DNA from: Gillisia sp. Hel_I_86
GTDB taxonomy: Bacteria; Bacteroidota; Bacteroidia; Flavobacteriales; Flavobacteriaceae
DNA length: 64,000 nucleotides
Assembly (NCBI RefSeq): GCF_007827275.1
Contig: NZ_VISE01000001.1
Location: 186,001 to 250,000 of the forward strand
Direction: 5' to 3'
Shown: positions 1 through 64,000 of the stretch, piece after piece
Layout: each line of letters starts with the position of its first letter
How positions within the stretch are numbered: position 1 is the first letter of the stretch
Made by a program: the position numbers and the translations under genes
The notes under the pieces: generated by a model
What the model saw: the letters and a program-made list of their open reading frames with translations, nothing else
Databases searched by the model: none
Told to the model about the DNA's origin: nothing

Positions 1-1
1 A

Positions 2-586
2 AGCTGTTTTGCTTTAAGCGTGAACGAGGTAAATGCGTCATTGGGAAGAGTGGTCACCGCTCCAACCAACGGAAGTGCCGGAACTGTTCCTGCCGTGCTC
101 ATGTATTATATGGTCATAGAGAATCACCAAGCTACTTTTGAAGAAGTAAAACGATTTATGTTGGTTGCTGGGGAAATAGGAAGTTTATTTAAAAAAGGAG
201 CCACCATCTCTGCTGCTATGGGTGGCTGCCAAGCAGAAATTGGGGTTTCATCGGCCATGGCGGCCGGAGCTCTTACAGAACTTATGGGCGGAACGCCAGC
301 CCAAGTTCTAATGGCAAGTGAAATTGCAATGGAGCACCACCTTGGTCTTACCTGCGATCCAATTGGCGGATTGGTACAAATTCCTTGCATAGAACGCAAT
401 GCAATGGGCGCAATAAAAGCCATAAATGCTGCAGAAATTGCGATGGATAGTGATGCATCAAAAGCAAAGGTGCCATTGGACAAGGTAATAGAAACTATGT
501 GGGATACTGCAAAGGACATGAATTCCAAATACAAGGAAACTTCAGAAGGGGGTCTGGCAGTAAAAGTGAATATGAGTGATTGCTGA
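2..586 (+). CDS. sdaA: L-serine ammonia-lyase (iron-sulfur type), C-terminal part
   Basis: This is the 3' part of an L-serine dehydratase, which deaminates serine to pyruvate with a [4Fe-4S] cluster. The reading frame is open from base 2, so the start lies outside the window and about 194 residues are visible. Family hallmarks are the [15 protein letters not shown] segment at the left edge, a [17 protein letters not shown] block with a cluster-type cysteine, and a [16 protein letters not shown] block. The protein ends in cysteine (...NMSDC). In the Legionella type 2 enzyme, a C-terminal cysteine bends into the active site and caps the cluster, and this ending suggests the same arrangement. 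Family assignment is firm; the rest of the gene is unseen. Confidence 0.93.
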
Positions 587-645
587 TTTTAAAAGCAACT
601 CCTGGCAAATTAACCTAACATTAAATTCTATTAGCTCCTACTATA

Positions 646-1329
646 TTGTTTAAACCAAACCATATCACACTATTTAAAATTAAAAACCTATTTCGGAATT
701 ATGGCTGGATGCTGGTTTCCTATTTTGTGTTTTTTGCATTATTAGGAATTCTTCAAGTTTTATTTCCAAATCTAAATTTTCTAAAATATCAGCAATCCGA
801 ACTCAATTCCTTATTGTCTGAAAACCCATGGAAATTTGCATTGATGGCAGTGGTTATAGCTCCGGTTTTGGAGGAAGGGATGTTCCGCACGCTAATTAAA
901 CCCTCTACAAGCGAATTCATATTTTTCCTTTGCAGCTGGATCCTCGTGGGTGTTGCCATTTTTATACCAGTAGATGTACATTGGGCATTAAAATTTGGCT
1001 TTCTACTGCTCTTCATCACGTTGATCTACTTTTTTCTGAAAGAATTAATCCCTAAATCGTTTCAATATAAAGCATGTAGTTTTTTAAACAGGAATTATAT
1101 AAGTGTTTGGATCATCACCGCGGTTATTTTTGGATTGGTGCATATCTCCAATTATGTAGATGGGTTTCAAATAGATTTTTTATTGTTGTTAATGATCGTG
1201 CCCAGGATTATAGCCGGGTTTTACTTTGGGAAAGTTAAGATCGAAAACAAACACATGGTGTGGCCAATTGCGATGCATGCCATGAACAATGCAACCGTCC
1301 TATTATTTCTTATCCCTAGCATGGTATAG
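646..1329 (+). CDS. CPBP-family intramembrane glutamic-type protease
   Basis: A 227-residue multi-pass membrane protein of the CPBP (Abi/CAAX protease-like) family. The diagnostic motifs are present in order: EExxxR (E76, E77, R81), the FxxxH helix (FGLVH, H166) and the HxxxN motif (H211, N215). Several hydrophobic segments lie between them. Members cleave within the membrane, some in prenyl-protein processing and some in bacteriocin immunity, so the substrate cannot be guessed. The longest frame begins with TTG at 646; the first ATG in frame is codon 22. It stands alone between the serine dehydratase gene and a convergent secreted protein. Confidence 0.8.
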   Translation: MFKPNHITLFKIKNLFRNYGWMLVSYFVFFALLGILQVLFPNLNFLKYQQSELNSLLSENPWKFALMAVVIAPVLEEGMFRTLIKPSTSEFIFFLCSWILVGVAIFIPVDVHWALKFGFLLLFITLIYFFLKELIPKSFQYKACSFLNRNYISVWIITAVIFGLVHISNYVDGFQIDFLLLLMIVPRIIAGFYFGKVKIENKHMVWPIAMHAMNNATVLLFLIPSMV

Positions 1330-1342
1330 ATTTGGCCCTTTT

Positions 1343-1807
1343 TTATTCAGGAATACATCCTTCTTTGGTTCGAGTATCTATTAGATAGACGATCTTCCAA
1401 AAGCCTTTTTCTTTAAATAGCTGAAAAGTATTTACGCCACAATGACTTAATTCCCCATTCACGAAAAATGAATAAGGGGTAGACACATTTGCCATTGGAC
1501 CATCTACTTGAATTTTAAAGGAGTGGATTTTCTCTTCAAATTTTGTGGTTTTGGGAATTGCAGAAATAGCTTTCAAAAAGCTTCCAAACTCTTCTATTAT
1601 CAATTTAGGCTCGGCATCTTTTTTCACACTTATGGACTGCATCTGGATCTCTGGATGCACCATGGACCTAAGTGCTGTAGTATCTTGTTTATGAAAAGCT
1701 GTAAAAAAATCCTCTATAAGTGTCTTGGCAGCAACTTCATCAATTGTCTGCTGTCCATAGCCTATGGATCCAATGAAAAATAGCAATATGCTTAAATAGC
1801 GCCTCAT
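1343..1807 (-). CDS. Secreted NTF2-like / DUF4440-type protein
   Basis: A 154-residue protein with an N-terminal signal peptide (hydrophobic run at about residues 4-18, cleavage near GYGQ). It is followed by one compact domain resembling the NTF2-like cone fold: a helical start (AKTLIEDFFTAFHKQD), then MVHPEIQMQSISVKK, and strands ending near the C-terminus. Such proteins in Bacteroidota are usually annotated as nuclear transport factor 2-like or DUF4440. The function is unknown and may be ligand binding or enzymatic. It is divergent from panB and convergent with the CPBP protease gene. Confidence 0.65.
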   Translation of the reverse strand: MRRYLSILLFFIGSIGYGQQTIDEVAAKTLIEDFFTAFHKQDTTALRSMVHPEIQMQSISVKKDAEPKLIIEEFGSFLKAISAIPKTTKFEEKIHSFKIQVDGPMANVSTPYSFFVNGELSHCGVNTFQLFKEKGFWKIVYLIDTRTKEGCIPE

Positions 1808-1870
1808 GATTCTAAGTTTTGAATGTGGTACACTAATTTACTACTTTTACCCATCTAAAAAAATGAACTA

Positions 1871-2689
1871 ATGTCAGTTGCCAAGAAACAGTATAAAAGG
1901 ATTACCACCAAGTCGTTGGTTGAAATGAAAGCCAATGGGGAAAAGATCGCAATGCTCACCGCATACGACTATACCATGGCTCAAATTGTGGATGGTGCGG
2001 GGATAGATGTGATTTTGGTGGGCGATTCTGCCAGTAATGTAATGGCGGGTCACGAGACCACACTTCCTATTACCTTGGATCAGATGATCTATCATGCCGC
2101 CAGTGTGGTGAGGGGAATCGAGCGTTCTTTGGTAGTGGTAGACCTTCCGTTTGGAAGTTACCAGAGTGATCCCAAAGAGGCACTTAGATCTGCCATTAGA
2201 ATTATGAAGGAAAGTGGGGGACATGCTGTAAAGATGGAAGGTGGAAAAGAAATCAAAGAATCCATAAAACGGATTTTAAATGCGGGAATCCCTGTAATGG
2301 GACATTTAGGACTTACCCCACAATCTATATATAAATTTGGAACCTATACGGTACGTGCAAAAGAAGAACAAGAAGCCGAAAAGTTAAAAGAGGATGCATT
2401 ATTGTTGGAAAAATTAGGCTGTTTTGCGATGGTGCTGGAAAAAGTACCCGCCAAACTTGCTAAAGAAGTGGCAGAAAGTGTGAGCATTCCAATTATTGGA
2501 ATTGGTGCGGGAAATGGGGTAGATGGCCAAGTATTGGTAACCCATGATATGTTGGGAATGAATCATCAATTCAATCCTAGGTTTTTAAGGCGTTATGCAG
2601 ATATGCATGGAGAAATGACCAAAGCCTTTGAAAGTTATAAAAACGATGTAAAAAGCAAAAGTTTCCCAACAGACGAGGAGCAATATTAA
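1871..2689 (+). CDS. panB: 3-methyl-2-oxobutanoate hydroxymethyltransferase
   Basis: Ketopantoate hydroxymethyltransferase, the first committed step of pantothenate and CoA synthesis. It transfers a hydroxymethyl group from 5,10-methylene-THF to 2-oxoisovalerate, which is also an intermediate of the ilv/leu genes in this window. The 272 residues match the usual length. The TIM-barrel signatures are clear: [14 protein letters not shown] near the start, [16 protein letters not shown] with the metal-binding aspartate, [13 protein letters not shown], and [15 protein letters not shown] toward the C-terminus. The N-terminal residues [12 protein letters not shown] are normal for the flavobacterial form. 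It appears to be a single-gene unit. Confidence 0.95.
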
Positions 2690-2778
2690 AACCTATTTTA
2701 GGCTGAATTTATTTATGGGGATTCATAAATCTATTTAAGCAGTCACCTAAATCGGAAAAATTATTTTGATTGTCCATA

Positions 2779-2900
2779 AAGTATCATAAACTAATAAAGG
2801 ACGTCATTCTGTCCCGAAGCTTCGGGAGTGTCGGAATCTCATAACGCCGTAAATCCATACAATAAATTAAGACCCTGAAATAAATTCAGGGTGACGAGAT
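2779..2900. repeat. Interspersed intergenic repeat, copy 1 (gene-free gap 2690-2986)
   Basis: This gap between panB and the pseudouridine synthase holds no gene. It has a repeat unit with a 16-bp perfect palindrome (tcccgaagcttcggga, 2812-2827) and an inverted pair gaccctgaa / ttcagggt at 2872-2893. The unit opens with tatcataaact.ataaagg followed by acgtcattct. The same opening and order recur at 11651-11775 beside the insertion sequence, so this is a dispersed element and not a local hairpin only. Possible roles are transcription termination or a REP-like element. Confidence 0.65.
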
Positions 2901-2986
2901 AACTATTATGACAAAAAACGGATATACATAAAAAATTTTATACTCAATCCGGAAAACAATCAGTAGTAAACCCTAATTATCCTATT

Positions 2987-3694
2987 TTGAATTCAGAAAA
3001 GATTATTTCCAACAAGCAGAACCTTCAGGTTTTATATGAGGACAATCATTTAATTGTTGTTAATAAAAGACCGGGAGATATTGTTCAAGGTGATAAAACA
3101 GGCGATACGCCACTTAGTGAAGTTGTAAAAGAATATATAAAGGATAAATACAACAAGCCTGGAAATGTATATTTGGGAGTAGTCCATCGCTTGGATAGGC
3201 CAACCAGCGGGATTGTGGTCTTTGCCAGAACGTCTAAAGCTTTGCCTAGGTTAAATCAGTTTTTTAAGGATAGGGATGCAAAGAAAACCTATTGGGCTCT
3301 TGTAAAAAACAGGCCTCCAAAGGAAGAAGGTTCCCTTACCCATTATTTAAAGAGAAATCCAAAACAGAATAAATCTTACGCTCATATAAAAGAAGTGCCA
3401 GAGAGCAAAAAAGCAATCTTGGATTATAAAATCATTCAGAAATTAGATAACTATCTTCTTTTGGAAATAGACTTACATACAGGAAGGCACCATCAAATAA
3501 GAAGTCAATTATCTGCGATTGGTTGCCCAATTAAGGGTGACCTTAAATATGGTTTTGACAGGAGCAATAAGGACGCAAGTATTTCCCTGCATGCCCGTAA
3601 ATTATCATTTAAACATCCCGTAAAAGATTTGGAATTAAATTTAATAGCACCCACTCCCAATGATCCAATTTGGGCTGCGGTTGAAATTTTATAA
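2987..3694 (+). CDS. RluA-family pseudouridine synthase
   Basis: A 235-residue pseudouridine synthase of the RluA family, which isomerises uridine in rRNA or tRNA. The catalytic motif HRLDRPTSGIVVFAR contains the invariant aspartate at about residue 70, and the second family block LHTGRHHQIRSQL follows near residue 160. There is no S4 RNA-binding domain at the N-terminus, so it resembles the short single-domain members (RluA/TruC-like) and the RNA target is uncertain. The frame starts with TTG at 2987. Confidence 0.88.
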   Translation: MNSEKIISNKQNLQVLYEDNHLIVVNKRPGDIVQGDKTGDTPLSEVVKEYIKDKYNKPGNVYLGVVHRLDRPTSGIVVFARTSKALPRLNQFFKDRDAKKTYWALVKNRPPKEEGSLTHYLKRNPKQNKSYAHIKEVPESKKAILDYKIIQKLDNYLLLEIDLHTGRHHQIRSQLSAIGCPIKGDLKYGFDRSNKDASISLHARKLSFKHPVKDLELNLIAPTPNDPIWAAVEIL

Positions 3695-3737
3695 ATAGCT
3701 TAACTTTATAAATGGTATTTTTAAACAAAAAAAATCC

Positions 3738-4586
3738 ATGAAATGGAAAGGCAATAGAAAAAGTGGCAATTTTGAGGATCGTCGAGGAAAATCCACAGGG
3801 GGAAAAGTAGCTATAGGTGGGGGAATTATAGGGATTATTTTTCTAGCTATTCAACTCTTTTCTGGTGGTGATATTTCTGAAACACTTCAGCAATTGGAAA
3901 CTCAAGCCCCTATGTCTTCTTCTGGAGCTAGGGAATTAACTGCGGAAGAAATTGAATTAGGGGAGTTTACCGAAAGTATCCTCGTTTATACAGAGGACAC
4001 TTGGAATAAGATATTTTCTGAAAATAACATGAATTACCAAGAGCCTGGGTTGGTGTTGTTTACAAATGCGGTTCAAACAGCTTGTGGTGGGGCTTCTGCG
4101 GCATCGGGACCTTTTTATTGTCCTGCAGATCAGAAAGTATATATGGATCTTTCTTTCTTCGAAGAATTGAGAACCCGTTTTGGTGCTCAGGGAGGTGACT
4201 TCGCTATTGCCTATGTAATTGCTCATGAAGTTGGGCATCACGTACAAACCATTTTGGGAACTTCCGGGAAAGTAAGGCAATTGCAACAAGGTAAAAGTCA
4301 GGCGGCAGCGAATGAGCTATCGGTCGCATTGGAATTGCAAGCCGATTTTTACGCAGGCCTGTGGGCGTATCATAATAAAGAATATTTAGAGGAAGGTGAT
4401 ATTCAAGAAGCTTTAAGTGCCGCGAGCGCTGTGGGCGATGATGCTATCCAGAAAAAAACCCAAGGAAGGGTTGTACCAGATGCTTTTACGCATGGAACAT
4501 CCAAGCAACGAATGGACTGGTTTATGAGGGGTTACAACTCTGGAGATATAAGACAAGGTGATACTTTTAAAGGGCGACTTAATTAA
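3738..4586 (+). CDS. ypfJ: YpfJ-family neutral zinc metallopeptidase
   Basis: A 282-residue membrane-anchored protein of the COG2321 (YpfJ, KPN_02809) family. The N-terminal 20 residues are basic and mention no signal cleavage site. One transmembrane segment follows (GGGIIGIIFLAIQLF, about 27-42), then a linker and the peptidase-like domain. The zinc motif HEVGH is at residues 163-167, with a downstream ELQADFYAG segment supplying the third ligand candidate. Two cysteines (ACGGASAASGPFYC) match the conserved pair of the family. Family members are predicted proteases but substrates are not established. It is convergent with the EamA transporter. Confidence 0.85.
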   Translation: MKWKGNRKSGNFEDRRGKSTGGKVAIGGGIIGIIFLAIQLFSGGDISETLQQLETQAPMSSSGARELTAEEIELGEFTESILVYTEDTWNKIFSENNMNYQEPGLVLFTNAVQTACGGASAASGPFYCPADQKVYMDLSFFEELRTRFGAQGGDFAIAYVIAHEVGHHVQTILGTSGKVRQLQQGKSQAAANELSVALELQADFYAGLWAYHNKEYLEEGDIQEALSAASAVGDDAIQKKTQGRVVPDAFTHGTSKQRMDWFMRGYNSGDIRQGDTFKGRLN

Positions 4587-4597
4587 CCGCAATACAA

Positions 4598-5485
4598 TTA
4601 ATCGATCCCTTCCACGGCTGCTTTTTTGCGAAGGGACCTCATACTTTCAATAATAACTGCACCAATTATTAGCGTCCCTCCTATTATTGTTTTTAGCGAG
4701 GGATATTCAGCAAGGAATATGATCCCCAAAATTATAGCATAGAGGGGTTGCGCACTGCTCATGATACTTGCTGCTGTTGCAGAAAAATTCCGTAGACTTA
4801 TCAGGAACAAGGTGTGGCCTATACAGGTTGTTACAATGGCAAGGGTCAATAATGGAGCCCATTGCAATACTACGTCATCAAAATTACTGAAAAATAAAAC
4901 TGGTGAAAGCACAACAGTTACTACTGCTATTTGATACATCATTAATACTGAACCATGATATTTTTCAATTTCCTGTTTCATTAAGATATTTCTTAGCGCA
5001 TAGAAAATTCCAGATAAAATTCCTAGCAATACAGCAACGGTATAGTTATTTTGAAAGCTGATTTCTGGCACCAAAAAATAAATTCCACATAAGACTAAGA
5101 GTCCTAAGGCCAAATGACTTTTACTGAATTTTGTTTTTAAAAGCAATGGTTCCAAAAATGCAGTAACTACGGGATAGGTAAAAAGTGAAAGGATCCCTAT
5201 AGCCACATTCGAATATCGTAGGGCGAAAAAGTAAGCTACCCAATGTCCTGTCATTAATAACCCGCTCAACGCAATTTTTAATAGATCTCTGCCCGTCGAA
5301 ATTCTTAGGTCCAATTTTTTCCATCTGCAAAAAATATAAAATAGAATTACTGCCAGGAGGGTTCTATAAAATATAGTTACAAATGGGTTTAAAGTAATAT
5401 ACCTTCCCAAAACCCCTGACGTGCTAATAAAAAGCACTGCAAGGTTTAGTTCCAGAATCTTAGGGAATTGTAAGTTTTTAGCCAA
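4598..5485 (-). CDS. EamA/DMT-superfamily transporter
   Basis: A 295-residue, roughly ten-helix protein with two tandem EamA halves: the first ends around residue 140, and the second starts with the AVLLGILSGIFYALRNI helix. This is the drug/metabolite transporter superfamily, whose members export amino acids, nucleotide precursors or other small metabolites. The substrate cannot be inferred from sequence. The C-terminal half has the typical AAASIMSSAQPLYAIILGIIFL motif. It lies 51 bp downstream of the helical-repeat gene on the same strand and may be co-transcribed with it. Confidence 0.85.
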   Translation of the reverse strand: MAKNLQFPKILELNLAVLFISTSGVLGRYITLNPFVTIFYRTLLAVILFYIFCRWKKLDLRISTGRDLLKIALSGLLMTGHWVAYFFALRYSNVAIGILSLFTYPVVTAFLEPLLLKTKFSKSHLALGLLVLCGIYFLVPEISFQNNYTVAVLLGILSGIFYALRNILMKQEIEKYHGSVLMMYQIAVVTVVLSPVLFFSNFDDVVLQWAPLLTLAIVTTCIGHTLFLISLRNFSATAASIMSSAQPLYAIILGIIFLAEYPSLKTIIGGTLIIGAVIIESMRSLRKKAAVEGID

Positions 5486-5536
5486 ATTTTAAAATAATTG
5501 GTAAAAATGCAGATTTTAGGGGAACTTTCTTCAATT

Positions 5537-7081
5537 TTAACGGGGTCGCATTGCAATTTTTTCTTTAATGACTTCTGCAACGGGCCTGTTTTCAATTTTA
5601 CTTTCCAGCCACGATAGAATATCCAAATATAAAAAAGCCCTTCTTTCATATGGATGGTTTTCATATTGTTTTAAAGTAGTATGAAGTTTCCTAAATTCCT
5701 CTTTAATATTTAATGGAGAAACATCTGGTAATTTTCTTAAAAATTTAATCATCTCTTTCTGTACTTCATGCATATCGTTCATGCGAATTAAAAATTTATA
5801 CGTAGAACGAATCAATCTTTCCAAATGATAGTCCAGTCCAGCTTCATAATGGGCTACAAGGTTAAGGATTCTTGAAAAACACATTAAATCTTCCCGCATT
5901 TTCAAAGATGTATTATTAATGATTTTTTTTAAAAATTCAATACATTTTTTATTTTCCCCATTCCCAAAATACAAGCTGGCTATTTTATAATAAAACACCA
6001 TGATATGATGCCCATCCAACCTATCCTCATATTTATGTATTCTCTTCTGAATTTTTTCTACCAATAATTCTCCCCCCCAAAAATCCCCTTTCATAAACCT
6101 TAAATTCAATTTATTTGAATAGATATATAAAAAGGAAAGAGCGGCATTATTGTCATCATCCGGAATTTTGGAATCTTTAACCGTAACCTCCAGGTCCAAA
6201 AGAACTTTCTCAAATATTTCCACATGGTTTAGAAAGAACAACGATTCCAATAAATAATGGTTCCCTTTTAAATAGGAGACCGGGTGTAAGGATACCATGT
6301 GTGGATTTTCATTGAACAAGTCTATCCATTTTAACGAATAACGGTAGCTGGATAAAAAATTCTGGGTTAAAAAACTGTACCACAAAAACGCTTTGTAGAG
6401 CAAGAGTTTTTCCCTAAAACCCATTTCCTTAAAATTATATTTCGGCATGTTTTTCTGAAAATTCTCCCTGATAGCAGTGGTTTCCTCTTCAGTACGTGCA
6501 TAGCCCATTTTTAATAAGATACCATATAATTGTAGCGAAAGATTGGACAACCTGCTTGCCAAGACATTTAACCTACTAAGTTGCTTGGTTTGTTTTATTA
6601 AACTCTCCGCTCGGTTCTGAATACTACGGGTAATATATTGGGATTCAATTATTTTTTCCCATTCCAGGATTTCGTAGGCTACATTTTTTTCTTCATTATA
6701 AAGAGCAATCGACTTTACTTTATCAAGCAATTTTAAACTCTGATTATATAAGCCCTTTCTATATAAAATCAGGGCAAAATCCAGTTGCTCCCTAATTTGT
6801 ATAGGGATACTTTGATGAGCGGGATTCAATCGAAGACTTACAAGGATTTGTTTATACAGGTGGGCTTTAACATTCGATAATTGTTGTTTACTAATGTTGG
6901 TATGCTCAAGGATCAACTTCTCGTTATATTGAGATTGCTTTGCCATTACCTTAAATAAATTAAGGAATTTACTGTCTGTATTCACACCTATTCTACCCAC
7001 ATATAAAGAAAATTGTCTTTTTTCGGAAGAGGAAAGGGATTTTATAAGGGTAAAAAGATTATCTGTTAGGTCGTTGGTCAT
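5537..7081 (-). CDS. Large TPR-like helical repeat protein of unknown function
   Basis: A 514-residue protein predicted to be almost entirely alpha-helical. No enzymatic motif or signal peptide is visible. The N-terminus (LIKSLSSSEKRQF) is followed by repeated helix pairs with TPR-like spacing, for example LDFALILYRKGLYNQSLKLL and IASLYFGNGENKKCIEFLKK. It resembles a widespread but uncharacterised Bacteroidota family of cytoplasmic scaffold-type proteins. It is divergent from leuA with a 147-bp gap. The coding strand contains a run of seven G (near 6072-6078). A role as scaffold is inference only. Confidence 0.7.
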   Translation of the reverse strand: MTNDLTDNLFTLIKSLSSSEKRQFSLYVGRIGVNTDSKFLNLFKVMAKQSQYNEKLILEHTNISKQQLSNVKAHLYKQILVSLRLNPAHQSIPIQIREQLDFALILYRKGLYNQSLKLLDKVKSIALYNEEKNVAYEILEWEKIIESQYITRSIQNRAESLIKQTKQLSRLNVLASRLSNLSLQLYGILLKMGYARTEEETTAIRENFQKNMPKYNFKEMGFREKLLLYKAFLWYSFLTQNFLSSYRYSLKWIDLFNENPHMVSLHPVSYLKGNHYLLESLFFLNHVEIFEKVLLDLEVTVKDSKIPDDDNNAALSFLYIYSNKLNLRFMKGDFWGGELLVEKIQKRIHKYEDRLDGHHIMVFYYKIASLYFGNGENKKCIEFLKKIINNTSLKMREDLMCFSRILNLVAHYEAGLDYHLERLIRSTYKFLIRMNDMHEVQKEMIKFLRKLPDVSPLNIKEEFRKLHTTLKQYENHPYERRAFLYLDILSWLESKIENRPVAEVIKEKIAMRPR

Positions 7082-7193
7082 TGTAACGATTATGTTTGCA
7101 ACATGTTGATTATCAGCAATATTAACTTCACTATTCTAAATCAATTATCGTAATTACTCGGTGTTTTAATCTATCCTGTGAAGATGAACCTGC

Positions 7194-7201
7194 TACTTTA
7201 G
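7194..7201 (+). promoter_or_regulatory. Candidate leu operon -7 element
   Basis: The octamer tactttag lies 28 bp before the leuA ATG and resembles the Bacteroidota sigma-A -7 consensus TAnnTTTG (7 of 8, if the last two bases are read with one shift). The -33 TTG partner is not clear. No leader peptide or attenuator is seen in the 147-bp gap. Confidence 0.25.
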
Positions 7202-7228
7202 TTAAAGATAAAGTAAAATAAATCTGTT

Positions 7229-8401
7229 ATGAGCACAGAAAAGGTAGAAATTTTTGACACAACATTACGAGATGGGGAACAAGTACCTGGCTGTAAATTA
7301 AATACAGCTCAAAAATTAAAGATTGCCGCACGACTGGATGAAATGGGAGTGGATGTGATTGAAGCAGGTTTTCCGGTTTCCAGTCCGGGGGATTTTAAAT
7401 CGGTTACCGAAATATCCAAACTGGTTAGAAATGCTGCCGTTTGTGGACTTACACGTGCTGTAAAAAATGATATCGAAGTTGCTGCCGAAGCTTTAAAATA
7501 TGCCAGATACCCGAGAATCCATACAGGAATAGGGACTTCAGATTCTCATATAAAACATAAGTTCAATTCCACACGAGAGAAGATTATTGAAAGAGCCATC
7601 ATGGCTGTTTCTTATGCCAAAACTTTTGTAGAAGATGTGGAATTCTATGCCGAAGATGCCGGGAGAACAGATAATGAATTTCTTGCAAAAGTATGCACCG
7701 CTGCTGTTAAAGCCGGAGCTACAGTTTTGAATATTCCGGATACTACCGGTTACTGCCTTCCGGAAGAGTATGGTCAAAAAATGAAATATTTAAAAGAAAA
7801 TGTAACTGGAATCCATAAGGTAAGACTTTCCTGCCACTGCCATAACGACTTGGGGATGGCTACTGCAAATGCTATTGCAGGCGTAGTTAACGGTGCCAGA
7901 CAGATTGAGTGTACCATTAACGGAATTGGCGAACGCGCAGGAAACACAGCCTTGGAGGAAGTCGTCATGATCTTAAAACAACATCCGGGCTTGAATCTAA
8001 CTACCAATATCAATTCAAAATTACTTTATGGTACCAGTAGAATGGTTTCTCAGGAAATGGGAATGATAGTACAACCAAACAAGGCAATTATAGGAGCAAA
8101 TGCCTTTGCCCACAGCTCCGGAATTCACCAGGATGGGATGATAAAGAATAAGGAAACCTACGAAATTATAGATCCTGCAGACGTAGGGGTCACAGAATCG
8201 GCAATCATACTTACTGCGAGAAGCGGAAGGGCCGCTTTGGCATATAGGGCAAAGAAAATGGGTTACGAATTAACCAAACTTCAATTGGACACCGTCTACA
8301 ATGAGTTTTTAAATTTTGCCGACCAAAGGAAAGAAGTCGTCGATAATGACATTCATGTCATTATGGATTTATCCAGAAAAAGAAACAGAGCTATTGCCTA
8401 A
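7229..8401 (+). CDS. leuA: 2-isopropylmalate synthase, short form without regulatory domain
   Basis: It condenses acetyl-CoA with 2-oxoisovalerate, the entry to leucine synthesis. The DRE-TIM metallolyase barrel begins at once ([14 protein letters not shown], residues 8-21). The metal-binding [13 protein letters not shown] segment and the [17 protein letters not shown] segment are typical of isopropylmalate synthases. At 390 residues it stops after the linker subdomains, and the C-terminal leucine-binding LeuA dimer domain of about 120 residues is absent. Citramalate or homocitrate synthase is possible for such short forms. The leuCDB genes directly downstream favour LeuA. The stop codon shares one base with the leuC start. 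Confidence 0.9.
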
Positions 8402-9783
8402 TGAAAAAAACACTTTTTGATAAAATCTGGGATGCGCACGTGGTAGAATCCATATCCGCAGGCCCGGATATTTTATATATAGACAAACATCTTATCCATG
8501 AGGTCACCAGTCCTCAGGCATTTAACGAATTAAAAGAAAGGGGTATCTCTATTTTGAGGCCTAAGCAAATTGTTGCCACAGCCGATCATAATACCCCCAC
8601 TGAAAATCAGCATTTACCAATAAAGGATCTGCTGTCTAGAAAACAACTCAAACAACTTACTGAAAACTGCGAAGATAATAATATCACACTTTACGGCTTA
8701 GGTCATCCTTATAACGGGATAGTACATGTAATGGCACCAGAATTGGGGATTACACAGCCCGGGATGACCCTTGTTTGTGGAGATAGCCATACCTCTACTC
8801 ATGGAGCATTTGGGACCATTGCCTTTGGTATTGGAACCAGTCAAGTTTCACAAGTTTTTGCGAGCCAATGCCTATTAGTGGATAAACCAAAGAAACTCAG
8901 GGTAAACGTGAATGGAAAATTACGCGAAGGAGTGCTTCCCAAAGACGTCATTTTATATATTATCAGCAAATTGGGAACTAATTCGGGGACAGGATATTTC
9001 TGTGAGTATGCAGGAAATCTATTTGAGGAAATGTCTATGGAAGGCAGGATGACAGTGTGTAATATGAGCATTGAAATGGGAGCCCGCGGAGGGCTGATAG
9101 CTCCAGATGAAACTACTTTCAACTACCTAGAAGGTCGGGAATTTGCTCCTAAAGGGGTAGATTTTGAAATGATGAAAGTCTACTGGAGAACTTTAAAAAC
9201 CGATGAAGGAGCAAAATTTGACCAAGAATATTTTCTAGATGCCCTAGATATAGAACCTATGATCACCTATGGCACAAATCCCGGAATGGGGATTAAACTA
9301 AGTGATCCAATCCCTCTAAATACAGGGAAAAGTGATGAAAAAGCACTGGAATATATGGGTTTTAAAGAAGGAGAAACCTTAATTGACAAACCTATTAATT
9401 ATATCTTTATTGGTAGTTGCACCAATTCCAGAATTGAAGATTTTCGCACTGCAGCAAACTATATTAAAGGAAAGCAAAAAGCAACCAACGTAAATGCACT
9501 TATAGTTCCCGGTTCAAGGCAAGTAGCCGAACAGATAAAGGCGGAAGGCTTACAACGAATTTTTGAAGAAGCCGGTTTCTCCTTGCGCCAACCGGGATGC
9601 TCTGCTTGCCTTGCGATGAACGACGATAAGATTCCTGCTGGGGAATATTGTGTTTCCACAAGTAACCGGAATTTTGAAGGCAGGCAAGGCCAAGGTTCCA
9701 GAACGCTATTAGCCAGCCCTCTTACGGCTGCTGCTACGGCAATTGCAGGGAAAATCACCAATTTCACTCAAAATTTAAACTAA
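8401..9783 (+). CDS. leuC: 3-isopropylmalate dehydratase large subunit
   Basis: Large subunit of isopropylmalate isomerase, an aconitase-family [4Fe-4S] enzyme that converts 2- to 3-isopropylmalate with LeuD. The 460 residues match the family. Three cluster cysteines are visible, in [12 protein letters not shown] and [10 protein letters not shown]. The substrate segment [13 protein letters not shown] is present near residue 130. The start codon overlaps the leuA stop by one base, and the stop is immediately followed by leuD, so translation is probably coupled. Confidence 0.97.
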
Positions 9784-10377
9784 ATGGAAAAATTTATAAG
9801 TCTTACAGACACTGCCGTTCCATTAGAGATTGAAAATATAGATACCGATCAGATAATCCCTGCCAGGTTTTTAAAGGCTACAGATAAGGAAGGATTTGGA
9901 GCAAATTTATTTCAAGATTGGAGATTTGACAAAGCCGGAAATCCTAATCCTCAATTTAATTTAAACAACAAAAAATATAAGGGCTCCATCTTGGTTGCAG
10001 GAAATAATTTCGGATGTGGATCCAGTAGGGAACACGCTGCATGGGCTTTAAAAGCTTATGGTTTTAAGGTGATCGTTTCCAGCTATTTTGCAGATATTTT
10101 TAAAGGAAATTCTTTGAACAATGGATTGCTCCCCCTGCAAGTAAGTCCCTATTTTCTCAAAAAATTGTTCAAAGCGATTTATTTAAACCCTTCAGAAGAA
10201 ATTCAAGTAGATCTGGAGAATCAGCTCATAAAAATAACAAGCACTGCAGAATCCGAGAAATTTGAAATAGATTCATATAAGAAAAATTGCCTAATAAATG
10301 GCTTTGATGATATTGACTTTCTAGTGAGCAGAAAAGAAGCCATTCAAAAGTTTGAAGAAAAAACATTCCAATTCTAA
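9784..10377 (+). CDS. leuD: 3-isopropylmalate dehydratase small subunit
   Basis: Small (swivelling) subunit of isopropylmalate isomerase, 197 residues. The [13 protein letters not shown] segment at about residues 19-31 and the [14 protein letters not shown] loop near 80 are diagnostic of LeuD. It starts directly after the leuC stop with no spacer, which suits equimolar production of the two subunits. Confidence 0.97.
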
Positions 10378-10450
10378 AAATCTTAGCGAGACCATAGAAT
10401 ATGGTTAACAGAGAAAATAAAAAAGTATTACCCTAAAAAATCCAACTAAG

Positions 10451-11566
10451 ATGAAACTAAAAATAGCAGTATTGCCCGGAGATGGAATTGGGCCTGAAAT
10501 TACCCATCAGGCAGTTAAAATTTTAAAATCCATAGCAGATCGTTTTGATCATGACTTTCACTTTGAGGAAGCTTCGGTTGGAGCAACAGCCATAGATCAA
10601 TTTAACAACCCGTTACCAGAGGCCACTTTAGATTTATGCAAGGAATCTGATGCTATATTATTTGGAGCAATTGGGCATCCCAAATATGATAACGATCCAA
10701 GCGCCAAAATAAGGCCGGAGCAAGGCTTACTTAGGTTGAGAAAGGAACTGGGATTATTTGCAAATATCCGCCCTGTAAGCACCTACTCAAAATTGATGGA
10801 GATGTCCCCTTTGCGCCCCGAACGAATTGAAGGAGTGGATATGGTAATTTACCGTGAGTTAACCGGCGGAATTTATTTTGGTGAGAAGAGCTTAAATGAA
10901 GAAGGTACCAGTGCCACAGATGTTTGCACCTACGCGGTTATGGAAATAGAAAGAATTGCTCATCTGGCATTTAAAGCTGCTCAAAAACGCCGTAAAAAAC
11001 TAACCTTAGTAGATAAAGCCAATGTGTTGGAAACTTCCAGGCTTTGGAGAAAAACAGTAACCGCCATTGCTAAAGAGTACCCGGATATTCAACTCGATTT
11101 TCTATTTGTAGACAATGCAGCCATGCAAATGATCTTAAATCCCAAACAATTCGATGTAATCCTTACCGAAAACTTATTCGGTGATATTTTATCTGACGAA
11201 GCAAGTGTGATTTCAGGAAGTATTGGATTATTGGCATCTGCATCAGTTGGGAAGAAAAATGCCTTATTTGAACCTATTCATGGGTCTTATCCTGAAGCAG
11301 CCGGTAGGGGAATTGCAAATCCATTGGCAGCCATTCTTTCGGCAGCTATGTTATTGGATCATTTTCACTTGACCGAAGAAGCTAAAGCCATTAGGAAAGC
11401 AGTTGAAATTAGTATTAATCTCAATATTTGTACGCAGGATATCAATAATGAATACCACTACCCCACCGAAAAAGTAGGAGATTTTTTAGATGGGCTTATT
11501 AGCGAGGTAGACAATTATCATATCAATAACGAAAATCTAAATTTAGGCCAGATGACCATTATTTAA
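10451..11566 (+). CDS. leuB: 3-isopropylmalate dehydrogenase
   Basis: NAD-dependent oxidative decarboxylase giving 2-oxoisocaproate, the last leu-specific step before transamination. The 371 residues contain the N-terminal [10 protein letters not shown] motif, the substrate arginines around [21 protein letters not shown], the metal-binding [14 protein letters not shown] aspartates, and the NAD-binding [15 protein letters not shown] loop. The gap to leuD is 73 bp. It is the last gene of the leu operon, followed by a strong hairpin terminator. Confidence 0.97.
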
Positions 11567-11589
11567 TAATTTGTTTTAGTTTGAATAGC

Positions 11590-11628
11590 AAAAACCTCCT
11601 TGGATTTGGTTAATCTCTGGAGGTTTTT
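11590..11628 (+). terminator. Rho-independent terminator of leuACDB
   Basis: The arms aaaaacctcc and ggaggttttt form a 10-bp stem, ending in a T run, 23 bp after the leuB stop. The loop is about 19 nt. The position and orientation fit termination of the leu operon. Confidence 0.75.
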
Positions 11629-11650
11629 CAATTTTGATTGATTGACGGTA

Positions 11651-11775
11651 AACTATCATAAACTGATAAAGGACGTCATTCTTTTTTTAACCATAGAATA
11701 CGGGAGTTTCAGAATCTCATTACCAAGGAAAACAACACAAAAAATTGAGACCCTGAAACCAGTTACAATTGACGT
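11651..11775. repeat. Interspersed intergenic repeat, copy 2
   Basis: The unit begins tatcataaactgataaagg then acgtcattct, and ends with gagaccctgaaa. This is the same order and spacing as at 2779-2900, but the palindromic core is degraded to a T-rich stretch. It lies in the convergent gap between leuB and argH, next to the insertion sequence. Confidence 0.6.
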
Positions 11776-11797
11776 ATTTTGAATACTTTGTCATCCC

Positions 11798-13268
11798 GAC
11801 GTTAGCTATCGTGTGGACACATCTTTATGAATCGTCCACCCTTCCATGGCCGCCTTAAAATATTTCAGTCCTATCCATAGGGTCGTTATGCCGGGATGCC
11901 TTTTGCTTTCATAGCCTTTCCATCCGCCAAGTCTAGCTATCGCCCAAACATATCTTTTTAGCCCTTTTTCCTTGTACGGGTTTTTTTGTTTCCCTGTCCT
12001 ACCTTCCAGTCTTATTATCTGGTGCTCTAAAAACGCTTGCTCTTCTTCCGTGAAACAGCTATCGGCGCTCATCTCTCCTTCTGGTACTGCATACGCCAGC
12101 CGCATCAAGAACAGTTGGATGATGACCTCCATTATCAACAAGCTCAGTTTTCTTACCGATGACCCATGCTCCAGCTCTGACGCCTCGATATTGTAGCCCT
12201 CTTTTTTCAATATCTTGAACACCTCTTCTATCGTCCACCTCCACTTATACCATTCCACGCACATTTCTGCCATTTCCAGGGTCTCTATGGGCAGGCTTGT
12301 CAATAACCTCCAGCACACCCTGTCCGGCCCGGCCCGGTTAGCCTCTTTGGCCTCCACCAGATATAGTTTTATGCTGGGCGCCACTGCCTTGCTGGCCGCC
12401 CTGGTCCTTTTCAGTTCTACCTCTTTATATCTGATTTCAATTTTTGCGGTCCTTTTTTTCCTTCTGGTCTTTGCACAGGCATCCACCTGTACCTCATAGG
12501 ATCCTTGACAGGGCTGGTCCGCCAGGCAGCTGAACAATTTTGACCCATCCGCCAAGGCCCTATCCGCACGGGCCCTTATCAATAGATCTGTTCGTGCATC
12601 TGGTATGCTTGCAAACTGTTCGTAGATATCCCCTTCCCTATCTTGTACGATCACCATTCCCGCTACCACGTCCCTTAGTGAGGCCTGTGTGTTTTTGGAC
12701 ACCTCTATCCACTTATAGGACTCTTTTTCTTCCATGGGCAGCTTGCCGTACTGTCTTTCATGCTTTGATTTGAAGTCCAAGGACCTGTTCCAGATCTTAA
12801 TATCAGAATAGCCGTAGGGGGTGCCGCTCACGGCATCCAAGACCAAACTTGGGTGGACAAAGAACCCCAGTCCCTGGGAATTCTTCGCATTGGTCGTGCC
12901 CACAAAGCCATCTTTGTTGATCCTATTACCATGGCTGCTTAGGTTGACCTCCGTGGTATCTTGGATACAGACAACAAATTTGCCCGCACAAGCCATCTGG
13001 CAATTATGTACCAGGTTCTCTACTATATCTTCTTCACTGACCCTATCGTTCTGCAAAAAACGGTAAACGGCCTTTGCGTCTGATTCGTTCCTGCTGAGCT
13101 GACGGATCGAATGGACGCTCTTGCTGAACAGGTCCGATAAAATCTTGTTGCCCCGATAAACCAAACGTTTATCCCCTAAGCCTGTGAACCCCCTTCTCAT
13201 TTTTTGAGTAAAATTAATGCTAATCCCTTAAACTAGTAAATAATTGTGTCCACACGATAGGACGTTAG
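11798..13268. mobile_element. Intact IS4-family insertion sequence with 8-bp target duplication
   Basis: The element proper is 11806-13260 (1455 bp). Its ends are perfect 15-bp inverted repeats: ctatcgtgtggacac at 11806-11820 and its complement at 13246-13260. Both sides are flanked by gacgttag (11798-11805 and 13261-13268), a perfect 8-bp target-site duplication, so the insertion looks recent. It carries one transposase gene on the - strand. Its interior is visibly richer in G+C than the neighbouring genes, suggesting acquisition from elsewhere. The empty site reads tcccgacgttaggaggga. It resembles another intergenic palindrome at 13358-13374, so the element landed inside a repeat. Confidence 0.95.
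11806..13200 (-). CDS. IS4-family (Tn5-like) transposase
   Basis: A 464-residue DDE transposase. The N-terminal roughly 65 residues resemble the Tn5-type DNA-binding domain. The catalytic residues are D81 (CIQDTTEVN), D187 (VQDREGDIYE) and the glutamate of the IS4 signature Y-(2)-R-(3)-E-(6)-K, which is read exactly as YKWRWTIEEVFKILKK near residue 325. The gene is complete. Its stop codon TAG is formed by the outermost three bases of the inverted repeat, and the last four sense codons (VSTR) also lie within that repeat. The gene therefore ends exactly at the element boundary. No frameshift is seen, so it is probably active. Confidence 0.95.
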   Translation of the reverse strand: MRRGFTGLGDKRLVYRGNKILSDLFSKSVHSIRQLSRNESDAKAVYRFLQNDRVSEEDIVENLVHNCQMACAGKFVVCIQDTTEVNLSSHGNRINKDGFVGTTNAKNSQGLGFFVHPSLVLDAVSGTPYGYSDIKIWNRSLDFKSKHERQYGKLPMEEKESYKWIEVSKNTQASLRDVVAGMVIVQDREGDIYEQFASIPDARTDLLIRARADRALADGSKLFSCLADQPCQGSYEVQVDACAKTRRKKRTAKIEIRYKEVELKRTRAASKAVAPSIKLYLVEAKEANRAGPDRVCWRLLTSLPIETLEMAEMCVEWYKWRWTIEEVFKILKKEGYNIEASELEHGSSVRKLSLLIMEVIIQLFLMRLAYAVPEGEMSADSCFTEEEQAFLEHQIIRLEGRTGKQKNPYKEKGLKRYVWAIARLGGWKGYESKRHPGITTLWIGLKYFKAAMEGWTIHKDVSTR

Positions 13269-13540
13269 GAGGGATCTCTAGTTAAATTGATTCTGTTTTA
13301 TTGAGATTCTTCAGTCCACTGCATTTCCTTCAGAATGACAATCCTTTTTTTATGTCTTCCCGACCTAGGAGGGATCCGCTGTGAGAACCAAATAATGGCA
13401 AAAAAACAGGAGCAAACTGCCTCTTAGAGAATACTTTTATCCTATTTTGGTTCTCAACTAATTAAGATCAAGTCTATGTTCTTGTCTGTAGCAGTGAAGC
13501 GGTCTTTAACCTTTATCCGGACGCCCATGTTTTAGAACTA
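13269..13540. repeat. Repeat-rich gap between IS and argH
   Basis: No gene is visible. Three things can be seen. The first is a tcccgacctaggaggga palindrome at 13358-13374. The second is a perfect 11-bp inverted repeat tgagaaccaaa / tttggttctca at 13382-13392 and 13446-13456 around a 53-nt centre. The third is a roughly 55-bp unit at 13465-13522 (containing agcggtctttaa), repeated at 16870-16922 downstream of argF'. The first two are palindromic elements. The third sits just after the argH stop and may be part of its 3' untranslated region. Confidence 0.6.
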
Positions 13541-14815
13541 TCATAAATCTTTCTTTTCAGCTATTTTATCCAGCGCAAGATTATCCTTACTTCCAAGATG
13601 TGTATGGTTTTTAATATGCGCAGGAATATAAGTCCCATTTTCCACCTGCCCTCCTATAACTTTATAAGCTTCCCGAAACGACTTTCCCTGGATCACCAGA
13701 TCATTAATGCTATCTACGGTAAAGAGGTATTTATACTTCTCGTCCTGCATATCTATATCTTTTACCCTGATGAGCGCAATGGAGTGAATAAATACATCTA
13801 AAATTTCCTTGATATTTTCAACCGCGTAAATACTGTTCTCTTTTATTAACTGAAAATCCCTATGGTACCCACTAGGAAGATTATTGGTAATTAATATCAT
13901 TTCATTGGCAATAGCCTGAAGTTTGTTGCATTTCCCCCTTATCAATTCAAAAACATCCGGATTCTTTTTGTGGGGCATAATGCTGGATCCCGTGGTGAGT
14001 TCATCTGGAAAGGTGATAAAATCGAAATTCTGACTCATATATAAACAGATGTCCATAGAAAATCTTGAAAGCGTATTTGCAAGCGAAGCAATATTGGAAG
14101 TTACCGTTCGCTCACATTTTCCTCGGCTCATTTGAGCTGCAACCACATTATATTTTAATGTTTTGAAACCCAACTCCTTAGTAGTGAATTCCCGGTCTAT
14201 CGGAAATGAAGAACCATAGCCGGCAGCAGAACCCAATGGGTTTTGGTCTACTATCTTCAATCCTGCTTGCAATAAATACAGATCATCTATTATTATTTCG
14301 GCATAGGCTGAAAACCATAACCCGAAAGATGAGGGCATTGCCACTTGTAAATGAGTATAACCCGGAAGCAATTTATTCTGATGCTTTTCAGCAAGATTTA
14401 AAAGGACATCTATGAGATTTTCTGTTTTCGAATAGATCTCCAATAAATTCGCTTTGAAATAAAGCTGCATTGCCACTAAAACCTGATCGTTCCTGGATCG
14501 GGCAGTATGAATCTTCTTTCCTGTATCTCCCAAAGTTTTTGTGAGTTCAAATTCAATTTTGGAATGCACATCTTCAAAATCCTCCTCGATCACAAAACTG
14601 CCTTCGGCTACCTGAGCTTGAAGTTTGTTGAGTTCTACTAGAATTGAATCGACCTCATCTGAAGTTAAAATTTCTATTTTCCCAAGCATTTTAGCGTGTG
14701 CTTTGGAGGCTATAATATCATATTCAGCAAGAAAAAGATCCAATTCCCGATCGTTTCCAACGGTAAACTTTTCAATCTTCTTATCTATAGAAATGCCTTT
14801 ATCCCAGAGTTTCAT
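13541..14815 (-). CDS. argH: Argininosuccinate lyase
   Basis: Cleaves argininosuccinate to arginine and fumarate, the last step of arginine synthesis. The 424 residues are slightly shorter than the usual 460. The fumarase/aspartase signature GSSIMPHKKNPDVFELIRG is intact near residue 275, and TARSRNDQV and LPGYTHLQ are also present. The protein ends DKIAEKKDL with a short C-terminal domain, as in other Bacteroidota. It is the last gene of the arginine operon, separated from argE by 51 bp. Confidence 0.95.
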   Translation of the reverse strand: MKLWDKGISIDKKIEKFTVGNDRELDLFLAEYDIIASKAHAKMLGKIEILTSDEVDSILVELNKLQAQVAEGSFVIEEDFEDVHSKIEFELTKTLGDTGKKIHTARSRNDQVLVAMQLYFKANLLEIYSKTENLIDVLLNLAEKHQNKLLPGYTHLQVAMPSSFGLWFSAYAEIIIDDLYLLQAGLKIVDQNPLGSAAGYGSSFPIDREFTTKELGFKTLKYNVVAAQMSRGKCERTVTSNIASLANTLSRFSMDICLYMSQNFDFITFPDELTTGSSIMPHKKNPDVFELIRGKCNKLQAIANEMILITNNLPSGYHRDFQLIKENSIYAVENIKEILDVFIHSIALIRVKDIDMQDEKYKYLFTVDSINDLVIQGKSFREAYKVIGGQVENGTYIPAHIKNHTHLGSKDNLALDKIAEKKDL

Positions 14816-14866
14816 AATTTTATGTTTAATTCTGTCTAATTGAACTTATTTCAGAATGACTAATAC

Positions 14867-15937
14867 TTATTTCTTTAATGCCTGCTGAAGCAGACTTATA
14901 TACATTTCAATCCCTTCCTCAATCTCTTGCACATAAATAAATTCATCTGCGGAATGTGATCTGGTAGAATCACCAGGTCCCAGTTTTAAAGAAGGACAAG
15001 ATAACATTGCCTGATCGGACAAGGTTGGTGAGCCATAGGAGGACATTCCCAATCCAGTCCCGGCAACAACCAATGGATGATCCATAGAAATCGAAGAAGA
15101 ATTCAACCGTAGGGAACGAGGAATAATTTCATCTACAGGGGCATTTTTTCGCAAAATTTCAGCAACCTCTTCATTGCTATATCGATCGTTCACTCGCACA
15201 TCTATTACAAGGTCTACACAAGCCGGGACGACATTATGCTGGCTCCCCGCGTTTATTTGCGTTACCGTAAGCTTTACTTCCCCAAGAGCTTCAGAAACTT
15301 TTTCAAATTTAAAATTCTTGCACCAATCCAACACAGAAATACATTTATAAATGGCACTATCATTATTAGGGTGCGCTGCATGAGAAGCTGTTCCTTTTAC
15401 TTTGGCATCGAAAACCACCAGTCCTTTTTCTGCTACAGCCATCTGCATTAGCGTGGGCTCACCTACAATAGCGACATCAATTTTTGGAATTAAGGGCAAC
15501 AAGCTTGCAATCCCGTTTTCACCATTTATTTCCTCTTCCGCAGTTCCCGCAAAAAGCAAATTAAAATTCAGGTCTTGTGCTTCAAAAAAATAGGAGAAAG
15601 TCGCCAACAAAGATACCAAACATCCGCCGGCATCGTTGCTGCCCAATCCATATAATTTTCCGTCCTCAATAGTCGCAGCGAAAGGATTCCGAGTATAGGC
15701 GGAATTGGGTATAACGGTATCGTGATGGGAATTCAACAACAAGGTTGGCTTTTCGTGATCGAAATGTTTGTTCGCGGCCCAAACATTGTTCCCACTCCGC
15801 TGAAATGGAATTTCAAATTCCTGCAGCCAATTTTCCAATAATGCTGCTGTTCCTTCCTCTTCAGAAGAAAATGATTGGGTCTCTATAAGATCTTGCAATA
15901 ACTTTATGGTTTTCTTTTGAAGCTTTGAAATTTCCAT
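14867..15937 (-). CDS. argE: M20-family acyl-ornithine/citrulline deacylase
   Basis: A 356-residue zinc peptidase-fold deacylase. The metal ligands are in NSHHDTV (H, D), GLGSNDAGG (bridging D) and the AGTAEEEINGENG glutamates, and a dimerisation domain is inserted in the middle. In Bacteroidota with the variant transcarbamylase, the deacylase works on acyl-citrulline, not acyl-ornithine, because carbamoylation comes first. The start ATG overlaps the argB stop by one base. The family also contains succinyl-diaminopimelate desuccinylase, but the operon makes arginine synthesis the natural role. Confidence 0.88.
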   Translation of the reverse strand: MEISKLQKKTIKLLQDLIETQSFSSEEEGTAALLENWLQEFEIPFQRSGNNVWAANKHFDHEKPTLLLNSHHDTVIPNSAYTRNPFAATIEDGKLYGLGSNDAGGCLVSLLATFSYFFEAQDLNFNLLFAGTAEEEINGENGIASLLPLIPKIDVAIVGEPTLMQMAVAEKGLVVFDAKVKGTASHAAHPNNDSAIYKCISVLDWCKNFKFEKVSEALGEVKLTVTQINAGSQHNVVPACVDLVIDVRVNDRYSNEEVAEILRKNAPVDEIIPRSLRLNSSSISMDHPLVVAGTGLGMSSYGSPTLSDQAMLSCPSLKLGPGDSTRSHSADEFIYVQEIEEGIEMYISLLQQALKK

Positions 15938-16716
15938 TATTTTATAATTTTTGTATGTTTAATCCCATTTTGAAGCAAGTTTGCCCCTCCTAAATAAACT
16001 TCAGAAACTGAATTCTCTAAGGCATAAAAACAATTGTGCAATTTTGGAAGCATGCCTTCACTTATTATATTCTCATCCAGTAAGTTCTGATAAGTCGTGG
16101 TGTCCAATAGTTCTATCACCGAGTTATCGTCCAAAGGATTTTTTAAAACACCATTTTTTTCAAAACAGAAAAATAATTCAGTTTGATAGTTTTCAGAAAA
16201 AGCAATAGCGATTTCCGCAGCTACAGAGTCGGCATTTGTATTAAAAAGTTCCCCTTCAGTACTACATGAAATAGCTGAAAATACGGGGATAATATCTTTT
16301 TCCAAAAGTGAAGAAATAAACGGGGCATTAATTTTTTCCACATCGCCAACAAATCCATAATCAATTTCTTTAACAACCCGTTTCTTGGAAACGATACTTT
16401 TTCCATCGGCGCCGCAAAGTCCCACAGCATTGCTTTTTAAGCCCTGTAATTTGGCGACAATTTTCTTATTGATGAGGCCTGCATATACCATGGTGATGAC
16501 ATTCATTGCATTGGCATCTGTAATTCTTCTCCCCTCGATCATGTTGGTTTTGTATCCTAATTTATCGGACAATTCGGTTGCGATCTTGCCACCACCGTGA
16601 ACTAAAATTTTAGCACCGTCCAATTGAGAAAAATCTTGCAGAAATGCACTCAGGCTCTCCTCATTCTCAATGAGCTTCCCTCCTATTTTAACTATTTTTA
16701 AAATTTGTTTTTTCAT
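15937..16716 (-). CDS. argB: Acetylglutamate kinase (or acylglutamate kinase)
   Basis: Amino-acid kinase family, phosphorylating N-acylglutamate. From the ATG at 16716 it is 259 residues, the normal length. The motifs are IVKIGGKLIE at the N-terminus, VHGGGKIATEL near residue 45 and NADSVAAEIA near 180. The open frame extends upstream to 16818, but those 34 codons are hydrophobic, unlike any ArgB, and lie in intergenic DNA, so the internal start is chosen. The short N-terminus lacks the extra helix that forms the arginine-sensitive hexamer in some ArgB enzymes. Confidence 0.92.
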   Translation of the reverse strand: MKKQILKIVKIGGKLIENEESLSAFLQDFSQLDGAKILVHGGGKIATELSDKLGYKTNMIEGRRITDANAMNVITMVYAGLINKKIVAKLQGLKSNAVGLCGADGKSIVSKKRVVKEIDYGFVGDVEKINAPFISSLLEKDIIPVFSAISCSTEGELFNTNADSVAAEIAIAFSENYQTELFFCFEKNGVLKNPLDDNSVIELLDTTTYQNLLDENIISEGMLPKLHNCFYALENSVSEVYLGGANLLQNGIKHTKIIK

Positions 16717-16869
16717 TTTGATTTTTTGTTGTCCGAGAAAAATTAAAGAATTCTGCAAGAACCAAATTTTGATAATGATAAGAAGCTGCCAAGGTATTAA
16801 TACTGTATTGGTTAGCACTCCTGATAAAAATACTTACGTAAATTTCTAATTGCTTATCACTAAGTTATT

Positions 16870-16922
16870 TTCAAGTCTTTATTCTTGTTTCTAGCAGCGC
16901 AGCGGTCTTTAATCTTTAACCA
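16870..16922. repeat. Second copy of the 3' element found after argH
   Basis: About 50 bp containing tcaagtct, ttcttgt and agcagcgcagcggtcttt. It is nearly identical to 13469-13522. Both copies sit directly downstream of an arginine gene on the - strand (argF' here, argH there). Function unknown; it may be a small dispersed repeat or a 3' regulatory element. Confidence 0.55.
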
Positions 16923-16947
16923 AGCACCAAATTATTTTGTATCCTTC

Positions 16948-17889
16948 TTATCCCTTCAAAATTGATTTCAATACCGCCTGGGCAGCAAAAGTTCGGTTAT
17001 TTGCCTGATGGATCACTACGGAATTCTCACTGTCCAACACGTCATCTGCAATTACTACATTTCTCCTTACTGGTAAACAGTGCATCACTTTAGCATTGTT
17101 GGTACCTCGTAATTTTTCTTGGTCGAAAGTCCAGTCGGCATCTGTTTTAAGCACTTTTCCATAATTTTCATAGCTGCTCCAGTTTTTCACATACACAAAA
17201 TCTGCGTTTTTCAGTGCCTCTTTTTGATCATGACTAATCGTTGTATTCTTAGTGATCTCTGGGTTCAGATCATAGCCTTTAGGATTCGCAATGCATAGTT
17301 CGACATCCATTTTTTGCATCATCTGCACAAAGGAATTGGGTACTGCATGCGGTAATGCTCTAGGGTGGGGAGCCCAAGTTAGAACCACCTTGGGACGTTT
17401 CGCTTTTTTGAGTTCCATTATAGTGAGGGCATCTGTAAGTGCCTGCAAAGGATGGCCAGTGGCACTTTCCATATTTAAAATAGGCACAGAGGCATATTTT
17501 TTAAAACCATTCAATACCAATTCCGCATTGTCCCGCTCTTTGTCCTTTAATTCTGGAAAAGCACGTACCGCAATGATGTCGCAGTATTGAGAAAGCACTG
17601 CGGCACCTTCCTTAATGTGTTCGGCTTTATTGGAATCCATGACCTGCCCATCTTCAAATTCCAAAGCCCAACTATCGTTGTTTACATTCATAACCATGAC
17701 TTCCATTCCCAATAATTTTGCTGCTTTTTCTGTGCTAAGTCGGGTTCGCAAGCTAGGGTTGAAAAATAGCATTCCCAAGGTCTTTCCTTTTCCAAGTTCG
17801 GGATCGGAATTATGATTTTTAAGGTGTAGTGCGTCTTCCAGCAAAGCCGGCAGATCATCTATATCTGATAGATTTATGTAATTTTTCAT
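16948..17889 (-). CDS. argF': N-acyl-ornithine carbamoyltransferase, probably succinylornithine type
   Basis: A 313-residue transcarbamylase. The carbamoyl phosphate motif FFNPSLRTRLS is near residue 48, and the C-terminal HCLPVRRNV loop replaces the HCLP of ordinary ornithine carbamoyltransferase. Overall it matches the Xanthomonas AOTCase / Bacteroides fragilis SOTCase group. In Xanthomonas, E92, just before an EHI tripeptide, selects acetyl-ornithine; Bacteroides fragilis has proline there. Here the aligned residue is A89 (KAEHIKE), which fits the succinyl type. Substrate preference is therefore inferred, not certain. Confidence 0.88.
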   Translation of the reverse strand: MKNYINLSDIDDLPALLEDALHLKNHNSDPELGKGKTLGMLFFNPSLRTRLSTEKAAKLLGMEVMVMNVNNDSWALEFEDGQVMDSNKAEHIKEGAAVLSQYCDIIAVRAFPELKDKERDNAELVLNGFKKYASVPILNMESATGHPLQALTDALTIMELKKAKRPKVVLTWAPHPRALPHAVPNSFVQMMQKMDVELCIANPKGYDLNPEITKNTTISHDQKEALKNADFVYVKNWSSYENYGKVLKTDADWTFDQEKLRGTNNAKVMHCLPVRRNVVIADDVLDSENSVVIHQANNRTFAAQAVLKSILKG

Positions 17890-17974
17890 TCTTATTATTC
17901 TTAAACCAGTGATCCTAAATGCTAACGAGTTAGGATAATCTTAAATGTGTATTTCTGCTTTTCCTCCACCATCG

Positions 17975-18044
17975 TCACCCTGAACTCGTTTCAGGGTCTC
18001 CCTGGATTTACTTGGATGCTGAAACAAGTTCAGCATGACGAACA
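17975..18044. repeat. Palindromic intergenic repeat between argF' and argD
   Basis: Two inverted elements: caccctgaactcgtttcagg at 17978-17997, and a partner ending gctgaaacaagttcagcatg at 18019-18038. This is the common repeat family of the window. It splits the arginine operon between argD and argF', and could form an RNA hairpin that tunes expression of the downstream genes. Confidence 0.6.
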
Positions 18045-18097
18045 ACCTAAATCTAGCCAGTTAAAAGCGATTATTAGGGCTAAACCAGACAATCAAA

Positions 18098-19231
18098 CTA
18101 ATAATTTTTCAATTCAATTTTTAGCGCTTCAAATAACATCTCAAAATGCTTCTGCTCGATATTCAATGCTGGTAAAATTCGAAGCAACTTTTTGTTGGAT
18201 GCAGCCCCTGTAAAGATGTGATGGTTAAAAAGCAAGGATTTTCTAAGGGTAGCGATTTCGAAATCAAACTCCAACCCCAGCATCAATCCTCTTCCTTTCA
18301 GCTTTTTTATCTGAGGTATTTTTGCCACCTCTTGCTGCACAAAATCAAACATTTTATTTGCATTGTCCATAAGGTGTTCCTTTTCAATCACCTCCAATAC
18401 TGCAATTCCCGCAGCACAGGCCAAATGATTCCCACCAAAAGTGGTTCCCAACATTCCATGTTTTGGAGGAATTGAGCTATCTATCAAGATCCCCCCAATT
18501 GGAAAGCCATTTCCCATCCCTTTTGCAATGGAAATGATACCTGGGCGAAGCTTATGTTTTTGATATGCGAAGAAATCACCTGTTCTACCGTATCCGGCTT
18601 GTACCTCATCTGCAATTAGAACTACATTGTATTGTTCACATAAGGCTGCTGTTTTCTGATAAAACTCGGTACTTGCTTCATCCAAACCTCCCACTCCCTG
18701 AATAAATTCAATAATCACTGCAGCCGTTTCTCCCTTTTTCAATTCATTTTCGAGACCAGAAATATCTTCGAAAGCAAGTTTACATACGCTGTGTGCTTTA
18801 TTTAAAGGGGCTTTGATCCCTTGATTATCTGTTACTGCAACCGCGGCCGAAGTCCTTCCGTGAAAAGCATTTTCAAAATAGATCACCTTGCTTTTCCCTG
18901 TATGAAAAGAGGCAAGTTTTAAGGCGTTTTCGTTCGCTTCTGCCCCCGAATTGCACAAAAACAGACTATAATCTGTAATTTTTGCAGTTTTCTTTAACTT
19001 TTTGGCCAATTCTTCCTGTAAGGGATTTTTTATGGAATTAGAGTAAAAACCCAATTTCTTTAATTGACCTCCCAGCTTTTCCAAATAGTGAGGATGAGAA
19101 TGGCCTATAGAGATCACCGCATGCCCCCCATATAGATCTAAGTACTTTGTGCCTTTTTCATCAAACACGAAACAGCCTTCCCCTTTAACCGGAGTGATAT
19201 CATATAAGGGATAAACGTCGAATAGCTCCAT
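18098..19231 (-). CDS. argD: Acetylornithine/succinylornithine aminotransferase
   Basis: A class III PLP aminotransferase of 377 residues that makes acyl-ornithine from acyl-glutamate semialdehyde. The PLP lysine is in SIAKGMGNGFPIGG, and LIADEVQAGYGRTG supplies the aspartate that contacts the pyridine nitrogen. The phosphate-binding NSGAEANENALK segment is near residue 105. It lies 2 bp from proC, so the two are surely co-transcribed. Confidence 0.93.
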   Translation of the reverse strand: MELFDVYPLYDITPVKGEGCFVFDEKGTKYLDLYGGHAVISIGHSHPHYLEKLGGQLKKLGFYSNSIKNPLQEELAKKLKKTAKITDYSLFLCNSGAEANENALKLASFHTGKSKVIYFENAFHGRTSAAVAVTDNQGIKAPLNKAHSVCKLAFEDISGLENELKKGETAAVIIEFIQGVGGLDEASTEFYQKTAALCEQYNVVLIADEVQAGYGRTGDFFAYQKHKLRPGIISIAKGMGNGFPIGGILIDSSIPPKHGMLGTTFGGNHLACAAGIAVLEVIEKEHLMDNANKMFDFVQQEVAKIPQIKKLKGRGLMLGLEFDFEIATLRKSLLFNHHIFTGAASNKKLLRILPALNIEQKHFEMLFEALKIELKNY

Positions 19232-19233
19232 AT

Positions 19234-20028
19234 TTAAAGTTTTGTGATTGAATTGATTTTTTTAAATGAGGCCTGAATTCCTTTGATGAGCGAAGAACTT
19301 AAACCTCCATGTTCCATTTCATTCAAACCTTCAATAGTGCAACCACGAGGGGTTGTTACTTTATCTATTTCTTCTTCTGGATGATTCCCAGATTCTATTA
19401 AAAGGCTTGCAGCACCTAAACAGGTTTGCATGGAAAGCTCCTGTGCTTCTTTAGCATCAAAACCCAGTTGTACAGCGCCTTGGGTGGTTGCCCGGATCAA
19501 ACGCATCCAAAAAGCAATCCCACTGGCGCAAATCACAGTTGCTGCCTGCATCTTGGATTCCGGGATAATTACACTTGTTCCCAACCTATTAAAAATAGCT
19601 TCGGCAATCGCAATTCGTTTCTCCCCTTTTACATTACTGCACATGCAAGTCATGGATTTCCCCACTCCAATTGCAGTATTAGGCATCGCCCGAATTATGA
19701 AATGATCTTCCCCTACAATTTCTTCGATCCTAGAAATTTTGAAACCTGTAACTGTAGAAATCAATATATGCTTGTCTGTCAAAGCATCCTTTATTTCATG
19801 CAGAATTGCTTCCAACTGTAAAGGCTGTACTGCGAAGATGAGCACATCCGAATTTTGAACTGCTTCCTTATTATTTGAAGTTAGTGTTACTCCAGAATAA
19901 TCTTCAAAATCTTTAATACTATTTAGTTTTCTTTTCGAAAGATATAGCGTGGTAATGGCATTTTTCACGATGAGCCCCTTTGCTATGGATTTCCCAAGAT
20001 TCCCTGTTCCTATAATTGCTACTTTCAT
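19234..20028 (-). CDS. proC: Pyrroline-5-carboxylate reductase
   Basis: Reduces pyrroline-5-carboxylate to proline with NAD(P)H; 264 residues. The N-terminal Rossmann motif is AIIGTGNLGKSIAKG, and the C-terminal signature is GCTIEGLNEMEHGG. No other proline gene is nearby; its place between argD and argC is characteristic of flavobacterial arginine operons. Both pathways share glutamate semialdehyde chemistry, so the linkage may serve interconversion of ornithine and proline. Confidence 0.94.
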   Translation of the reverse strand: MKVAIIGTGNLGKSIAKGLIVKNAITTLYLSKRKLNSIKDFEDYSGVTLTSNNKEAVQNSDVLIFAVQPLQLEAILHEIKDALTDKHILISTVTGFKISRIEEIVGEDHFIIRAMPNTAIGVGKSMTCMCSNVKGEKRIAIAEAIFNRLGTSVIIPESKMQAATVICASGIAFWMRLIRATTQGAVQLGFDAKEAQELSMQTCLGAASLLIESGNHPEEEIDKVTTPRGCTIEGLNEMEHGGLSSSLIKGIQASFKKINSITKL

Positions 20029-20070
20029 ATTTTAATTGTTTTGTCACAGCTTAATGTGTGAGTTTAAATT

Positions 20071-21036
20071 CTAGAAATAACTGGCTTTTAACCGAAGCCC
20101 TTGGTCTTCGGGAAATCCAAACATTAAATTCATATTTTGTACTGCTTGTCCCGAAGCACCTTTCAGTAAATTATCTATGACACTCGTTATTAACAATTTG
20201 CCATTAAATTTCTGAAGTTTTATCAAGCACTTATTGGTGTTCACCACTTGCTTTAAGTGCACCTCTTCCTCTATCACAAAGGTGAATGCTGCTTCTTTAT
20301 AAAACTTATCATATATAGCTTTTGCATCTTCCAAACTTCCAGCAAAATTGGTGTAGGTAGTTGCAAATATTCCTCTGGAAAAATTTCCTCTATTTGGAAT
20401 GAAATTTATTTCAGAATTATAGTTTGGCTGAAGCAATTGGATGCTCTGACCTATCTCATTTAAATGTTGATGCTCAAATTCCTTATATGCTGAAAAGTTA
20501 TTGTCCCGCCAAGTAAAATGTGAAGTAGCAGAAAGTGAAATCCCTGCACCCGTTGCTCCGGTTACAGCATTTATGTGCAAGTCATCTTTAAGCAGCTTTT
20601 CCGCTGCCAATGGGAGTATTGCTAAGCTAATTGCAGTAGCAAAACATCCGGGATTGGCTATAAATTGTGCCTTTTTAATTTCTTCATTTTTAAATTCCGG
20701 CAAACCATAAACAAAAGAGTGATCGTTGGAATGCATCCTATAATCTGTACTAAGATCTATAACCTTTGTATGTTTAGAAAATGTATGTTTATTTAAAAAT
20801 TCTATCGAATTTCCATGTCCTAAACACAAGAACACAACATCTACTTCAGGATTAATTTTTCCACTGAACCTAAGCGCGGTTTCTCCTAATAAGTCTTGAT
20901 GTATTGCTGAAATCTTTGAACCAGCCTGAGAAGTGCTAAAAACGAAATCTAGGTTAACATCTGGATGCCTTAATAGGATCCTAAGTAATTCTCCGGCCGT
21001 GTATCCGGCACCTCCAATTATTCCTGCTGATATCAT
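20071..21036 (-). CDS. argC: N-acetyl-gamma-glutamyl-phosphate reductase
   Basis: NADPH-dependent reductase of the acyl-glutamyl phosphate made by ArgB; 321 residues. It shows the NAD-binding GGAGYTAGELLRILLRHP motif at the N-terminus and the catalytic cysteine in FIANPGCFATAISLA near residue 133. The start overlaps the argG stop by 4 bp (ATGA), so translation is coupled. Confidence 0.95.
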   Translation of the reverse strand: MISAGIIGGAGYTAGELLRILLRHPDVNLDFVFSTSQAGSKISAIHQDLLGETALRFSGKINPEVDVVFLCLGHGNSIEFLNKHTFSKHTKVIDLSTDYRMHSNDHSFVYGLPEFKNEEIKKAQFIANPGCFATAISLAILPLAAEKLLKDDLHINAVTGATGAGISLSATSHFTWRDNNFSAYKEFEHQHLNEIGQSIQLLQPNYNSEINFIPNRGNFSRGIFATTYTNFAGSLEDAKAIYDKFYKEAAFTFVIEEEVHLKQVVNTNKCLIKLQKFNGKLLITSVIDNLLKGASGQAVQNMNLMFGFPEDQGLRLKASYF

Positions 21037-22220
21037 GCCTGATTTTTTACGTGTTGATGGATCTTTCCTGAATTTGATAGGATCTTTATAAAGCCTTTAG
21101 CATCATTTGCAGTCCAAGCTGTATTCTCTTCCCCATATTTCCCAAATCCGTTGTTCATAAGATCAAATTTGGATTCTATTCCGTCCAGAGTAAATCTGTA
21201 GGGGTGTAAGCTTATAAAGACAGTTCCGGTAACTAGTTCCTGGGAATTTTGCAAAAATGCTTCAAAATCCCGCATCACAGGATCCAGATATTGCCCTTCG
21301 TGCAAATGTGTCCCATACCAATTGGCTATATAATCTTTATGTTGCAATTGCCATTTACTTAAAGTGTGCTTCTCCAATAAATGATGTGCTTTTAAAATGA
21401 TCGTGGCCGATGCTGCCTCGAAACCCACTCTCCCTTTAATTCCAATAATGGTGTCGCCCACGTGAATATCCCGTCCAATCGCATATTTGGAGGCGAGCTC
21501 TTCTAAGGTTTCTATGATATTTTCCGGAGTATCTTCTTCGCCATTCATCGCACTTAATTCTCCTTTCTTAAAGCTAAGGTTAATTTGTTTAGCTTCTTTT
21601 TCTATAAGTTGTGAGGGATAAGCAAATTCCGGTAATGATTTGTGTGATGTAAGCGTTTCAGCACCTCCAACACTTGTTCCCCAAAGCCCTTTATTTACTG
21701 AATATTTTGCGTTTTCCCAGTTCATATCTACCCCATGGGATTTAAGATATTCTATTTCCTCCTGTCTTGTTAATTGCTTGTCTCGAATAGGAGTGATTAT
21801 TTCTATCTCCGGAGCTAAGATTTGAAATATCATATCAAATCTTACCTGATCATTACCCGCACCAGTACTTCCGTGCGCAATGGCATTAGCTCCTATTTTC
21901 TTCGCGTAATTCACGATCTCAATGGCTTGGATTATACGTTCGGCGCTTACAGATAAGGGGTAGGTGTTGTTTTTAAGAACATTCCCAAAAATCAGGTACT
22001 TTACTACTTTGTTGTAGAAGGTTGAAATCGCATTGATATTCTTATAGGATTTTGCACCCATTTTAACTGCTTTCTCACCTATCTCTTTTATTTCCTCTTC
22101 AGAAAACCCTCCGGTGTTTACACTTACTGCATGGATTTCCGTATTTTCTTGCTGAGACAGATATTTTGCACAATAGGAAGTATCCAACCCACCGCTATAT
22201 GCTATTACTGTTTTTTTCAT
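21033..22220 (-). CDS. argG: Argininosuccinate synthase
   Basis: Joins citrulline and aspartate with ATP; 395 residues. The ATP-binding PP-loop AYSGGLDTSYC is at residues 7-17, and AHGSTGAGNDQVRFD follows near 115. It is the second gene of the operon, downstream of the GNAT gene across a 311-bp repeat-rich gap, so it may also have its own promoter. Confidence 0.95.
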   Translation of the reverse strand: MKKTVIAYSGGLDTSYCAKYLSQQENTEIHAVSVNTGGFSEEEIKEIGEKAVKMGAKSYKNINAISTFYNKVVKYLIFGNVLKNNTYPLSVSAERIIQAIEIVNYAKKIGANAIAHGSTGAGNDQVRFDMIFQILAPEIEIITPIRDKQLTRQEEIEYLKSHGVDMNWENAKYSVNKGLWGTSVGGAETLTSHKSLPEFAYPSQLIEKEAKQINLSFKKGELSAMNGEEDTPENIIETLEELASKYAIGRDIHVGDTIIGIKGRVGFEAASATIILKAHHLLEKHTLSKWQLQHKDYIANWYGTHLHEGQYLDPVMRDFEAFLQNSQELVTGTVFISLHPYRFTLDGIESKFDLMNNGFGKYGEENTAWTANDAKGFIKILSNSGKIHQHVKNQA

Positions 22221-22531
22221 TATTTTGTTTTTAATACTATTTAATCAAACGATATTGATCGCTTTCAGAATTATTTAATCTTCTTATAATTGTGATCCTT
22301 CGACAAGCTCAGGATGACAGTATTCACTAGGACAATGCGATTTACTTGTGATCCTGAAACAAGTTCAGGATGACGCTGAGATCCTTCGACAAGCTCAGGA
22401 TGACAGCTAAAGTTTTGTCACTTCGAGCGTCCCGATAATTATCGGGAGGGAAGTCATTAAATTAACAAATTGCTTATTTGAGATTCTTCATTTCGCTGCT
22501 CTTCGTTCAGAATGACATTGAATTATATTTT
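22221..22531. repeat. Cluster of palindromic repeats between GNAT gene and argG
   Basis: No gene is visible. Three copies of gatcct(tc/ga)... caggatgac type inverted repeats lie at 22293-22320, 22351-22374 and 22380-22404. A perfect 18-bp palindrome tcccgataattatcggga follows at 22430-22447, then a caga-atgac half repeat near 22507. The cluster is in the arginine operon leader of argG and could end or fold the transcript. Confidence 0.65.
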
Positions 22532-23164
22532 TTATTCCTTTTTAGAATTTTCCTTTTTATAGAAAAGCGTTTGTTTAATATGCTTCAATCTCCTATAGGT
22601 TTTTTCATTGAAGGTTTCATGTCTAGGTTTTTCACCTTTCTTCTTATTGGGATCGTACAACATGCCGGTACAAAGGCACATTTTACGCTCTGTACGGGTA
22701 AGAATATCGTAGTTTTTACATGTCTGGCAGCCTTTCCAAAAGCTATCATCATCGGTTAGTTCAGAAAATGTAACAGGTTGGTAACCCAATTCGTAATTGA
22801 TCTTCATGACCGCTAAACCTGTGGTTATTCCAAAGATCTTAGCTCCTGGAAATTTCTTTTTGGAATGTTCAAAAATGGCTTTTTTAATGTCTTTTGCCAA
22901 TCCCTGATTTCTATAGTCCGGACTTACAATAAGACCGGAGTTGGCGACAAACTTATCGTGTCCCCAAACTTCTATATAACAGAATCCTGCAAATTTATCT
23001 CCATCCAATGCAATAATAGCGTTGCCGTTCTCCATTTTGGTGATAACATATTCTGGAGTCCTTCGGGCTATACCCGTACCCCTTACTTTAGCAGATTCTG
23101 CTATAGTTTCGCAAATGATCTCCGCATATTTTGCATGAGATTTATTAGCAATGAGTATTTTCAT
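22532..23164 (-). CDS. GNAT-family N-acyltransferase with cysteine-rich tail, head of arg operon
   Basis: A 210-residue protein with a GNAT fold. The coenzyme A loop is recognisable as SPDYRNQGLAKDIKKAIFEH near residue 85. After the GNAT domain there is a tail with C-x2-C (CQTCKNY) and C-x-C (MCLCTGM) pairs, which could bind a metal, and a basic end. No argA or argJ is present in the operon. This gene precedes argG on the same strand, so it is the best local candidate for the enzyme that acylates glutamate. That is inference from context; protein acetylation is an alternative. Confidence 0.78.
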   Translation of the reverse strand: MKILIANKSHAKYAEIICETIAESAKVRGTGIARRTPEYVITKMENGNAIIALDGDKFAGFCYIEVWGHDKFVANSGLIVSPDYRNQGLAKDIKKAIFEHSKKKFPGAKIFGITTGLAVMKINYELGYQPVTFSELTDDDSFWKGCQTCKNYDILTRTERKMCLCTGMLYDPNKKKGEKPRHETFNEKTYRRLKHIKQTLFYKKENSKKE

Positions 23165-23491
23165 CTGCTAAAAGATTAAAGTTTGAATTAATAAAGTTTT
23201 GATATTTCTGAAGGAAGAACCGGACTCACCTAAGTTCCATAAAATTATATACGCACACGGCGGCGCGGAAACCTGCGTACGGGAGAATTTTCAGAAGTGT
23301 TTCTGAAATTATTTAAAGTATATATGGAGAATGTGGTTTTCAAGATGGTAAAAAAAAATAAAATAATATTAAAAAAGGGAGTGCGCAGCTTACCGACTGA
23401 AGCGGGGCCTAAAGCGCAAAATGGGCAATATTATCTTTATAGTTGAAATCACGTGGTAAAAATAAACAAATTTTTAAAAGCACCTATTTAA
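23165..23491. other. Gene-free gap upstream of the arginine operon
   Basis: No gene supported. It contains an unusually G+C-rich island (23255-23282) with tacgca / tgcgta arms that could pair, an inverted repeat ttcagaagtgtttctgaa at 23291-23308, and a second G+C-rich stretch at 23380-23425. Read on the - strand it is both the 3' region of ilvA and the leader of the GNAT gene, so a terminator or structured leader is plausible. Nothing here is a recognised RNA family. Confidence 0.35.
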
Positions 23492-24766
23492 TTATATTAA
23501 AAATTGAAATAAATCTGGATTATCGTTTAAATATTGTCCGTAAAATTTATACTCCTTCATTCGCTCAACCAAAGGGGCAAAATCTTTTGGATCTTTAAGT
23601 TCTATTCCCACAACGGCCGGACCATTTTCCCTGTGGTGTTTTTTGGAATATTCAAAATGGGTGATATCGTCGTCTGGCCCAAGGACCTTTGCCACAAATT
23701 GCTTTAATGCTCCCGCACGTTGTGGGAAAGGCACTATAAAATAATGCTTAAGCCCTGCATACAATAAGGCTTTTTCTTTAATCTCAGCAGTTCTGGTTAT
23801 ATCGTTGTTACTACCACTTACAATACAAACCACGTTTCTCCCTTTTATTTCTTCAGCAAAAGTATCCATGGCGGTAATGGACATCGCTCCCGCAGGCTCC
23901 ACTACAATCGCATCCTGATTGTACAAATCGAGGATGGTCTGGCATATTTTACCTTCCGGCACAGTAATCATATCATCCAGAAAGTTCTTGCATAATTCGA
24001 AATTTCTAACTCCAACTTTTTGCACAGCGGCTCCGTCTACAAACCTGTCTATCTCTTTGAGTTCTATGAGCTTACCCATCTTTAGTGAGGTGCTCATGGA
24101 TGGTGCTCCTTCCGGTTCTACCCCAATAATCTTCGTGTTGGGAGATAGTTGCTTAAAGACCGAAGATAGTCCGGCAAGTAAACCTCCACCTCCTAGGGGA
24201 GCAAAAATAAAATCTATTGGACCGTCGGCCTGATTCAAAATTTCCAAACCAATTGTCGCTTGGCCTTCTATTACTTTTTCATCATCGAAAGGATGAATAA
24301 ATACCATTTTGTTCTTATCCCCATATTTAATGGCATTTTTATAAGAGTCATCGAAAGTGTCACCTCTCAAGACCACTTCTACCCATTCTCCACCAAACAT
24401 TCTTGTTTGCTCCACCTTTTGTTTGGGAGTGGTTATAGGCATAAAGATTACGCCCTTAACCTCCAGCTTATTACATGCAAATGCCACACCCTGCGCATGA
24501 TTCCCGGCACTTGCACATATCACACCTTTGCTTAATTGATCCTTTGGCAAACTCGAGATCTTATTATATGCCCCACGTATTTTATAGGATCTAACCTGCT
24601 GCAAATCTTCCCTTTTAAACATAACATTGGCTTCATACCTTTTACTATAGGTAAAAGATGGAGCTAATGGAGTCTTGATAGCAACCTTTGAAATTCGTTC
24701 TGCAGCTTGCTTCACCGCTTCAATTTGTGGAATATATATCTCTTTATTAACCAAGGAACTGCTCAT
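23492..24766 (-). CDS. ilvA: Threonine ammonia-lyase (biosynthetic)
   Basis: PLP enzyme giving 2-oxobutyrate for isoleucine; 424 residues. The PLP lysine is in SYKIRGAYNKI (about residue 61), and the glycine-rich phosphate loop is PLGGGGLLAGLS. A single ACT-like regulatory domain follows (YFIVPFPQRAGALKQFV to the end), unlike the two in E. coli IlvA. The start shares a base with the ilvC stop. Catabolic serine/threonine dehydratase is the alternative, but the ilv operon settles it. Confidence 0.95.
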   Translation of the reverse strand: MSSSLVNKEIYIPQIEAVKQAAERISKVAIKTPLAPSFTYSKRYEANVMFKREDLQQVRSYKIRGAYNKISSLPKDQLSKGVICASAGNHAQGVAFACNKLEVKGVIFMPITTPKQKVEQTRMFGGEWVEVVLRGDTFDDSYKNAIKYGDKNKMVFIHPFDDEKVIEGQATIGLEILNQADGPIDFIFAPLGGGGLLAGLSSVFKQLSPNTKIIGVEPEGAPSMSTSLKMGKLIELKEIDRFVDGAAVQKVGVRNFELCKNFLDDMITVPEGKICQTILDLYNQDAIVVEPAGAMSITAMDTFAEEIKGRNVVCIVSGSNNDITRTAEIKEKALLYAGLKHYFIVPFPQRAGALKQFVAKVLGPDDDITHFEYSKKHHRENGPAVVGIELKDPKDFAPLVERMKEYKFYGQYLNDNPDLFQFLI

Positions 24767-26241
24767 TACACGTGTATTTTTTTCATTTCGGTCATGGCCT
24801 CTCTCAGCTGTTCCCCTATAATTTCCACCGGATGCTTTCTAATAGAGGCATTCACTTCGATGAGTTTTTTATTATCTACTCCTGTTTCCTTTGTGCCATA
24901 GGTTTTGCCTATTAATCCAGATTCCAGATCGTTGATGTAGTCTTTGATCAATGGCTTACAGGAATGATCAAAAAGATAACAACCGTATTCAGCAGTATCA
25001 GATATAATCCTGTTCATCTCATAAAGTTTTTTACGAGCTATTGTGTTTGCAATTAATGGAGTTTCGTGCAAAGATTCATAATATGCAGATTCTGCAATAA
25101 TCCCGGCTTCTACCATAGTTTCAAAAGCCAACTCTACCCCAGACTTTACAAAAGCCACCAATAAGAGTCCTTTATCAAAATATTCCTGCTCAGAGATTTC
25201 TTCTTTAGTCGCTTCTGTTTTTTCAAAAGCGGTGTTTTCTGTGGCTGCCCGCCATTCCAATAACTCCTTATCGTCGTTATCCCAATCCTTCATCATTCTG
25301 GTACTGAACGCCCCAGAAATAATGTCATCCATATGTTTTTGAAAAAGAGGACGCATGATCGTTTTTAGTTCTTCAGATATTTCCGCAGCCTTGATTTTTG
25401 CCGGATTGGAAAGCCTGTCCATCATATTGGTGATCCCTCCATGCTTCAAAGCTTCGGTAATGGTTTCCCAACCATATTGAATTAATTTTGCGGCATACGC
25501 CGGTTCCACTCCTTCGGCCACCATTTTATCAAAACTTAAGATAGATCCGGTTTGGAGCACTCCACATAAAATAGTTTGTTCCCCCATCAGATCCGATTTC
25601 ACTTCGGCCACAAAAGATGAATCCAGCACGCCAGCTCTATGTCCTCCTGTTGCAAACGCATATGCTTTCGCCCATTCGTATCCTTTTCCTTCGGGATCGT
25701 TCTCCGGATGAACGGCTATTAGGGTAGGAACTCCAAAGCCTCTTTTATATTCTTCTCTCACTTCAGATCCCGGGCATTTAGGAGCTACCATTATAACCGT
25801 AATATCTTCACGGATCTTCATTCCTTCTTCCACAATATTGAAACCATGAGAATAGGATAAAGCAGCACCTTTTTTGATAAGCGGCACTATTTTCTTTATA
25901 ACGGAAGTATGTTGTTTATCTGGAGTTAAATTAATTACAAGGTCTGCAGAAGGGATGAACTCTTCGTAGGTACCAACCTTAAAATTGTTTGAAGAAGCGT
26001 TTTTAAAAGATTGCCTTTGATCTTTAATCGCATCTTCTCTTAATGCATAGGTGATATCGAGTCCGCTGTCGCGCATGTTCAAACCTTGGTTTAAACCTTG
26101 AGCCCCACAACCAACGATTACTATCTTTTTATCTTTTAATGCATTAATTCCTTCGCTAAATTCTTCACTTTGCATAAATCTGCAAGTACCCAATTGGGCT
26201 AATTGATTTCTTAAGGAAAGGCTATTAAAATAATTTGTCAT
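24766..26241 (-). CDS. ilvC: Ketol-acid reductoisomerase, class II
   Basis: Isomerises and reduces acetolactate or acetohydroxybutyrate with NADPH and Mg. At 491 residues it is the long (class II) form with a duplicated C-terminal knotted domain, as in E. coli. The Rossmann motif [20 protein letters not shown] is near residue 40, and the [17 protein letters not shown] block with the catalytic residues lies near 155. It overlaps ilvN by 4 bp. Confidence 0.96.
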
Positions 26242-26777
26242 GAGTTTATATTTATGGTATTAAAATCTTCAAGAATACTTGAAATTGGCATTTCATTTTT
26301 GGATACTGCAATTTTTCCGGAGCGAACAAATTGCATTAACCCATAGGGTTTTAATTTATCGTATAAATTATCTATTTCGTGGCGTTTGCCTGTTTTCTCA
26401 ATTACAAAGAACTTAGAAGTCACTGTAACAATTCGTGCATTGGTCTCCTTTATGAAATCCTGAATAGTGAGGTCTTCAACAAATTCGGCTGAATTCACTT
26501 TATAAAGCGCCGTTTCCTGAAAGATCAGCTCTTCATCGGTATGATAGTATGCGCGTATTACTTCTATCTGTTTCTCTATCTGGCCAACGATTTTTTTCAC
26601 TTGTTCTTCTGAAACCTTCACCACAATAATAAATCGCATTACCTCATTCACCTCGCTTTTGGAAGCTGTGATACTTTCTATATTTATGTGCCGCTTCAAG
26701 AAGATCGCAGCGATCCTGCTCAATAATCCTATATTGTTTTCCGTATATATGGAAACTGTATAATTTTTCTTTTCCAT
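26238..26777 (-). CDS. ilvN: Acetolactate synthase regulatory subunit
   Basis: A 179-residue regulatory subunit with an N-terminal ACT domain ([22 protein letters not shown], then [13 protein letters not shown]) and a C-terminal ALS small-subunit domain. It binds valine and activates and restrains IlvB. The first ATG touches the ilvB stop (1-bp overlap), fitting coupled translation of the two subunits. Confidence 0.93.
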
Positions 26778-28510
26778 TATTCCAATCTTATGTCTGAAAC
26801 TGCAGCTCCCGTAGGGATCATAGGAAATACATTTTCTTCTTGTTCTACTTTTACCTCTAAGAAATATGCTTCCGGGGAATCCATCATTTCTTTAATTGCT
26901 TCTTGTAACTTATTACGTTCAGTCACTTTTTTAGCTTTAATATGGTATCCTTTGGCTATTGCCACGAAATCAGGATTTATCAACTCTGTGCTGGCATAGC
27001 GTTTATCAAAAAATAATTGTTGCCATTGTCTTACCATTCCCAAAAAACCATTATTTAGTACCACAATTTTCACGGGAACTTTAGTTTGAAAGATGGTGCC
27101 TAGTTCCTGAATAGTCATTTGATATCCACCATCCCCAATAATTGCTACTACTTGCCTATCTGGCATCCCCATCTTTGCACCTATAGCTGCTGGTAAAGCA
27201 AAGCCCATAGTGCCTAAGCCACCAGAAGTAACATTACTTCTAGTCTGGTTGAATTTTGCATATCTACAAGCTACCATTTGGTGTTGCCCAACATCCGAAA
27301 CTATAATAGCATCTCCTTTAGAAGTAGTGTTTATTTCATCTATTACCTCAGCCATTCCCAGTTTCCCCTTTTTCCCGTTAAGTTCATTATTAATGATCTT
27401 ATCATATTCAATTTTGTACATATCCTTGAATTCCTGGTGCCAAGCATCATGATGCTTCGGCTTTAAAAATCCTAACAACAGTTGCAAGGTTTCTTTCACA
27501 TCTCCCAATACGGCAACATCTGCTTTTACATTTTTATCGATCTCGGCTGGATCTATTTCAAAATGGATCACCTTTGCCTGTTTTGCATAGTGTTTGAGAT
27601 TTCCGGTAACCCTATCGTCAAAGCGCATCCCAATAGCTATTAGGACATCACATTCATTGGTGAGGACATTTGGCCCATAATTTCCATGCATTCCAACCAT
27701 CCCAACGTTCAGGGGATGATCTGTAGCCAACGCTGAAAGACCTAGAATGGTCCAGGCAGCAGGAATCCCTGCTTTTTCCACTACTTGTTGAAATAAATCT
27801 TCGGCCCCTCCTAAAATAACGCCTTGCCCAAAAACGATCATCGGTTTTTTAGCAGAATTAATCAACTCGGCCGCTCGTTCTATTTCCGAAAGATTTACTT
27901 TGGGAAAAGGTTTGTAGCTTCTAATCCCTGCACATTTTTTATAAGTGAAGTCCAAAGTTGCAAACTGCGCATCTTTGGTTATATCTATTAATACAGGTCC
28001 TGGCCTTCCAGATCTGGCTATATAAAATGCCTTTGCCAATACTTCCGGAATCTCTTCTGCTTTTGTTACTTGATAATTCCATTTCGTCACAGGGGTTGAG
28101 ATCCCTACGATATCGGTCTCCTGAAAGGCATCGCTCCCTAATAGATGTGAACCTACTTGCCCAGTAATACATACCAGAGGAGTAGAATCTATTTGAGCGT
28201 CGGCGATCCCGGTCACCAAATTAGTAGCTCCTGGACCAGAAGTGGCGATGCATACACCTACTTTACCAGTTACTCTAGCGTAACCTTGTGCGGCATGGGT
28301 AGCACCTTGCTCATGCCTTGTGAGGACATGATGAATTTTATCTTGATACTTATACAATTCGTCATAGACAGGCATGATCGCTCCGCCAGGATAACCATAT
28401 ATGGTATCTATTCCCTCTTCCAACAAACATTTTATCACAGCTTCTGCTCCAGAAACCGTGGTTGGAGCTTGTTTGATAATCTTCTCCTTACTGGCTGTTT
28501 TAACTTCCAT
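26777..28510 (-). CDS. ilvB: Acetolactate synthase catalytic subunit
   Basis: TPP- and FAD-dependent large subunit, 577 residues. The catalytic glutamate lies in the TRHEQGATHAAQGYAR segment near residue 65, and the TPP/Mg motif is GDGGYQMTIQELGTI with a following NNGFLGMVRQWQ. The upstream gap to ilvD is only 11 bp. Confidence 0.96.
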   Translation of the reverse strand: MEVKTASKEKIIKQAPTTVSGAEAVIKCLLEEGIDTIYGYPGGAIMPVYDELYKYQDKIHHVLTRHEQGATHAAQGYARVTGKVGVCIATSGPGATNLVTGIADAQIDSTPLVCITGQVGSHLLGSDAFQETDIVGISTPVTKWNYQVTKAEEIPEVLAKAFYIARSGRPGPVLIDITKDAQFATLDFTYKKCAGIRSYKPFPKVNLSEIERAAELINSAKKPMIVFGQGVILGGAEDLFQQVVEKAGIPAAWTILGLSALATDHPLNVGMVGMHGNYGPNVLTNECDVLIAIGMRFDDRVTGNLKHYAKQAKVIHFEIDPAEIDKNVKADVAVLGDVKETLQLLLGFLKPKHHDAWHQEFKDMYKIEYDKIINNELNGKKGKLGMAEVIDEINTTSKGDAIIVSDVGQHQMVACRYAKFNQTRSNVTSGGLGTMGFALPAAIGAKMGMPDRQVVAIIGDGGYQMTIQELGTIFQTKVPVKIVVLNNGFLGMVRQWQQLFFDKRYASTELINPDFVAIAKGYHIKAKKVTERNKLQEAIKEMMDSPEAYFLEVKVEQEENVFPMIPTGAAVSDIRLE

Positions 28511-28521
28511 AATTCAACTAA

Positions 28522-30195
28522 TTAAAATTCATCTGTAACACATCCCTGCGAGGCAGAGGAAACTGTTTTTGCATATTTGTAAAGCACCCCTTTATTGAAT
28601 TTAAGTGCTGGTGCCTCCCAATTTTTTCTCCTGCTCTCTATTTCTGAATCACTTAAGGCCACACTAATAGTATTGTTTTCGGCATTTATAGTGATCTCAT
28701 CTCCATCCTTAAGGAATGCTATTAATCCGCCTTCCTGAGCTTCAGGGGTAATGTGACCTACCACAAACCCATGAGTCCCTCCGGAAAATCTTCCATCGGT
28801 AATTAGGGCTACGTCTTTTCCTAATTTTGCTCCCATTATTGCAGCAGTTGGTTTCAGCATTTCAGGCATTCCAGGCCCCCCTTTTGGCCCTTCAAAACGG
28901 ATCACTATTACATCTCCTTTGCTTACTTTTCCTTCTGAAATTCCGTCATTGGCTTCATATTCAGAATTATAAACCTTTGCTTTTCCTTTAAATTTCAAGC
29001 CTTCTTTTCCCGTGATCTTAGCTACAGATCCTTCTGTAGCCAAATTCCCGTATAGGATGCGGATGTGCCCGGTTTTCTTAATAGGATTATTAATTGGATG
29101 GATCACATCTTGTCCCTCATCTAAATCTGGAACATGCTCCAGATTTTCTGCCAATGTCTTTCCGGTTACTGTTAGGCAATCCCCATGAAGCATTCCTTTT
29201 TTCAGCATATATTTAAGAACGGCAGGGATCCCGCCAACCCTATGTACATCTTCCATAAGATATTTCCCACTAGGTTTTAGATCAGCCAAAAAAGGAGTGG
29301 AATCGCATATTTTTTCGAAATCGTCCATTCCAAATTCAACTTCTGCTGCTTTCGCTATTGCTAAATAATGCAGCACGGCATTCGTAGAGCCTCCAAGTAC
29401 CGTAAGTAATCTTATGGCATTTTCCATAGATTTTCTGGTAACTATATCCTTTGGTTTTATGTCCTTTTCTATTAATAAGCGTATTGCCTTTCCGGCTTCT
29501 ATACTTTCATTTTTCTTTTCATTGCCAATAGCAGGATTAGATGAGTTGTAAGGCAGTGCCATTCCCAAAGCTTCAATAGTAGAAGCCATCGTATTTGCTG
29601 TGTACATTCCTCCACATGCTCCAGCTCCCGGACATGCTTTTTCTATTACACTGTCATAGTCTTCGTCGCTAATATCCCCGGCCACCTTTGCTCCCCATGC
29701 TTCAAATGCTGAAACCACATCCAGTTTTTTACCTTTATGGCATCCGGAAGCTATAGTACCACCATATACCAAAATTGCCGGACGGTTAACCCGCAACATT
29801 GCCATTAAAGCTCCGGGCATGTTTTTATCGCAGCCCACCACCGTGATCATAGCGTCATAAGACATTGCTTGAACCACGGTTTCCATAGAGTCTGCAATTA
29901 GATCTCGGGAGGGCAGAGAATATCTCATTCCCGGGGTTCCCATAGAAATTCCATCGCTTACACCGATGGTATTGAAGATGAGACCCACCATTTTATTGGA
30001 GTTACAACCTTCTTTAACCAATTTGGCTAGATCGTTAAGGTGCATATTACAAGGATTCCCTTCATAACCGGTACTGGCAATTCCCACAAAAGGCTTTTTA
30101 AAATCTTCCTTTGTTAAGCCGATGGCATGTAACATGGCCTGAGCTGCTGGGTTGGAATCGTTTTGTGTTAAAATCTGACTATGTTTATTATCCAT
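28522..30195 (-). CDS. ilvD: Dihydroxy-acid dehydratase
   Basis: Iron-sulfur dehydratase making 2-oxoisovalerate and 2-oxo-3-methylvalerate, 557 residues. The cluster cysteines are in [13 protein letters not shown] and [16 protein letters not shown], and the C-terminal signature [16 protein letters not shown] is intact. It is the first gene of ilvDBNCA. A taaaagta element on the + strand at 30224-30231 reads as a -7 like TACTTTTA on the - strand, 28 bp before the ATG. No leader peptide is visible. Confidence 0.96.
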
Positions 30196-30621
30196 TATTG
30201 AATTTCCTTCGTATAAGTGGAAATAAAAGTAGATTCTTAGGTGTAGTTTCCAGATAAAAAAGAGGTTTTTGAATTACTTTCAATATAGATTATAAGCAAA
30301 CAAATTACTGAAAACCAGCATTTTAAGCGATGACATTTTACGATTGCCAAGAATTATAAAAAACAACTTAGCACCCTCTTAAAAAAGGTATTTCACTGGG
30401 AAGCTCATTTTTTAGGTACTTTACATCCCGCACTTGGTTGGAATAACGTATATTTTAAAAATTTAATTGTATATCCGCTCATATGCCTAAAAGGCATAAT
30501 GGAACTAAAAATGTCACGTCGAGCGCAGTCGAGACGTCTTTGTTTAACCCTTCGACTCCGCTCAGGGAGACAAAACCTATTTTGAGGTGTGTAAACGGAT
30601 AAGCATAAATTTAAATAGCCT
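30196..30621. repeat. Divergent promoter region with one palindromic repeat
   Basis: The gap between ilvD and the aldehyde dehydrogenase has no convincing gene. It contains an element at 30512-30578: gtcgagcgcagtcgagacgt followed by cccttcgactccgctcaggg. These are inverted relatives of the repeats at 51652-51692. The rest is AT-rich and should hold the two divergent promoters. Confidence 0.5.
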
Positions 30622-32001
30622 ATGAAAAATAATATTGATGAGGTTCTCAAATCCCAAGAAATTTTCTTCAATAATGGCAATACCCTAAAAATTGAAGATC
30701 GAATAAAAAAGCTTCAACTTCTCGCAAAGGAAATCGAAAGTGCTGAAGATCAAATTTGCGCAGCATTGTATTCAGATTTTAAAAAGCCTGTTTTTGAAAG
30801 CGTGTTAAGCGAAACCGCTTTTATCCTTAGTGAGCTTCAATACATTGTTAAAAAATTGAAAAAATGGGCAAGGCCAAAAAAGGTTTCCAGTTCGCTAATA
30901 AATTTTCCTTCTTCAGATTATATCTATTCTGAACCTTATGGGAAATGTCTTATTATAGCCCCTTGGAACTATCCTTTTCAGCTTGCTATTTCACCAATTA
31001 TGGGAGCTATTGCCGCCGGTAACACAGTTGTGCTCAAGCCCAGTGAATTGACCCCGAATACTTCTAAAATCTTGGAAGAGCTATTACAAAAAGTTTTTCC
31101 GGCAGATTGGGTATCTGTGATCCAAGGAGGCGTTGAGGTTTCTCAAGAATTGCTGACTAAAAAGTGGGATTATGTTTTCTTTACCGGAAGCGTTTCGGTT
31201 GGGAAAATTGTGGCCCAAGCTATTGCACCGCATCTTACTCCCTCCACACTGGAATTGGGAGGGAAAAGCCCTTGTATTATTCATAAAAGCGCAAAAGTGC
31301 AACTTGCAGCAAAACGAATTGTTTGGGGAAAATTTCTAAATGCTGGTCAAACCTGCATAGCGCCAGATTATATCCTTATAGATTCCTCTATTAAAAAGGA
31401 ATTTATAGATGCTGTACAAAAAGAGGTCAAATCTGCATACGGAACCAACCCAAAGGATTCGCCTGATTTTGCCCGAATAATAAACGAAAAGAATTTTGAC
31501 CGGTTATCCAAAATGCTAATTGCTGAAATGTGCCCAATTGGAGGGCATCTGGATAAAGAGCAATTATATATGGCTCCCACTCTAATAGAGGAACCTGCAC
31601 TAACAAGCAAGGTGATGGAAGATGAGATTTTTGGGCCTATCCTTCCGGTTTTAAGTTTTTATTCCGAAGAACAAATGGCAGGTATAATGGCCAACTATTC
31701 TAAACCCCTCGCCCTATATGTGTTTTCTGAAGATAGGAAATATTCAGAAGAAATATTAGGGAAGTATAGTTTTGGAGGTGGTGCAATTAACGATGTAGTA
31801 ATCCAGATAGCAAATAAAAAAATGCCATTTGGAGGCGTTGGAAGCAGTGGAAGTGGTGCTTATCACGGCAAACACTCTTTTGATACCTTTTCCCATAAAA
31901 AAAGTATAACAAAAAGGGGGACATGGTTGGATGTTCCCCTTAGATATGCCCCTTACGGCAATAAAGTAGGTTTAATAAGTAAGATCATGAAGAAACTTTA
32001 A
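30622..32001 (+). CDS. Aldehyde dehydrogenase, class 3-like
   Basis: A 459-residue NAD(P)-dependent aldehyde dehydrogenase. The catalytic cysteine is in FLNAGQTCIAPDY (about residue 248), and the general base glutamate is in LELGGKSPC (about 213). The PWNYPFQL segment near residue 115 and the absence of an extra N-terminal extension place it with class 3 and coniferyl/fatty aldehyde type enzymes. The physiological substrate is unknown. It overlaps the convergent GNAT-nitrilase gene by 17 bp at the 3' ends. Confidence 0.9.
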   Translation: MKNNIDEVLKSQEIFFNNGNTLKIEDRIKKLQLLAKEIESAEDQICAALYSDFKKPVFESVLSETAFILSELQYIVKKLKKWARPKKVSSSLINFPSSDYIYSEPYGKCLIIAPWNYPFQLAISPIMGAIAAGNTVVLKPSELTPNTSKILEELLQKVFPADWVSVIQGGVEVSQELLTKKWDYVFFTGSVSVGKIVAQAIAPHLTPSTLELGGKSPCIIHKSAKVQLAAKRIVWGKFLNAGQTCIAPDYILIDSSIKKEFIDAVQKEVKSAYGTNPKDSPDFARIINEKNFDRLSKMLIAEMCPIGGHLDKEQLYMAPTLIEEPALTSKVMEDEIFGPILPVLSFYSEEQMAGIMANYSKPLALYVFSEDRKYSEEILGKYSFGGGAINDVVIQIANKKMPFGGVGSSGSGAYHGKHSFDTFSHKKSITKRGTWLDVPLRYAPYGNKVGLISKIMKKL

Positions 32002-33598
32002 TGTTCTTCTTTTTCAAGGAATAAAGATCCAACCTTCGATCCTTCATATTTCTTACACTTCCAAAACTGTGCAATTCTTTTAAAAGATCCAGATCTACAT
32101 CTACCAGCAATGTACTTTCGGTATTCGGTGTTGCTTCAGCTTTAATTCCGTTTACCGGAAAAGCAAAGTCAGATGGCGTAAATACGGCAGATTGCGAATA
32201 CTGGATATCCATGTTGTTGACTTTTGGCAAGTTTCCTACAGATCCCGCAACAGCAACATAACATTCGTTCTCTACCGCCCTTGCCTGTGCACAAATTTTT
32301 ACCCGGGAATATCCGTTTTGGGTATCTGTCATAAAAGGAACAAAAAGGATATTCATCCCATCTTCTGCCAATAATCTTGGCAATTCCGGGAATTCCACAT
32401 CGTAGCAAATAAGGACCCCAATTTTACCACAATCGGTATCGAAAGTTCTTAGTTGCGTACCACCTTTCATTCCCCACGCAGATTCTTCGGCGGGAGTGAT
32501 ATGGAGTTTTTCATAACGTTCCACACTTCCATCCCTTCGGCATAAAAAACCAACATTATGCATATGTTCCCCCACAGCCTGTGGCATACTTCCGGTGATG
32601 ATGTTTATATTGTAATTGATGGCAAAGTTTCTAAAGGTTTCCAGCAACCTATCTGTATAGCTTGAAAGTCCACGAATGGCTTCGGCTTCATTTAAATGGT
32701 TGAATTGCGCCATTAAGGGAGCATTGAACAATTCTGGAAACAAAATAAAATCTGATTGGTAATCGCTAACGGCATCCACAAAAAATTCTATTTGCTCTAC
32801 CAAAGAGTCGTAATCCTTGAACAAACGCATTTGCCATTGTACCAAGCCCAGCCTAACCACCTTTTTCATGGTGTTGATTAGCTTCTCCGGCTTTGTATAA
32901 TAAATGTTGTGCCATTCCATTAAAGTGGCAAATTCCATACTCTCATGATCTCCTGGCAGGTAGCCTTTAATAATCTTTTTTACATGGAAATCGTTGGATA
33001 ACTGAAAGGAAAGCACTGGATCGTGGATCTCCTTTAATTTTACCTTCTCTATATATTTTTTAGGAGTAAGTTCCTCTGCATATTCCTTAAAATTTGGAAT
33101 CCTGCCCCCAAAAATAATGGATTTTAGATTGAGTTGTTCGCAAAGTTCTTTTCTTGCTTCATAGAGCCTTCGCCCAAGCCTCATCCCTCTATAATCTGGA
33201 TGGATAAAAACATCTATTCCATAAAGCACATCTCCATCCTTTGTATGGTTGGCGAATTCATGCCCGCCAATGATATCTTCATATTTATGATCGTCATCGT
33301 ATTTATTGTAATCCACGATCATGGAAAGCGCGCATCCCGCAATTTTACCGTCCATTATAATGCAAAATTGACCATCGGGAAATTTGTTGACCAAGGTTTT
33401 TATATCTGCCTTGCTCCAATATGCGTTAGATAAGGAACTGTACACCTTGACCATTGATTTTTTGAATTCTTCGTAATCCTTAACTCGTAAATTTCTTAAT
33501 TCTATTGTGGCTGAATCTAACACGGGATTTATATTTAATTTAACGCGAATATACTGCGGAAATCTTTCAGTTTGAAATGAATAACATGAATTTTGCAA
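31985..33598 (-). CDS. GNAT acetyltransferase fused to a carbon-nitrogen hydrolase
   Basis: A two-domain protein. The N-terminal GNAT domain has the coenzyme A loop PDYRGMRLGRRLYEARKEL, about residues 135-160. The C-terminal nitrilase-superfamily amidohydrolase has a complete catalytic triad: glutamate in FPELFNAP, lysine in YEKLHITP and cysteine in LICYDVEFPEL. The same fusion is widespread in Bacteroidota; its substrate is not known. The longest frame (537 residues) begins at 33598, but GTG at 33523 (512 residues) is a plausible start, since homology seems to begin around SATIELRNLRVKDYEE. A role in metabolite repair is inference. Confidence 0.88.
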   Translation of the reverse strand: MQNSCYSFQTERFPQYIRVKLNINPVLDSATIELRNLRVKDYEEFKKSMVKVYSSLSNAYWSKADIKTLVNKFPDGQFCIIMDGKIAGCALSMIVDYNKYDDDHKYEDIIGGHEFANHTKDGDVLYGIDVFIHPDYRGMRLGRRLYEARKELCEQLNLKSIIFGGRIPNFKEYAEELTPKKYIEKVKLKEIHDPVLSFQLSNDFHVKKIIKGYLPGDHESMEFATLMEWHNIYYTKPEKLINTMKKVVRLGLVQWQMRLFKDYDSLVEQIEFFVDAVSDYQSDFILFPELFNAPLMAQFNHLNEAEAIRGLSSYTDRLLETFRNFAINYNINIITGSMPQAVGEHMHNVGFLCRRDGSVERYEKLHITPAEESAWGMKGGTQLRTFDTDCGKIGVLICYDVEFPELPRLLAEDGMNILFVPFMTDTQNGYSRVKICAQARAVENECYVAVAGSVGNLPKVNNMDIQYSQSAVFTPSDFAFPVNGIKAEATPNTESTLLVDVDLDLLKELHSFGSVRNMKDRRLDLYSLKKKNIKVSS

Positions 33599-33659
33599 TG
33601 AGTAAAAAGTTGAATATTTAGTGGGATTTGGGGAGCAGTAATGGATCCCAAAGGAGTAA

Positions 33660-33750
33660 TAAATTTATTTAATAAGAGATTCCTTCTCCGTCGGAATGAC
33701 AATTACCGCATCGGTAATCCTCTCCCGAAAGCTTTCGGGATCGGGATGAC
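33660..33750. repeat. Palindromic repeat with perfect 18-bp inverted core
   Basis: Non-coding. tcccgaaagctttcggga at 33723-33740 is a perfect palindrome flanked by cggaatgac and gatgac motifs typical of the window's dispersed repeats. Placed after the response regulator gene (on the - strand), it may also end transcription there. Confidence 0.6.
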
Positions 33751-33756
33751 AAAAAA

Positions 33757-34386
33757 CTAAATTTTCACAATACCATTCTTTACTGCAAAAAGCACCATCC
33801 CCACCCTACTTTTTACCCGGAGTTTGGAAAACAGGCTTTCCCTATACCCATCTATGGTTTTGGGGCTTAAATTCATTTCTTCAGCAACCTCTTTATATGT
33901 TTTTTCTGAACAGGCATAGTTTAGGAATTCCATTTCGCGAGTACTAAGATCGCCATATTTCTTAGTGGCAGGATGGTCCAACACCTCTTCTATTTCCTTA
34001 CTAAAGTAATATCCACTTGTTGCAACTGATTGCAGTGCATATAAAAATTCTTCTGGCTCTATATCCTTAAGTAAATATCCTCTACACCCCAATCGCACCA
34101 TTTTAATGATGATCTCTTCATCATGTTCCATAGTAAGCGCCAAAGTCTTTTGTTCCGGGAAATGTTCTTTTAACCAAGCCATCGTGTCGATTCCATCCTT
34201 AATAGGCATTCTAATATCCAATAACAAAATATCCGGCCTTTTATGATTTGCATCAAAATAGTGTACTAGCTCTTTACCATTCTTTAGAATTGCCAATACC
34301 TCATATTCCTGAAAAGAATTTACAAGGCCTTGAAGAGATTGTGCAAACAACGTGTGATCGTCAACGATTATTATCGTTTTTTTCAT
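33757..34386 (-). CDS. NarL/LuxR-family response regulator
   Basis: A 209-residue two-component regulator. The receiver domain has D9/D10 and phosphoacceptor D57 (LLLDIRMPIKDG), and the C-terminal LuxR-type HTH begins at LSTREMEFLNYA and ends at VGMVLFAVKNG. The start at 34386 (MKKTIIIVDDH) is preferred over the frame's first ATG at 34431, because the 15 extra residues do not resemble a receiver. The gene overlaps the histidine kinase gene by 26 bp, so they form a pair. Target genes are unknown. Confidence 0.92.
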   Translation of the reverse strand: MKKTIIIVDDHTLFAQSLQGLVNSFQEYEVLAILKNGKELVHYFDANHKRPDILLLDIRMPIKDGIDTMAWLKEHFPEQKTLALTMEHDEEIIIKMVRLGCRGYLLKDIEPEEFLYALQSVATSGYYFSKEIEEVLDHPATKKYGDLSTREMEFLNYACSEKTYKEVAEEMNLSPKTIDGYRESLFSKLRVKSRVGMVLFAVKNGIVKI

Positions 34387-35167
34387 AGGGGAAAATTTTA
34401 ATTGGATAGTGTAAGGACAAAGAAGTTCCATTGCCAGGGCTAGAGTTCAAAGAGAAATCGGTATTTATAAGCGATGCTCGACTCTCCATATTTAAGAGTC
34501 CGGAGCTTTTGGTTACTTCCCTTATATTGAAGCCTACGCCATTATCTTTTATTTTTAAATGCAATTCTTCTGGCAGGTAATTTATAAAAACTTCCAATTT
34601 TGTCGCTTTGGAGTGCTTTATAGCATTGGAAAAAAATTCCTGAATAATCCTAAAAAGTATGATGGAATCCTTGACTATAATTTCAATTGCTTCACCTGTA
34701 CTGCTAAGTTCTGTTTCAAGATTATTCAGACGTTCAAACCTTAACAATTCATTTTTAATGGAAGCCTCGATTCCGCTATATCCCACAACCTCATTATTAA
34801 GGGATTTGGACAGGGATCTTACCTCCTGTAACGAATTGGAAACTACTTCTTTGATATCTTTTATAGATTGTTTTGCTGAAGCATCCACACTGCCCGATAA
34901 TATATTAAGCTGCATATTGGCCACAGAAAGTAATTGGCCTATATTATCGTGCAGTTCCCAACTAACATTTTTAAGGGTTTGTTCTTGGATTTCGATCTTG
35001 GATTGTGCCAATTCATTTTCAAATCGGGTCTCTGCCTCGAATTTTTCCAGCAGTAATTTATTTTTGCGCTTCTGAAATGTGATAAAGAAAATAATAGCAA
35101 AACTGGTCAAGAATAAAATGACCACGATAAAGTAAACAATTAATAAAAGTTCTTCCTTGGCAAGCAT
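34361..35167 (-). CDS. Sensor histidine kinase, HisKA_3 type, with minimal input region
   Basis: A 268-residue kinase with one N-terminal transmembrane helix (about residues 7-31), a coiled linker, the phosphorylated H73 (ELHDNIGQLL) of the HisKA_3 type and a HATPase domain (NGVGFNIREV, then GNGTSLSLHYP). It has no periplasmic sensor domain, so sensing must depend on the membrane segment, the linker or a partner protein. The two membrane proteins upstream are obvious candidates. It pairs with the overlapping response regulator. Confidence 0.9.
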   Translation of the reverse strand: MLAKEELLLIVYFIVVILFLTSFAIIFFITFQKRKNKLLLEKFEAETRFENELAQSKIEIQEQTLKNVSWELHDNIGQLLSVANMQLNILSGSVDASAKQSIKDIKEVVSNSLQEVRSLSKSLNNEVVGYSGIEASIKNELLRFERLNNLETELSSTGEAIEIIVKDSIILFRIIQEFFSNAIKHSKATKLEVFINYLPEELHLKIKDNGVGFNIREVTKSSGLLNMESRASLINTDFSLNSSPGNGTSLSLHYPIKIFPYEKNDNNR

Positions 35168-35216
35168 GAAATACCGTTAATTTAACACAAGTTTACGATA
35201 TTTTTAAGGATTTTAT

Positions 35217-35942
35217 TCATCGATAAACAGAAGATTTGTTTGGATTGTCTATTTGATCATTGTTTTTAGCACAATATATAAACGCAAAGATATAGATTCC
35301 ATATATTAAAATATGGGCAAGGGAAATGGTAAAATTATATAGCTGTGCAAAGCCTGGATTTAAGTGATTATAATACTTGTCTGAATACATCCAAACAGGC
35401 ATGCATATTAAATTATAAAAGAGATAGCCTATAGAAATGTACATTTTTACCGACTTGTTAACCACTAAGATTCTATCACTTTTAAGCAATTCATAGTAAT
35501 AAAACGAGATACTCATCATTATTACCAAAAAACCGATTAAAAACACCAATTTAGAATGTGCCGTAAAGAAAATCCGATCATAAAAAAGCTGGGCATATCC
35601 AACAATATTTAGCAATACAATTGCAAAAGCAATGATTCTTTTCCTCAATTTAGATTTTAAATCCAATCTAAAATACCAGGCGTACATGCTAAAGCCTATT
35701 ATTATAAAGGGATTATAAAGCCAATAATCATTTTGTAAAAATGTATCCTTTAAAAAATAAAGCGGCTCATTATATTTTATCAATCTTGGGATATAACCAA
35801 CTATATCCACAAGAAAAATCAAAGCCAAAAAGGCTACAAAAAACCGCGTGGTCTTATCTTTTGGATTGTGTAGAAGAAAATATAGTCCGGCAACGACACT
35901 GGATCCTTTTAAAATATACATAGAGAACTGTACGTACACCAT
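35217..35942 (-). CDS. Seven-helix membrane protein, paralogue 1
   Basis: 241 residues with seven predicted transmembrane segments (about 8-24, 33-52, 76-91, 103-119, 132-148, 166-185, 200-225). I do not recognise a named family. It shares many features with the next gene (36342-37100): the same helix order, a YxELLxSDxIL stretch after helix 5, YISIG/YISVG in helix 6, and a closing FxFIYCA motif with a conserved cysteine. It ends 49 bp before the histidine kinase on the same strand, and so may be its sensory partner. Function unknown. Confidence 0.65.
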   Translation of the reverse strand: MVYVQFSMYILKGSSVVAGLYFLLHNPKDKTTRFFVAFLALIFLVDIVGYIPRLIKYNEPLYFLKDTFLQNDYWLYNPFIIIGFSMYAWYFRLDLKSKLRKRIIAFAIVLLNIVGYAQLFYDRIFFTAHSKLVFLIGFLVIMMSISFYYYELLKSDRILVVNKSVKMYISIGYLFYNLICMPVWMYSDKYYNHLNPGFAQLYNFTISLAHILIYGIYIFAFIYCAKNNDQIDNPNKSSVYR

Positions 35943-36341
35943 TAAATTTAGTTTAAAGGAAAATTAATGGTGATTGGCTTTGGAGAATTCTTTAAATTCT
36001 TGATTAACCCCACTGGACATATTTTTAGGTTACTAGTATATATTCTATAGTGTAGGGGCTACTGTTAGTTTGAGATTCATTGCTTTTCTTGCAATAAATT
36101 GGCATTCACTTTAATTATTACTATGAAAATGGCTTTTTTTTTAGTTGATGAGTAAACTAAAAACCAACTAAATTTTCGATAACTCTACAAACACATTATG
36201 ATGTCAAAAAAATTATAATATTAACTGCATAATTAATTTAAAAATGAGTTTCTGAAATTTAACCTTTCACTCTTATTTTCTTGTACAAAATATCAACTAT
36301 CTTCTTAAACACTTCAATTATTTAATATTCCTCATTCTCTT
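35943..36341. other. Gene-free gap between the paralogous membrane protein genes
   Basis: AT-rich with no credible coding frame. An 8-bp inverted pair ttttagtt / aactaaaa (36140-36147, 36156-36163) surrounds gatgagta. The gap suggests separate promoters for the two membrane protein genes, but no specific element is certain. Confidence 0.4.
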
Positions 36342-37100
36342 TTATCGTGCACTCCTATTTTTAGTTATCTCTGGAAGCTTTTTTATCTGTGCACAATATA
36401 TAAACCCAAATGAAAACATGCCATATAAAAAAATATTGCTATACCTCAAAATGGTTGAATGCATTTTAATAAAATCTATATTATCTACCGAAAAATACAC
36501 GCTGTAAATATGAATTGGTGGCACACAAAGGTGCCAAATGAGAAGGCCAACAGAAATGTAAAAAAGTAAATTATTTTTAAAATCTAAAATTTGATCACTT
36601 ATTAGCAGCTCAAAATAATAACTGGCAATAGCAATAATTAACAATAACACCCCTACAATAAGAATAGTCATATCATAAGAATAGAATAACTGATTAGAAC
36701 TTGTTAATTTAAATATTCCAAGTAGTATAAAAATAAACAAAGCAAACTTTAAAATTCTTTTATAAGTAACTCTTTCAAGCTGTTTAATAAATAAAAAACT
36801 GTAAAATGAAATGCTTATTAAATGATTCCAATTGTGTAACCAGACATTTCGTTGGAATAATGAATCTTCCAAAAAAGGAAAGGTTTTATAATCATCAAAA
36901 AACGACCATAAAGCATATAAACCACTAAGATCCAACAAAAAAACATACCATAGAAACCATGCTAAATATTTAATATCCCTCTGGACATTTGGGGTTTTAA
37001 ATAAATAATAACTCCCACTTATAGCTGCTATTAATTCAAAAATAAGACCAATATAAATTTTGTGTTCTATTATAAAATCCAGCATATTTATTTGTGGCAT
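36342..37100 (-). CDS. Seven-helix membrane protein, paralogue 2
   Basis: 252 residues with about seven transmembrane helices and little else. It is a diverged duplicate of the 35217-35942 product, with the matching SYYFELLISDQIL, FYISVGLLIW and MFSFGFIYCAQ segments near the C-terminus. The ATG at 37100 is directly adjacent to the stop of the 124-residue gene upstream, so they are transcribed together; an internal ATG at 37085 is an alternative start. No enzyme motif is seen. Together with paralogue 1 it could form a hetero-oligomeric sensor, which is inference only. Confidence 0.65.
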   Translation of the reverse strand: MPQINMLDFIIEHKIYIGLIFELIAAISGSYYLFKTPNVQRDIKYLAWFLWYVFLLDLSGLYALWSFFDDYKTFPFLEDSLFQRNVWLHNWNHLISISFYSFLFIKQLERVTYKRILKFALFIFILLGIFKLTSSNQLFYSYDMTILIVGVLLLIIAIASYYFELLISDQILDFKNNLLFYISVGLLIWHLCVPPIHIYSVYFSVDNIDFIKMHSTILRYSNIFLYGMFSFGFIYCAQIKKLPEITKNRSAR

Positions 37101-37475
37101 TTAATATTCTCCCGGGGGCCATAAACCAGTAGTTCCATTAAAGGGTTCTATCTCATCATTAGCAACATCTTCATATTCCTTATCTGGATCATCAGACTTT
37201 ACTCTTTTGGTTGGAGCTAAAAACACAGTAGCCAAACTGGGTTCTGTTTCGGTAGCATCGTAAGCACCAAACCATATATTGATTCCGGGATTATCTATCC
37301 CTTGTTGTATAGATTTCGTCTTTACCTCCTCCAAATATGTCAATAGCTCTTCTACCGTATAAAAGAACTGGCAAGTATCTTCATGTTCCCCTCCGTTGGT
37401 GGTAACAATTAATCTGGTATCCCACCATTTTTTTTGTAGCTTTTTTGCTTTCACAACTGTAATTTTTCTACCCAT
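37101..37475 (-). CDS. Small acidic protein of unknown function
   Basis: 124 residues with no signal peptide. It has a basic N-terminus (MGRKITVVKAKKLQKKWWDT), a mixed middle with one helix (TVEELLTYLEEVKTKSIQQG), a NIWFGAYDA stretch and an acidic end (SDDPDKEYEDVANDEIEPF) closing with PPGEY. One cysteine is present (HEDTC). I do not recognise the family. It is likely real: the composition is protein-like and the stop abuts the next start. It precedes the membrane protein and two-component genes in the same direction. Confidence 0.6.
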   Translation of the reverse strand: MGRKITVVKAKKLQKKWWDTRLIVTTNGGEHEDTCQFFYTVEELLTYLEEVKTKSIQQGIDNPGINIWFGAYDATETEPSLATVFLAPTKRVKSDDPDKEYEDVANDEIEPFNGTTGLWPPGEY

Positions 37476-37569
37476 TTTTTTTTAAGATTTATTAGATTTC
37501 CAATATAGAATGTTACTAAAATACTTTGTTAAAAATAGAATTTTTCTTTAACATATTCTTTCAAATCAT

Positions 37570-37593
37570 AAAAAAGGGGAAAAATCCCCCTTT
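37570..37593 (-). terminator. Terminator-like hairpin A
   Basis: On the - strand this reads aaaggggga-tttt-ccccttttt: a stem with an A/T loop and a T tail. It lies about 95 bp upstream of the 124-residue gene. The same design recurs at 37771-37793 and 38003-38025. Confidence 0.55.
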
Positions 37594-37770
37594 AGCGTAT
37601 TATAAGTTTAGAGTGACTTTAGTACTGCTAAAAGTGTTTTGGATCAAAAAAGCATTGATATGTGTTAATAATAATTGGGAAGGACAATTAATTGCTTAAA
37701 ATGCATTCTAGATGTTATTTTAATTCAGGACCTTAAGGTGCACATCTTTAGTTAAAAACAACAAAAATTA

Positions 37771-37793
37771 AAAAAAAGGGAAAAATCCCCTTG
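37771..37793 (-). terminator. Terminator-like hairpin B
   Basis: On the - strand the sequence aaggggatttttccctttt forms a short stem with a T tail. It follows the long inverted repeat at 37844-37940 by about 50 bp, in the same order as the C pair. Confidence 0.55.
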
Positions 37794-37843
37794 TAATGGG
37801 ACAGATAGTGACATATCTTTGGTTTGAAACTAATACGTAGTAG

Positions 37844-37940
37844 TTTTAAAAGAAAGAAGTGTCGTTGGATGTGTAATCTATTATTAGGTGGGGCTGATAA
37901 GAGATTGAAAACACAAAAAAACGACACTTTCTTGTTTTAA
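37844..37940. repeat. Long inverted repeat B in the non-coding region
   Basis: The left arm ttaaaagaaagaagtgtcgtt and the right arm aacgacactttcttgttttaa pair imperfectly around a centre of about 53 nt. The centre contains aggtggggct and aaaacac. The same organisation, with matching core bases, is seen at 38077-38187, so this is a repeated structured element and not a chance hairpin. No protein is encoded. Confidence 0.6.
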
Positions 37941-38002
37941 TATTTTAAACTATAATTGGAAGATATTAACTTCTAAATAGGATACAACAAATTTAATGCC
38001 GT

Positions 38003-38025
38003 AAAAAAGGGGAAAAAACCCCTTG
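38003..38025 (-). terminator. Terminator-like hairpin C
   Basis: On the - strand aaggggttttttccccttttt forms a 6-bp stem with a loop of T and a T run. It follows the long inverted repeat at 38077-38187. It is the best formed of the three copies. Confidence 0.6.
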
Positions 38026-38076
38026 TAGAAATTCTGAGCCGTATCTATTTTTGAGTATTCATTTATTTAACTTAAT

Positions 38077-38187
38077 AAGTTAAAGGTTAAAAAAAGTGTC
38101 GTTAAGAGTGAAAACTGATTTTTAGGTAGGGCTTTAAATCTTTAAAACACGATTAATTGACACTTTTTATCTTTTTAACCTTTAACT
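38077..38187. repeat. Long inverted repeat C in the non-coding region
   Basis: The arms gttaaaggttaaaaaaagtg and cactttttatctttttaacc pair over about 25 bp around a 55-nt centre holding aggtagggct and aaaacac, as in copy B. It lies between the 5' end of hairpin C and the pxpC stop. Transcription direction is unknown; the terminator-like stems favour the - strand. Confidence 0.6.
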
Positions 38188-38219
38188 AACCTTTAACTAA
38201 TCCATAAACGCTAAAATCT

Positions 38220-39080
38220 TTATTTTATTTCAAACAGTTGAAAATTAAGTGGTTCTCCCACAACTTTTTGTGCAATTATATTTATGCCATCTTCACTAAG
38301 TTGTAAAATCCTTGGATATCCTCCGGTAGTTTGGCAATCGCGCATTAAAACTATCAATTTACCAGAAGGGGTTAATTGTACAGTACCAGGGAGTACCGGC
38401 CCCGTAATAATGGGAGTTAAATTATTTTCCAAAGGTTCCTTAAGCTGAAGCGCCATCCTATTGTTATGGACATCCAAATGGAATTTCGAGTCAAAAAGCA
38501 ACTTTTTCTGAAAAATGGACAACAATCCATATTCCGGTCCTGTAAAAACTTTGATCCCACATTTCCTTAAATATTCATCGGGCACTTTAACCGCTGCATT
38601 TAAACCATGCAAGGGTCGTTCTAATCTAGAATACCTAATTATATCCCCTTTTTGCAACATCTGCTTTTGGGTAATTCCATTATACCAGCTATAACTTTCC
38701 AGTATTTTTTTTGAATTGAAACCGCCGGCAATTGCAATATATGCCCTGCAAGCATTATTTCTTTTCCCAAAAGATAATATATCCCCTTTTTCAATTGAAA
38801 GAACCTTATTGTTCAAAACAAGGCTATCATTAATTTTGGGGTTCAAATAAGCACCACATATTGCAATTTGGGTAGGTTCATAAAATTTTAATTGAGGTCC
38901 CAACTGGGTGATTTCTAAAATTGGATGAGCCTCCAAATTGGACAACATAAGGTTTGCGTTTTTTGCTGCATAAGAATCCATCGCCCCACTTTGAGGCACT
39001 CCAAATCTTCGAAAATCATGCCTGCCCAAATCTTGAATTGAAGAGTATAGTCCCGGATATAAAACTTCAATTTCACCCAT
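38220..39080 (-). CDS. pxpC: 5-oxoprolinase subunit C (biotin-dependent carboxyltransferase family)
   Basis: 286 residues of the KipA/PxpC family. PxpABC together open 5-oxoproline to glutamate with ATP. The family start (VLYPGLYSSIQDLGRHDFRRFGVPQSGAMD) and the conserved IAIAGGF and GPVLPGTVQLTPSGKLIVLMRD blocks are present. It overlaps pxpB by 8 bp. It is the last gene of the unit and is followed by the large non-coding region. Confidence 0.93.
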   Translation of the reverse strand: MGEIEVLYPGLYSSIQDLGRHDFRRFGVPQSGAMDSYAAKNANLMLSNLEAHPILEITQLGPQLKFYEPTQIAICGAYLNPKINDSLVLNNKVLSIEKGDILSFGKRNNACRAYIAIAGGFNSKKILESYSWYNGITQKQMLQKGDIIRYSRLERPLHGLNAAVKVPDEYLRKCGIKVFTGPEYGLLSIFQKKLLFDSKFHLDVHNNRMALQLKEPLENNLTPIITGPVLPGTVQLTPSGKLIVLMRDCQTTGGYPRILQLSEDGINIIAQKVVGEPLNFQLFEIK

Positions 39081-39807
39081 GATGTTTTTCGCTTTTTAAT
39101 TCAAATTCACCACGTCCTACATCTTCAAATATTTGCAAGAATTCAGACTTGCCGATCGAGTAAAATTTCACTTTATCCCCTGGCAAGATCACACAAGGAG
39201 GATAGGTGTTTTTATCAAAAAAATCCACGGGGGAATTTCCTATTATTTGCCATCCGCCCGGACTGGATTGTGGATAGATTCCAGTCTGGTTTTCACCTAT
39301 GCCCACAGCCCCTTTTTCCACCTTCATTCTTGGGCTTGCTTTTCTTGAAATTTGAAGCTTCTTATCAAGGCCACCCAAGTATAAAAATCCGGGCAAAAAA
39401 CCTATAAAATAAACGGTATAAACTGGAGAAGTATGAAGATGGATTATTTCTGAAATCTTCAATTTATTTTCGCTTGAAATCAGCTCAAGATCCAGTCCAA
39501 ATTCTTCCTCATAACATACTGGGATATGATAGATCCGTGAGTCGATATTTTTTCCTATATTAGCCTTGGAAACAAGGGCTTTTAGTGCTGAAACCTTATC
39601 ATAGATATTTTCTATCGCATATACGTAAACAATTAGTAACGAGTGATATGTATTAATTACCTCAACCTTATCTTCAATTATGCCAGTTTCTATTAACTTT
39701 TTAAGGTTCAGAAGCTTTTTTAGTGAATTTTCATTGATTTCTGGTTCAAAATTGATCAAGATAGCCCTTTCGCCCATCGGTTTTATTTGAGGATATTCCT
39801 GCTTCAT
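39073..39807 (-). CDS. pxpB: 5-oxoprolinase subunit B (KipI-like allophanate hydrolase domain)
   Basis: 244 residues of the KipI/PxpB family. Family landmarks are MGERAILINFEPEI at the N-terminus, YFIGFLPGFLYLGGLD near residue 145 and GAVGIGENQTGIYPQSSPGGWQIIG near 185. It is a partner subunit of PxpC and overlaps both neighbours (4 bp with pxpA, 8 bp with pxpC), indicating tightly coupled translation. Confidence 0.94.
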   Translation of the reverse strand: MKQEYPQIKPMGERAILINFEPEINENSLKKLLNLKKLIETGIIEDKVEVINTYHSLLIVYVYAIENIYDKVSALKALVSKANIGKNIDSRIYHIPVCYEEEFGLDLELISSENKLKISEIIHLHTSPVYTVYFIGFLPGFLYLGGLDKKLQISRKASPRMKVEKGAVGIGENQTGIYPQSSPGGWQIIGNSPVDFFDKNTYPPCVILPGDKVKFYSIGKSEFLQIFEDVGRGEFELKSEKHHG

Positions 39808-40541
39808 GGCTTTGTTATTTTAATATTCAGGGCGTGGAATTTTTCAACTAAATATTCAAGTATTTCCACCGAATTCGGAGTATCGCTATGAAGACAAAAA
39901 GTAGCTGCTCTTGAAGGAATTTTTATGCTCTTTTCACAGACTATTTCACCCTTAAAAAACATCGAATAAAGATGTTTGAAAACGGCCTCCTTTTGAGTGA
40001 TCAATGCATTGTTTTTTGCTCTCGAAACCAAACTGAAATTTGGGTTGTAATTCCTATCTGCAAAAGCTTCAAATAGCACCGGGATTTTCCCTTCTGCCAA
40101 TCTGGAAATCATCGAATTTTCTGGTGCGTAAAGCATTAAATCCAATCCAGATTCCAAGATAGCATCCAAGACGGTTTGAGCTATTTTTTCGTCCCTTGCA
40201 GCATCATTATAAAGTGCTCCATGAGGTTTGATATGTGTTAATTTTCCACCTTGTTTTTTTACTATTTCGGCAAGCAAAAAAAGCTGTTCTTGGATAGATC
40301 TTTTGAGTTCCTTTTCTGAAATATCCAAAGACTGTCTTCCAAAATTTTCCCTATCGGGGTAAGAAGGATGCGCTCCAATTTCCACCTTATTTTCCATAGC
40401 CAAGGAAACTGTTTTCAGCATCGTTTCGGCATCCCCGGCATGCCCCCCACACGCAATATTACAAGCCGAGATATGTGGCATTAATTGGGCATCATACTTT
40501 CCGCCCTCCCCTAGATCGCAGTTAATATGAATTGTTTTCAT
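39804..40541 (-). CDS. pxpA: 5-oxoprolinase subunit A (LamB/YcsF family)
   Basis: 245 residues of the YcsF family. The N-terminal INCDLGEGGKYDAQLMPHISACNIACGGHAGDAETM and the KPHGALYN segment (about residue 105) are diagnostic. It carries out part of the ATP-dependent ring opening of 5-oxoproline, which forms spontaneously from glutamine and glutamate. It lies 11 bp from the transporter gene and overlaps pxpB. Confidence 0.94.
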   Translation of the reverse strand: MKTIHINCDLGEGGKYDAQLMPHISACNIACGGHAGDAETMLKTVSLAMENKVEIGAHPSYPDRENFGRQSLDISEKELKRSIQEQLFLLAEIVKKQGGKLTHIKPHGALYNDAARDEKIAQTVLDAILESGLDLMLYAPENSMISRLAEGKIPVLFEAFADRNYNPNFSLVSRAKNNALITQKEAVFKHLYSMFFKGEIVCEKSIKIPSRAATFCLHSDTPNSVEILEYLVEKFHALNIKITKP

Positions 40542-40552
40542 GGATAATGATT

Positions 40553-41779
40553 TTAGAAATTCTGCACTACCGAATAAATAGACTTCGCACCTAGAGCTAT
40601 AGAAATTACGATTATTATGATCCCCAACATATTTTGGAGCAGGGTATTTTTATATTTTCCCATTACCGATGTTTTATTAACAATCCAGAAAAGGAAAATC
40701 GCGATAATGGGCAATAGCAAACCATTGGCTATTTGTGCAAACCGAATAATCTCTATAGGACTAAACTTCAAAGAGGAGAACAAGACTCCCAGGCCAAGAA
40801 TACTTATCCATACGGCCCTAAATTTAACCGACTTCATCCCGCTCTCCCATCCAAAACATCCTTTAACCACATAGGCAGCCGCCAAGGGCGCGGTAATAGC
40901 AGAAGTAATTCCTGCCGCCAGCAATCCAGTTGCGATGAACCAAGTAGCGTATTGACCAAATAGGGGCTTAAGTGCTACTGCCAAATCGGCCGCAGAGGAG
41001 ACATCTGTAAGGTTGGGGGCCGCAGCAGAGATCACGATTGCCATAGAAACTATCCCGCCTAGGATAATGGCTGCGGTAAGTTCCTTTCTAGCTGTTTTAA
41101 GCTTGGAAGGATCTTTCCATTTCTCACTTACAAGGGACGCGTGCAAAAACAAATTATAGGGCACTACCGTGGTTCCTACCAAAGCAATTACGGTTAATAT
41201 CCCATCGGCTCCTAGTTTTGGTATAAATAATCCTTCTAAAATAGCTGTAAAATCCGGCTGGGTAAGAAAAGCTGTGATTATAAACGAAATGCTCATCAAA
41301 GCCACCAATCCTATAAATACGCGCTCCAAAATTTTAAAATTTCCAATATAAAGCAATATAAATGCAACTCCACCAATCACAAGGCTCCAAATATTAAGAC
41401 TAAAGTAAGAGCCTATCTGGACTTCTAAGGGCGCCATCACCGCTGTAATTCCCAAGACCGCTCCTGTAATATTTCCAGCTTCGTAAGCCGCATTTCCTAC
41501 TACAATTGCAGAAAGCACCAAAGCAATTGCCAAACCCCTAAATATAGGCTGCCGAATTTCTTTTCTTATGCTTTCACTAAGGCCTGCCTGGGACACCAAC
41601 CCCAATCTTGCGGCCATTTCTTGGAGAACGATACAAGATATTATGGATAACAACAGTGCCCATAACAAGGCAAATTTAAAATTCACCCCTGCCAGCGTAC
41701 ATACCGTGACAGTTCCCGGACCAATAAACGCAGCCGAAACCAATACTCCCGGACCTACATTTTTAAACCAATTTTTCAC
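40553..41779 (-). CDS. NRAMP-family transporter of the 5-oxoprolinase-linked type
   Basis: About 408 residues and 11 transmembrane helices in the NRAMP (SLC11) fold. The start is placed at GTG 41779, which overlaps the upstream stop as GTGA, and not at the first ATG (41830), whose 17 extra residues look unrelated. The canonical metal motifs are altered. TM1 DPGN is replaced by GPGTV, and the TM6 methionine motif is replaced by VPYNLFLH. The residues that bind Mn or Fe are therefore missing. The NRAMP-like YcsG sits beside kipI/ycsF in Bacillus subtilis, which suggests transport of a metabolite such as 5-oxoproline, not metal. Confidence 0.85.
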   Translation of the reverse strand: MKNWFKNVGPGVLVSAAFIGPGTVTVCTLAGVNFKFALLWALLLSIISCIVLQEMAARLGLVSQAGLSESIRKEIRQPIFRGLAIALVLSAIVVGNAAYEAGNITGAVLGITAVMAPLEVQIGSYFSLNIWSLVIGGVAFILLYIGNFKILERVFIGLVALMSISFIITAFLTQPDFTAILEGLFIPKLGADGILTVIALVGTTVVPYNLFLHASLVSEKWKDPSKLKTARKELTAAIILGGIVSMAIVISAAAPNLTDVSSAADLAVALKPLFGQYATWFIATGLLAAGITSAITAPLAAAYVVKGCFGWESGMKSVKFRAVWISILGLGVLFSSLKFSPIEIIRFAQIANGLLLPIIAIFLFWIVNKTSVMGKYKNTLLQNMLGIIIIVISIALGAKSIYSVVQNF

Positions 41780-42942
41780 TTTTGCTGCTTGGATTCCTGT
41801 AAGGCATATAAAGCAAAACTGCCCAACCAATGACCTCCTTCATAACTATCTCCTACTAAGTTGGGAAAAGAATTGGAAACATGACGATCTGCCACGGCCC
41901 TTAAATGGGAAAATCTATCGGGATACTTATTAGCTAAACCATATAACACCCATGCACGACTGAAATTAAGTCCATCCAAGTGCACCAACTTCCCATCAGT
42001 TCTATCAGACACTTTTCCTACGGCCATATCAAAATCCTCATTCATCAACTCTGGCATAAAATCTTTGATCCATAATGGAAAAGCTGCTTTTGGCAATACC
42101 TTGCTCATAATATCTATTTCTTGTAAACAAGGGGATAGAAAATCGAATCCGCTTGGTTCCCATGTCACAGGGCAATTATCGTCTTTAAGATAGAATTCTT
42201 TCGCTCTCTTGTCTATTAGTGCCTGAAATTCTGTGTCCTTAACTGCTTCGGCATAATCGTAGGCAAAACTCAAGGCAAATGCCGTATTGGTATGTTCTCC
42301 CACACGAATAGGATAAATTAGCTTTGGAAGAAATTCAGTAAAATTAGCAACCATAAGGTCTGACAGCGGCTTTAAGTTACCTGCCAACTCCTCTCCGAGA
42401 TCAGAATCCCAGGTTTGAAGCTCTTGCGATAACTTAAGCAACCACGCCCATCCATAAGTGCGCTCGTAATCTTTGTTATGCTCGGTTTTAAAATACTTTA
42501 GCTCGGCAGCAATATTTTCCTTAGAAAGCGATTCTTCCAATTTCGCCTTGATCTCCTCGGCTTTTTCCAGTTTAGGGAATTGTTTTAGCAGTTTCACCAG
42601 GCTCCATTGCGCATGGACTGCAGAATGCCAATCGAAACAACCATAAAATGCAGGATGTAATTCTTTAGGAGATTTAATATCTTCTATTCCGCCTAAAGTC
42701 TGTCCTAATTTGTTGGGATATTCAGTATGAATGCAAGCAAGTGGTAAAGCAGCAAGTTTGTTCGCCTGATCTAGATTGAGTTCGACACCTTCTGACCCTA
42801 AAATGGAATCCAAGGATATATCGAGATCTGATATAGTATCAGTTTTGACATTCTTATCTGTATCTGCTTTGGTGCGCTCTTCTCCTTTACAACCTATCAA
42901 AAAGATAAGAAAAAGGCTCAATACTGTTATTTTTGTTTTCAA
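41776..42942 (-). CDS. DUF2891 lipoprotein
   Basis: 388 residues with a lipoprotein signal peptide (lipobox LIGC, cysteine at about residue 18) followed by a DUF2891 domain starting near ANKLAALPLACIHTEYPNKL. The domain contains FYGCFDWHSAVHAQWSL and HTNTAFALSFAYDYAE segments, typical of this all-helical family. Its function is not established. It sits upstream of the pxp/transporter genes and overlaps them by 4 bp, so it probably takes part in the same process. Surface or periplasmic placement is inferred from the lipobox. Confidence 0.85.
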   Translation of the reverse strand: MKTKITVLSLFLIFLIGCKGEERTKADTDKNVKTDTISDLDISLDSILGSEGVELNLDQANKLAALPLACIHTEYPNKLGQTLGGIEDIKSPKELHPAFYGCFDWHSAVHAQWSLVKLLKQFPKLEKAEEIKAKLEESLSKENIAAELKYFKTEHNKDYERTYGWAWLLKLSQELQTWDSDLGEELAGNLKPLSDLMVANFTEFLPKLIYPIRVGEHTNTAFALSFAYDYAEAVKDTEFQALIDKRAKEFYLKDDNCPVTWEPSGFDFLSPCLQEIDIMSKVLPKAAFPLWIKDFMPELMNEDFDMAVGKVSDRTDGKLVHLDGLNFSRAWVLYGLANKYPDRFSHLRAVADRHVSNSFPNLVGDSYEGGHWLGSFALYALQESKQQK

Positions 42943-43013
42943 GTAGGTGTGTTTTAAATATATTTCTCAAATGTATTAAAATCTTATGTAAGCGATAGTT
43001 ATGTAGGATAATT

Positions 43014-44552
43014 TTAACCTAACCAACCTTCCCTGTCCAAACTTCTGTATTGAATTGCTTCGGAAATATGGCTTCCTTGAATATGTTCACTTTCAGAAAG
43101 ATCGGCAATAGTGCGGGAAACCTTCAGAATCCTGTCATACGCCCTTGCTGAAAGATTCAAACGTTCCATGGCAATTCTCAGCAGTTCCTTTGAAGAATCT
43201 TCCAATTTACAATATGCTGCAATCTGTTTAACGTTCATTTGTGCATTGTAATGTACTTTATCATTTTCTTTGAACCGATTGGTTTGCAATTGCCTGGCCT
43301 TGGTCACCCTTTTTCTTATATCTATACTTTTTTCTCCATTGCGTTCCTCACTTAATTTTTCGAAAGGGACAGGGGTTACTTCAATATGAATATCGATTCG
43401 ATCCAATAAGGGCCCACTTATTTTGCTAAGATATCGCTGCATCTCTCCCGGGGAAGAAGACATTGGAGAACCGGGATCATTAAAAAACCCACTCGGACTC
43501 GGGTTCATACTTGCCACCAGCATAAAACTGGAAGGATAGGTCACTGTGAATTTAGCACGAGAAATGGTAACTTCCCTATCTTCCAAAGGTTGGCGCATCA
43601 CTTCTAAGACACCCCGCTTAAATTCTGGCAATTCATCTAAAAATAAAACCCCGTTATGGGACAAGGAAATTTCACCGGGTTGTGGATAGGCGCCGCCGCC
43701 AACAAGTGCCACGTCTGAAATTGTATGATGAGGGCTTCTAAAAGGCCTTTGCGACATCAAACCCACATGCTCTTTAATTCTACCAACCACACTATGGATC
43801 TTGGTGGTTTCCAAAGCTTCATGAAGTGTCATTGGCGGTAAAATACTCGGTAATCTCTTGGCCAGCATGGTCTTTCCTGCTCCCGGCGGACCAATAAGAA
43901 TTATATTATGCCCGCCTGCTGCAGCGATCTCCATACAGCGTTTTATGCTTTCCTGGCCTTTTACATCGGCAAAATCGTGTTCCAAATGATCTAGGCTGTT
44001 ATAAAATTCCTGTTTGGTGTCTATAATAGTTCTTTCCAAAGGAGTTCCTTTATCGAAGTAATTTATCACTTCCAGAATATTGGAAACGCCATATACTTCG
44101 AGGTCACTAACTATGGCGGCTTCTTTCACATTTTGGATTGGCAGTATAAACCCCTTATATCCTTCTTCTTTAGCCTTTATTGCAATTGGTAAAGCTCCCT
44201 TTATTGGTTGCAGGCTTCCATCAAGGGAAAGTTCTCCCATAATAAGATAGTCACCTATATTTTTTGCTTTTATCTGGTGGGATGCTGCGAGAATGCCAAG
44301 AGCCAAGGTAAGATCATAGGCAGAGCCTTCTTTACGAAGATCTGCAGGTGCCATATTAATAGTGATCTTCTTGCCAGGAAATTTATAGGAATTGTTCTGA
44401 AGCGCTGCAGCAATTCGAAAACTACTTTCTTTAACGGCATTGTCGGGAAGCCCTACAAGGTGATACCCAATGCCGGTTGCTACATTTACTTCTACGGTAA
44501 TTGTGGTAGCCTCTACTCCAAAAACAGCACTACCATAAACTTTTACCAGCAT
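43014..44552 (-). CDS. comM: YifB/ComM-family AAA+ ATPase
   Basis: 512 residues with the N-terminal ChlI-like Lon protease-type domain (first ~170 residues), a Walker A LIGPPGAGKTMLAKRLPSIL near residue 217, a Walker B GVLFLDELPEF and a C-terminal Mg-chelatase domain with an HTH-like end. ComM is a DNA helicase that promotes branch migration in natural transformation. It is a single gene here, between the DUF2891 and sugar kinase genes. Confidence 0.92.
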   Translation of the reverse strand: MLVKVYGSAVFGVEATTITVEVNVATGIGYHLVGLPDNAVKESSFRIAAALQNNSYKFPGKKITINMAPADLRKEGSAYDLTLALGILAASHQIKAKNIGDYLIMGELSLDGSLQPIKGALPIAIKAKEEGYKGFILPIQNVKEAAIVSDLEVYGVSNILEVINYFDKGTPLERTIIDTKQEFYNSLDHLEHDFADVKGQESIKRCMEIAAAGGHNIILIGPPGAGKTMLAKRLPSILPPMTLHEALETTKIHSVVGRIKEHVGLMSQRPFRSPHHTISDVALVGGGAYPQPGEISLSHNGVLFLDELPEFKRGVLEVMRQPLEDREVTISRAKFTVTYPSSFMLVASMNPSPSGFFNDPGSPMSSSPGEMQRYLSKISGPLLDRIDIHIEVTPVPFEKLSEERNGEKSIDIRKRVTKARQLQTNRFKENDKVHYNAQMNVKQIAAYCKLEDSSKELLRIAMERLNLSARAYDRILKVSRTIADLSESEHIQGSHISEAIQYRSLDREGWLG

Positions 44553-44603
44553 CTAATTATCATTTTGATTTAAATGTAGTAAAAATTTATGGTAGATTGA
44601 CTG

Positions 44604-45461
44604 TTAGGTATTTAACACATTTTTTCTGTAGTGTTCTATAAGTGCGTCTATAGGTCTGCGAATAATGTTACCTATCTCAAGATTGTAAGGTTGTGCAACC
44701 GCTCTAATAATATCCTGGCTAAAAAAAGCGATACTTCCTATAAAATGAATTGGTACTGTTTGAGCGTGTTTTATGGAAAGTACACGTGTGTGCATAAATT
44801 CCTTTATTCCCTCATGCACTAATTTGTAGAAATATCCATTGCGCTCATTGGTGAAAATGAATTCTGCAAAAGAAGCTAAATAGGTGTTTGGGTTTTCTTT
44901 CTTGTAAAGGTTCTTTTTAATCTCATCGCTATTCAAATTGAAATCTATTTCGAATTTAGCAGCGATCTCCGGTGGCATTCTTTTATAATAGTAATCCCTA
45001 ATTAGTCTTTTTCCGAAGTAATTCCCACTGGCTTCGTCCATTAGGACATATCCTAAAGACTCCACGGCCATATGCACGTCTTTGCCATCGAAATAGCAGC
45101 TATTGGAACCGGTACCTAAAATACATACAATTCCGGGTTCTGTAGTAGCTGCATAAGCTGCGGCCACCATATCTTCCTTCACTAAAACTTCTGAAGCATT
45201 CGTAAAAAAATTTGCGATAATATCTTGTAAAAGTTTGCGGGGAACTTCTGTTCCACACCCGGCACCAAAAAAATGAACCCGTTCTATCTCGTTTCTAACT
45301 TCAAAAAGTTCCGGATTTTCTGCAATTCGTTGTTCCAACATCGCTTCCGGAAAAACTGCGGGATTTAATCCTTTAGTTCGAGTTTGGAGAATCTGTTCCC
45401 CTTTATGGTTCAGAAGAATCCAGTCACATTTGGTGGAACCACCATCGGCAATTAATATCAT
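44604..45461 (-). CDS. BadF/BadG-family kinase (N-acetylglucosamine kinase-like)
   Basis: 285 residues of the ASKHA fold. The phosphate-1 loop is LIADGGSTKCDW at residues 3-14, and the phosphate-2 motif is CILGTGSNSCYFDG near residue 110. The length and motifs fit the BadF/BadG/BcrA/BcrD group, often annotated as N-acetylglucosamine kinase in Bacteroidota. The substrate is unproven. It lies downstream of the pfkA-gapA pair but behind a strong terminator, so it is probably a separate unit. Confidence 0.82.
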   Translation of the reverse strand: MILIADGGSTKCDWILLNHKGEQILQTRTKGLNPAVFPEAMLEQRIAENPELFEVRNEIERVHFFGAGCGTEVPRKLLQDIIANFFTNASEVLVKEDMVAAAYAATTEPGIVCILGTGSNSCYFDGKDVHMAVESLGYVLMDEASGNYFGKRLIRDYYYKRMPPEIAAKFEIDFNLNSDEIKKNLYKKENPNTYLASFAEFIFTNERNGYFYKLVHEGIKEFMHTRVLSIKHAQTVPIHFIGSIAFFSQDIIRAVAQPYNLEIGNIIRRPIDALIEHYRKNVLNT

Positions 45462-45485
45462 TTTAATTTCTTTATGAGATAAAAT

Positions 45486-45527
45486 AAGCCATTTATTCCA
45501 AATTTAACTAGTAATAAATGGCTTTTT
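45486..45527. terminator. Strong terminator downstream of gapA
   Basis: The 12-bp perfect inverted repeat aagccatttatt / aataaatggctt (45486-45497, 45513-45524), with T tracts on both sides, is positioned between the gapA stop and the kinase start. It can act in either direction; its natural role is to end pfkA-gapA transcription. Confidence 0.8.
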
Positions 45528-45533
45528 AATTTT

Positions 45534-47539
<2,006 letters not shown>

Positions 47540-47588
47540 TGCCGTAAATCTATTTGATTTGATCCTTATATCCTAATCTGCTATTTTA

Positions 47589-47602
47589 CTAAAACGTTTT
47601 CG
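47589..47602. promoter_or_regulatory. Candidate LacI-type operator upstream of pfkA
   Basis: ctaaaacgttttcg matches 13 of 14 bases of the perfect palindrome cgaaaacgttttcg found beside susC. It lies 50 bp before the pfkA ATG, where a repressor or activator could act on pfkA-gapA. The shared sequence is observed; binding by the neighbouring LacI protein is inference. Confidence 0.55.
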
Positions 47603-47615
47603 GTTGATAACTCAT

Positions 47616-47644
47616 AAAAAAAGCCTCAACAATGAGGCTTTTTT
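47616..47644. terminator. Terminator at the 3' end of the GH13 gene
   Basis: aaaaaaagcctc-aacaat-gaggctttttt forms a perfect hairpin with T tracts in both directions. It follows the stop of the lipoprotein amylase gene by 20 bp on the - strand, and separates the sugar operon from pfkA-gapA. Confidence 0.85.
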
Positions 47645-47663
47645 AAAGATTTTTGAAAAATAC

Positions 47664-49103
47664 TTAGTTGTTAATCAATATTTTGTATTCCCATGGTTTG
47701 AATTCCATCTCCATATCTTTCTTTAGGTCCAACTCTTCAGAATTCATATAATTTTGAAATTTTCCATGCAATTCCATTTTGAATTTTACAGGTGCCTTTG
47801 TAAGATTTGCAACATAAATCACCATATCATCTCCGCTTCCTCTAGAAAAAGCCAAAACCTGTTCATCTTTGTTGGTTTTTAACCTACTATAAGCAGCCGC
47901 ATTTTTTCCGCCTGCAAGAGCATTATTGTTATTTTTAAGTTGCCCTAACTTTACAAGTAACGGCCAAATTTTCCCTTTGGTTCTTGGAATACTGTCCTTC
48001 TCGAAAAACAATAATCTGCGATCCAAATCGTATTCCTGCCCACTATAGATCAATGGCATTCCCGGCAATGTGTATGTAAGGGCCAACATCGCTTCTCCTG
48101 CATCCCCCATTCTTTCTTTTACAGTCCCATTCCATGAGTTCTCATCATGATTGGTAACAAAGTTCATCAAGAAATCGTCTTTTTGATAGAGGGTATCGAT
48201 CTTGGTCATATAAGCATCCCAATCTTTAACTCCTTTTTTTCCTTGAGCGATCTCATTCATTATATGATGACCTTCCCAGTTGTAGCCCATATCAAAAGCA
48301 TCATAAAAAAGATCTTTTTTTTCAGATTCTGCCAACATAAATACCGGCTTCACTTCTTTGATCTCTCTTACTGCCTGGTTCCAGAATTCTGTTGGTACTT
48401 CTCCGGCAACATCGGCCCTAAATCCATCTATATCATGATTCTCCACCCAGTATTTCATCTCGTTGGTCATCGCTTCCCAAAGCTCTTTATTGTCGTAGTT
48501 AAGATCGGCGGTATCTGTCCATCCCCAAGATTCTCCTGTTTCTGGATTTAAAGGGTCTACAATTTCCCCTTTTTCATTCTGGGTATAATATTCCGGATGC
48601 TCTGTGATCCATGCATGGTCCCATCCAGTATGATTGGCCACCCAATCCATGATCACGAACATTCCATTCTCATGAGCTACATCTACCAGCTTCTGAAAAT
48701 CTTCGATAGTTCCAAGATCCGGGTTCACTTTGGTGTAATCTGAAACTGCATAGTAACTTCCTAGGTATTTTTCACGCTCTTTTTCATCCTCGATTTCAGT
48801 GACCATTTTTCCTCCTGTGGCTTTCCTGTTTTTTACTGAAATAGGATATACCGGCATTACCCAGATCACTTTTACCCCCAATTCCTTTAACTGCGGAATA
48901 TCCTGCGTGAAGGCATTAAAGGTGCCCTCCGGAGAATATTGGCGAATATTGGCTTCGTAGATCACTCCATTTTCAAGATCAGACTCGGCAATGGCAAATG
49001 ACTTTTCATCAGGTTTTTCCTGAGCCACTTCTAATTTTTTTTCGTCTTTACAAGATGTCATTACAGCAATCATGCAAAATGCTATTATTATTTTTTTGAT
49101 CAT
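47664..49103 (-). CDS. GH13 alpha-amylase-type lipoprotein
   Basis: 479 residues with a lipobox (VMTSC, cysteine at about residue 18), so it is probably anchored on the cell surface or in the outer membrane. The GH13 motifs are DWVANHTG, GFRADVAG with nucleophile D231, FMLAESEKK with the acid glutamate and FVTNHDENSW. By location and lipid anchoring it resembles SusG, which cuts starch outside the cell, but it is shorter and lacks the extra starch-binding domain. It is 17 bp downstream of the GH31 gene. Confidence 0.92.
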   Translation of the reverse strand: MIKKIIIAFCMIAVMTSCKDEKKLEVAQEKPDEKSFAIAESDLENGVIYEANIRQYSPEGTFNAFTQDIPQLKELGVKVIWVMPVYPISVKNRKATGGKMVTEIEDEKEREKYLGSYYAVSDYTKVNPDLGTIEDFQKLVDVAHENGMFVIMDWVANHTGWDHAWITEHPEYYTQNEKGEIVDPLNPETGESWGWTDTADLNYDNKELWEAMTNEMKYWVENHDIDGFRADVAGEVPTEFWNQAVREIKEVKPVFMLAESEKKDLFYDAFDMGYNWEGHHIMNEIAQGKKGVKDWDAYMTKIDTLYQKDDFLMNFVTNHDENSWNGTVKERMGDAGEAMLALTYTLPGMPLIYSGQEYDLDRRLLFFEKDSIPRTKGKIWPLLVKLGQLKNNNNALAGGKNAAAYSRLKTNKDEQVLAFSRGSGDDMVIYVANLTKAPVKFKMELHGKFQNYMNSEELDLKKDMEMEFKPWEYKILINN

Positions 49104-49120
49104 AGCTACTTGGTTTTTAG

Positions 49121-51523
49121 TTAATTGAATTCTATTTTTATACTTGTATCTGTTTGATCGAATCTCACAGGAATGTTTAAATTCCCTAGGTGCATATAGT
49201 TTTTACCCGTGAATTTTATGCCGTTTACATAAACAAATTGCACTTCTTTTTCAAGGTTTTCAATATGTAGGTTTATTAGTTTTATTTCTGAAGCTGCATT
49301 TTCCCCTTCTTCTTTTTTAATTGTGATATTGATTGCACCAGTATTGACTTCAGCTTCCATTTTGACGATTTCATACATTCCTTTTTCAAAAGCATTCGGG
49401 GTGCTCCCGTTGTCATTATATATTGTGCCATTACTGTTTTTGGCTTGCACATCATAATAAAAATGCACATCTAAAACCGAAGGATTATAATTGGCAGTGG
49501 TTTGCATTGGCCTTGCCATGGGAATAAAGGCGCCACCCCTCACAAAGACCGGAATATGATCTTCTACCACTTTTACAGAAGCTGTAATTCCTTTAGAATA
49601 CTTTTCGCCCGTATAGAAATCGAACCAGTTGTTTGTTGCTGGAAATATTACCTCTTTGGTAGTAACACCCGGATTTAAAATTGGCGAAACCAGAAAACTA
49701 TCTCCCCATAAATAGGTATTGGAGACTGTATACATCTTATAGTTTTCCGGTTCCTCAAAGAACAAAGGCCTCATTAATGGCTTTCCCGACTGGTTATTTT
49801 CAAATACCAACGTATAATTATAGGGCAATAACTTATACCTTAATTCTATGGCTTTTTTAGCCACAGCTTTGGTCTTTTCTTTTTTAAACACCGGCTCAGA
49901 CGCCACTTCTTCCTGTGCATGAGGTCTAAAAATCGGTTGAAAAACCCCATATTGTAACCAACGCACATACAACTCATCGTCCTCCAAATTTCCTGCAAAT
50001 CCACCAAGATCGGAGTGCATATACGCCAAGCCTTGCAGTCCCATTTGTAAGCTGATCTCCGGCTGTGGCTTCAATCCATCCCAACCTCTGTTTACATCCC
50101 CAGACCATGGAATTAACCCGAAACGTTGTGATCCTGCAGCACCCGCCCTCATCAATATAAATGGTCGCTCTTCTGGAAATTCCGCATCGTAACCTTCTTT
50201 GATCATTTTTGCCCAATAATGTCCATAGATATTATGTACCTCATCTGCCGATCCTATGCTGTGCTGTAGTTTTGCTGGATGCACCTCTGGTTCTCCCAGA
50301 TCTCCCCACCAACCGGCAACACCATAGGATTTAAGGTCTTTATAAATATTCCAAAACCAACTTTTTGCTTTTGGATCAAAAATGTCCACCAAGCCGGTAT
50401 TTCCAAAGTAAAAATCATATTTAAAGGGATTTCCAACCGAGTCTTTAGCCAAAACATTTTGCTTAACAGCATCCTCCCATTTTTTCGAAGTGGTCAAAAT
50501 AAATGGCTCGGTGACCAAAACCGTTTTAACCCCTTTTTCGGCAAGTTCAGAAATCATTTGCTTGGGCTGAGGAAACGAATCTTTTACAAATTCCAAGTTC
50601 CCCATAGTACCTTTGATGTCGTGACCAAACCAATAAAGATCCAGAATAACGGCATCTACGGGAATGCTGTCTTTTTTAAACTTTTCGATGGTGTTTTCCA
50701 CTTCTTCTTGAGAATGATACCCAAATCTACTAGAGAAATTTCCAAATACCCAACGCGGTGGCAAGGGTTGCCGTCCGGTTAAAAGCGTGTAATTCTCGAG
50801 GATCTTTTCCCATGATTTCCCAACAATTAATTGATAGGTTTTTCTGCCACTTATCGTCTCGTAACTCAACGTATTTGAATGATCACTATCCAGGTCCAAA
50901 AACCCAATGGGAGCATTGTCAAAATGCAGCATGTATTTTTCTGAAGACAATATAATTGGCAAGGTGTAATTTAATAGAGAAGATTTTGTACCGTAGCCAT
51001 AATGTGCACGGTTGTATAATTCCAATCTATTTCCTCTTCTGTTCATTCCCAAGGCACGAGCCCCTCCACCAAAAAGCATTTCATATTCTGATATGTTGAA
51101 ATCCAATTTTTGATGCATTTCAGACTTTGAATAGCCTGTTTTTTCTGAAATCACCTCTTCCCCTTCAAAGAAATATTTCACCTGAAAAGGTTTTTTTGTA
51201 ATTACTACATTAATTCCCGGGGTCTTGATTTTTACAGAGGAAGCGTCTTCAGAAGTAGTGGTTTCAACCTTAGTCGGCTTTAAAACAACTGAATACGACT
51301 CGGGAACAAATTTTTCGCCAGCTGGAATAAAACTGGTCTCCATAATTTCAGGAGAATAGGCTTGAAATCTATACATTCCATCATTGGTACTAACGTTTAT
51401 GATATCTGCCTTCTGTTCGAAACTTTTATAAGTTCTATTTGCATTTTGAGCTGAAATGAAAAAGGAATTCATTCCCAAGAACAAGAGAAAAAGTGCTTTT
51501 TTATTATTTGGGAGGAATTTCAT
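49121..51523 (-). CDS. GH31 alpha-glucosidase-type enzyme
   Basis: 800 residues with a signal peptide (cleavage around residue 24), so probably periplasmic. The nucleophile is D408 in GWWGDLGEPEVHP, and the acid/base region SGDVNRGWDGLK follows. The N-terminal galactose-mutarotase-like domain and two C-terminal beta domains match the family. GH31 enzymes remove terminal glucose from maltodextrins. The 630-bp gap upstream contains only repeats. Confidence 0.92.
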   Translation of the reverse strand: MKFLPNNKKALFLLFLGMNSFFISAQNANRTYKSFEQKADIINVSTNDGMYRFQAYSPEIMETSFIPAGEKFVPESYSVVLKPTKVETTTSEDASSVKIKTPGINVVITKKPFQVKYFFEGEEVISEKTGYSKSEMHQKLDFNISEYEMLFGGGARALGMNRRGNRLELYNRAHYGYGTKSSLLNYTLPIILSSEKYMLHFDNAPIGFLDLDSDHSNTLSYETISGRKTYQLIVGKSWEKILENYTLLTGRQPLPPRWVFGNFSSRFGYHSQEEVENTIEKFKKDSIPVDAVILDLYWFGHDIKGTMGNLEFVKDSFPQPKQMISELAEKGVKTVLVTEPFILTTSKKWEDAVKQNVLAKDSVGNPFKYDFYFGNTGLVDIFDPKAKSWFWNIYKDLKSYGVAGWWGDLGEPEVHPAKLQHSIGSADEVHNIYGHYWAKMIKEGYDAEFPEERPFILMRAGAAGSQRFGLIPWSGDVNRGWDGLKPQPEISLQMGLQGLAYMHSDLGGFAGNLEDDELYVRWLQYGVFQPIFRPHAQEEVASEPVFKKEKTKAVAKKAIELRYKLLPYNYTLVFENNQSGKPLMRPLFFEEPENYKMYTVSNTYLWGDSFLVSPILNPGVTTKEVIFPATNNWFDFYTGEKYSKGITASVKVVEDHIPVFVRGGAFIPMARPMQTTANYNPSVLDVHFYYDVQAKNSNGTIYNDNGSTPNAFEKGMYEIVKMEAEVNTGAINITIKKEEGENAASEIKLINLHIENLEKEVQFVYVNGIKFTGKNYMHLGNLNIPVRFDQTDTSIKIEFN

Positions 51524-52153
51524 ATTTTTTATTTCCGATTTATAATTTAATATATTTTTTTCTCTGATAATGATTAAACCATATCGTCACCCTGAACTCG
51601 TTTCAGGGTCTCATCCTAATTTACTGGGATGTTAGAAATCCCGTTGTATTGAGACGTTTTTGTTTGACCTTTCGACTCCGCTCAAGGTGACAAAAACTTA
51701 CATTAGGAATCTTAACGGGCAATCATTAATTCATTATTTCAATATTTCCCTACGTCACCCTGAACTCGTTTCAGGGTCTCCTGTATTCCTACCAAGATGC
51801 TGAAACCAGTTCAGCATGACGCAAAGCTAGATTTTATTAGTTAGCATTCATAAATGGCACTAAATCCAACAATCATAAAACAATATTTCAATTCAATCAC
51901 TAAAGACGTTTTTGTTTGACCTTTCGACTCCGCTCAAGGTGACAAAAACTTACATTAGGTATCTTAACGGGCAATCATTAATTCATTATTTCAATATTTC
52001 CCTACGTCACCCTGAACTCGTTTCTGGGTCTCATCCTAATTTACTGGGATGCTAGAAATCCCGTTGTATCGAGGCGTTTTTGTTTGACCTTTCGACTCCG
52101 CTCAAGGTGACAAAAACTTACATTAGGAATCTTAACGGGCAATCATTAATTCA
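51524..52153. repeat. Duplicated repeat block with a relic of the amylase 3' end
   Basis: No gene. A core of about 100 bp, starting gacgtttttgtttgaccttt, appears three times: 51653-51752, 51905-52004 and 52073-52163. The first and third lie in a larger block (51590-51753 and 52010-52173) displaced by exactly 420 bp. The last core runs into the stop codon of the cyclomaltodextrinase-like gene. At 51883-51906 there is also a degraded copy of that gene's last codons (tttcaattcaatcactaaag against tttcaattcgatcaccaaag). This shows serial duplication of the gene end together with the repeats. Palindromic caccctgaactcgtttc motifs are embedded. Confidence 0.85.
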
Positions 52154-53995
52154 TTATTTCAATTCGATCACCAAAGAGGATTTCCCATCGATCTTCAATT
52201 TATCGCTTAATTCTATTTGCCTATCAGATATTATTTCTTTTCCAGCGCTACTTTCTGCCAATCCTTCAGCAAAACGAGCAAGATCTAATTCCTGGTCTTC
52301 TGTGTTGTTATTGATCACCACCATCACTCGCGCTGTATCATTGTACCTAAAATAGACATACACATTATTCTCTGGCAAGTACTGTAGCAATTTCCCGAAG
52401 TGCAGCACTTCTTTATTTTTTCTATAATTCAGTAATTTCTTGGTGAACGAATGATAGCTATTCTGAACATCTGTTCTTCCGGCTTCAGAAAAAGCAGATT
52501 GCGAATCTCCTTTCCAGCCTCCCGGGAAATCTCTCCGAATATCCCCATCCCCCAGTTTTGCCTTATTTCCAACCATCCCTATTTCATCTCCATAATACAA
52601 CTGCGGAATCCCACGGGTAGTAAGCACCAACGTCATTGCCAGTTTATATTTGTTTAGGTCGCTTTTATAGATTTCATTAAATCTATCGGTATCATGATTC
52701 CCCGCAAAAACCAACATGTTATTGATATCTGCATACAAAAAGTCGTTCACGAAATTCTCATACACCTTGATCATTCCCTGGTCCCAACTTGCATTTTCTT
52801 CATCAAAAACGCTCATGATAGCATCATGAAGCGTAAAATCCATCACAGACGGCAAATTGGAATTATAACTTTGTATAGCTCCAATTGGGCTATCCTTTTG
52901 CCAGTAAGAAATTTGTGCCTGATCGTGCATCCAAACTTCTCCTACGATATTAAAATGCGGGTATTCCTTCATGATAGCTTTCGTCCATGCAGCGATTCCA
53001 TCTTTATCGTTATACGAATAGGTATCTACCCTAAAACCGTCTAAATTGGCATATTCTATCCACCAAATAGCATTTTGGGTAAGGTAATTCAGCACCAATG
53101 GGTTACTCTGATTGAGATCTGGCATAGAGCTTACAAACCAACCATCTACGCAATACTTCCAATCTATCTGGGATCTGTTGGGATCGTATTGCGTGGTCAT
53201 TCTATAGTTTGAATTGGCATATCCCGGAAATTGATGGATCCAATCGTAAGTTGGCAGGTCCTTGATCATCCAATGCTCTGCACCCCAATGATTGGTCACA
53301 TAATCCATCACCAATTTCATATCCCTTTTATGCATTTCATCTGCTAACTTTTTATAATCTTCGTTAGAGCCGTATCTAGGATCTATAGTATAAACGTCAC
53401 TTTGCGCATAGGTATGGTAGGAATAGGTTTTATCGTTATCTTCCAAAAGGGGAGTGCTCCATAATGTTGTAATTCCAAGATCCTCCAAATAATCCAAATT
53501 ATCTATAACTCCCTGTAAATCCCCTCCGTGGCGCCCACCCAAGTTTGTACGGTCTGCTTTTTCGACCATTTTTGGGGAAGAATCGTTTTCTGGGTTCCCA
53601 TTGGCAAAACGATCCGGCATAATAAGGTACATGGCATCACTAGCATCGAAACCCTTCCTCAAGGCCGAATTTTCTCTGCGCTTCTTTAGCTCATAAGGTT
53701 TACTGAAAACAGTTTTTCCTTTTTTCTGAAAGTTAATTATATAAGATCCAGGCTTTAGGCCTTCAGTTTCTATGGTAACAAACACATAATTAGGGTTCTC
53801 TGTTTTAACCACATTTTGAAAAAGAAGCCCTTCTCCAGCCGAAACCTGGTACGTTGCAATATCTTTTCCATAGTACATCACCTGAACTTCAGAATTCTCC
53901 ATGCCTGCCCACCAAAATGGAGGTTCCATCCGTTCAATTTGGGCATTTACATTTACTGCTGAAATAAATAAAAACAAAAAAAAGAATTGTTTCAT
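52154..53995 (-). CDS. GH13 cyclomaltodextrinase/neopullulanase-type enzyme
   Basis: 613 residues with a signal peptide (cleavage near NVNAQ, residue 19), an N-terminal cyclomaltodextrinase-type beta domain (about 20-115) and a GH13 catalytic barrel with DYVTNHWG, GFRVDTYSY (nucleophile D324), IVGEVW (acid) and AGNHDTDR. It resembles SusA, which hydrolyses maltodextrins in the periplasm. The C-terminal beta domain ends with SLVIELK, and these codons are the ones copied in the adjoining repeats. Eighteen bp separate it from the GH65 gene. Confidence 0.92.
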   Translation of the reverse strand: MKQFFFLFLFISAVNVNAQIERMEPPFWWAGMENSEVQVMYYGKDIATYQVSAGEGLLFQNVVKTENPNYVFVTIETEGLKPGSYIINFQKKGKTVFSKPYELKKRRENSALRKGFDASDAMYLIMPDRFANGNPENDSSPKMVEKADRTNLGGRHGGDLQGVIDNLDYLEDLGITTLWSTPLLEDNDKTYSYHTYAQSDVYTIDPRYGSNEDYKKLADEMHKRDMKLVMDYVTNHWGAEHWMIKDLPTYDWIHQFPGYANSNYRMTTQYDPNRSQIDWKYCVDGWFVSSMPDLNQSNPLVLNYLTQNAIWWIEYANLDGFRVDTYSYNDKDGIAAWTKAIMKEYPHFNIVGEVWMHDQAQISYWQKDSPIGAIQSYNSNLPSVMDFTLHDAIMSVFDEENASWDQGMIKVYENFVNDFLYADINNMLVFAGNHDTDRFNEIYKSDLNKYKLAMTLVLTTRGIPQLYYGDEIGMVGNKAKLGDGDIRRDFPGGWKGDSQSAFSEAGRTDVQNSYHSFTKKLLNYRKNKEVLHFGKLLQYLPENNVYVYFRYNDTARVMVVINNNTEDQELDLARFAEGLAESSAGKEIISDRQIELSDKLKIDGKSSLVIELK

Positions 53996-54013
53996 GATAA
54001 ATAATTTAAGCTT

Positions 54014-56320
54014 TTATACGATTAACGCGGTATCTGGATGAACCTCTATTTCTTTCCCTTTTACCGAAATTTTTATAGCCTCGTTTCCTTCCAAACTAAA
54101 AGAGGTGTTGTCTTTTTTAACATCCACTTTTAAAATCTGATTTCTGAAATTCACTTTAAAAGAATATCCATCCCATTCATCTGGAATTCTAGGATTAAAA
54201 GAAAGTTGATCGTTCACTACCCGCATTCCACCAAAGCCTTCCACAATACTCATCCAGGTTCCGGCCATACTCGTAATATGGCAACCTTCTTTCACTTCAT
54301 TATTGTAATCGTCCAAATCCAATCTGGATGTACGCACATAAAACTCATAAGCTTGCTTCATTCTTCCCAACTTTGCAGCCTGGATACTATGTACACAGGG
54401 GGAAAGTGAGGACTCATGAACGGTTAAAGGCTCATAAAAATCGAAATGCCTTGCTAGTTCTTTTTCATCGAATTGATCTTCAAAAAAGTAGAAACCTTGG
54501 AGGACATCTGCTTGTTTTATATAGCAAGATCTTAAAATCCTGTCCCAACTCCACTTCTGGTTGATTGGACGCTGTTTTTTATCTAATTTCTCGACTGGAA
54601 CCAATTCTTTATCTAAAAAGCCGTCCTGCTGAAGGAACACCTCTAAATTTTCAGAATATGGGAAGTACATATTATCTGCCACTTCTTGCCATTTCATCAA
54701 CTCCGCTTCAGAAAGGTTGGTCAAACCAAAGATCCGGTCAAAATCCTCTGCATGTCCATCTTTTACTTTTTTCAATGTTTCCAAACAATAATCGATACAC
54801 CATTTCGCCAGGTAATTGGTATACCAGTTATTGTTTACATTGTTTTCATATTCGTTTGGGCCGGTAACTCCCAAGATCACAAATTTATTTTTATCGTTGC
54901 TGAAGTTGGCACGTTGTTGCCAAAAACGCGCAACCGCGATCATCACTTCAAGTCCTTTTTCGGGGATATAATCGAAATCTCCCGTATATCGCACATAATT
55001 GTAAATAGCGAACACCATGGCACCATTTCGGTGGATCTCTTCAAAAGTGATCTCCCATTCGTTATGGCTCTCTTCCCCGTTCATTGTTACCATAGGATAC
55101 AAAGCAGCACCATTCGAAAAACCTAATTTTTCGGCATTCTCTATTGCTTTGTCCAACTGATTGTACCTATAAGAAAGCAAATTTCGCGCAACTTGTTGGT
55201 CTTTGGTCGCCATATAAAATGGAATGCAATAAGCTTCGGTATCCCAATAGGTGCTTCCCCCATATTTCTCGCCGGTAAACCCTTTTGGACCAATATTCAA
55301 GCGTTCATCTTTCCCGGAATAGGTCTGATTTAACTGAAAAATATTAAATCGGATCCCTTGTTGTGCTTTTACATCTCCTGTGATGGAGATATCTGCCATT
55401 TCCCAGATCTTTGCCCAAGCATCTTTTTGTTGCTGAAGCAAGCCTTCGAAGCCCATTTTTACGGCCCTGGCCAATACTGCTTTAGCAGGTTGAATTAGGT
55501 CTTTGCGATCATGATTCATATCTGTCACGTAACCCGCAAATTTCTGAATGCTTAGCGTTGCCCCTTTTTCAGCTGAAATTTTATAGCTGAAGCTTATTTT
55601 ATTTTCTTGGATCTCTTCGGAAAAATCTATCGCTGTTTTTTTGTGGTTCACATAAATTTCCGATTGCATAAAAGTACAGGCATGAAATTCTGTTTTTAAT
55701 GTTTTTGAAACTATAAATCCTTGGTCTTTTTCAGATTTTACTTCAAGGGTTTCCCAAAAATGCTCTTCCCAGTTGGCATCGGTATTGGAAATCCCGCTAT
55801 CCAAATAAGGTTGAAAAATAATCTCTGCATCTGCATTCAATAGCCCTACTTGATAATCTATAGCACCAACTTCATCCAATTCCAAGGACAAAAACCTGGT
55901 AGTTATTACTTTTATCGAAATATCATTGGGCAAAGTGGCAATGAAACTACGCTTATACCAACCTTCTTGCATATTTAGTTCCCGCCTAAAATCTTCTACT
56001 TTTTTACATGTATTTAAATCTAGGGCTTCTCCGTTTACTAAAACGTTAATACCAATCCAGTTGGGAGCATTCAATACTTTCGCAAAATATTCCGGATAGC
56101 CATTTTTCCACCAACCCACTTTGGTCTTATCCGGGTAATACACTCCGGCGATGTAACTTCCTTGAAAGGTTGCACCTGTATATTGTTCTTCAAAATTGGC
56201 GCGCTGGCCCATTTTCCCGTTTCCTATACTGAATAAACTTTCTGAAGATTCTACTCGATCCTTATCGAAACCTTCTTCTATGATAGACCAATTGTCTGGT
56301 TTTATATAATCTTGATTCAT
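54014..56320 (-). CDS. GH65 maltose phosphorylase-type enzyme
   Basis: 768 residues without a signal peptide, so cytoplasmic. GH65 phosphorylases convert maltose and phosphate to glucose and beta-glucose-1-phosphate. The general acid is E490 in the VTGPNEYENNVNNNWYT segment, and the phosphate-binding residues lie in the HVSSL-like segment (TVHESSLSPCVHS). The beta-phosphoglucomutase gene 2 bp away confirms the product. Trehalose or kojibiose phosphorylase are alternatives, but maltose is the natural substrate in this locus. Confidence 0.92.
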   Translation of the reverse strand: MNQDYIKPDNWSIIEEGFDKDRVESSESLFSIGNGKMGQRANFEEQYTGATFQGSYIAGVYYPDKTKVGWWKNGYPEYFAKVLNAPNWIGINVLVNGEALDLNTCKKVEDFRRELNMQEGWYKRSFIATLPNDISIKVITTRFLSLELDEVGAIDYQVGLLNADAEIIFQPYLDSGISNTDANWEEHFWETLEVKSEKDQGFIVSKTLKTEFHACTFMQSEIYVNHKKTAIDFSEEIQENKISFSYKISAEKGATLSIQKFAGYVTDMNHDRKDLIQPAKAVLARAVKMGFEGLLQQQKDAWAKIWEMADISITGDVKAQQGIRFNIFQLNQTYSGKDERLNIGPKGFTGEKYGGSTYWDTEAYCIPFYMATKDQQVARNLLSYRYNQLDKAIENAEKLGFSNGAALYPMVTMNGEESHNEWEITFEEIHRNGAMVFAIYNYVRYTGDFDYIPEKGLEVMIAVARFWQQRANFSNDKNKFVILGVTGPNEYENNVNNNWYTNYLAKWCIDYCLETLKKVKDGHAEDFDRIFGLTNLSEAELMKWQEVADNMYFPYSENLEVFLQQDGFLDKELVPVEKLDKKQRPINQKWSWDRILRSCYIKQADVLQGFYFFEDQFDEKELARHFDFYEPLTVHESSLSPCVHSIQAAKLGRMKQAYEFYVRTSRLDLDDYNNEVKEGCHITSMAGTWMSIVEGFGGMRVVNDQLSFNPRIPDEWDGYSFKVNFRNQILKVDVKKDNTSFSLEGNEAIKISVKGKEIEVHPDTALIV

Positions 56321-56322
56321 TC

Positions 56323-56982
56323 TTACGTAGTCAATAATTTTTTTAAAAATTCTTCTTCAATCTCTTCAAAACTGCTGAAAATATAGTCTGCTTCGTGAAG
56401 CACTTCCTTTTCACCGATTCCTACACTTATCATTCCTGCGATATTCGCGGCTTGCACTCCTGCAACCGAATCTTCAAAGACGAGACAGTTTTCTGGAGCC
56501 ACACCAATTTTTTCAGCAGCAATATTGAAAACCTCTGGATCTGGTTTGGCTTTACTTACATCGTTCCCGTCCACAATTGCCTGGAATTTTTCAAGCAATC
56601 CTGTTTTCTTCAAAATAGGGCGCGCGTTCTTACTGGCAGAGCCCAATGCAATTGGAATATTTTCTTCGGAAAGAAAATCTATTATTTTGGAAACCCCGGG
56701 CAGGATATCTTCACTGGTAAGGGTGGTGATATAAGACAAATAATTGTCGTTTTTAACCGCCATTTTTTCCCTGAATTCATCTTCCGATAAGCTCGTGTTG
56801 CCCCATTCCAATATTTTCTCGAGGGATCGCACTCGGCTCACTCCTTTTAATTCTTCATTTTGAAGCTCTGTAAAATCGAAGCCCAGGCCATTGGCCAGTT
56901 TTTTCCATGCCAGGAAATGGAATTTTGCGGTATCTACGATCACTCCATCCAAATCGAATATTACTCCTTTAATTTTATTCAC
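56323..56982 (-). CDS. pgmB: beta-Phosphoglucomutase
   Basis: A 219-residue HAD-family enzyme with nucleophile D10 and acid/base D12 (IFDLDGVIVDTAKFH), the GVSRVRSLEKIL substrate segment, the ALGSASKNA motif near residue 114 and EDSVAGVQAA near 170. It converts beta-glucose-1-phosphate, the GH65 product, to glucose-6-phosphate. It overlaps the MFS transporter gene by 8 bp. Confidence 0.94.
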   Translation of the reverse strand: MNKIKGVIFDLDGVIVDTAKFHFLAWKKLANGLGFDFTELQNEELKGVSRVRSLEKILEWGNTSLSEDEFREKMAVKNDNYLSYITTLTSEDILPGVSKIIDFLSEENIPIALGSASKNARPILKKTGLLEKFQAIVDGNDVSKAKPDPEVFNIAAEKIGVAPENCLVFEDSVAGVQAANIAGMISVGIGEKEVLHEADYIFSSFEEIEEEFLKKLLTT

Positions 56983-58489
56983 TGATATTTATTTTACGTT
57001 GTGTTTTTACTCTAAGGGTAAGGATTCCCGCAAGGATCATGGAGAAACCACCTATTATAAGGGCATATATTGGCTGATTTCCAAACAATTCTTTTACTAA
57101 AAATCCTAAAATTGTTGCTGCCACAATTTGAGGGATCACTATAAAAAAGTTAAAAACCCCCATATAATATCCCATTTTGTTGGATGGCAACGCACCTGAT
57201 AACATTGCATATGGAATAGACAAAATACTTGCCCAAGCAATCCCTACTCCTACCATTGCCAATAACAATCCAACTTTATCTGAAAGGAAATAGATGGAAA
57301 TCAAACCCAATCCTCCGGCACAGAGCGCCAATAAATGGGTGAATTTATTACTGGTCCTTCTCGCCAAAACCGGCAATAGAAACGCAACAGCGGCTGCCAC
57401 ACCATTATAAACCGTAAACATTACAGTAACCCAATCGGCTGCATCGTTATATAATTCTGAAGTAGTATCGGAAGTGCCAAATACATGACCTGTAACCGCT
57501 TGAGTGGTGTAGATCCACATTGAAAAAAGCGCGAACCATGAGAAGAATTGCACCCATGCCAATTGCTTCATGGTTGGAGGCATATTTAGCATATCGGTTA
57601 TTATGATCGTAAATCCATTTCTAACTTCTTTTTTGCGAAGTTGCGAAACGATCATAAACAAGACTCCCACAATTAGGAGTCCCACAAAAAGTATATACAA
57701 TTCTTTGGTTAGCCCTTTATAAAAGATCATCGCAGAAAAAATTGCGCCAATCCCGGCCATAACAAGACCAGAAATAAACTGTTGCTTGATATTTTTTCGC
57801 TTGTCTTTAATTTCAACTTTATCAGCCGTTAGTGCTTTATCTGCCTTATCAAAGGCTGCCAATTCCTCGGGAGAATATTCCTTGGATTTAAAAACGGTCC
57901 AGAGAACAGCGAGAAAAAACACGACCCCTCCCACATAAAATGACCATTTTACGGAGTCTGGGATAATCCCTTCGGGTGCGGTATTGCTTAATCCAAACCA
58001 ATTTGTAAACATATAAGGCAATAGAGAACCAACGACGGCTCCTATCCCTATAAAGAAACTTTGCATGGAAAAACCAAGCGTACGCTGGCGTTCGGGAAGA
58101 TTATCCCCTACAAAAGCCCGGAATGGTTCCATAGAAATGTTTATGGAAGCATCCATGATCCACAGCGTTCCGGCAGCTACCCAAAGCGTGGGGGAATTGG
58201 GCATAATAAACAAAGCAATTGATGAAAGGATGGCTCCTACCAAGAAATAGGGGCGTCTTCTGCCTAATTTGGTCCAAGTGCGATCGCTAAAATATCCTAT
58301 AATTGGCTGAACAATTAGCCCTGTAACCGGTGCGGCAATCCATAAAATGGGAATATCTTCTACATTGGCGCCCAATGTCTCAAAAATCCTTGAGGTGTTG
58401 GCATTTTGTAAAGCAAATCCAAATTGAATGCCCAGGAATCCAAAACTCATGTTCCAGATCTCCCAAAAACTAAGGTTGCGTTTTTGCAT
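56975..58489 (-). CDS. MFS transporter, SLC45/GPH-like sugar permease
   Basis: 504 residues with about 12 transmembrane helices. The N-terminal FGIQFGFALQNANTSRIFETLGA and the PIIGYFSDRTWTKLGRRRPYFL loop are hallmarks of the SLC45 (sucrose/maltose transporter-like) group. A long hydrophilic loop with charged residues occurs near 215-245. It should carry maltose or maltodextrin into the cytoplasm, upstream of the phosphorylase. It is the first gene after the LacI gene on the - strand, with a 132-bp gap. Confidence 0.9.
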   Translation of the reverse strand: MQKRNLSFWEIWNMSFGFLGIQFGFALQNANTSRIFETLGANVEDIPILWIAAPVTGLIVQPIIGYFSDRTWTKLGRRRPYFLVGAILSSIALFIMPNSPTLWVAAGTLWIMDASINISMEPFRAFVGDNLPERQRTLGFSMQSFFIGIGAVVGSLLPYMFTNWFGLSNTAPEGIIPDSVKWSFYVGGVVFFLAVLWTVFKSKEYSPEELAAFDKADKALTADKVEIKDKRKNIKQQFISGLVMAGIGAIFSAMIFYKGLTKELYILFVGLLIVGVLFMIVSQLRKKEVRNGFTIIITDMLNMPPTMKQLAWVQFFSWFALFSMWIYTTQAVTGHVFGTSDTTSELYNDAADWVTVMFTVYNGVAAAVAFLLPVLARRTSNKFTHLLALCAGGLGLISIYFLSDKVGLLLAMVGVGIAWASILSIPYAMLSGALPSNKMGYYMGVFNFFIVIPQIVAATILGFLVKELFGNQPIYALIIGGFSMILAGILTLRVKTQRKINISE

Positions 58490-58621
58490 ATCGTAAGATT
58501 AATTTCTATTACGACAAGCACTATGACTCGTCAAAACGTATTTACGGAAGTGAAAATATTAGTTTTGACTAAACTTATAAGTCGGTAAAGATATATAAAT
58601 TTTTAATTGTTAGCAGTAAAA

Positions 58622-59644
58622 TTATTTTTTTGTGGAATTTCGCTCTACAAGTCCGGTTTCGATAATTATGGTTTCAAAAGGTTCTTCTTCAGCAGCATCG
58701 TTCTCCAATTTTTTGATAAGCAAACGTGCTGCTTGGGCCCCCATCTCTTCTCCATGTTGGTTTATCGTTGTAAGGCTTGGAATAAACCTCTTGGAGAGTT
58801 CCCCATCTGTAAATCCTATGACCTGGACATCATCTGGCACTTTTAAGCCTTGTTCCTGAAATGCTTTAATGGCATAAATGGCAAAATGTTCGTTCACGGC
58901 AAATAGGGCATCCATTTGTTTATCCTTTAAAAAAGATTGAATTTCAGTTTCGCTATGATCGAAATCCTCCACTTTTAAAATTAGATCTTCATCTAGTTGT
59001 ATATTGTTTTCTTTTAATGCTTGGGTATAGCCTTGGGTCCTTAATTTTCCTACGCTTACGTAATCTATGGTAGTGATCAGGCCTATTTTTCGGCATTTTT
59101 TATCGATAAGATACTGCACCGCTTTTTTGGCCCCCAAGAAATCATCGATGATTATTTTATCGCAATTAATCTCTTCTATAACCCTGTCGAACATCACCAA
59201 AGGCATTCCCTGCTCTATAATTTCAGTAAGATGGTGATAATCTTTTTTTTGCTGCGTTTCTTTGGCAACAGATAAAATAAATCCATCTGTACTTCCATTG
59301 GCAAGGATTTCCATATTTATTACCTCCTTATCGAAGGAATTATTCGAGCTACAAATAATTACATGGTACCCCTTTTCATTGGCAACGTGCTCTATTCCAC
59401 TTATAACCGTGGTAAAAAAATGATGAACGATCTCGGGAATGATCACTCCTATTGTCTTGGTCTTTCTGTTTTTGAGGCTTAAGGCAATATTGTTGGGCTT
59501 GTAATTGTACAATTTTGCGAAGGCTTTGATCTTTTGGCGCGTATCCTCGCTTATTTCCGCACTGTCCCGTAAGGCTTTGGAAACTGTGGAAACGGAAACA
59601 TCCAATTCTTTTGCTATTAATTTAAGGGTCAATCTTTTTTTCAT
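58622..59644 (-). CDS. LacI-family transcriptional regulator
   Basis: 340 residues. The N-terminal HTH reads LKLIAKELDVSVSTVSKALRDSAEIS, residues 4-29, with a hinge helix (NYKPNNIALSLKNRKTKTIG), followed by a periplasmic-binding-protein-like ligand domain (TIGVIIPEIVHHFF onward). It is placed between the import/phosphorylase genes and susCD, so it probably senses a maltose-derived sugar and controls both. The candidate operator is at 59736-59749, between it and susC. Confidence 0.93.
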   Translation of the reverse strand: MKKRLTLKLIAKELDVSVSTVSKALRDSAEISEDTRQKIKAFAKLYNYKPNNIALSLKNRKTKTIGVIIPEIVHHFFTTVISGIEHVANEKGYHVIICSSNNSFDKEVINMEILANGSTDGFILSVAKETQQKKDYHHLTEIIEQGMPLVMFDRVIEEINCDKIIIDDFLGAKKAVQYLIDKKCRKIGLITTIDYVSVGKLRTQGYTQALKENNIQLDEDLILKVEDFDHSETEIQSFLKDKQMDALFAVNEHFAIYAIKAFQEQGLKVPDDVQVIGFTDGELSKRFIPSLTTINQHGEEMGAQAARLLIKKLENDAAEEEPFETIIIETGLVERNSTKK

Positions 59645-59735
59645 AGGATTCTTGGTAGGGCTGGAAATTAATTATTGTCATGTAAAATTATTACAAATAT
59701 TTTGGGGAAACGTTAATTTACGAAAGTTTTCAACA

Positions 59736-59749
59736 CGAAAACGTTTTCG
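59736..59749. promoter_or_regulatory. Perfect LacI-type operator palindrome between lacI and susC
   Basis: cgaaaacgttttcg is a perfect 14-bp palindrome with the central CG typical of LacI-family operators. It lies 92 bp upstream of the lacI start and 111 bp upstream of the susC start, so it could serve both. A 13/14 match occurs before pfkA. Confidence 0.7.
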
Positions 59750-59795
59750 CTAGCTAAATCGGGGGCTTCGCCAAAAAATTAACAATTAGTTTACA

Positions 59796-59803
59796 TACAT
59801 TTA
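59796..59803 (+). promoter_or_regulatory. Candidate -7 element of susC
   Basis: tacattta resembles the Bacteroidota -7 consensus TAnnTTTG except for the final base, 57 bp before the susC ATG and 47 bp downstream of the operator palindrome. The -33 partner is not clear. Confidence 0.3.
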
Positions 59804-59859
59804 GCATCAGGAAGTGAGAATATAAAGTTGAATTTTAGTTGAATTAATCAAAAACATTT

Positions 59860-62781
59860 ATGGAAAAATTATTTAAAAGTTCATTGATCTTGCTCTTCAT
59901 GCTGCCAATGAGCTTTTTTGCCCAACAAACTGTTAGCGGTACAGTCACAGAAAGCGCAACCGGTCTCCCAGTCCCTGGAGCAAATATAATTGTAAAAGGA
60001 ACAACCAATGGTACTACCACAGATTTTGACGGTAAGTACACTATAACCAATTTGGCAGAGGGAAATGTGCTGGTATTTTCATTTTTAGGATTTACTACTC
60101 AAGAAGTTCCTTATAATGGACAAGCATCTATAGATATTACATTAGACGAAAGCCAGAATGCTTTAGAGGAAGTATTATTGATTGGTTATGGATCTACAAC
60201 CCAACAAGATGCAACAGGAGCTGTAGAAAAAATAGATCCTGAAAAATTCAATAAAGGAGCTGTGATCTCTCCAGAGCAACTTATTGCTGGGAAATCTGCA
60301 GGAGTACGTATTACTCCAAGCAGCGAGCCAGGTGGTGGTGGAGAAATAAGAATTCGTGGTGGATCTTCCCTATCTGGGAATAATTCTCCGCTTATTGTTG
60401 TAGATGGAATTCCTTTAGATCAAAGAGGGGTTCAAGGTGTTAGAAACCAGCTGAATGTGATTAACCCTAATGAAATTGAAGATTTTGTAATTCTTAAAGA
60501 TGCTGCTGCAACTTCCATTTATGGTTCACGCGCATCCAATGGAGTAATTCTTATTACTACTAAAAAAGGAGTTACAAAAACAGATTTTGCTGTAGAATAT
60601 GATCTTAAAATTACTGGTGGAGAAATTACAGATAAAGTAAGTATCCTAAATGCTGCACAGTTCAGAAATATCATTGAAAGTACAGAAGGTACAGATCCTA
60701 GTTTGTTAGGAACATCAGATACAGACTGGCAAGACCAAATTTACAGAAGAGCTTATGGAGCTATCCATAATATTACAGTTGGTCAGGGATATGATAATTT
60801 TACATACAGATTAAATTTCAACCATACAGATCAGCAAGGGGTTTTAAAAACAGATTTCTATGAGCGTAATGCGTTGAATTTAACTTTGACTCAAAATCTC
60901 TTAGATAACAATCTTAAGTTAACTCTTAATTCTAAAGCTATCTTAGATGAAAATAGTTACGCAGATACAGGTGCTATTGGCGCTGCGATAGGTTTCGATC
61001 CTACACAGGCTGTGTACGACCCAACCAGTCCTTTTGATGGCTATTTTGAATTTAGAGGGGGAGACACAACTGATGATGAATTTAGACAAGCCACCAGAAA
61101 CCCATTGGCACTTTTACAGCAAAGAGACAACAACGCCAAGAACAAAAGAAACATTACTAACTTAAATTTAGACTATAGATTCTCCTTTTTACCAGAATTA
61201 AGATTCAATTTAAATGCAGGTTTCGATTATGCTGAATTGAATGGATATGAAACAAGGCCAATTACATCGGCTGCCAATAACCAATCTATTCGTTTTGATA
61301 ATTTCTATGAAGGAATCAACAGAAATACCTTATTGGATTTTTACTTCAATTATAAAAACGAAATAGATGCTATTGATACTAAACTTGATCTTACAGCAGG
61401 ACATTCTTACCAGGAGTTCTTTATTAATAGCAAAAGTAGAACTACTCAAACCAATGCTCTTATTACTAACCCTATAAGTATCAATAGAAATTCTTTAGAA
61501 TCGTATTTTGCGCGAGCAAGTTTTGATATCTCTAATAGATACTTAATTTCTGCAAGTTACCGTAGAGATGGTTCTTCAAGATTTTCTGAAGATAACAGAT
61601 GGAGTAGTTTTCCTTCAGTATCTGTAGGATGGAAGATCATGAACGAATCTTTCATGGAAAACAGCAACGTATTCAGTAATTTAAAATTAAGGGCTGGATA
61701 CGGGATAACAGGAAACCAAGAGATTGGCCCTAATTATGGATACCTTGGTATTTACACGCCTAGCCAAAATGGAGCAAAGGTGCAATTCGGAAATACTTTT
61801 ATAAGTACCTTAAGGCCTGAAGAATTTGACGAAAATTTAAAATGGGAAGAATTAAAAACTTCCAATATTGGATTGGATTTTGGATTTTTTGACAATAGAG
61901 TATCTGGGAGCGTAGATGCTTATTACAGGGAAACTAAAGATCTTTTGGCAACAGTACCAGTACCCGCAGGTGCCAATCTTTCAGATTTACTAACCACCAA
62001 TGTGGGAGAAACGGTAAGTCGTGGAATTGAAGTTGGTTTGGATGCTGCAATTGTTCGTAAAGAAGATTTTAACTGGAATGTTAATTATAACATTTCATTT
62101 CAGGATCTCGAAATAACTGCCTTATCTTTAGGAAACGATCCTAATTTCTTTATTCCACAAGGAGGAATAGGTGGCGGTGTTGGTAACAATATCCAAATCT
62201 GGAAAGAAGGTTATGATCCTACTACCTTTTTTGTATATCGTCAAGTTTACAATGAAGAAGGAAACCCTATTGAAGGGGCATATGTAGATGTGAATGGAGA
62301 CAACCAAATAACCGAAGCAGATCGTCAAGCTTACAAGAAGGCAACTCCAGATTATTTTATGGGGTTAACAAATACAATTAATTACAAGAATTTAGATTTC
62401 AGCTTCACTTTTAGAGGGAATTTTGGAAACTATGTGTACAACAGCACACAATCTGGAAATGGGTTTGTTGGTGCCGGAACAGTAACACCACAAGCCTATT
62501 ATTCTAATTTAAATGCAAATGTTTTAGAGTCTAATTTTGAAGCATCTCAAATATTTTCAGATTATTATATAAGAAATGCTGATTTTGTGAGGTTAGATAA
62601 TGTGTCTCTAGGATATCTTTTCCCAGGAGAGGAGGTAGATGTAAGAGCAAGTATTACAGGTTCTAATTTATTTGTAATTACAGATTACGAAGGTCTAGAC
62701 CCAGAAATTGGAAATGGAATAGATAATAACTTTTACCCTAGAACAAGAAATGTTGTGTTAGGATTAAATCTTTCTTTCTAG
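59860..62781 (+). CDS. susC: SusC/RagA-family TonB-dependent outer membrane transporter
   Basis: 973 residues. A signal peptide (cleavage near FFAQQ, residue 22) is followed by a carboxypeptidase-like regulatory domain (TVTESATGLPVPGANIIVKG...), a plug domain with DATGAVEKIDPEKFN and the RIRGGSSLSGNNSPLIVVDG motif, and a beta-barrel ending in phenylalanine (GLNLSF). It imports oligosaccharides across the outer membrane with the SusD lipoprotein encoded next. The whole locus points to alpha-glucan or maltodextrin as the cargo, but the barrel sequence itself does not prove it. Confidence 0.95.
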   Translation: MEKLFKSSLILLFMLPMSFFAQQTVSGTVTESATGLPVPGANIIVKGTTNGTTTDFDGKYTITNLAEGNVLVFSFLGFTTQEVPYNGQASIDITLDESQNALEEVLLIGYGSTTQQDATGAVEKIDPEKFNKGAVISPEQLIAGKSAGVRITPSSEPGGGGEIRIRGGSSLSGNNSPLIVVDGIPLDQRGVQGVRNQLNVINPNEIEDFVILKDAAATSIYGSRASNGVILITTKKGVTKTDFAVEYDLKITGGEITDKVSILNAAQFRNIIESTEGTDPSLLGTSDTDWQDQIYRRAYGAIHNITVGQGYDNFTYRLNFNHTDQQGVLKTDFYERNALNLTLTQNLLDNNLKLTLNSKAILDENSYADTGAIGAAIGFDPTQAVYDPTSPFDGYFEFRGGDTTDDEFRQATRNPLALLQQRDNNAKNKRNITNLNLDYRFSFLPELRFNLNAGFDYAELNGYETRPITSAANNQSIRFDNFYEGINRNTLLDFYFNYKNEIDAIDTKLDLTAGHSYQEFFINSKSRTTQTNALITNPISINRNSLESYFARASFDISNRYLISASYRRDGSSRFSEDNRWSSFPSVSVGWKIMNESFMENSNVFSNLKLRAGYGITGNQEIGPNYGYLGIYTPSQNGAKVQFGNTFISTLRPEEFDENLKWEELKTSNIGLDFGFFDNRVSGSVDAYYRETKDLLATVPVPAGANLSDLLTTNVGETVSRGIEVGLDAAIVRKEDFNWNVNYNISFQDLEITALSLGNDPNFFIPQGGIGGGVGNNIQIWKEGYDPTTFFVYRQVYNEEGNPIEGAYVDVNGDNQITEADRQAYKKATPDYFMGLTNTINYKNLDFSFTFRGNFGNYVYNSTQSGNGFVGAGTVTPQAYYSNLNANVLESNFEASQIFSDYYIRNADFVRLDNVSLGYLFPGEEVDVRASITGSNLFVITDYEGLDPEIGNGIDNNFYPRTRNVVLGLNLSF

Positions 62782-62807
62782 AAAATAAAAAACAAATAGC
62801 TATTATT

Positions 62808-64000
62808 ATGTATAGAAATTTTAAACCAGTCATGATCCTTTTTATGAGCACAATATTATTGTGGTCTTGCCAGGACGACTTAGAACTAAAACCTGAGGAT
62901 AACAGAGAAACCTCTGCCACGGTTTTTGATAATCCCGATTCTTACAGGGAATTTACCGCTAAATTATATGCGGGATTTTCTTTGAGTGGACAACAAGGAC
63001 CTGCAGGAAATGCAGATTTAGCAGGATTGGATGAAGGATTCTCAAACTATATGAGACTTTTCTTTAAACTTCAAGAACTTACTACAGATGAAGCTGTAAT
63101 TGGGTGGAATGATGGAACTATTAAAGATCTTCATTCTCAAACATGGACTTCAGGAAATGAGTTTATTAGAACCATGTACAGCAGGTTGTTATACCAAATA
63201 GCATTGACAAATGAATTTTTACGTCAAACTACAGATGCTAAATTAGATGCGCGTGGAGTAACGGGAGATTTAAAATCTGAAATTGCAGAATATAGAGCTG
63301 AAGCAAGATTTTTAAGAGCTTTAAGCTATTATCACGCAATGGATCTTTTCGGGAATCCACCGTTTGTAACAGAAGAAGATCCTATTGGAGCTTTCTTACC
63401 ACCACAAATTCAAAGAGCAGATCTTTTTAGCTATATAGAAGGAGAATTATTAGCTATTGAAAGCACTATTGTACCTGCAAGACAAAATGAATATGGTAGA
63501 GCAGATCAAGCTGCAGTTTGGATGTTGCTTTCTAAATTGTATTTGAATTCTGAAGTGTATACAGGACAAGGTCGATATACAGATGTTATCGCCTATACCA
63601 CAAAAGTTATCCAGGCTGGATATTCTATTCCAGATGTGCCTTATCAGTATTTATTTTTAGCAGATAACGATACAAATGGCGCACAAGAAGAGGTGATTTT
63701 CCCAATCACTTTTGATGGTTTAAACACCCAAGCCTATGGTGGAATGACTTTTATAATACATGCTTCGATTGGAGGTTCTATGGATCCTGCTAATTTTGGG
63801 GTAAGTAGCGGATGGGCTGGATTAAGAACAACTCCACAGTTTGTAAACCTTTTCCCTAATGGAGCAGAATCTGAAGATAAAAGAGCCATTTTTTATACAG
63901 AAGGTCAGAATAAAGAAATCAATAATATCTCTGTATTTACTGATGGATTTGCTGTTGCAAAATATAAGAATGTAGATATAAATGGAAACCAAGGAAGTGA
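62808..64000 (+). CDS. susD: SusD/RagB-family lipoprotein, 3' end outside the window
   Basis: The frame is open from ATG 62808 to the window edge, about 397 residues. A lipobox ends in C21 (ILLWSC) and an N-terminal helical region follows. The TPR-like segments SEIAEYRAEARFLRALSYYHAMDLFG and a later YGRADQAAVWMLLSKLYLNSEVY helix are typical of SusD. It is a surface glycan-binding partner of SusC. The 26-bp gap from susC indicates one transcript. Confidence 0.93.
   Translation, partial: MYRNFKPVMILFMSTILLWSCQDDLELKPEDNRETSATVFDNPDSYREFTAKLYAGFSLSGQQGPAGNADLAGLDEGFSNYMRLFFKLQELTTDEAVIGWNDGTIKDLHSQTWTSGNEFIRTMYSRLLYQIALTNEFLRQTTDAKLDARGVTGDLKSEIAEYRAEARFLRALSYYHAMDLFGNPPFVTEEDPIGAFLPPQIQRADLFSYIEGELLAIESTIVPARQNEYGRADQAAVWMLLSKLYLNSEVYTGQGRYTDVIAYTTKVIQAGYSIPDVPYQYLFLADNDTNGAQEEVIFPITFDGLNTQAYGGMTFIIHASIGGSMDPANFGVSSGWAGLRTTPQFVNLFPNGAESEDKRAIFYTEGQNKEINNISVFTDGFAVAKYKNVDINGNQGS

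Follow-up and report, generated by a model that had tools for sequence, protein, structure and literature searches.

A Conserved Family of Probable Tandem Small RNA Genes in Gillisia, Its Likely Operator and a Candidate Regulator

Introduction

Several described systems resemble the locus reported here, and their features are given as far as the available text of the cited papers goes. The LhrC1-5 RNAs of Listeria monocytogenes are paralogous small RNAs (sRNAs) with their own promoters, which are induced through LisR and act on genes for cell-envelope proteins (PMC5880928, PMC4132741). RsmX, RsmY and RsmZ, which are controlled by GacS/GacA and occur in several homologous copies in some species, expose loops with GGA for RsmA; the GacA site, TGTAAG-N6-CTTACA, lies upstream of the rsm sRNA genes, at -75 for rsmY and at -196 for rsmZ (PMC4950607). 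The FopS family of Bacteroides consists of multicopy paralogous sRNAs with a single-stranded 5′ seed and a terminator hairpin; they are encoded at many loci, have the RRM-1 protein RbpB as partner and were deposited in Rfam according to the authors (PMC11697453). In addition, the two-component system FimS/FimR controls fimbrial subunit genes in Porphyromonas gingivalis (PMC1974823).

Here, we analyze a stretch of 64,000 nucleotides from Gillisia sp. Hel_I_86 (contig NZ_VISE01000001.1, positions 186,001 to 250,000), referred to as the window, with an array of repeated hairpins. The array represents a real, conserved sRNA family that has so far been unnamed, for which an operator is probable and a candidate regulator can be proposed. 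Like LhrC1-5, these are homologous multicopy sRNA genes, each with a promoter-like element and putatively under two-component regulation. Unlike LhrC1-5, they have a G-rich hexaloop and a GGGG-N6-CCCC-type site and belong to a different phylum, and no sequence or structural relation to the published descriptions of LhrC was seen. With rsmX/Y/Z they share an N6-spacer palindrome upstream, homologous copies and an exposed conserved loop, and the neighboring regulator matches the UvrY/GacA model below its cut-off; in contrast to what is described for the rsm genes, the loop is GU[A/G]GGG without GGA and the palindrome is near -42. FopS is likewise a multicopy paralogous sRNA family in Bacteroidota; compared to its published description, the conserved part of the Gillisia RNAs is the loop at the apex of a long hairpin, the genes are in tandem in one cluster, and no RRM_1 protein was found in Gillisia. 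FimS/FimR provides a Bacteroidota precedent for a link between a regulator and fimbriae, although the likeness to fimbrillin in Gillisia is far below the curated cut-off, and the available text of PMC1974823 mentions no sRNA array.

No published description of the Gillisia array RNA was found in the literature searched, which lacked most subscription papers; the sequence comparison with known RNAs covered the families of Rfam 15, and Rfp18 (PMC9723704) is an example of an sRNA published from Flavobacterium. Regulatory RNAs of Flavobacteriia seem to be little charted. The RNA family is defined here by a covariance model, its operator is predicted, and candidates exist for the regulator, encoded in the same cluster, and for co-regulated lipoproteins; a whole signal-to-sRNA circuit can thus be tested in Gillisia type strains.

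Results and Discussion

Organization of the array

On the + strand of the window, opposite to pxpC and the gene for a protein of 124 residues (p124), the array contains two intact units and one decayed unit (37576-37737) of a repeated sRNA gene (Table 1). The order in the intact units is a GGGG-N6-CCCC-type palindrome, 23 bp, a TAnnTTTG -7 box and a predicted RNA of ~100-125 nt, the 3′ part of which forms a long hairpin with the hexaloop GU[A/G]GGG, followed by a U-tract. When intergenic regions were placed side by side, a fuller order was seen: usually an A-run, the palindrome (with AGGG and ACCC variants too), usually TTG, ~20 bp and TAnnTTTG, followed by a 5′ part that contained TTTTAGTTnnCTAAA and TGTTTTGGGG in many units. 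The hairpin itself has outer arms similar to AAAGUGUCG/CGACACUUU, an apical stem, the GU[A/G]GGG loop and a closing run of U.

Table 1. Features of the array and its neighborhood (positions in the window)
Feature	Position	Strand	Evidence or remark
Response regulator (Response_reg and GerE/LuxR-type HTH), candidate regulator of the units	33757..34431	-	Domain matches
Sensor histidine kinase (HisKA_3 and HATPase_c)	34361..35167	-	Pfam
p124, protein of 124 aa	37101..37475	-	ORF; without Pfam or NCBIfam match
-7-like element TATTTTTA ahead of p124	37530..37537	-	Opposite side of the unit 1 palindrome, distance 38 bp
Unit 1 (decayed), operator-like palindrome GGGG-N6-CCCC	37576..37590	+	Between unit 1 and the divergent p124 promoter-like element
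Unit 1, degenerate -7 box TGACTTTA	37614..37621	+	23-24 bp from the palindrome box, like intact units
Unit 1, decayed hairpin, loop GUAGGG lost	37644..37737	+	Weak R2 match, 19.4 bits, E 0.77
Unit 2, palindrome AGGG-N6-CCCC, centre ~-42.5	37777..37790	+	Box/-7 rule
Unit 2, -7 box TATCTTTG, inferred transcription start ~37826	37814..37821	+	TAnnTTTG as -12..-5 (PMC9723704, available text)
Predicted small RNA 2, hexaloop GUGGGG 37888-37893, U-rich 3′ end	37846..37945	+	R2 83.7 bits, fold, covariation
Unit 3, palindrome GGGG-N6-CCCC	38009..38022	+	Pattern and box/-7 rule
Unit 3, -7 box TATTTTTG, inferred transcription start ~38058	38046..38053	+	Box/-7 rule
Predicted small RNA 3, hexaloop GUAGGG 38126-38131, U-rich 3′ end, convergent with pxpC	38078..38187	+	R2 77 bits, fold
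pxpC-type carboxyltransferase subunit (Pfam CT_A_B), constant array neighbor	38220..39080	-	Pfam, synteny

The original prediction, made from the sequence of the window, had described three GGGG/CCCC stems (37570-37593, 37771-37793 and 38003-38025) and two long inverted repeats (37844-37940 and 38077-38187) that share the motifs aggt(g/a)gggct, aaaacac and gtgtcgtt. The stems and the repeats are present at these positions, and the shared motifs are correct. Compared to dinucleotide shuffles, folding of the two hairpins is far better (z -7.0 and -6.1 on the + strand, -7.6 and -4.4 on the - strand; 0/200 shuffles as good), and the signal is weaker for the GGGG/CCCC stems (z -3.2, -2.8 and -2.5, with 0, 1 and 4 of 200 shuffles as good). 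Our analysis adds that + is the better RNA strand, that a decayed hairpin follows the first stem on this strand, and that each intact unit has a -7 box. That prediction did not recognize the array as any known RNA class. In Rfam 15, no family matched in the window at the gathering threshold, and the ten matches in 37000-38600, all far below threshold, had E values of 2 or worse, i.e., chance level. A coding function of the units for peptides was rejected, with no closed ATG ORF in 17 of 39 predicted transcripts, a longest ORF of 23 codons, and variable lengths.

Genomic setting

The array is located between pxpC and p124, beyond which are genes for membrane proteins, for a histidine kinase and for a response regulator of the LuxR/NarL type; the last matches the MctR, NarL and UvrY/GacA models, in all cases below their cut-offs. 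The outline of the gene order, Nramp - pxpA - pxpB - pxpC - [array] - p124 - membrane genes - kinase - regulator - GNAT/nitrilase, is kept throughout the genus, and the number of membrane genes differs between genomes. At four loci (L073, L078, L080 and L082) the contig ends inside the cluster. Relatives of p124 were detected in all 15 other Gillisia genomes; in G010 the protein was found only at a different place (L084), and in G009 and G013 a membrane gene separates it from the array. On the far side of the box nearest to the next operon gene (mostly p124), TAnnTTT[AG] was present at a distance of 37-41 bp in 14 of 16 loci, suggesting that this box may also serve the operon.

We also considered p124 as the precursor of a short peptide and rejected this idea, as the protein is ~120 residues long and its conserved end reads WPP..Y. 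Two ORFs of 28 residues (L073 7522-7608 and L081 7197-7283, coding-strand coordinates) match the C-terminal end of p124 only; both precede further membrane-protein paralogs and look like remnants of duplicated pairs of p124 and membrane genes. In Gillisia marina CBA3202 (G003; L078 2362-3417), p124 and the next membrane gene were each represented by two overlapping tblastn pieces, with frame changes.

RNA structure and strand

Covariation was assessed in alignment A1, which contained 39 of the 40 Gillisia units (L077 3399-3491 was left out). Seventeen of 25 base pairs changed on both sides, and the covariation score was 0.274 compared to 0.138 after shuffling, with none of 500 shuffles reaching the observed value. 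When the structure was slid by 1-3 columns, the score dropped to 0.064-0.106. In A1, 82.8% of cells were paired versus 74.4% in shuffles, a figure favored by the manual derivation of the structure of the model (R2) from individual folds of the same sequences. The structure was drawn by hand because RNAalifold alone kept only five pairs in its consensus of A1, three of them with changes on both sides. The two features by which the original prediction was to be judged, base-pair covariation and conserved synteny in relatives, were both found in Gillisia.

The hexaloop was GUAGGG in 29 and GUGGGG in 8 units, i.e., one of these two forms in 37 of 39. It was closed by AG/CU in 34 units; in 3 others, GG was opposite CC or UC. 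Outside the genus, the bases flanking the loop were read from the sequence as GA and UC in G138 and G338, and a different stem closes the loop in G069. Wobble pairs indicate the strand: A1 contained 64 GU and UG cells versus 25 AC and CA cells, and the + strand folded better than the - strand in 37 of 39 units. Both the GU excess and the better folding point to + as the RNA strand.

Distribution in Gillisia and other genera

A total of 40 units were detected with model R2 in all 16 Gillisia genomes, with one to four units per genome and a single unit in two of the 16; lower-scoring matches on the opposite strand, which are near-palindromic self matches of the same units, are excluded from this count. 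All 40 are in the pxpC/sensor-kinase cluster, on the strand opposite to the kinase and regulator genes, and some species have second units between the membrane genes and the kinase. Elsewhere in Gillisia genomes, R2 gave a few weak matches (at most 36 bits, E 0.02-0.1). Eight multi-unit arrays were compared, with the window units numbered second and third. For 21 of 24 units, the nearest sequence in other species occupied the same array index, and two of the three exceptions were in L073, whose extra middle copy shifts the index. This suggests that the array is old and has been kept rather than freshly amplified.

Clear units were also present beside pxpC in four genomes of three other genera. 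pxpC itself occurred in 275 of 397 genomes of the family. Among the best 30 pxpC loci, seven had clear units (own genome, G004, G009, G069, G138, G338 and G303; 47-84 bits), two had weaker candidates (29 bits in G429, recognized by eye in G022), and no unit was accepted in 21. The units of G338 and G303 were found only by anchoring on pxpC. When R2 was run over 249 family genomes, matches were found in at least five (G069, G138, G278 with 37.5 bits, and two Gillisia), which is a lower bound since 16 candidates per genome were scored. A search for the loop pattern in 397 family genomes yielded 30 loci, and only two of them, both from Gillisia, contained units.

The units outside Gillisia differ in their surroundings. 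In G069, the unit is inverted relative to pxpC and p124. In G138, the regulator comes after the unit, and the stretch examined showed no p124 and no kinase. Between the p124 copies of G303 there is a second loop that has a box, detected by pattern only. In genus g8 (G022, G278 and G429), a GUAGGG hairpin follows pxpC, and the box, regulator, kinase and p124 are all absent at the locus. These g8 matches are only probable, because true units give self matches of up to 46 bits on the reverse strand. The joint absence of the box and of the kinase, regulator and p124 in these three genomes was counted in favor of the preferred reading of the array (see below). In genome G294 of genus g51 (L132/L170), the stretch 3′ of pxpC looks coding and, by eye, transposase-like.

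Palindrome and promoter-like element

A center at about -42.5 is common for an activator site adjacent to a promoter. In total, 44 units were examined for the distance between palindrome and -7 box (40 from Gillisia and one each from G069, G138, G338 and G303), and it was 23 bp in 41 of the 43 units in which it could be measured. The exceptions were 24 bp (L086_6260) and 17 bp (L073_5268, which has TAATGTTG at 23 as well). A second rule, applied to the 39 rows of A1, found the box in 38 and the -7 element at 23 bp in 34 and at 24 bp in 2. According to the available text of PMC9723704, TAnnTTTG occupies positions -12 to -5, which places the center of the palindrome at about -42.5. With this geometry, the stems that had been called terminator-like are better read, from their sequence context, as operators.

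The earlier claim that each hairpin is followed by a terminator on the - strand probably had the wrong orientation. On the + strand, the stem precedes the hairpin at a rigid distance from the -7 box, and a similar arrangement of stem and -7 element recurs ahead of genes of a lipoprotein family (see below). A GC stem followed by a U-tract, as in an intrinsic terminator, is present on the - strand in the GGGG/CCCC stems, and an A-run of at least 3 on the + strand ahead of the box (38 of 43 units) would also suit a terminator on the - strand. The rigid promoter spacing and the recurrence at lipoprotein promoters appear to fit an operator better than a terminator, and the unit boxes may have a secondary role as terminators on the - strand.

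With one fixed rule for palindrome and -7 box, the two intact units and a site at 18820 on the - strand (GGGATCAAAGCCCC...TAAACTTG) were the only matches in the whole window. In the own genome, bare GGGG N4-7 CCCC was not enriched (66 occurrences versus 65 for the reversed pattern). The operator-promoter pattern with one mismatch gave 8 and 9 matches versus 12 and 11 for the reversed pattern among the matches listed, a control that covers the one-mismatch pattern and does not treat exact matches separately. Being no more common than its reversed control, this pattern is not a specific genome-wide predictor. As a separate observation, GGGGTGCAATTCCCC or its complement occurred at 14 places in the own genome among the matches listed, often a few kb apart (e.g., G000:C1:850684, 1642978, 3200052 and 3440085).

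Lipoprotein genes with a similar promoter layout

Outside the cluster, the exact layout of the units was found six times among the matches listed. Three of these matches precede one orthologous lipoprotein gene (216-217 residues) in G000, G014 and G006, where the estimated start of the gene is 211, 198 and 220 bp downstream of the start of the box, respectively; the remaining three include one in G003 (L174). The lipoprotein belongs to a family with many paralogs per Gillisia genome, which occurs in one further genus among those searched. In a gathered subset of family members comprising 65 upstream regions, three of which repeat a gene, the palindrome with TAnnnTT[AG] at a set distance was present in 20 and absent in 45, compared to a single one of the 65 when the reverse strand was scanned and to 4 of 3,250 shuffles. 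Counting distinct regions, the layout was present in 19 of 62, or in 16 of 59 without the three genes that were used to find the family.

Many lipoprotein promoters have a 12-bp palindrome and a distance, measured from the center, of 31-32 instead of 30, and this palindrome and spacing suggest that a different regulator may bind them. In G022 of genus g8, the layout occurred in 2 of 8 lipoprotein regions, though the pxp locus of this genome has no kinase or regulator. At L202, L203 and L205, the gene that ends just before the palindrome seems, by eye, to close with the C-terminal HTH of a response regulator of the LuxR type, which would point to paralogous pairs of regulator and operator. As to the identity of the lipoprotein, nothing credible was found in Pfam, the NCBIfam match to Mfa1-type fimbrial subunits had E 2e-4 and 20.8 bits (cut-off 130), and the best PDB match was a pilin backbone protein with E 0.09. 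These matches give a weak indication that the family is fimbrillin-like.

Alternative explanations of the array

The reading that we consider likely is that the array consists of tandem paralogous sRNA genes on the + strand, each with its own sigma-A-type promoter, an activator site and an end at the U-tract of its own hairpin, which are activated by the regulator. Computed support comes from the covarying hairpin, the near-invariant loop, the rigid spacing, the linkage to kinase and regulator genes, and a layout common to part of the lipoprotein family. The original prediction had offered tandem small RNAs and considered a regulatory connection with the sensor genes possible, a proposal supported by the conserved synteny, the covariation and the promoter-like layout of each unit. 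Points counted against this reading include weaker R2 matches outside the cluster, such as a second one in G138 (39.7 bits), which lacks the GUAGGG loop and is located at an unrelated place. If the array were instead read on the - strand, each hairpin would be followed by a GGGG/CCCC terminator, forming a leader or attenuator, or terminator-insulators between pxpC and the p124 operon. The U-tract behind the stem on that strand (the A-run of 38/43 units), the better folding of the stems compared with most shuffles, and the occurrence of GGGG-T5-CCCC-type stems elsewhere in the genus agree with it. However, G-U pairs and energies favor the + strand, the G069 unit is inverted relative to pxpC and p124, a terminator has no evident need of the fixed distance of 23 bp to TAnnTTTG, and some palindromes at lipoprotein promoters (e.g., L202 and L203) have no T-run on either side, so that we regard the - strand reading as improbable.

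Less probable still is the view that the units function as DNA elements only, i.e., as regulator palindromes and bidirectional terminators that insulate two operons and whose transcript has no function of its own. The palindromes do resemble operators, and hairpins with T-tracts on both sides could terminate transcription on both strands; on the other hand, the near-invariant hexaloop (37/39) inside covarying stems, the strand-specific G-U pairs and the promoter-like element of each unit all indicate that the RNA is under selection. The original prediction had also named a MITE-like element, and this or another mobile palindromic repeat would account for repeated units with inverted repeats and a copy number that varies from 1 to 4. 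We consider this reading highly improbable and largely refuted. In the own genome, matches beyond the array do not exceed 31 bp and dispersed copies are lacking, the units occupy one syntenic cluster in 16/16 genomes, array positions are mostly orthologous between species (nearest relative at the same index in 21/24), and compensatory changes preserve the structure.

Possible mode of action

Under the preferred reading of regulated tandem sRNA genes, the neighboring response regulator would bind the palindrome as a dimer at about -42, a binding proposed from adjacency, fixed spacing and the shared motif. The sRNAs are probably switched on by this NarL/GacA-like regulator together with genes for surface lipoproteins. 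Transcription of the sRNAs would end at the U-tract of the hairpin, and the exposed G-rich hexaloop would then act on mRNAs or on an RNA-binding protein.

Pairing between the loop and lipoprotein leaders was not supported, as loop complements were no more common than in shuffles and energies equaled those of controls. Six-base complements of the loop were present in 3 of 25 lipoprotein leaders (one promoter being included twice) versus 3.85 expected. The L235 leader contains an 8-base complement, and at least one leader contained such a complement in 20 of 200 shuffles too. The duplex energy between loop and leader was -10.1, compared to -9.6 (sd 2.1) after shuffling and -10.4 for the reversed loop. 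Lipoprotein leaders did not differ from 26 control leaders of the window for the A-type loop (p 0.50) or the G-type loop (p 0.21; p 0.01 for the reversed control). Ten mRNAs of the cluster had no clear complement of the loop.

Regarding proteins, GGA was absent from the loop and its closing pairs in all 39 units, and none of the 16 Gillisia genomes contained an RRM_1 match with E <= 1e-5 (the search was positive in 2 of 14 control genomes, one of them Bacteroides). The candidate role of the array as a sponge for an RRM protein was rejected on the latter result. A wider model, tentative and rather unlikely, is a separately evolved Gac/Rsm-like cascade of Flavobacteriaceae, in which the kinase and the NarL/GacA-like regulator would act through one type of operator on both fimbrillin-like surface lipoproteins and tandem decoy sRNAs, whose hexaloop would titrate a putative RNA-binding protein that is not CsrA-type by motif and not RRM-type by search. 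The conserved loop could lead to a new RNA-binding protein in Bacteroidota. Partners of the Hfq and CsrA types have often been described as absent from this phylum.

Two further elements were seen in the RNAs and leaders. Pairing of the G-rich element GUGUUUUGGGG in the 5′ part of the sRNAs with lipoprotein leaders, compared to control leaders, gave p 0.06. The 5′ leaders of the lipoprotein genes are C-rich near the inferred start (e.g., GTCACCCCCA; L176, L203, L205 and L221). CCCC was present in 17 of 24 lipoprotein leaders versus 4 of 26 control leaders, and the C-rich leader is possibly a separate regulatory element.
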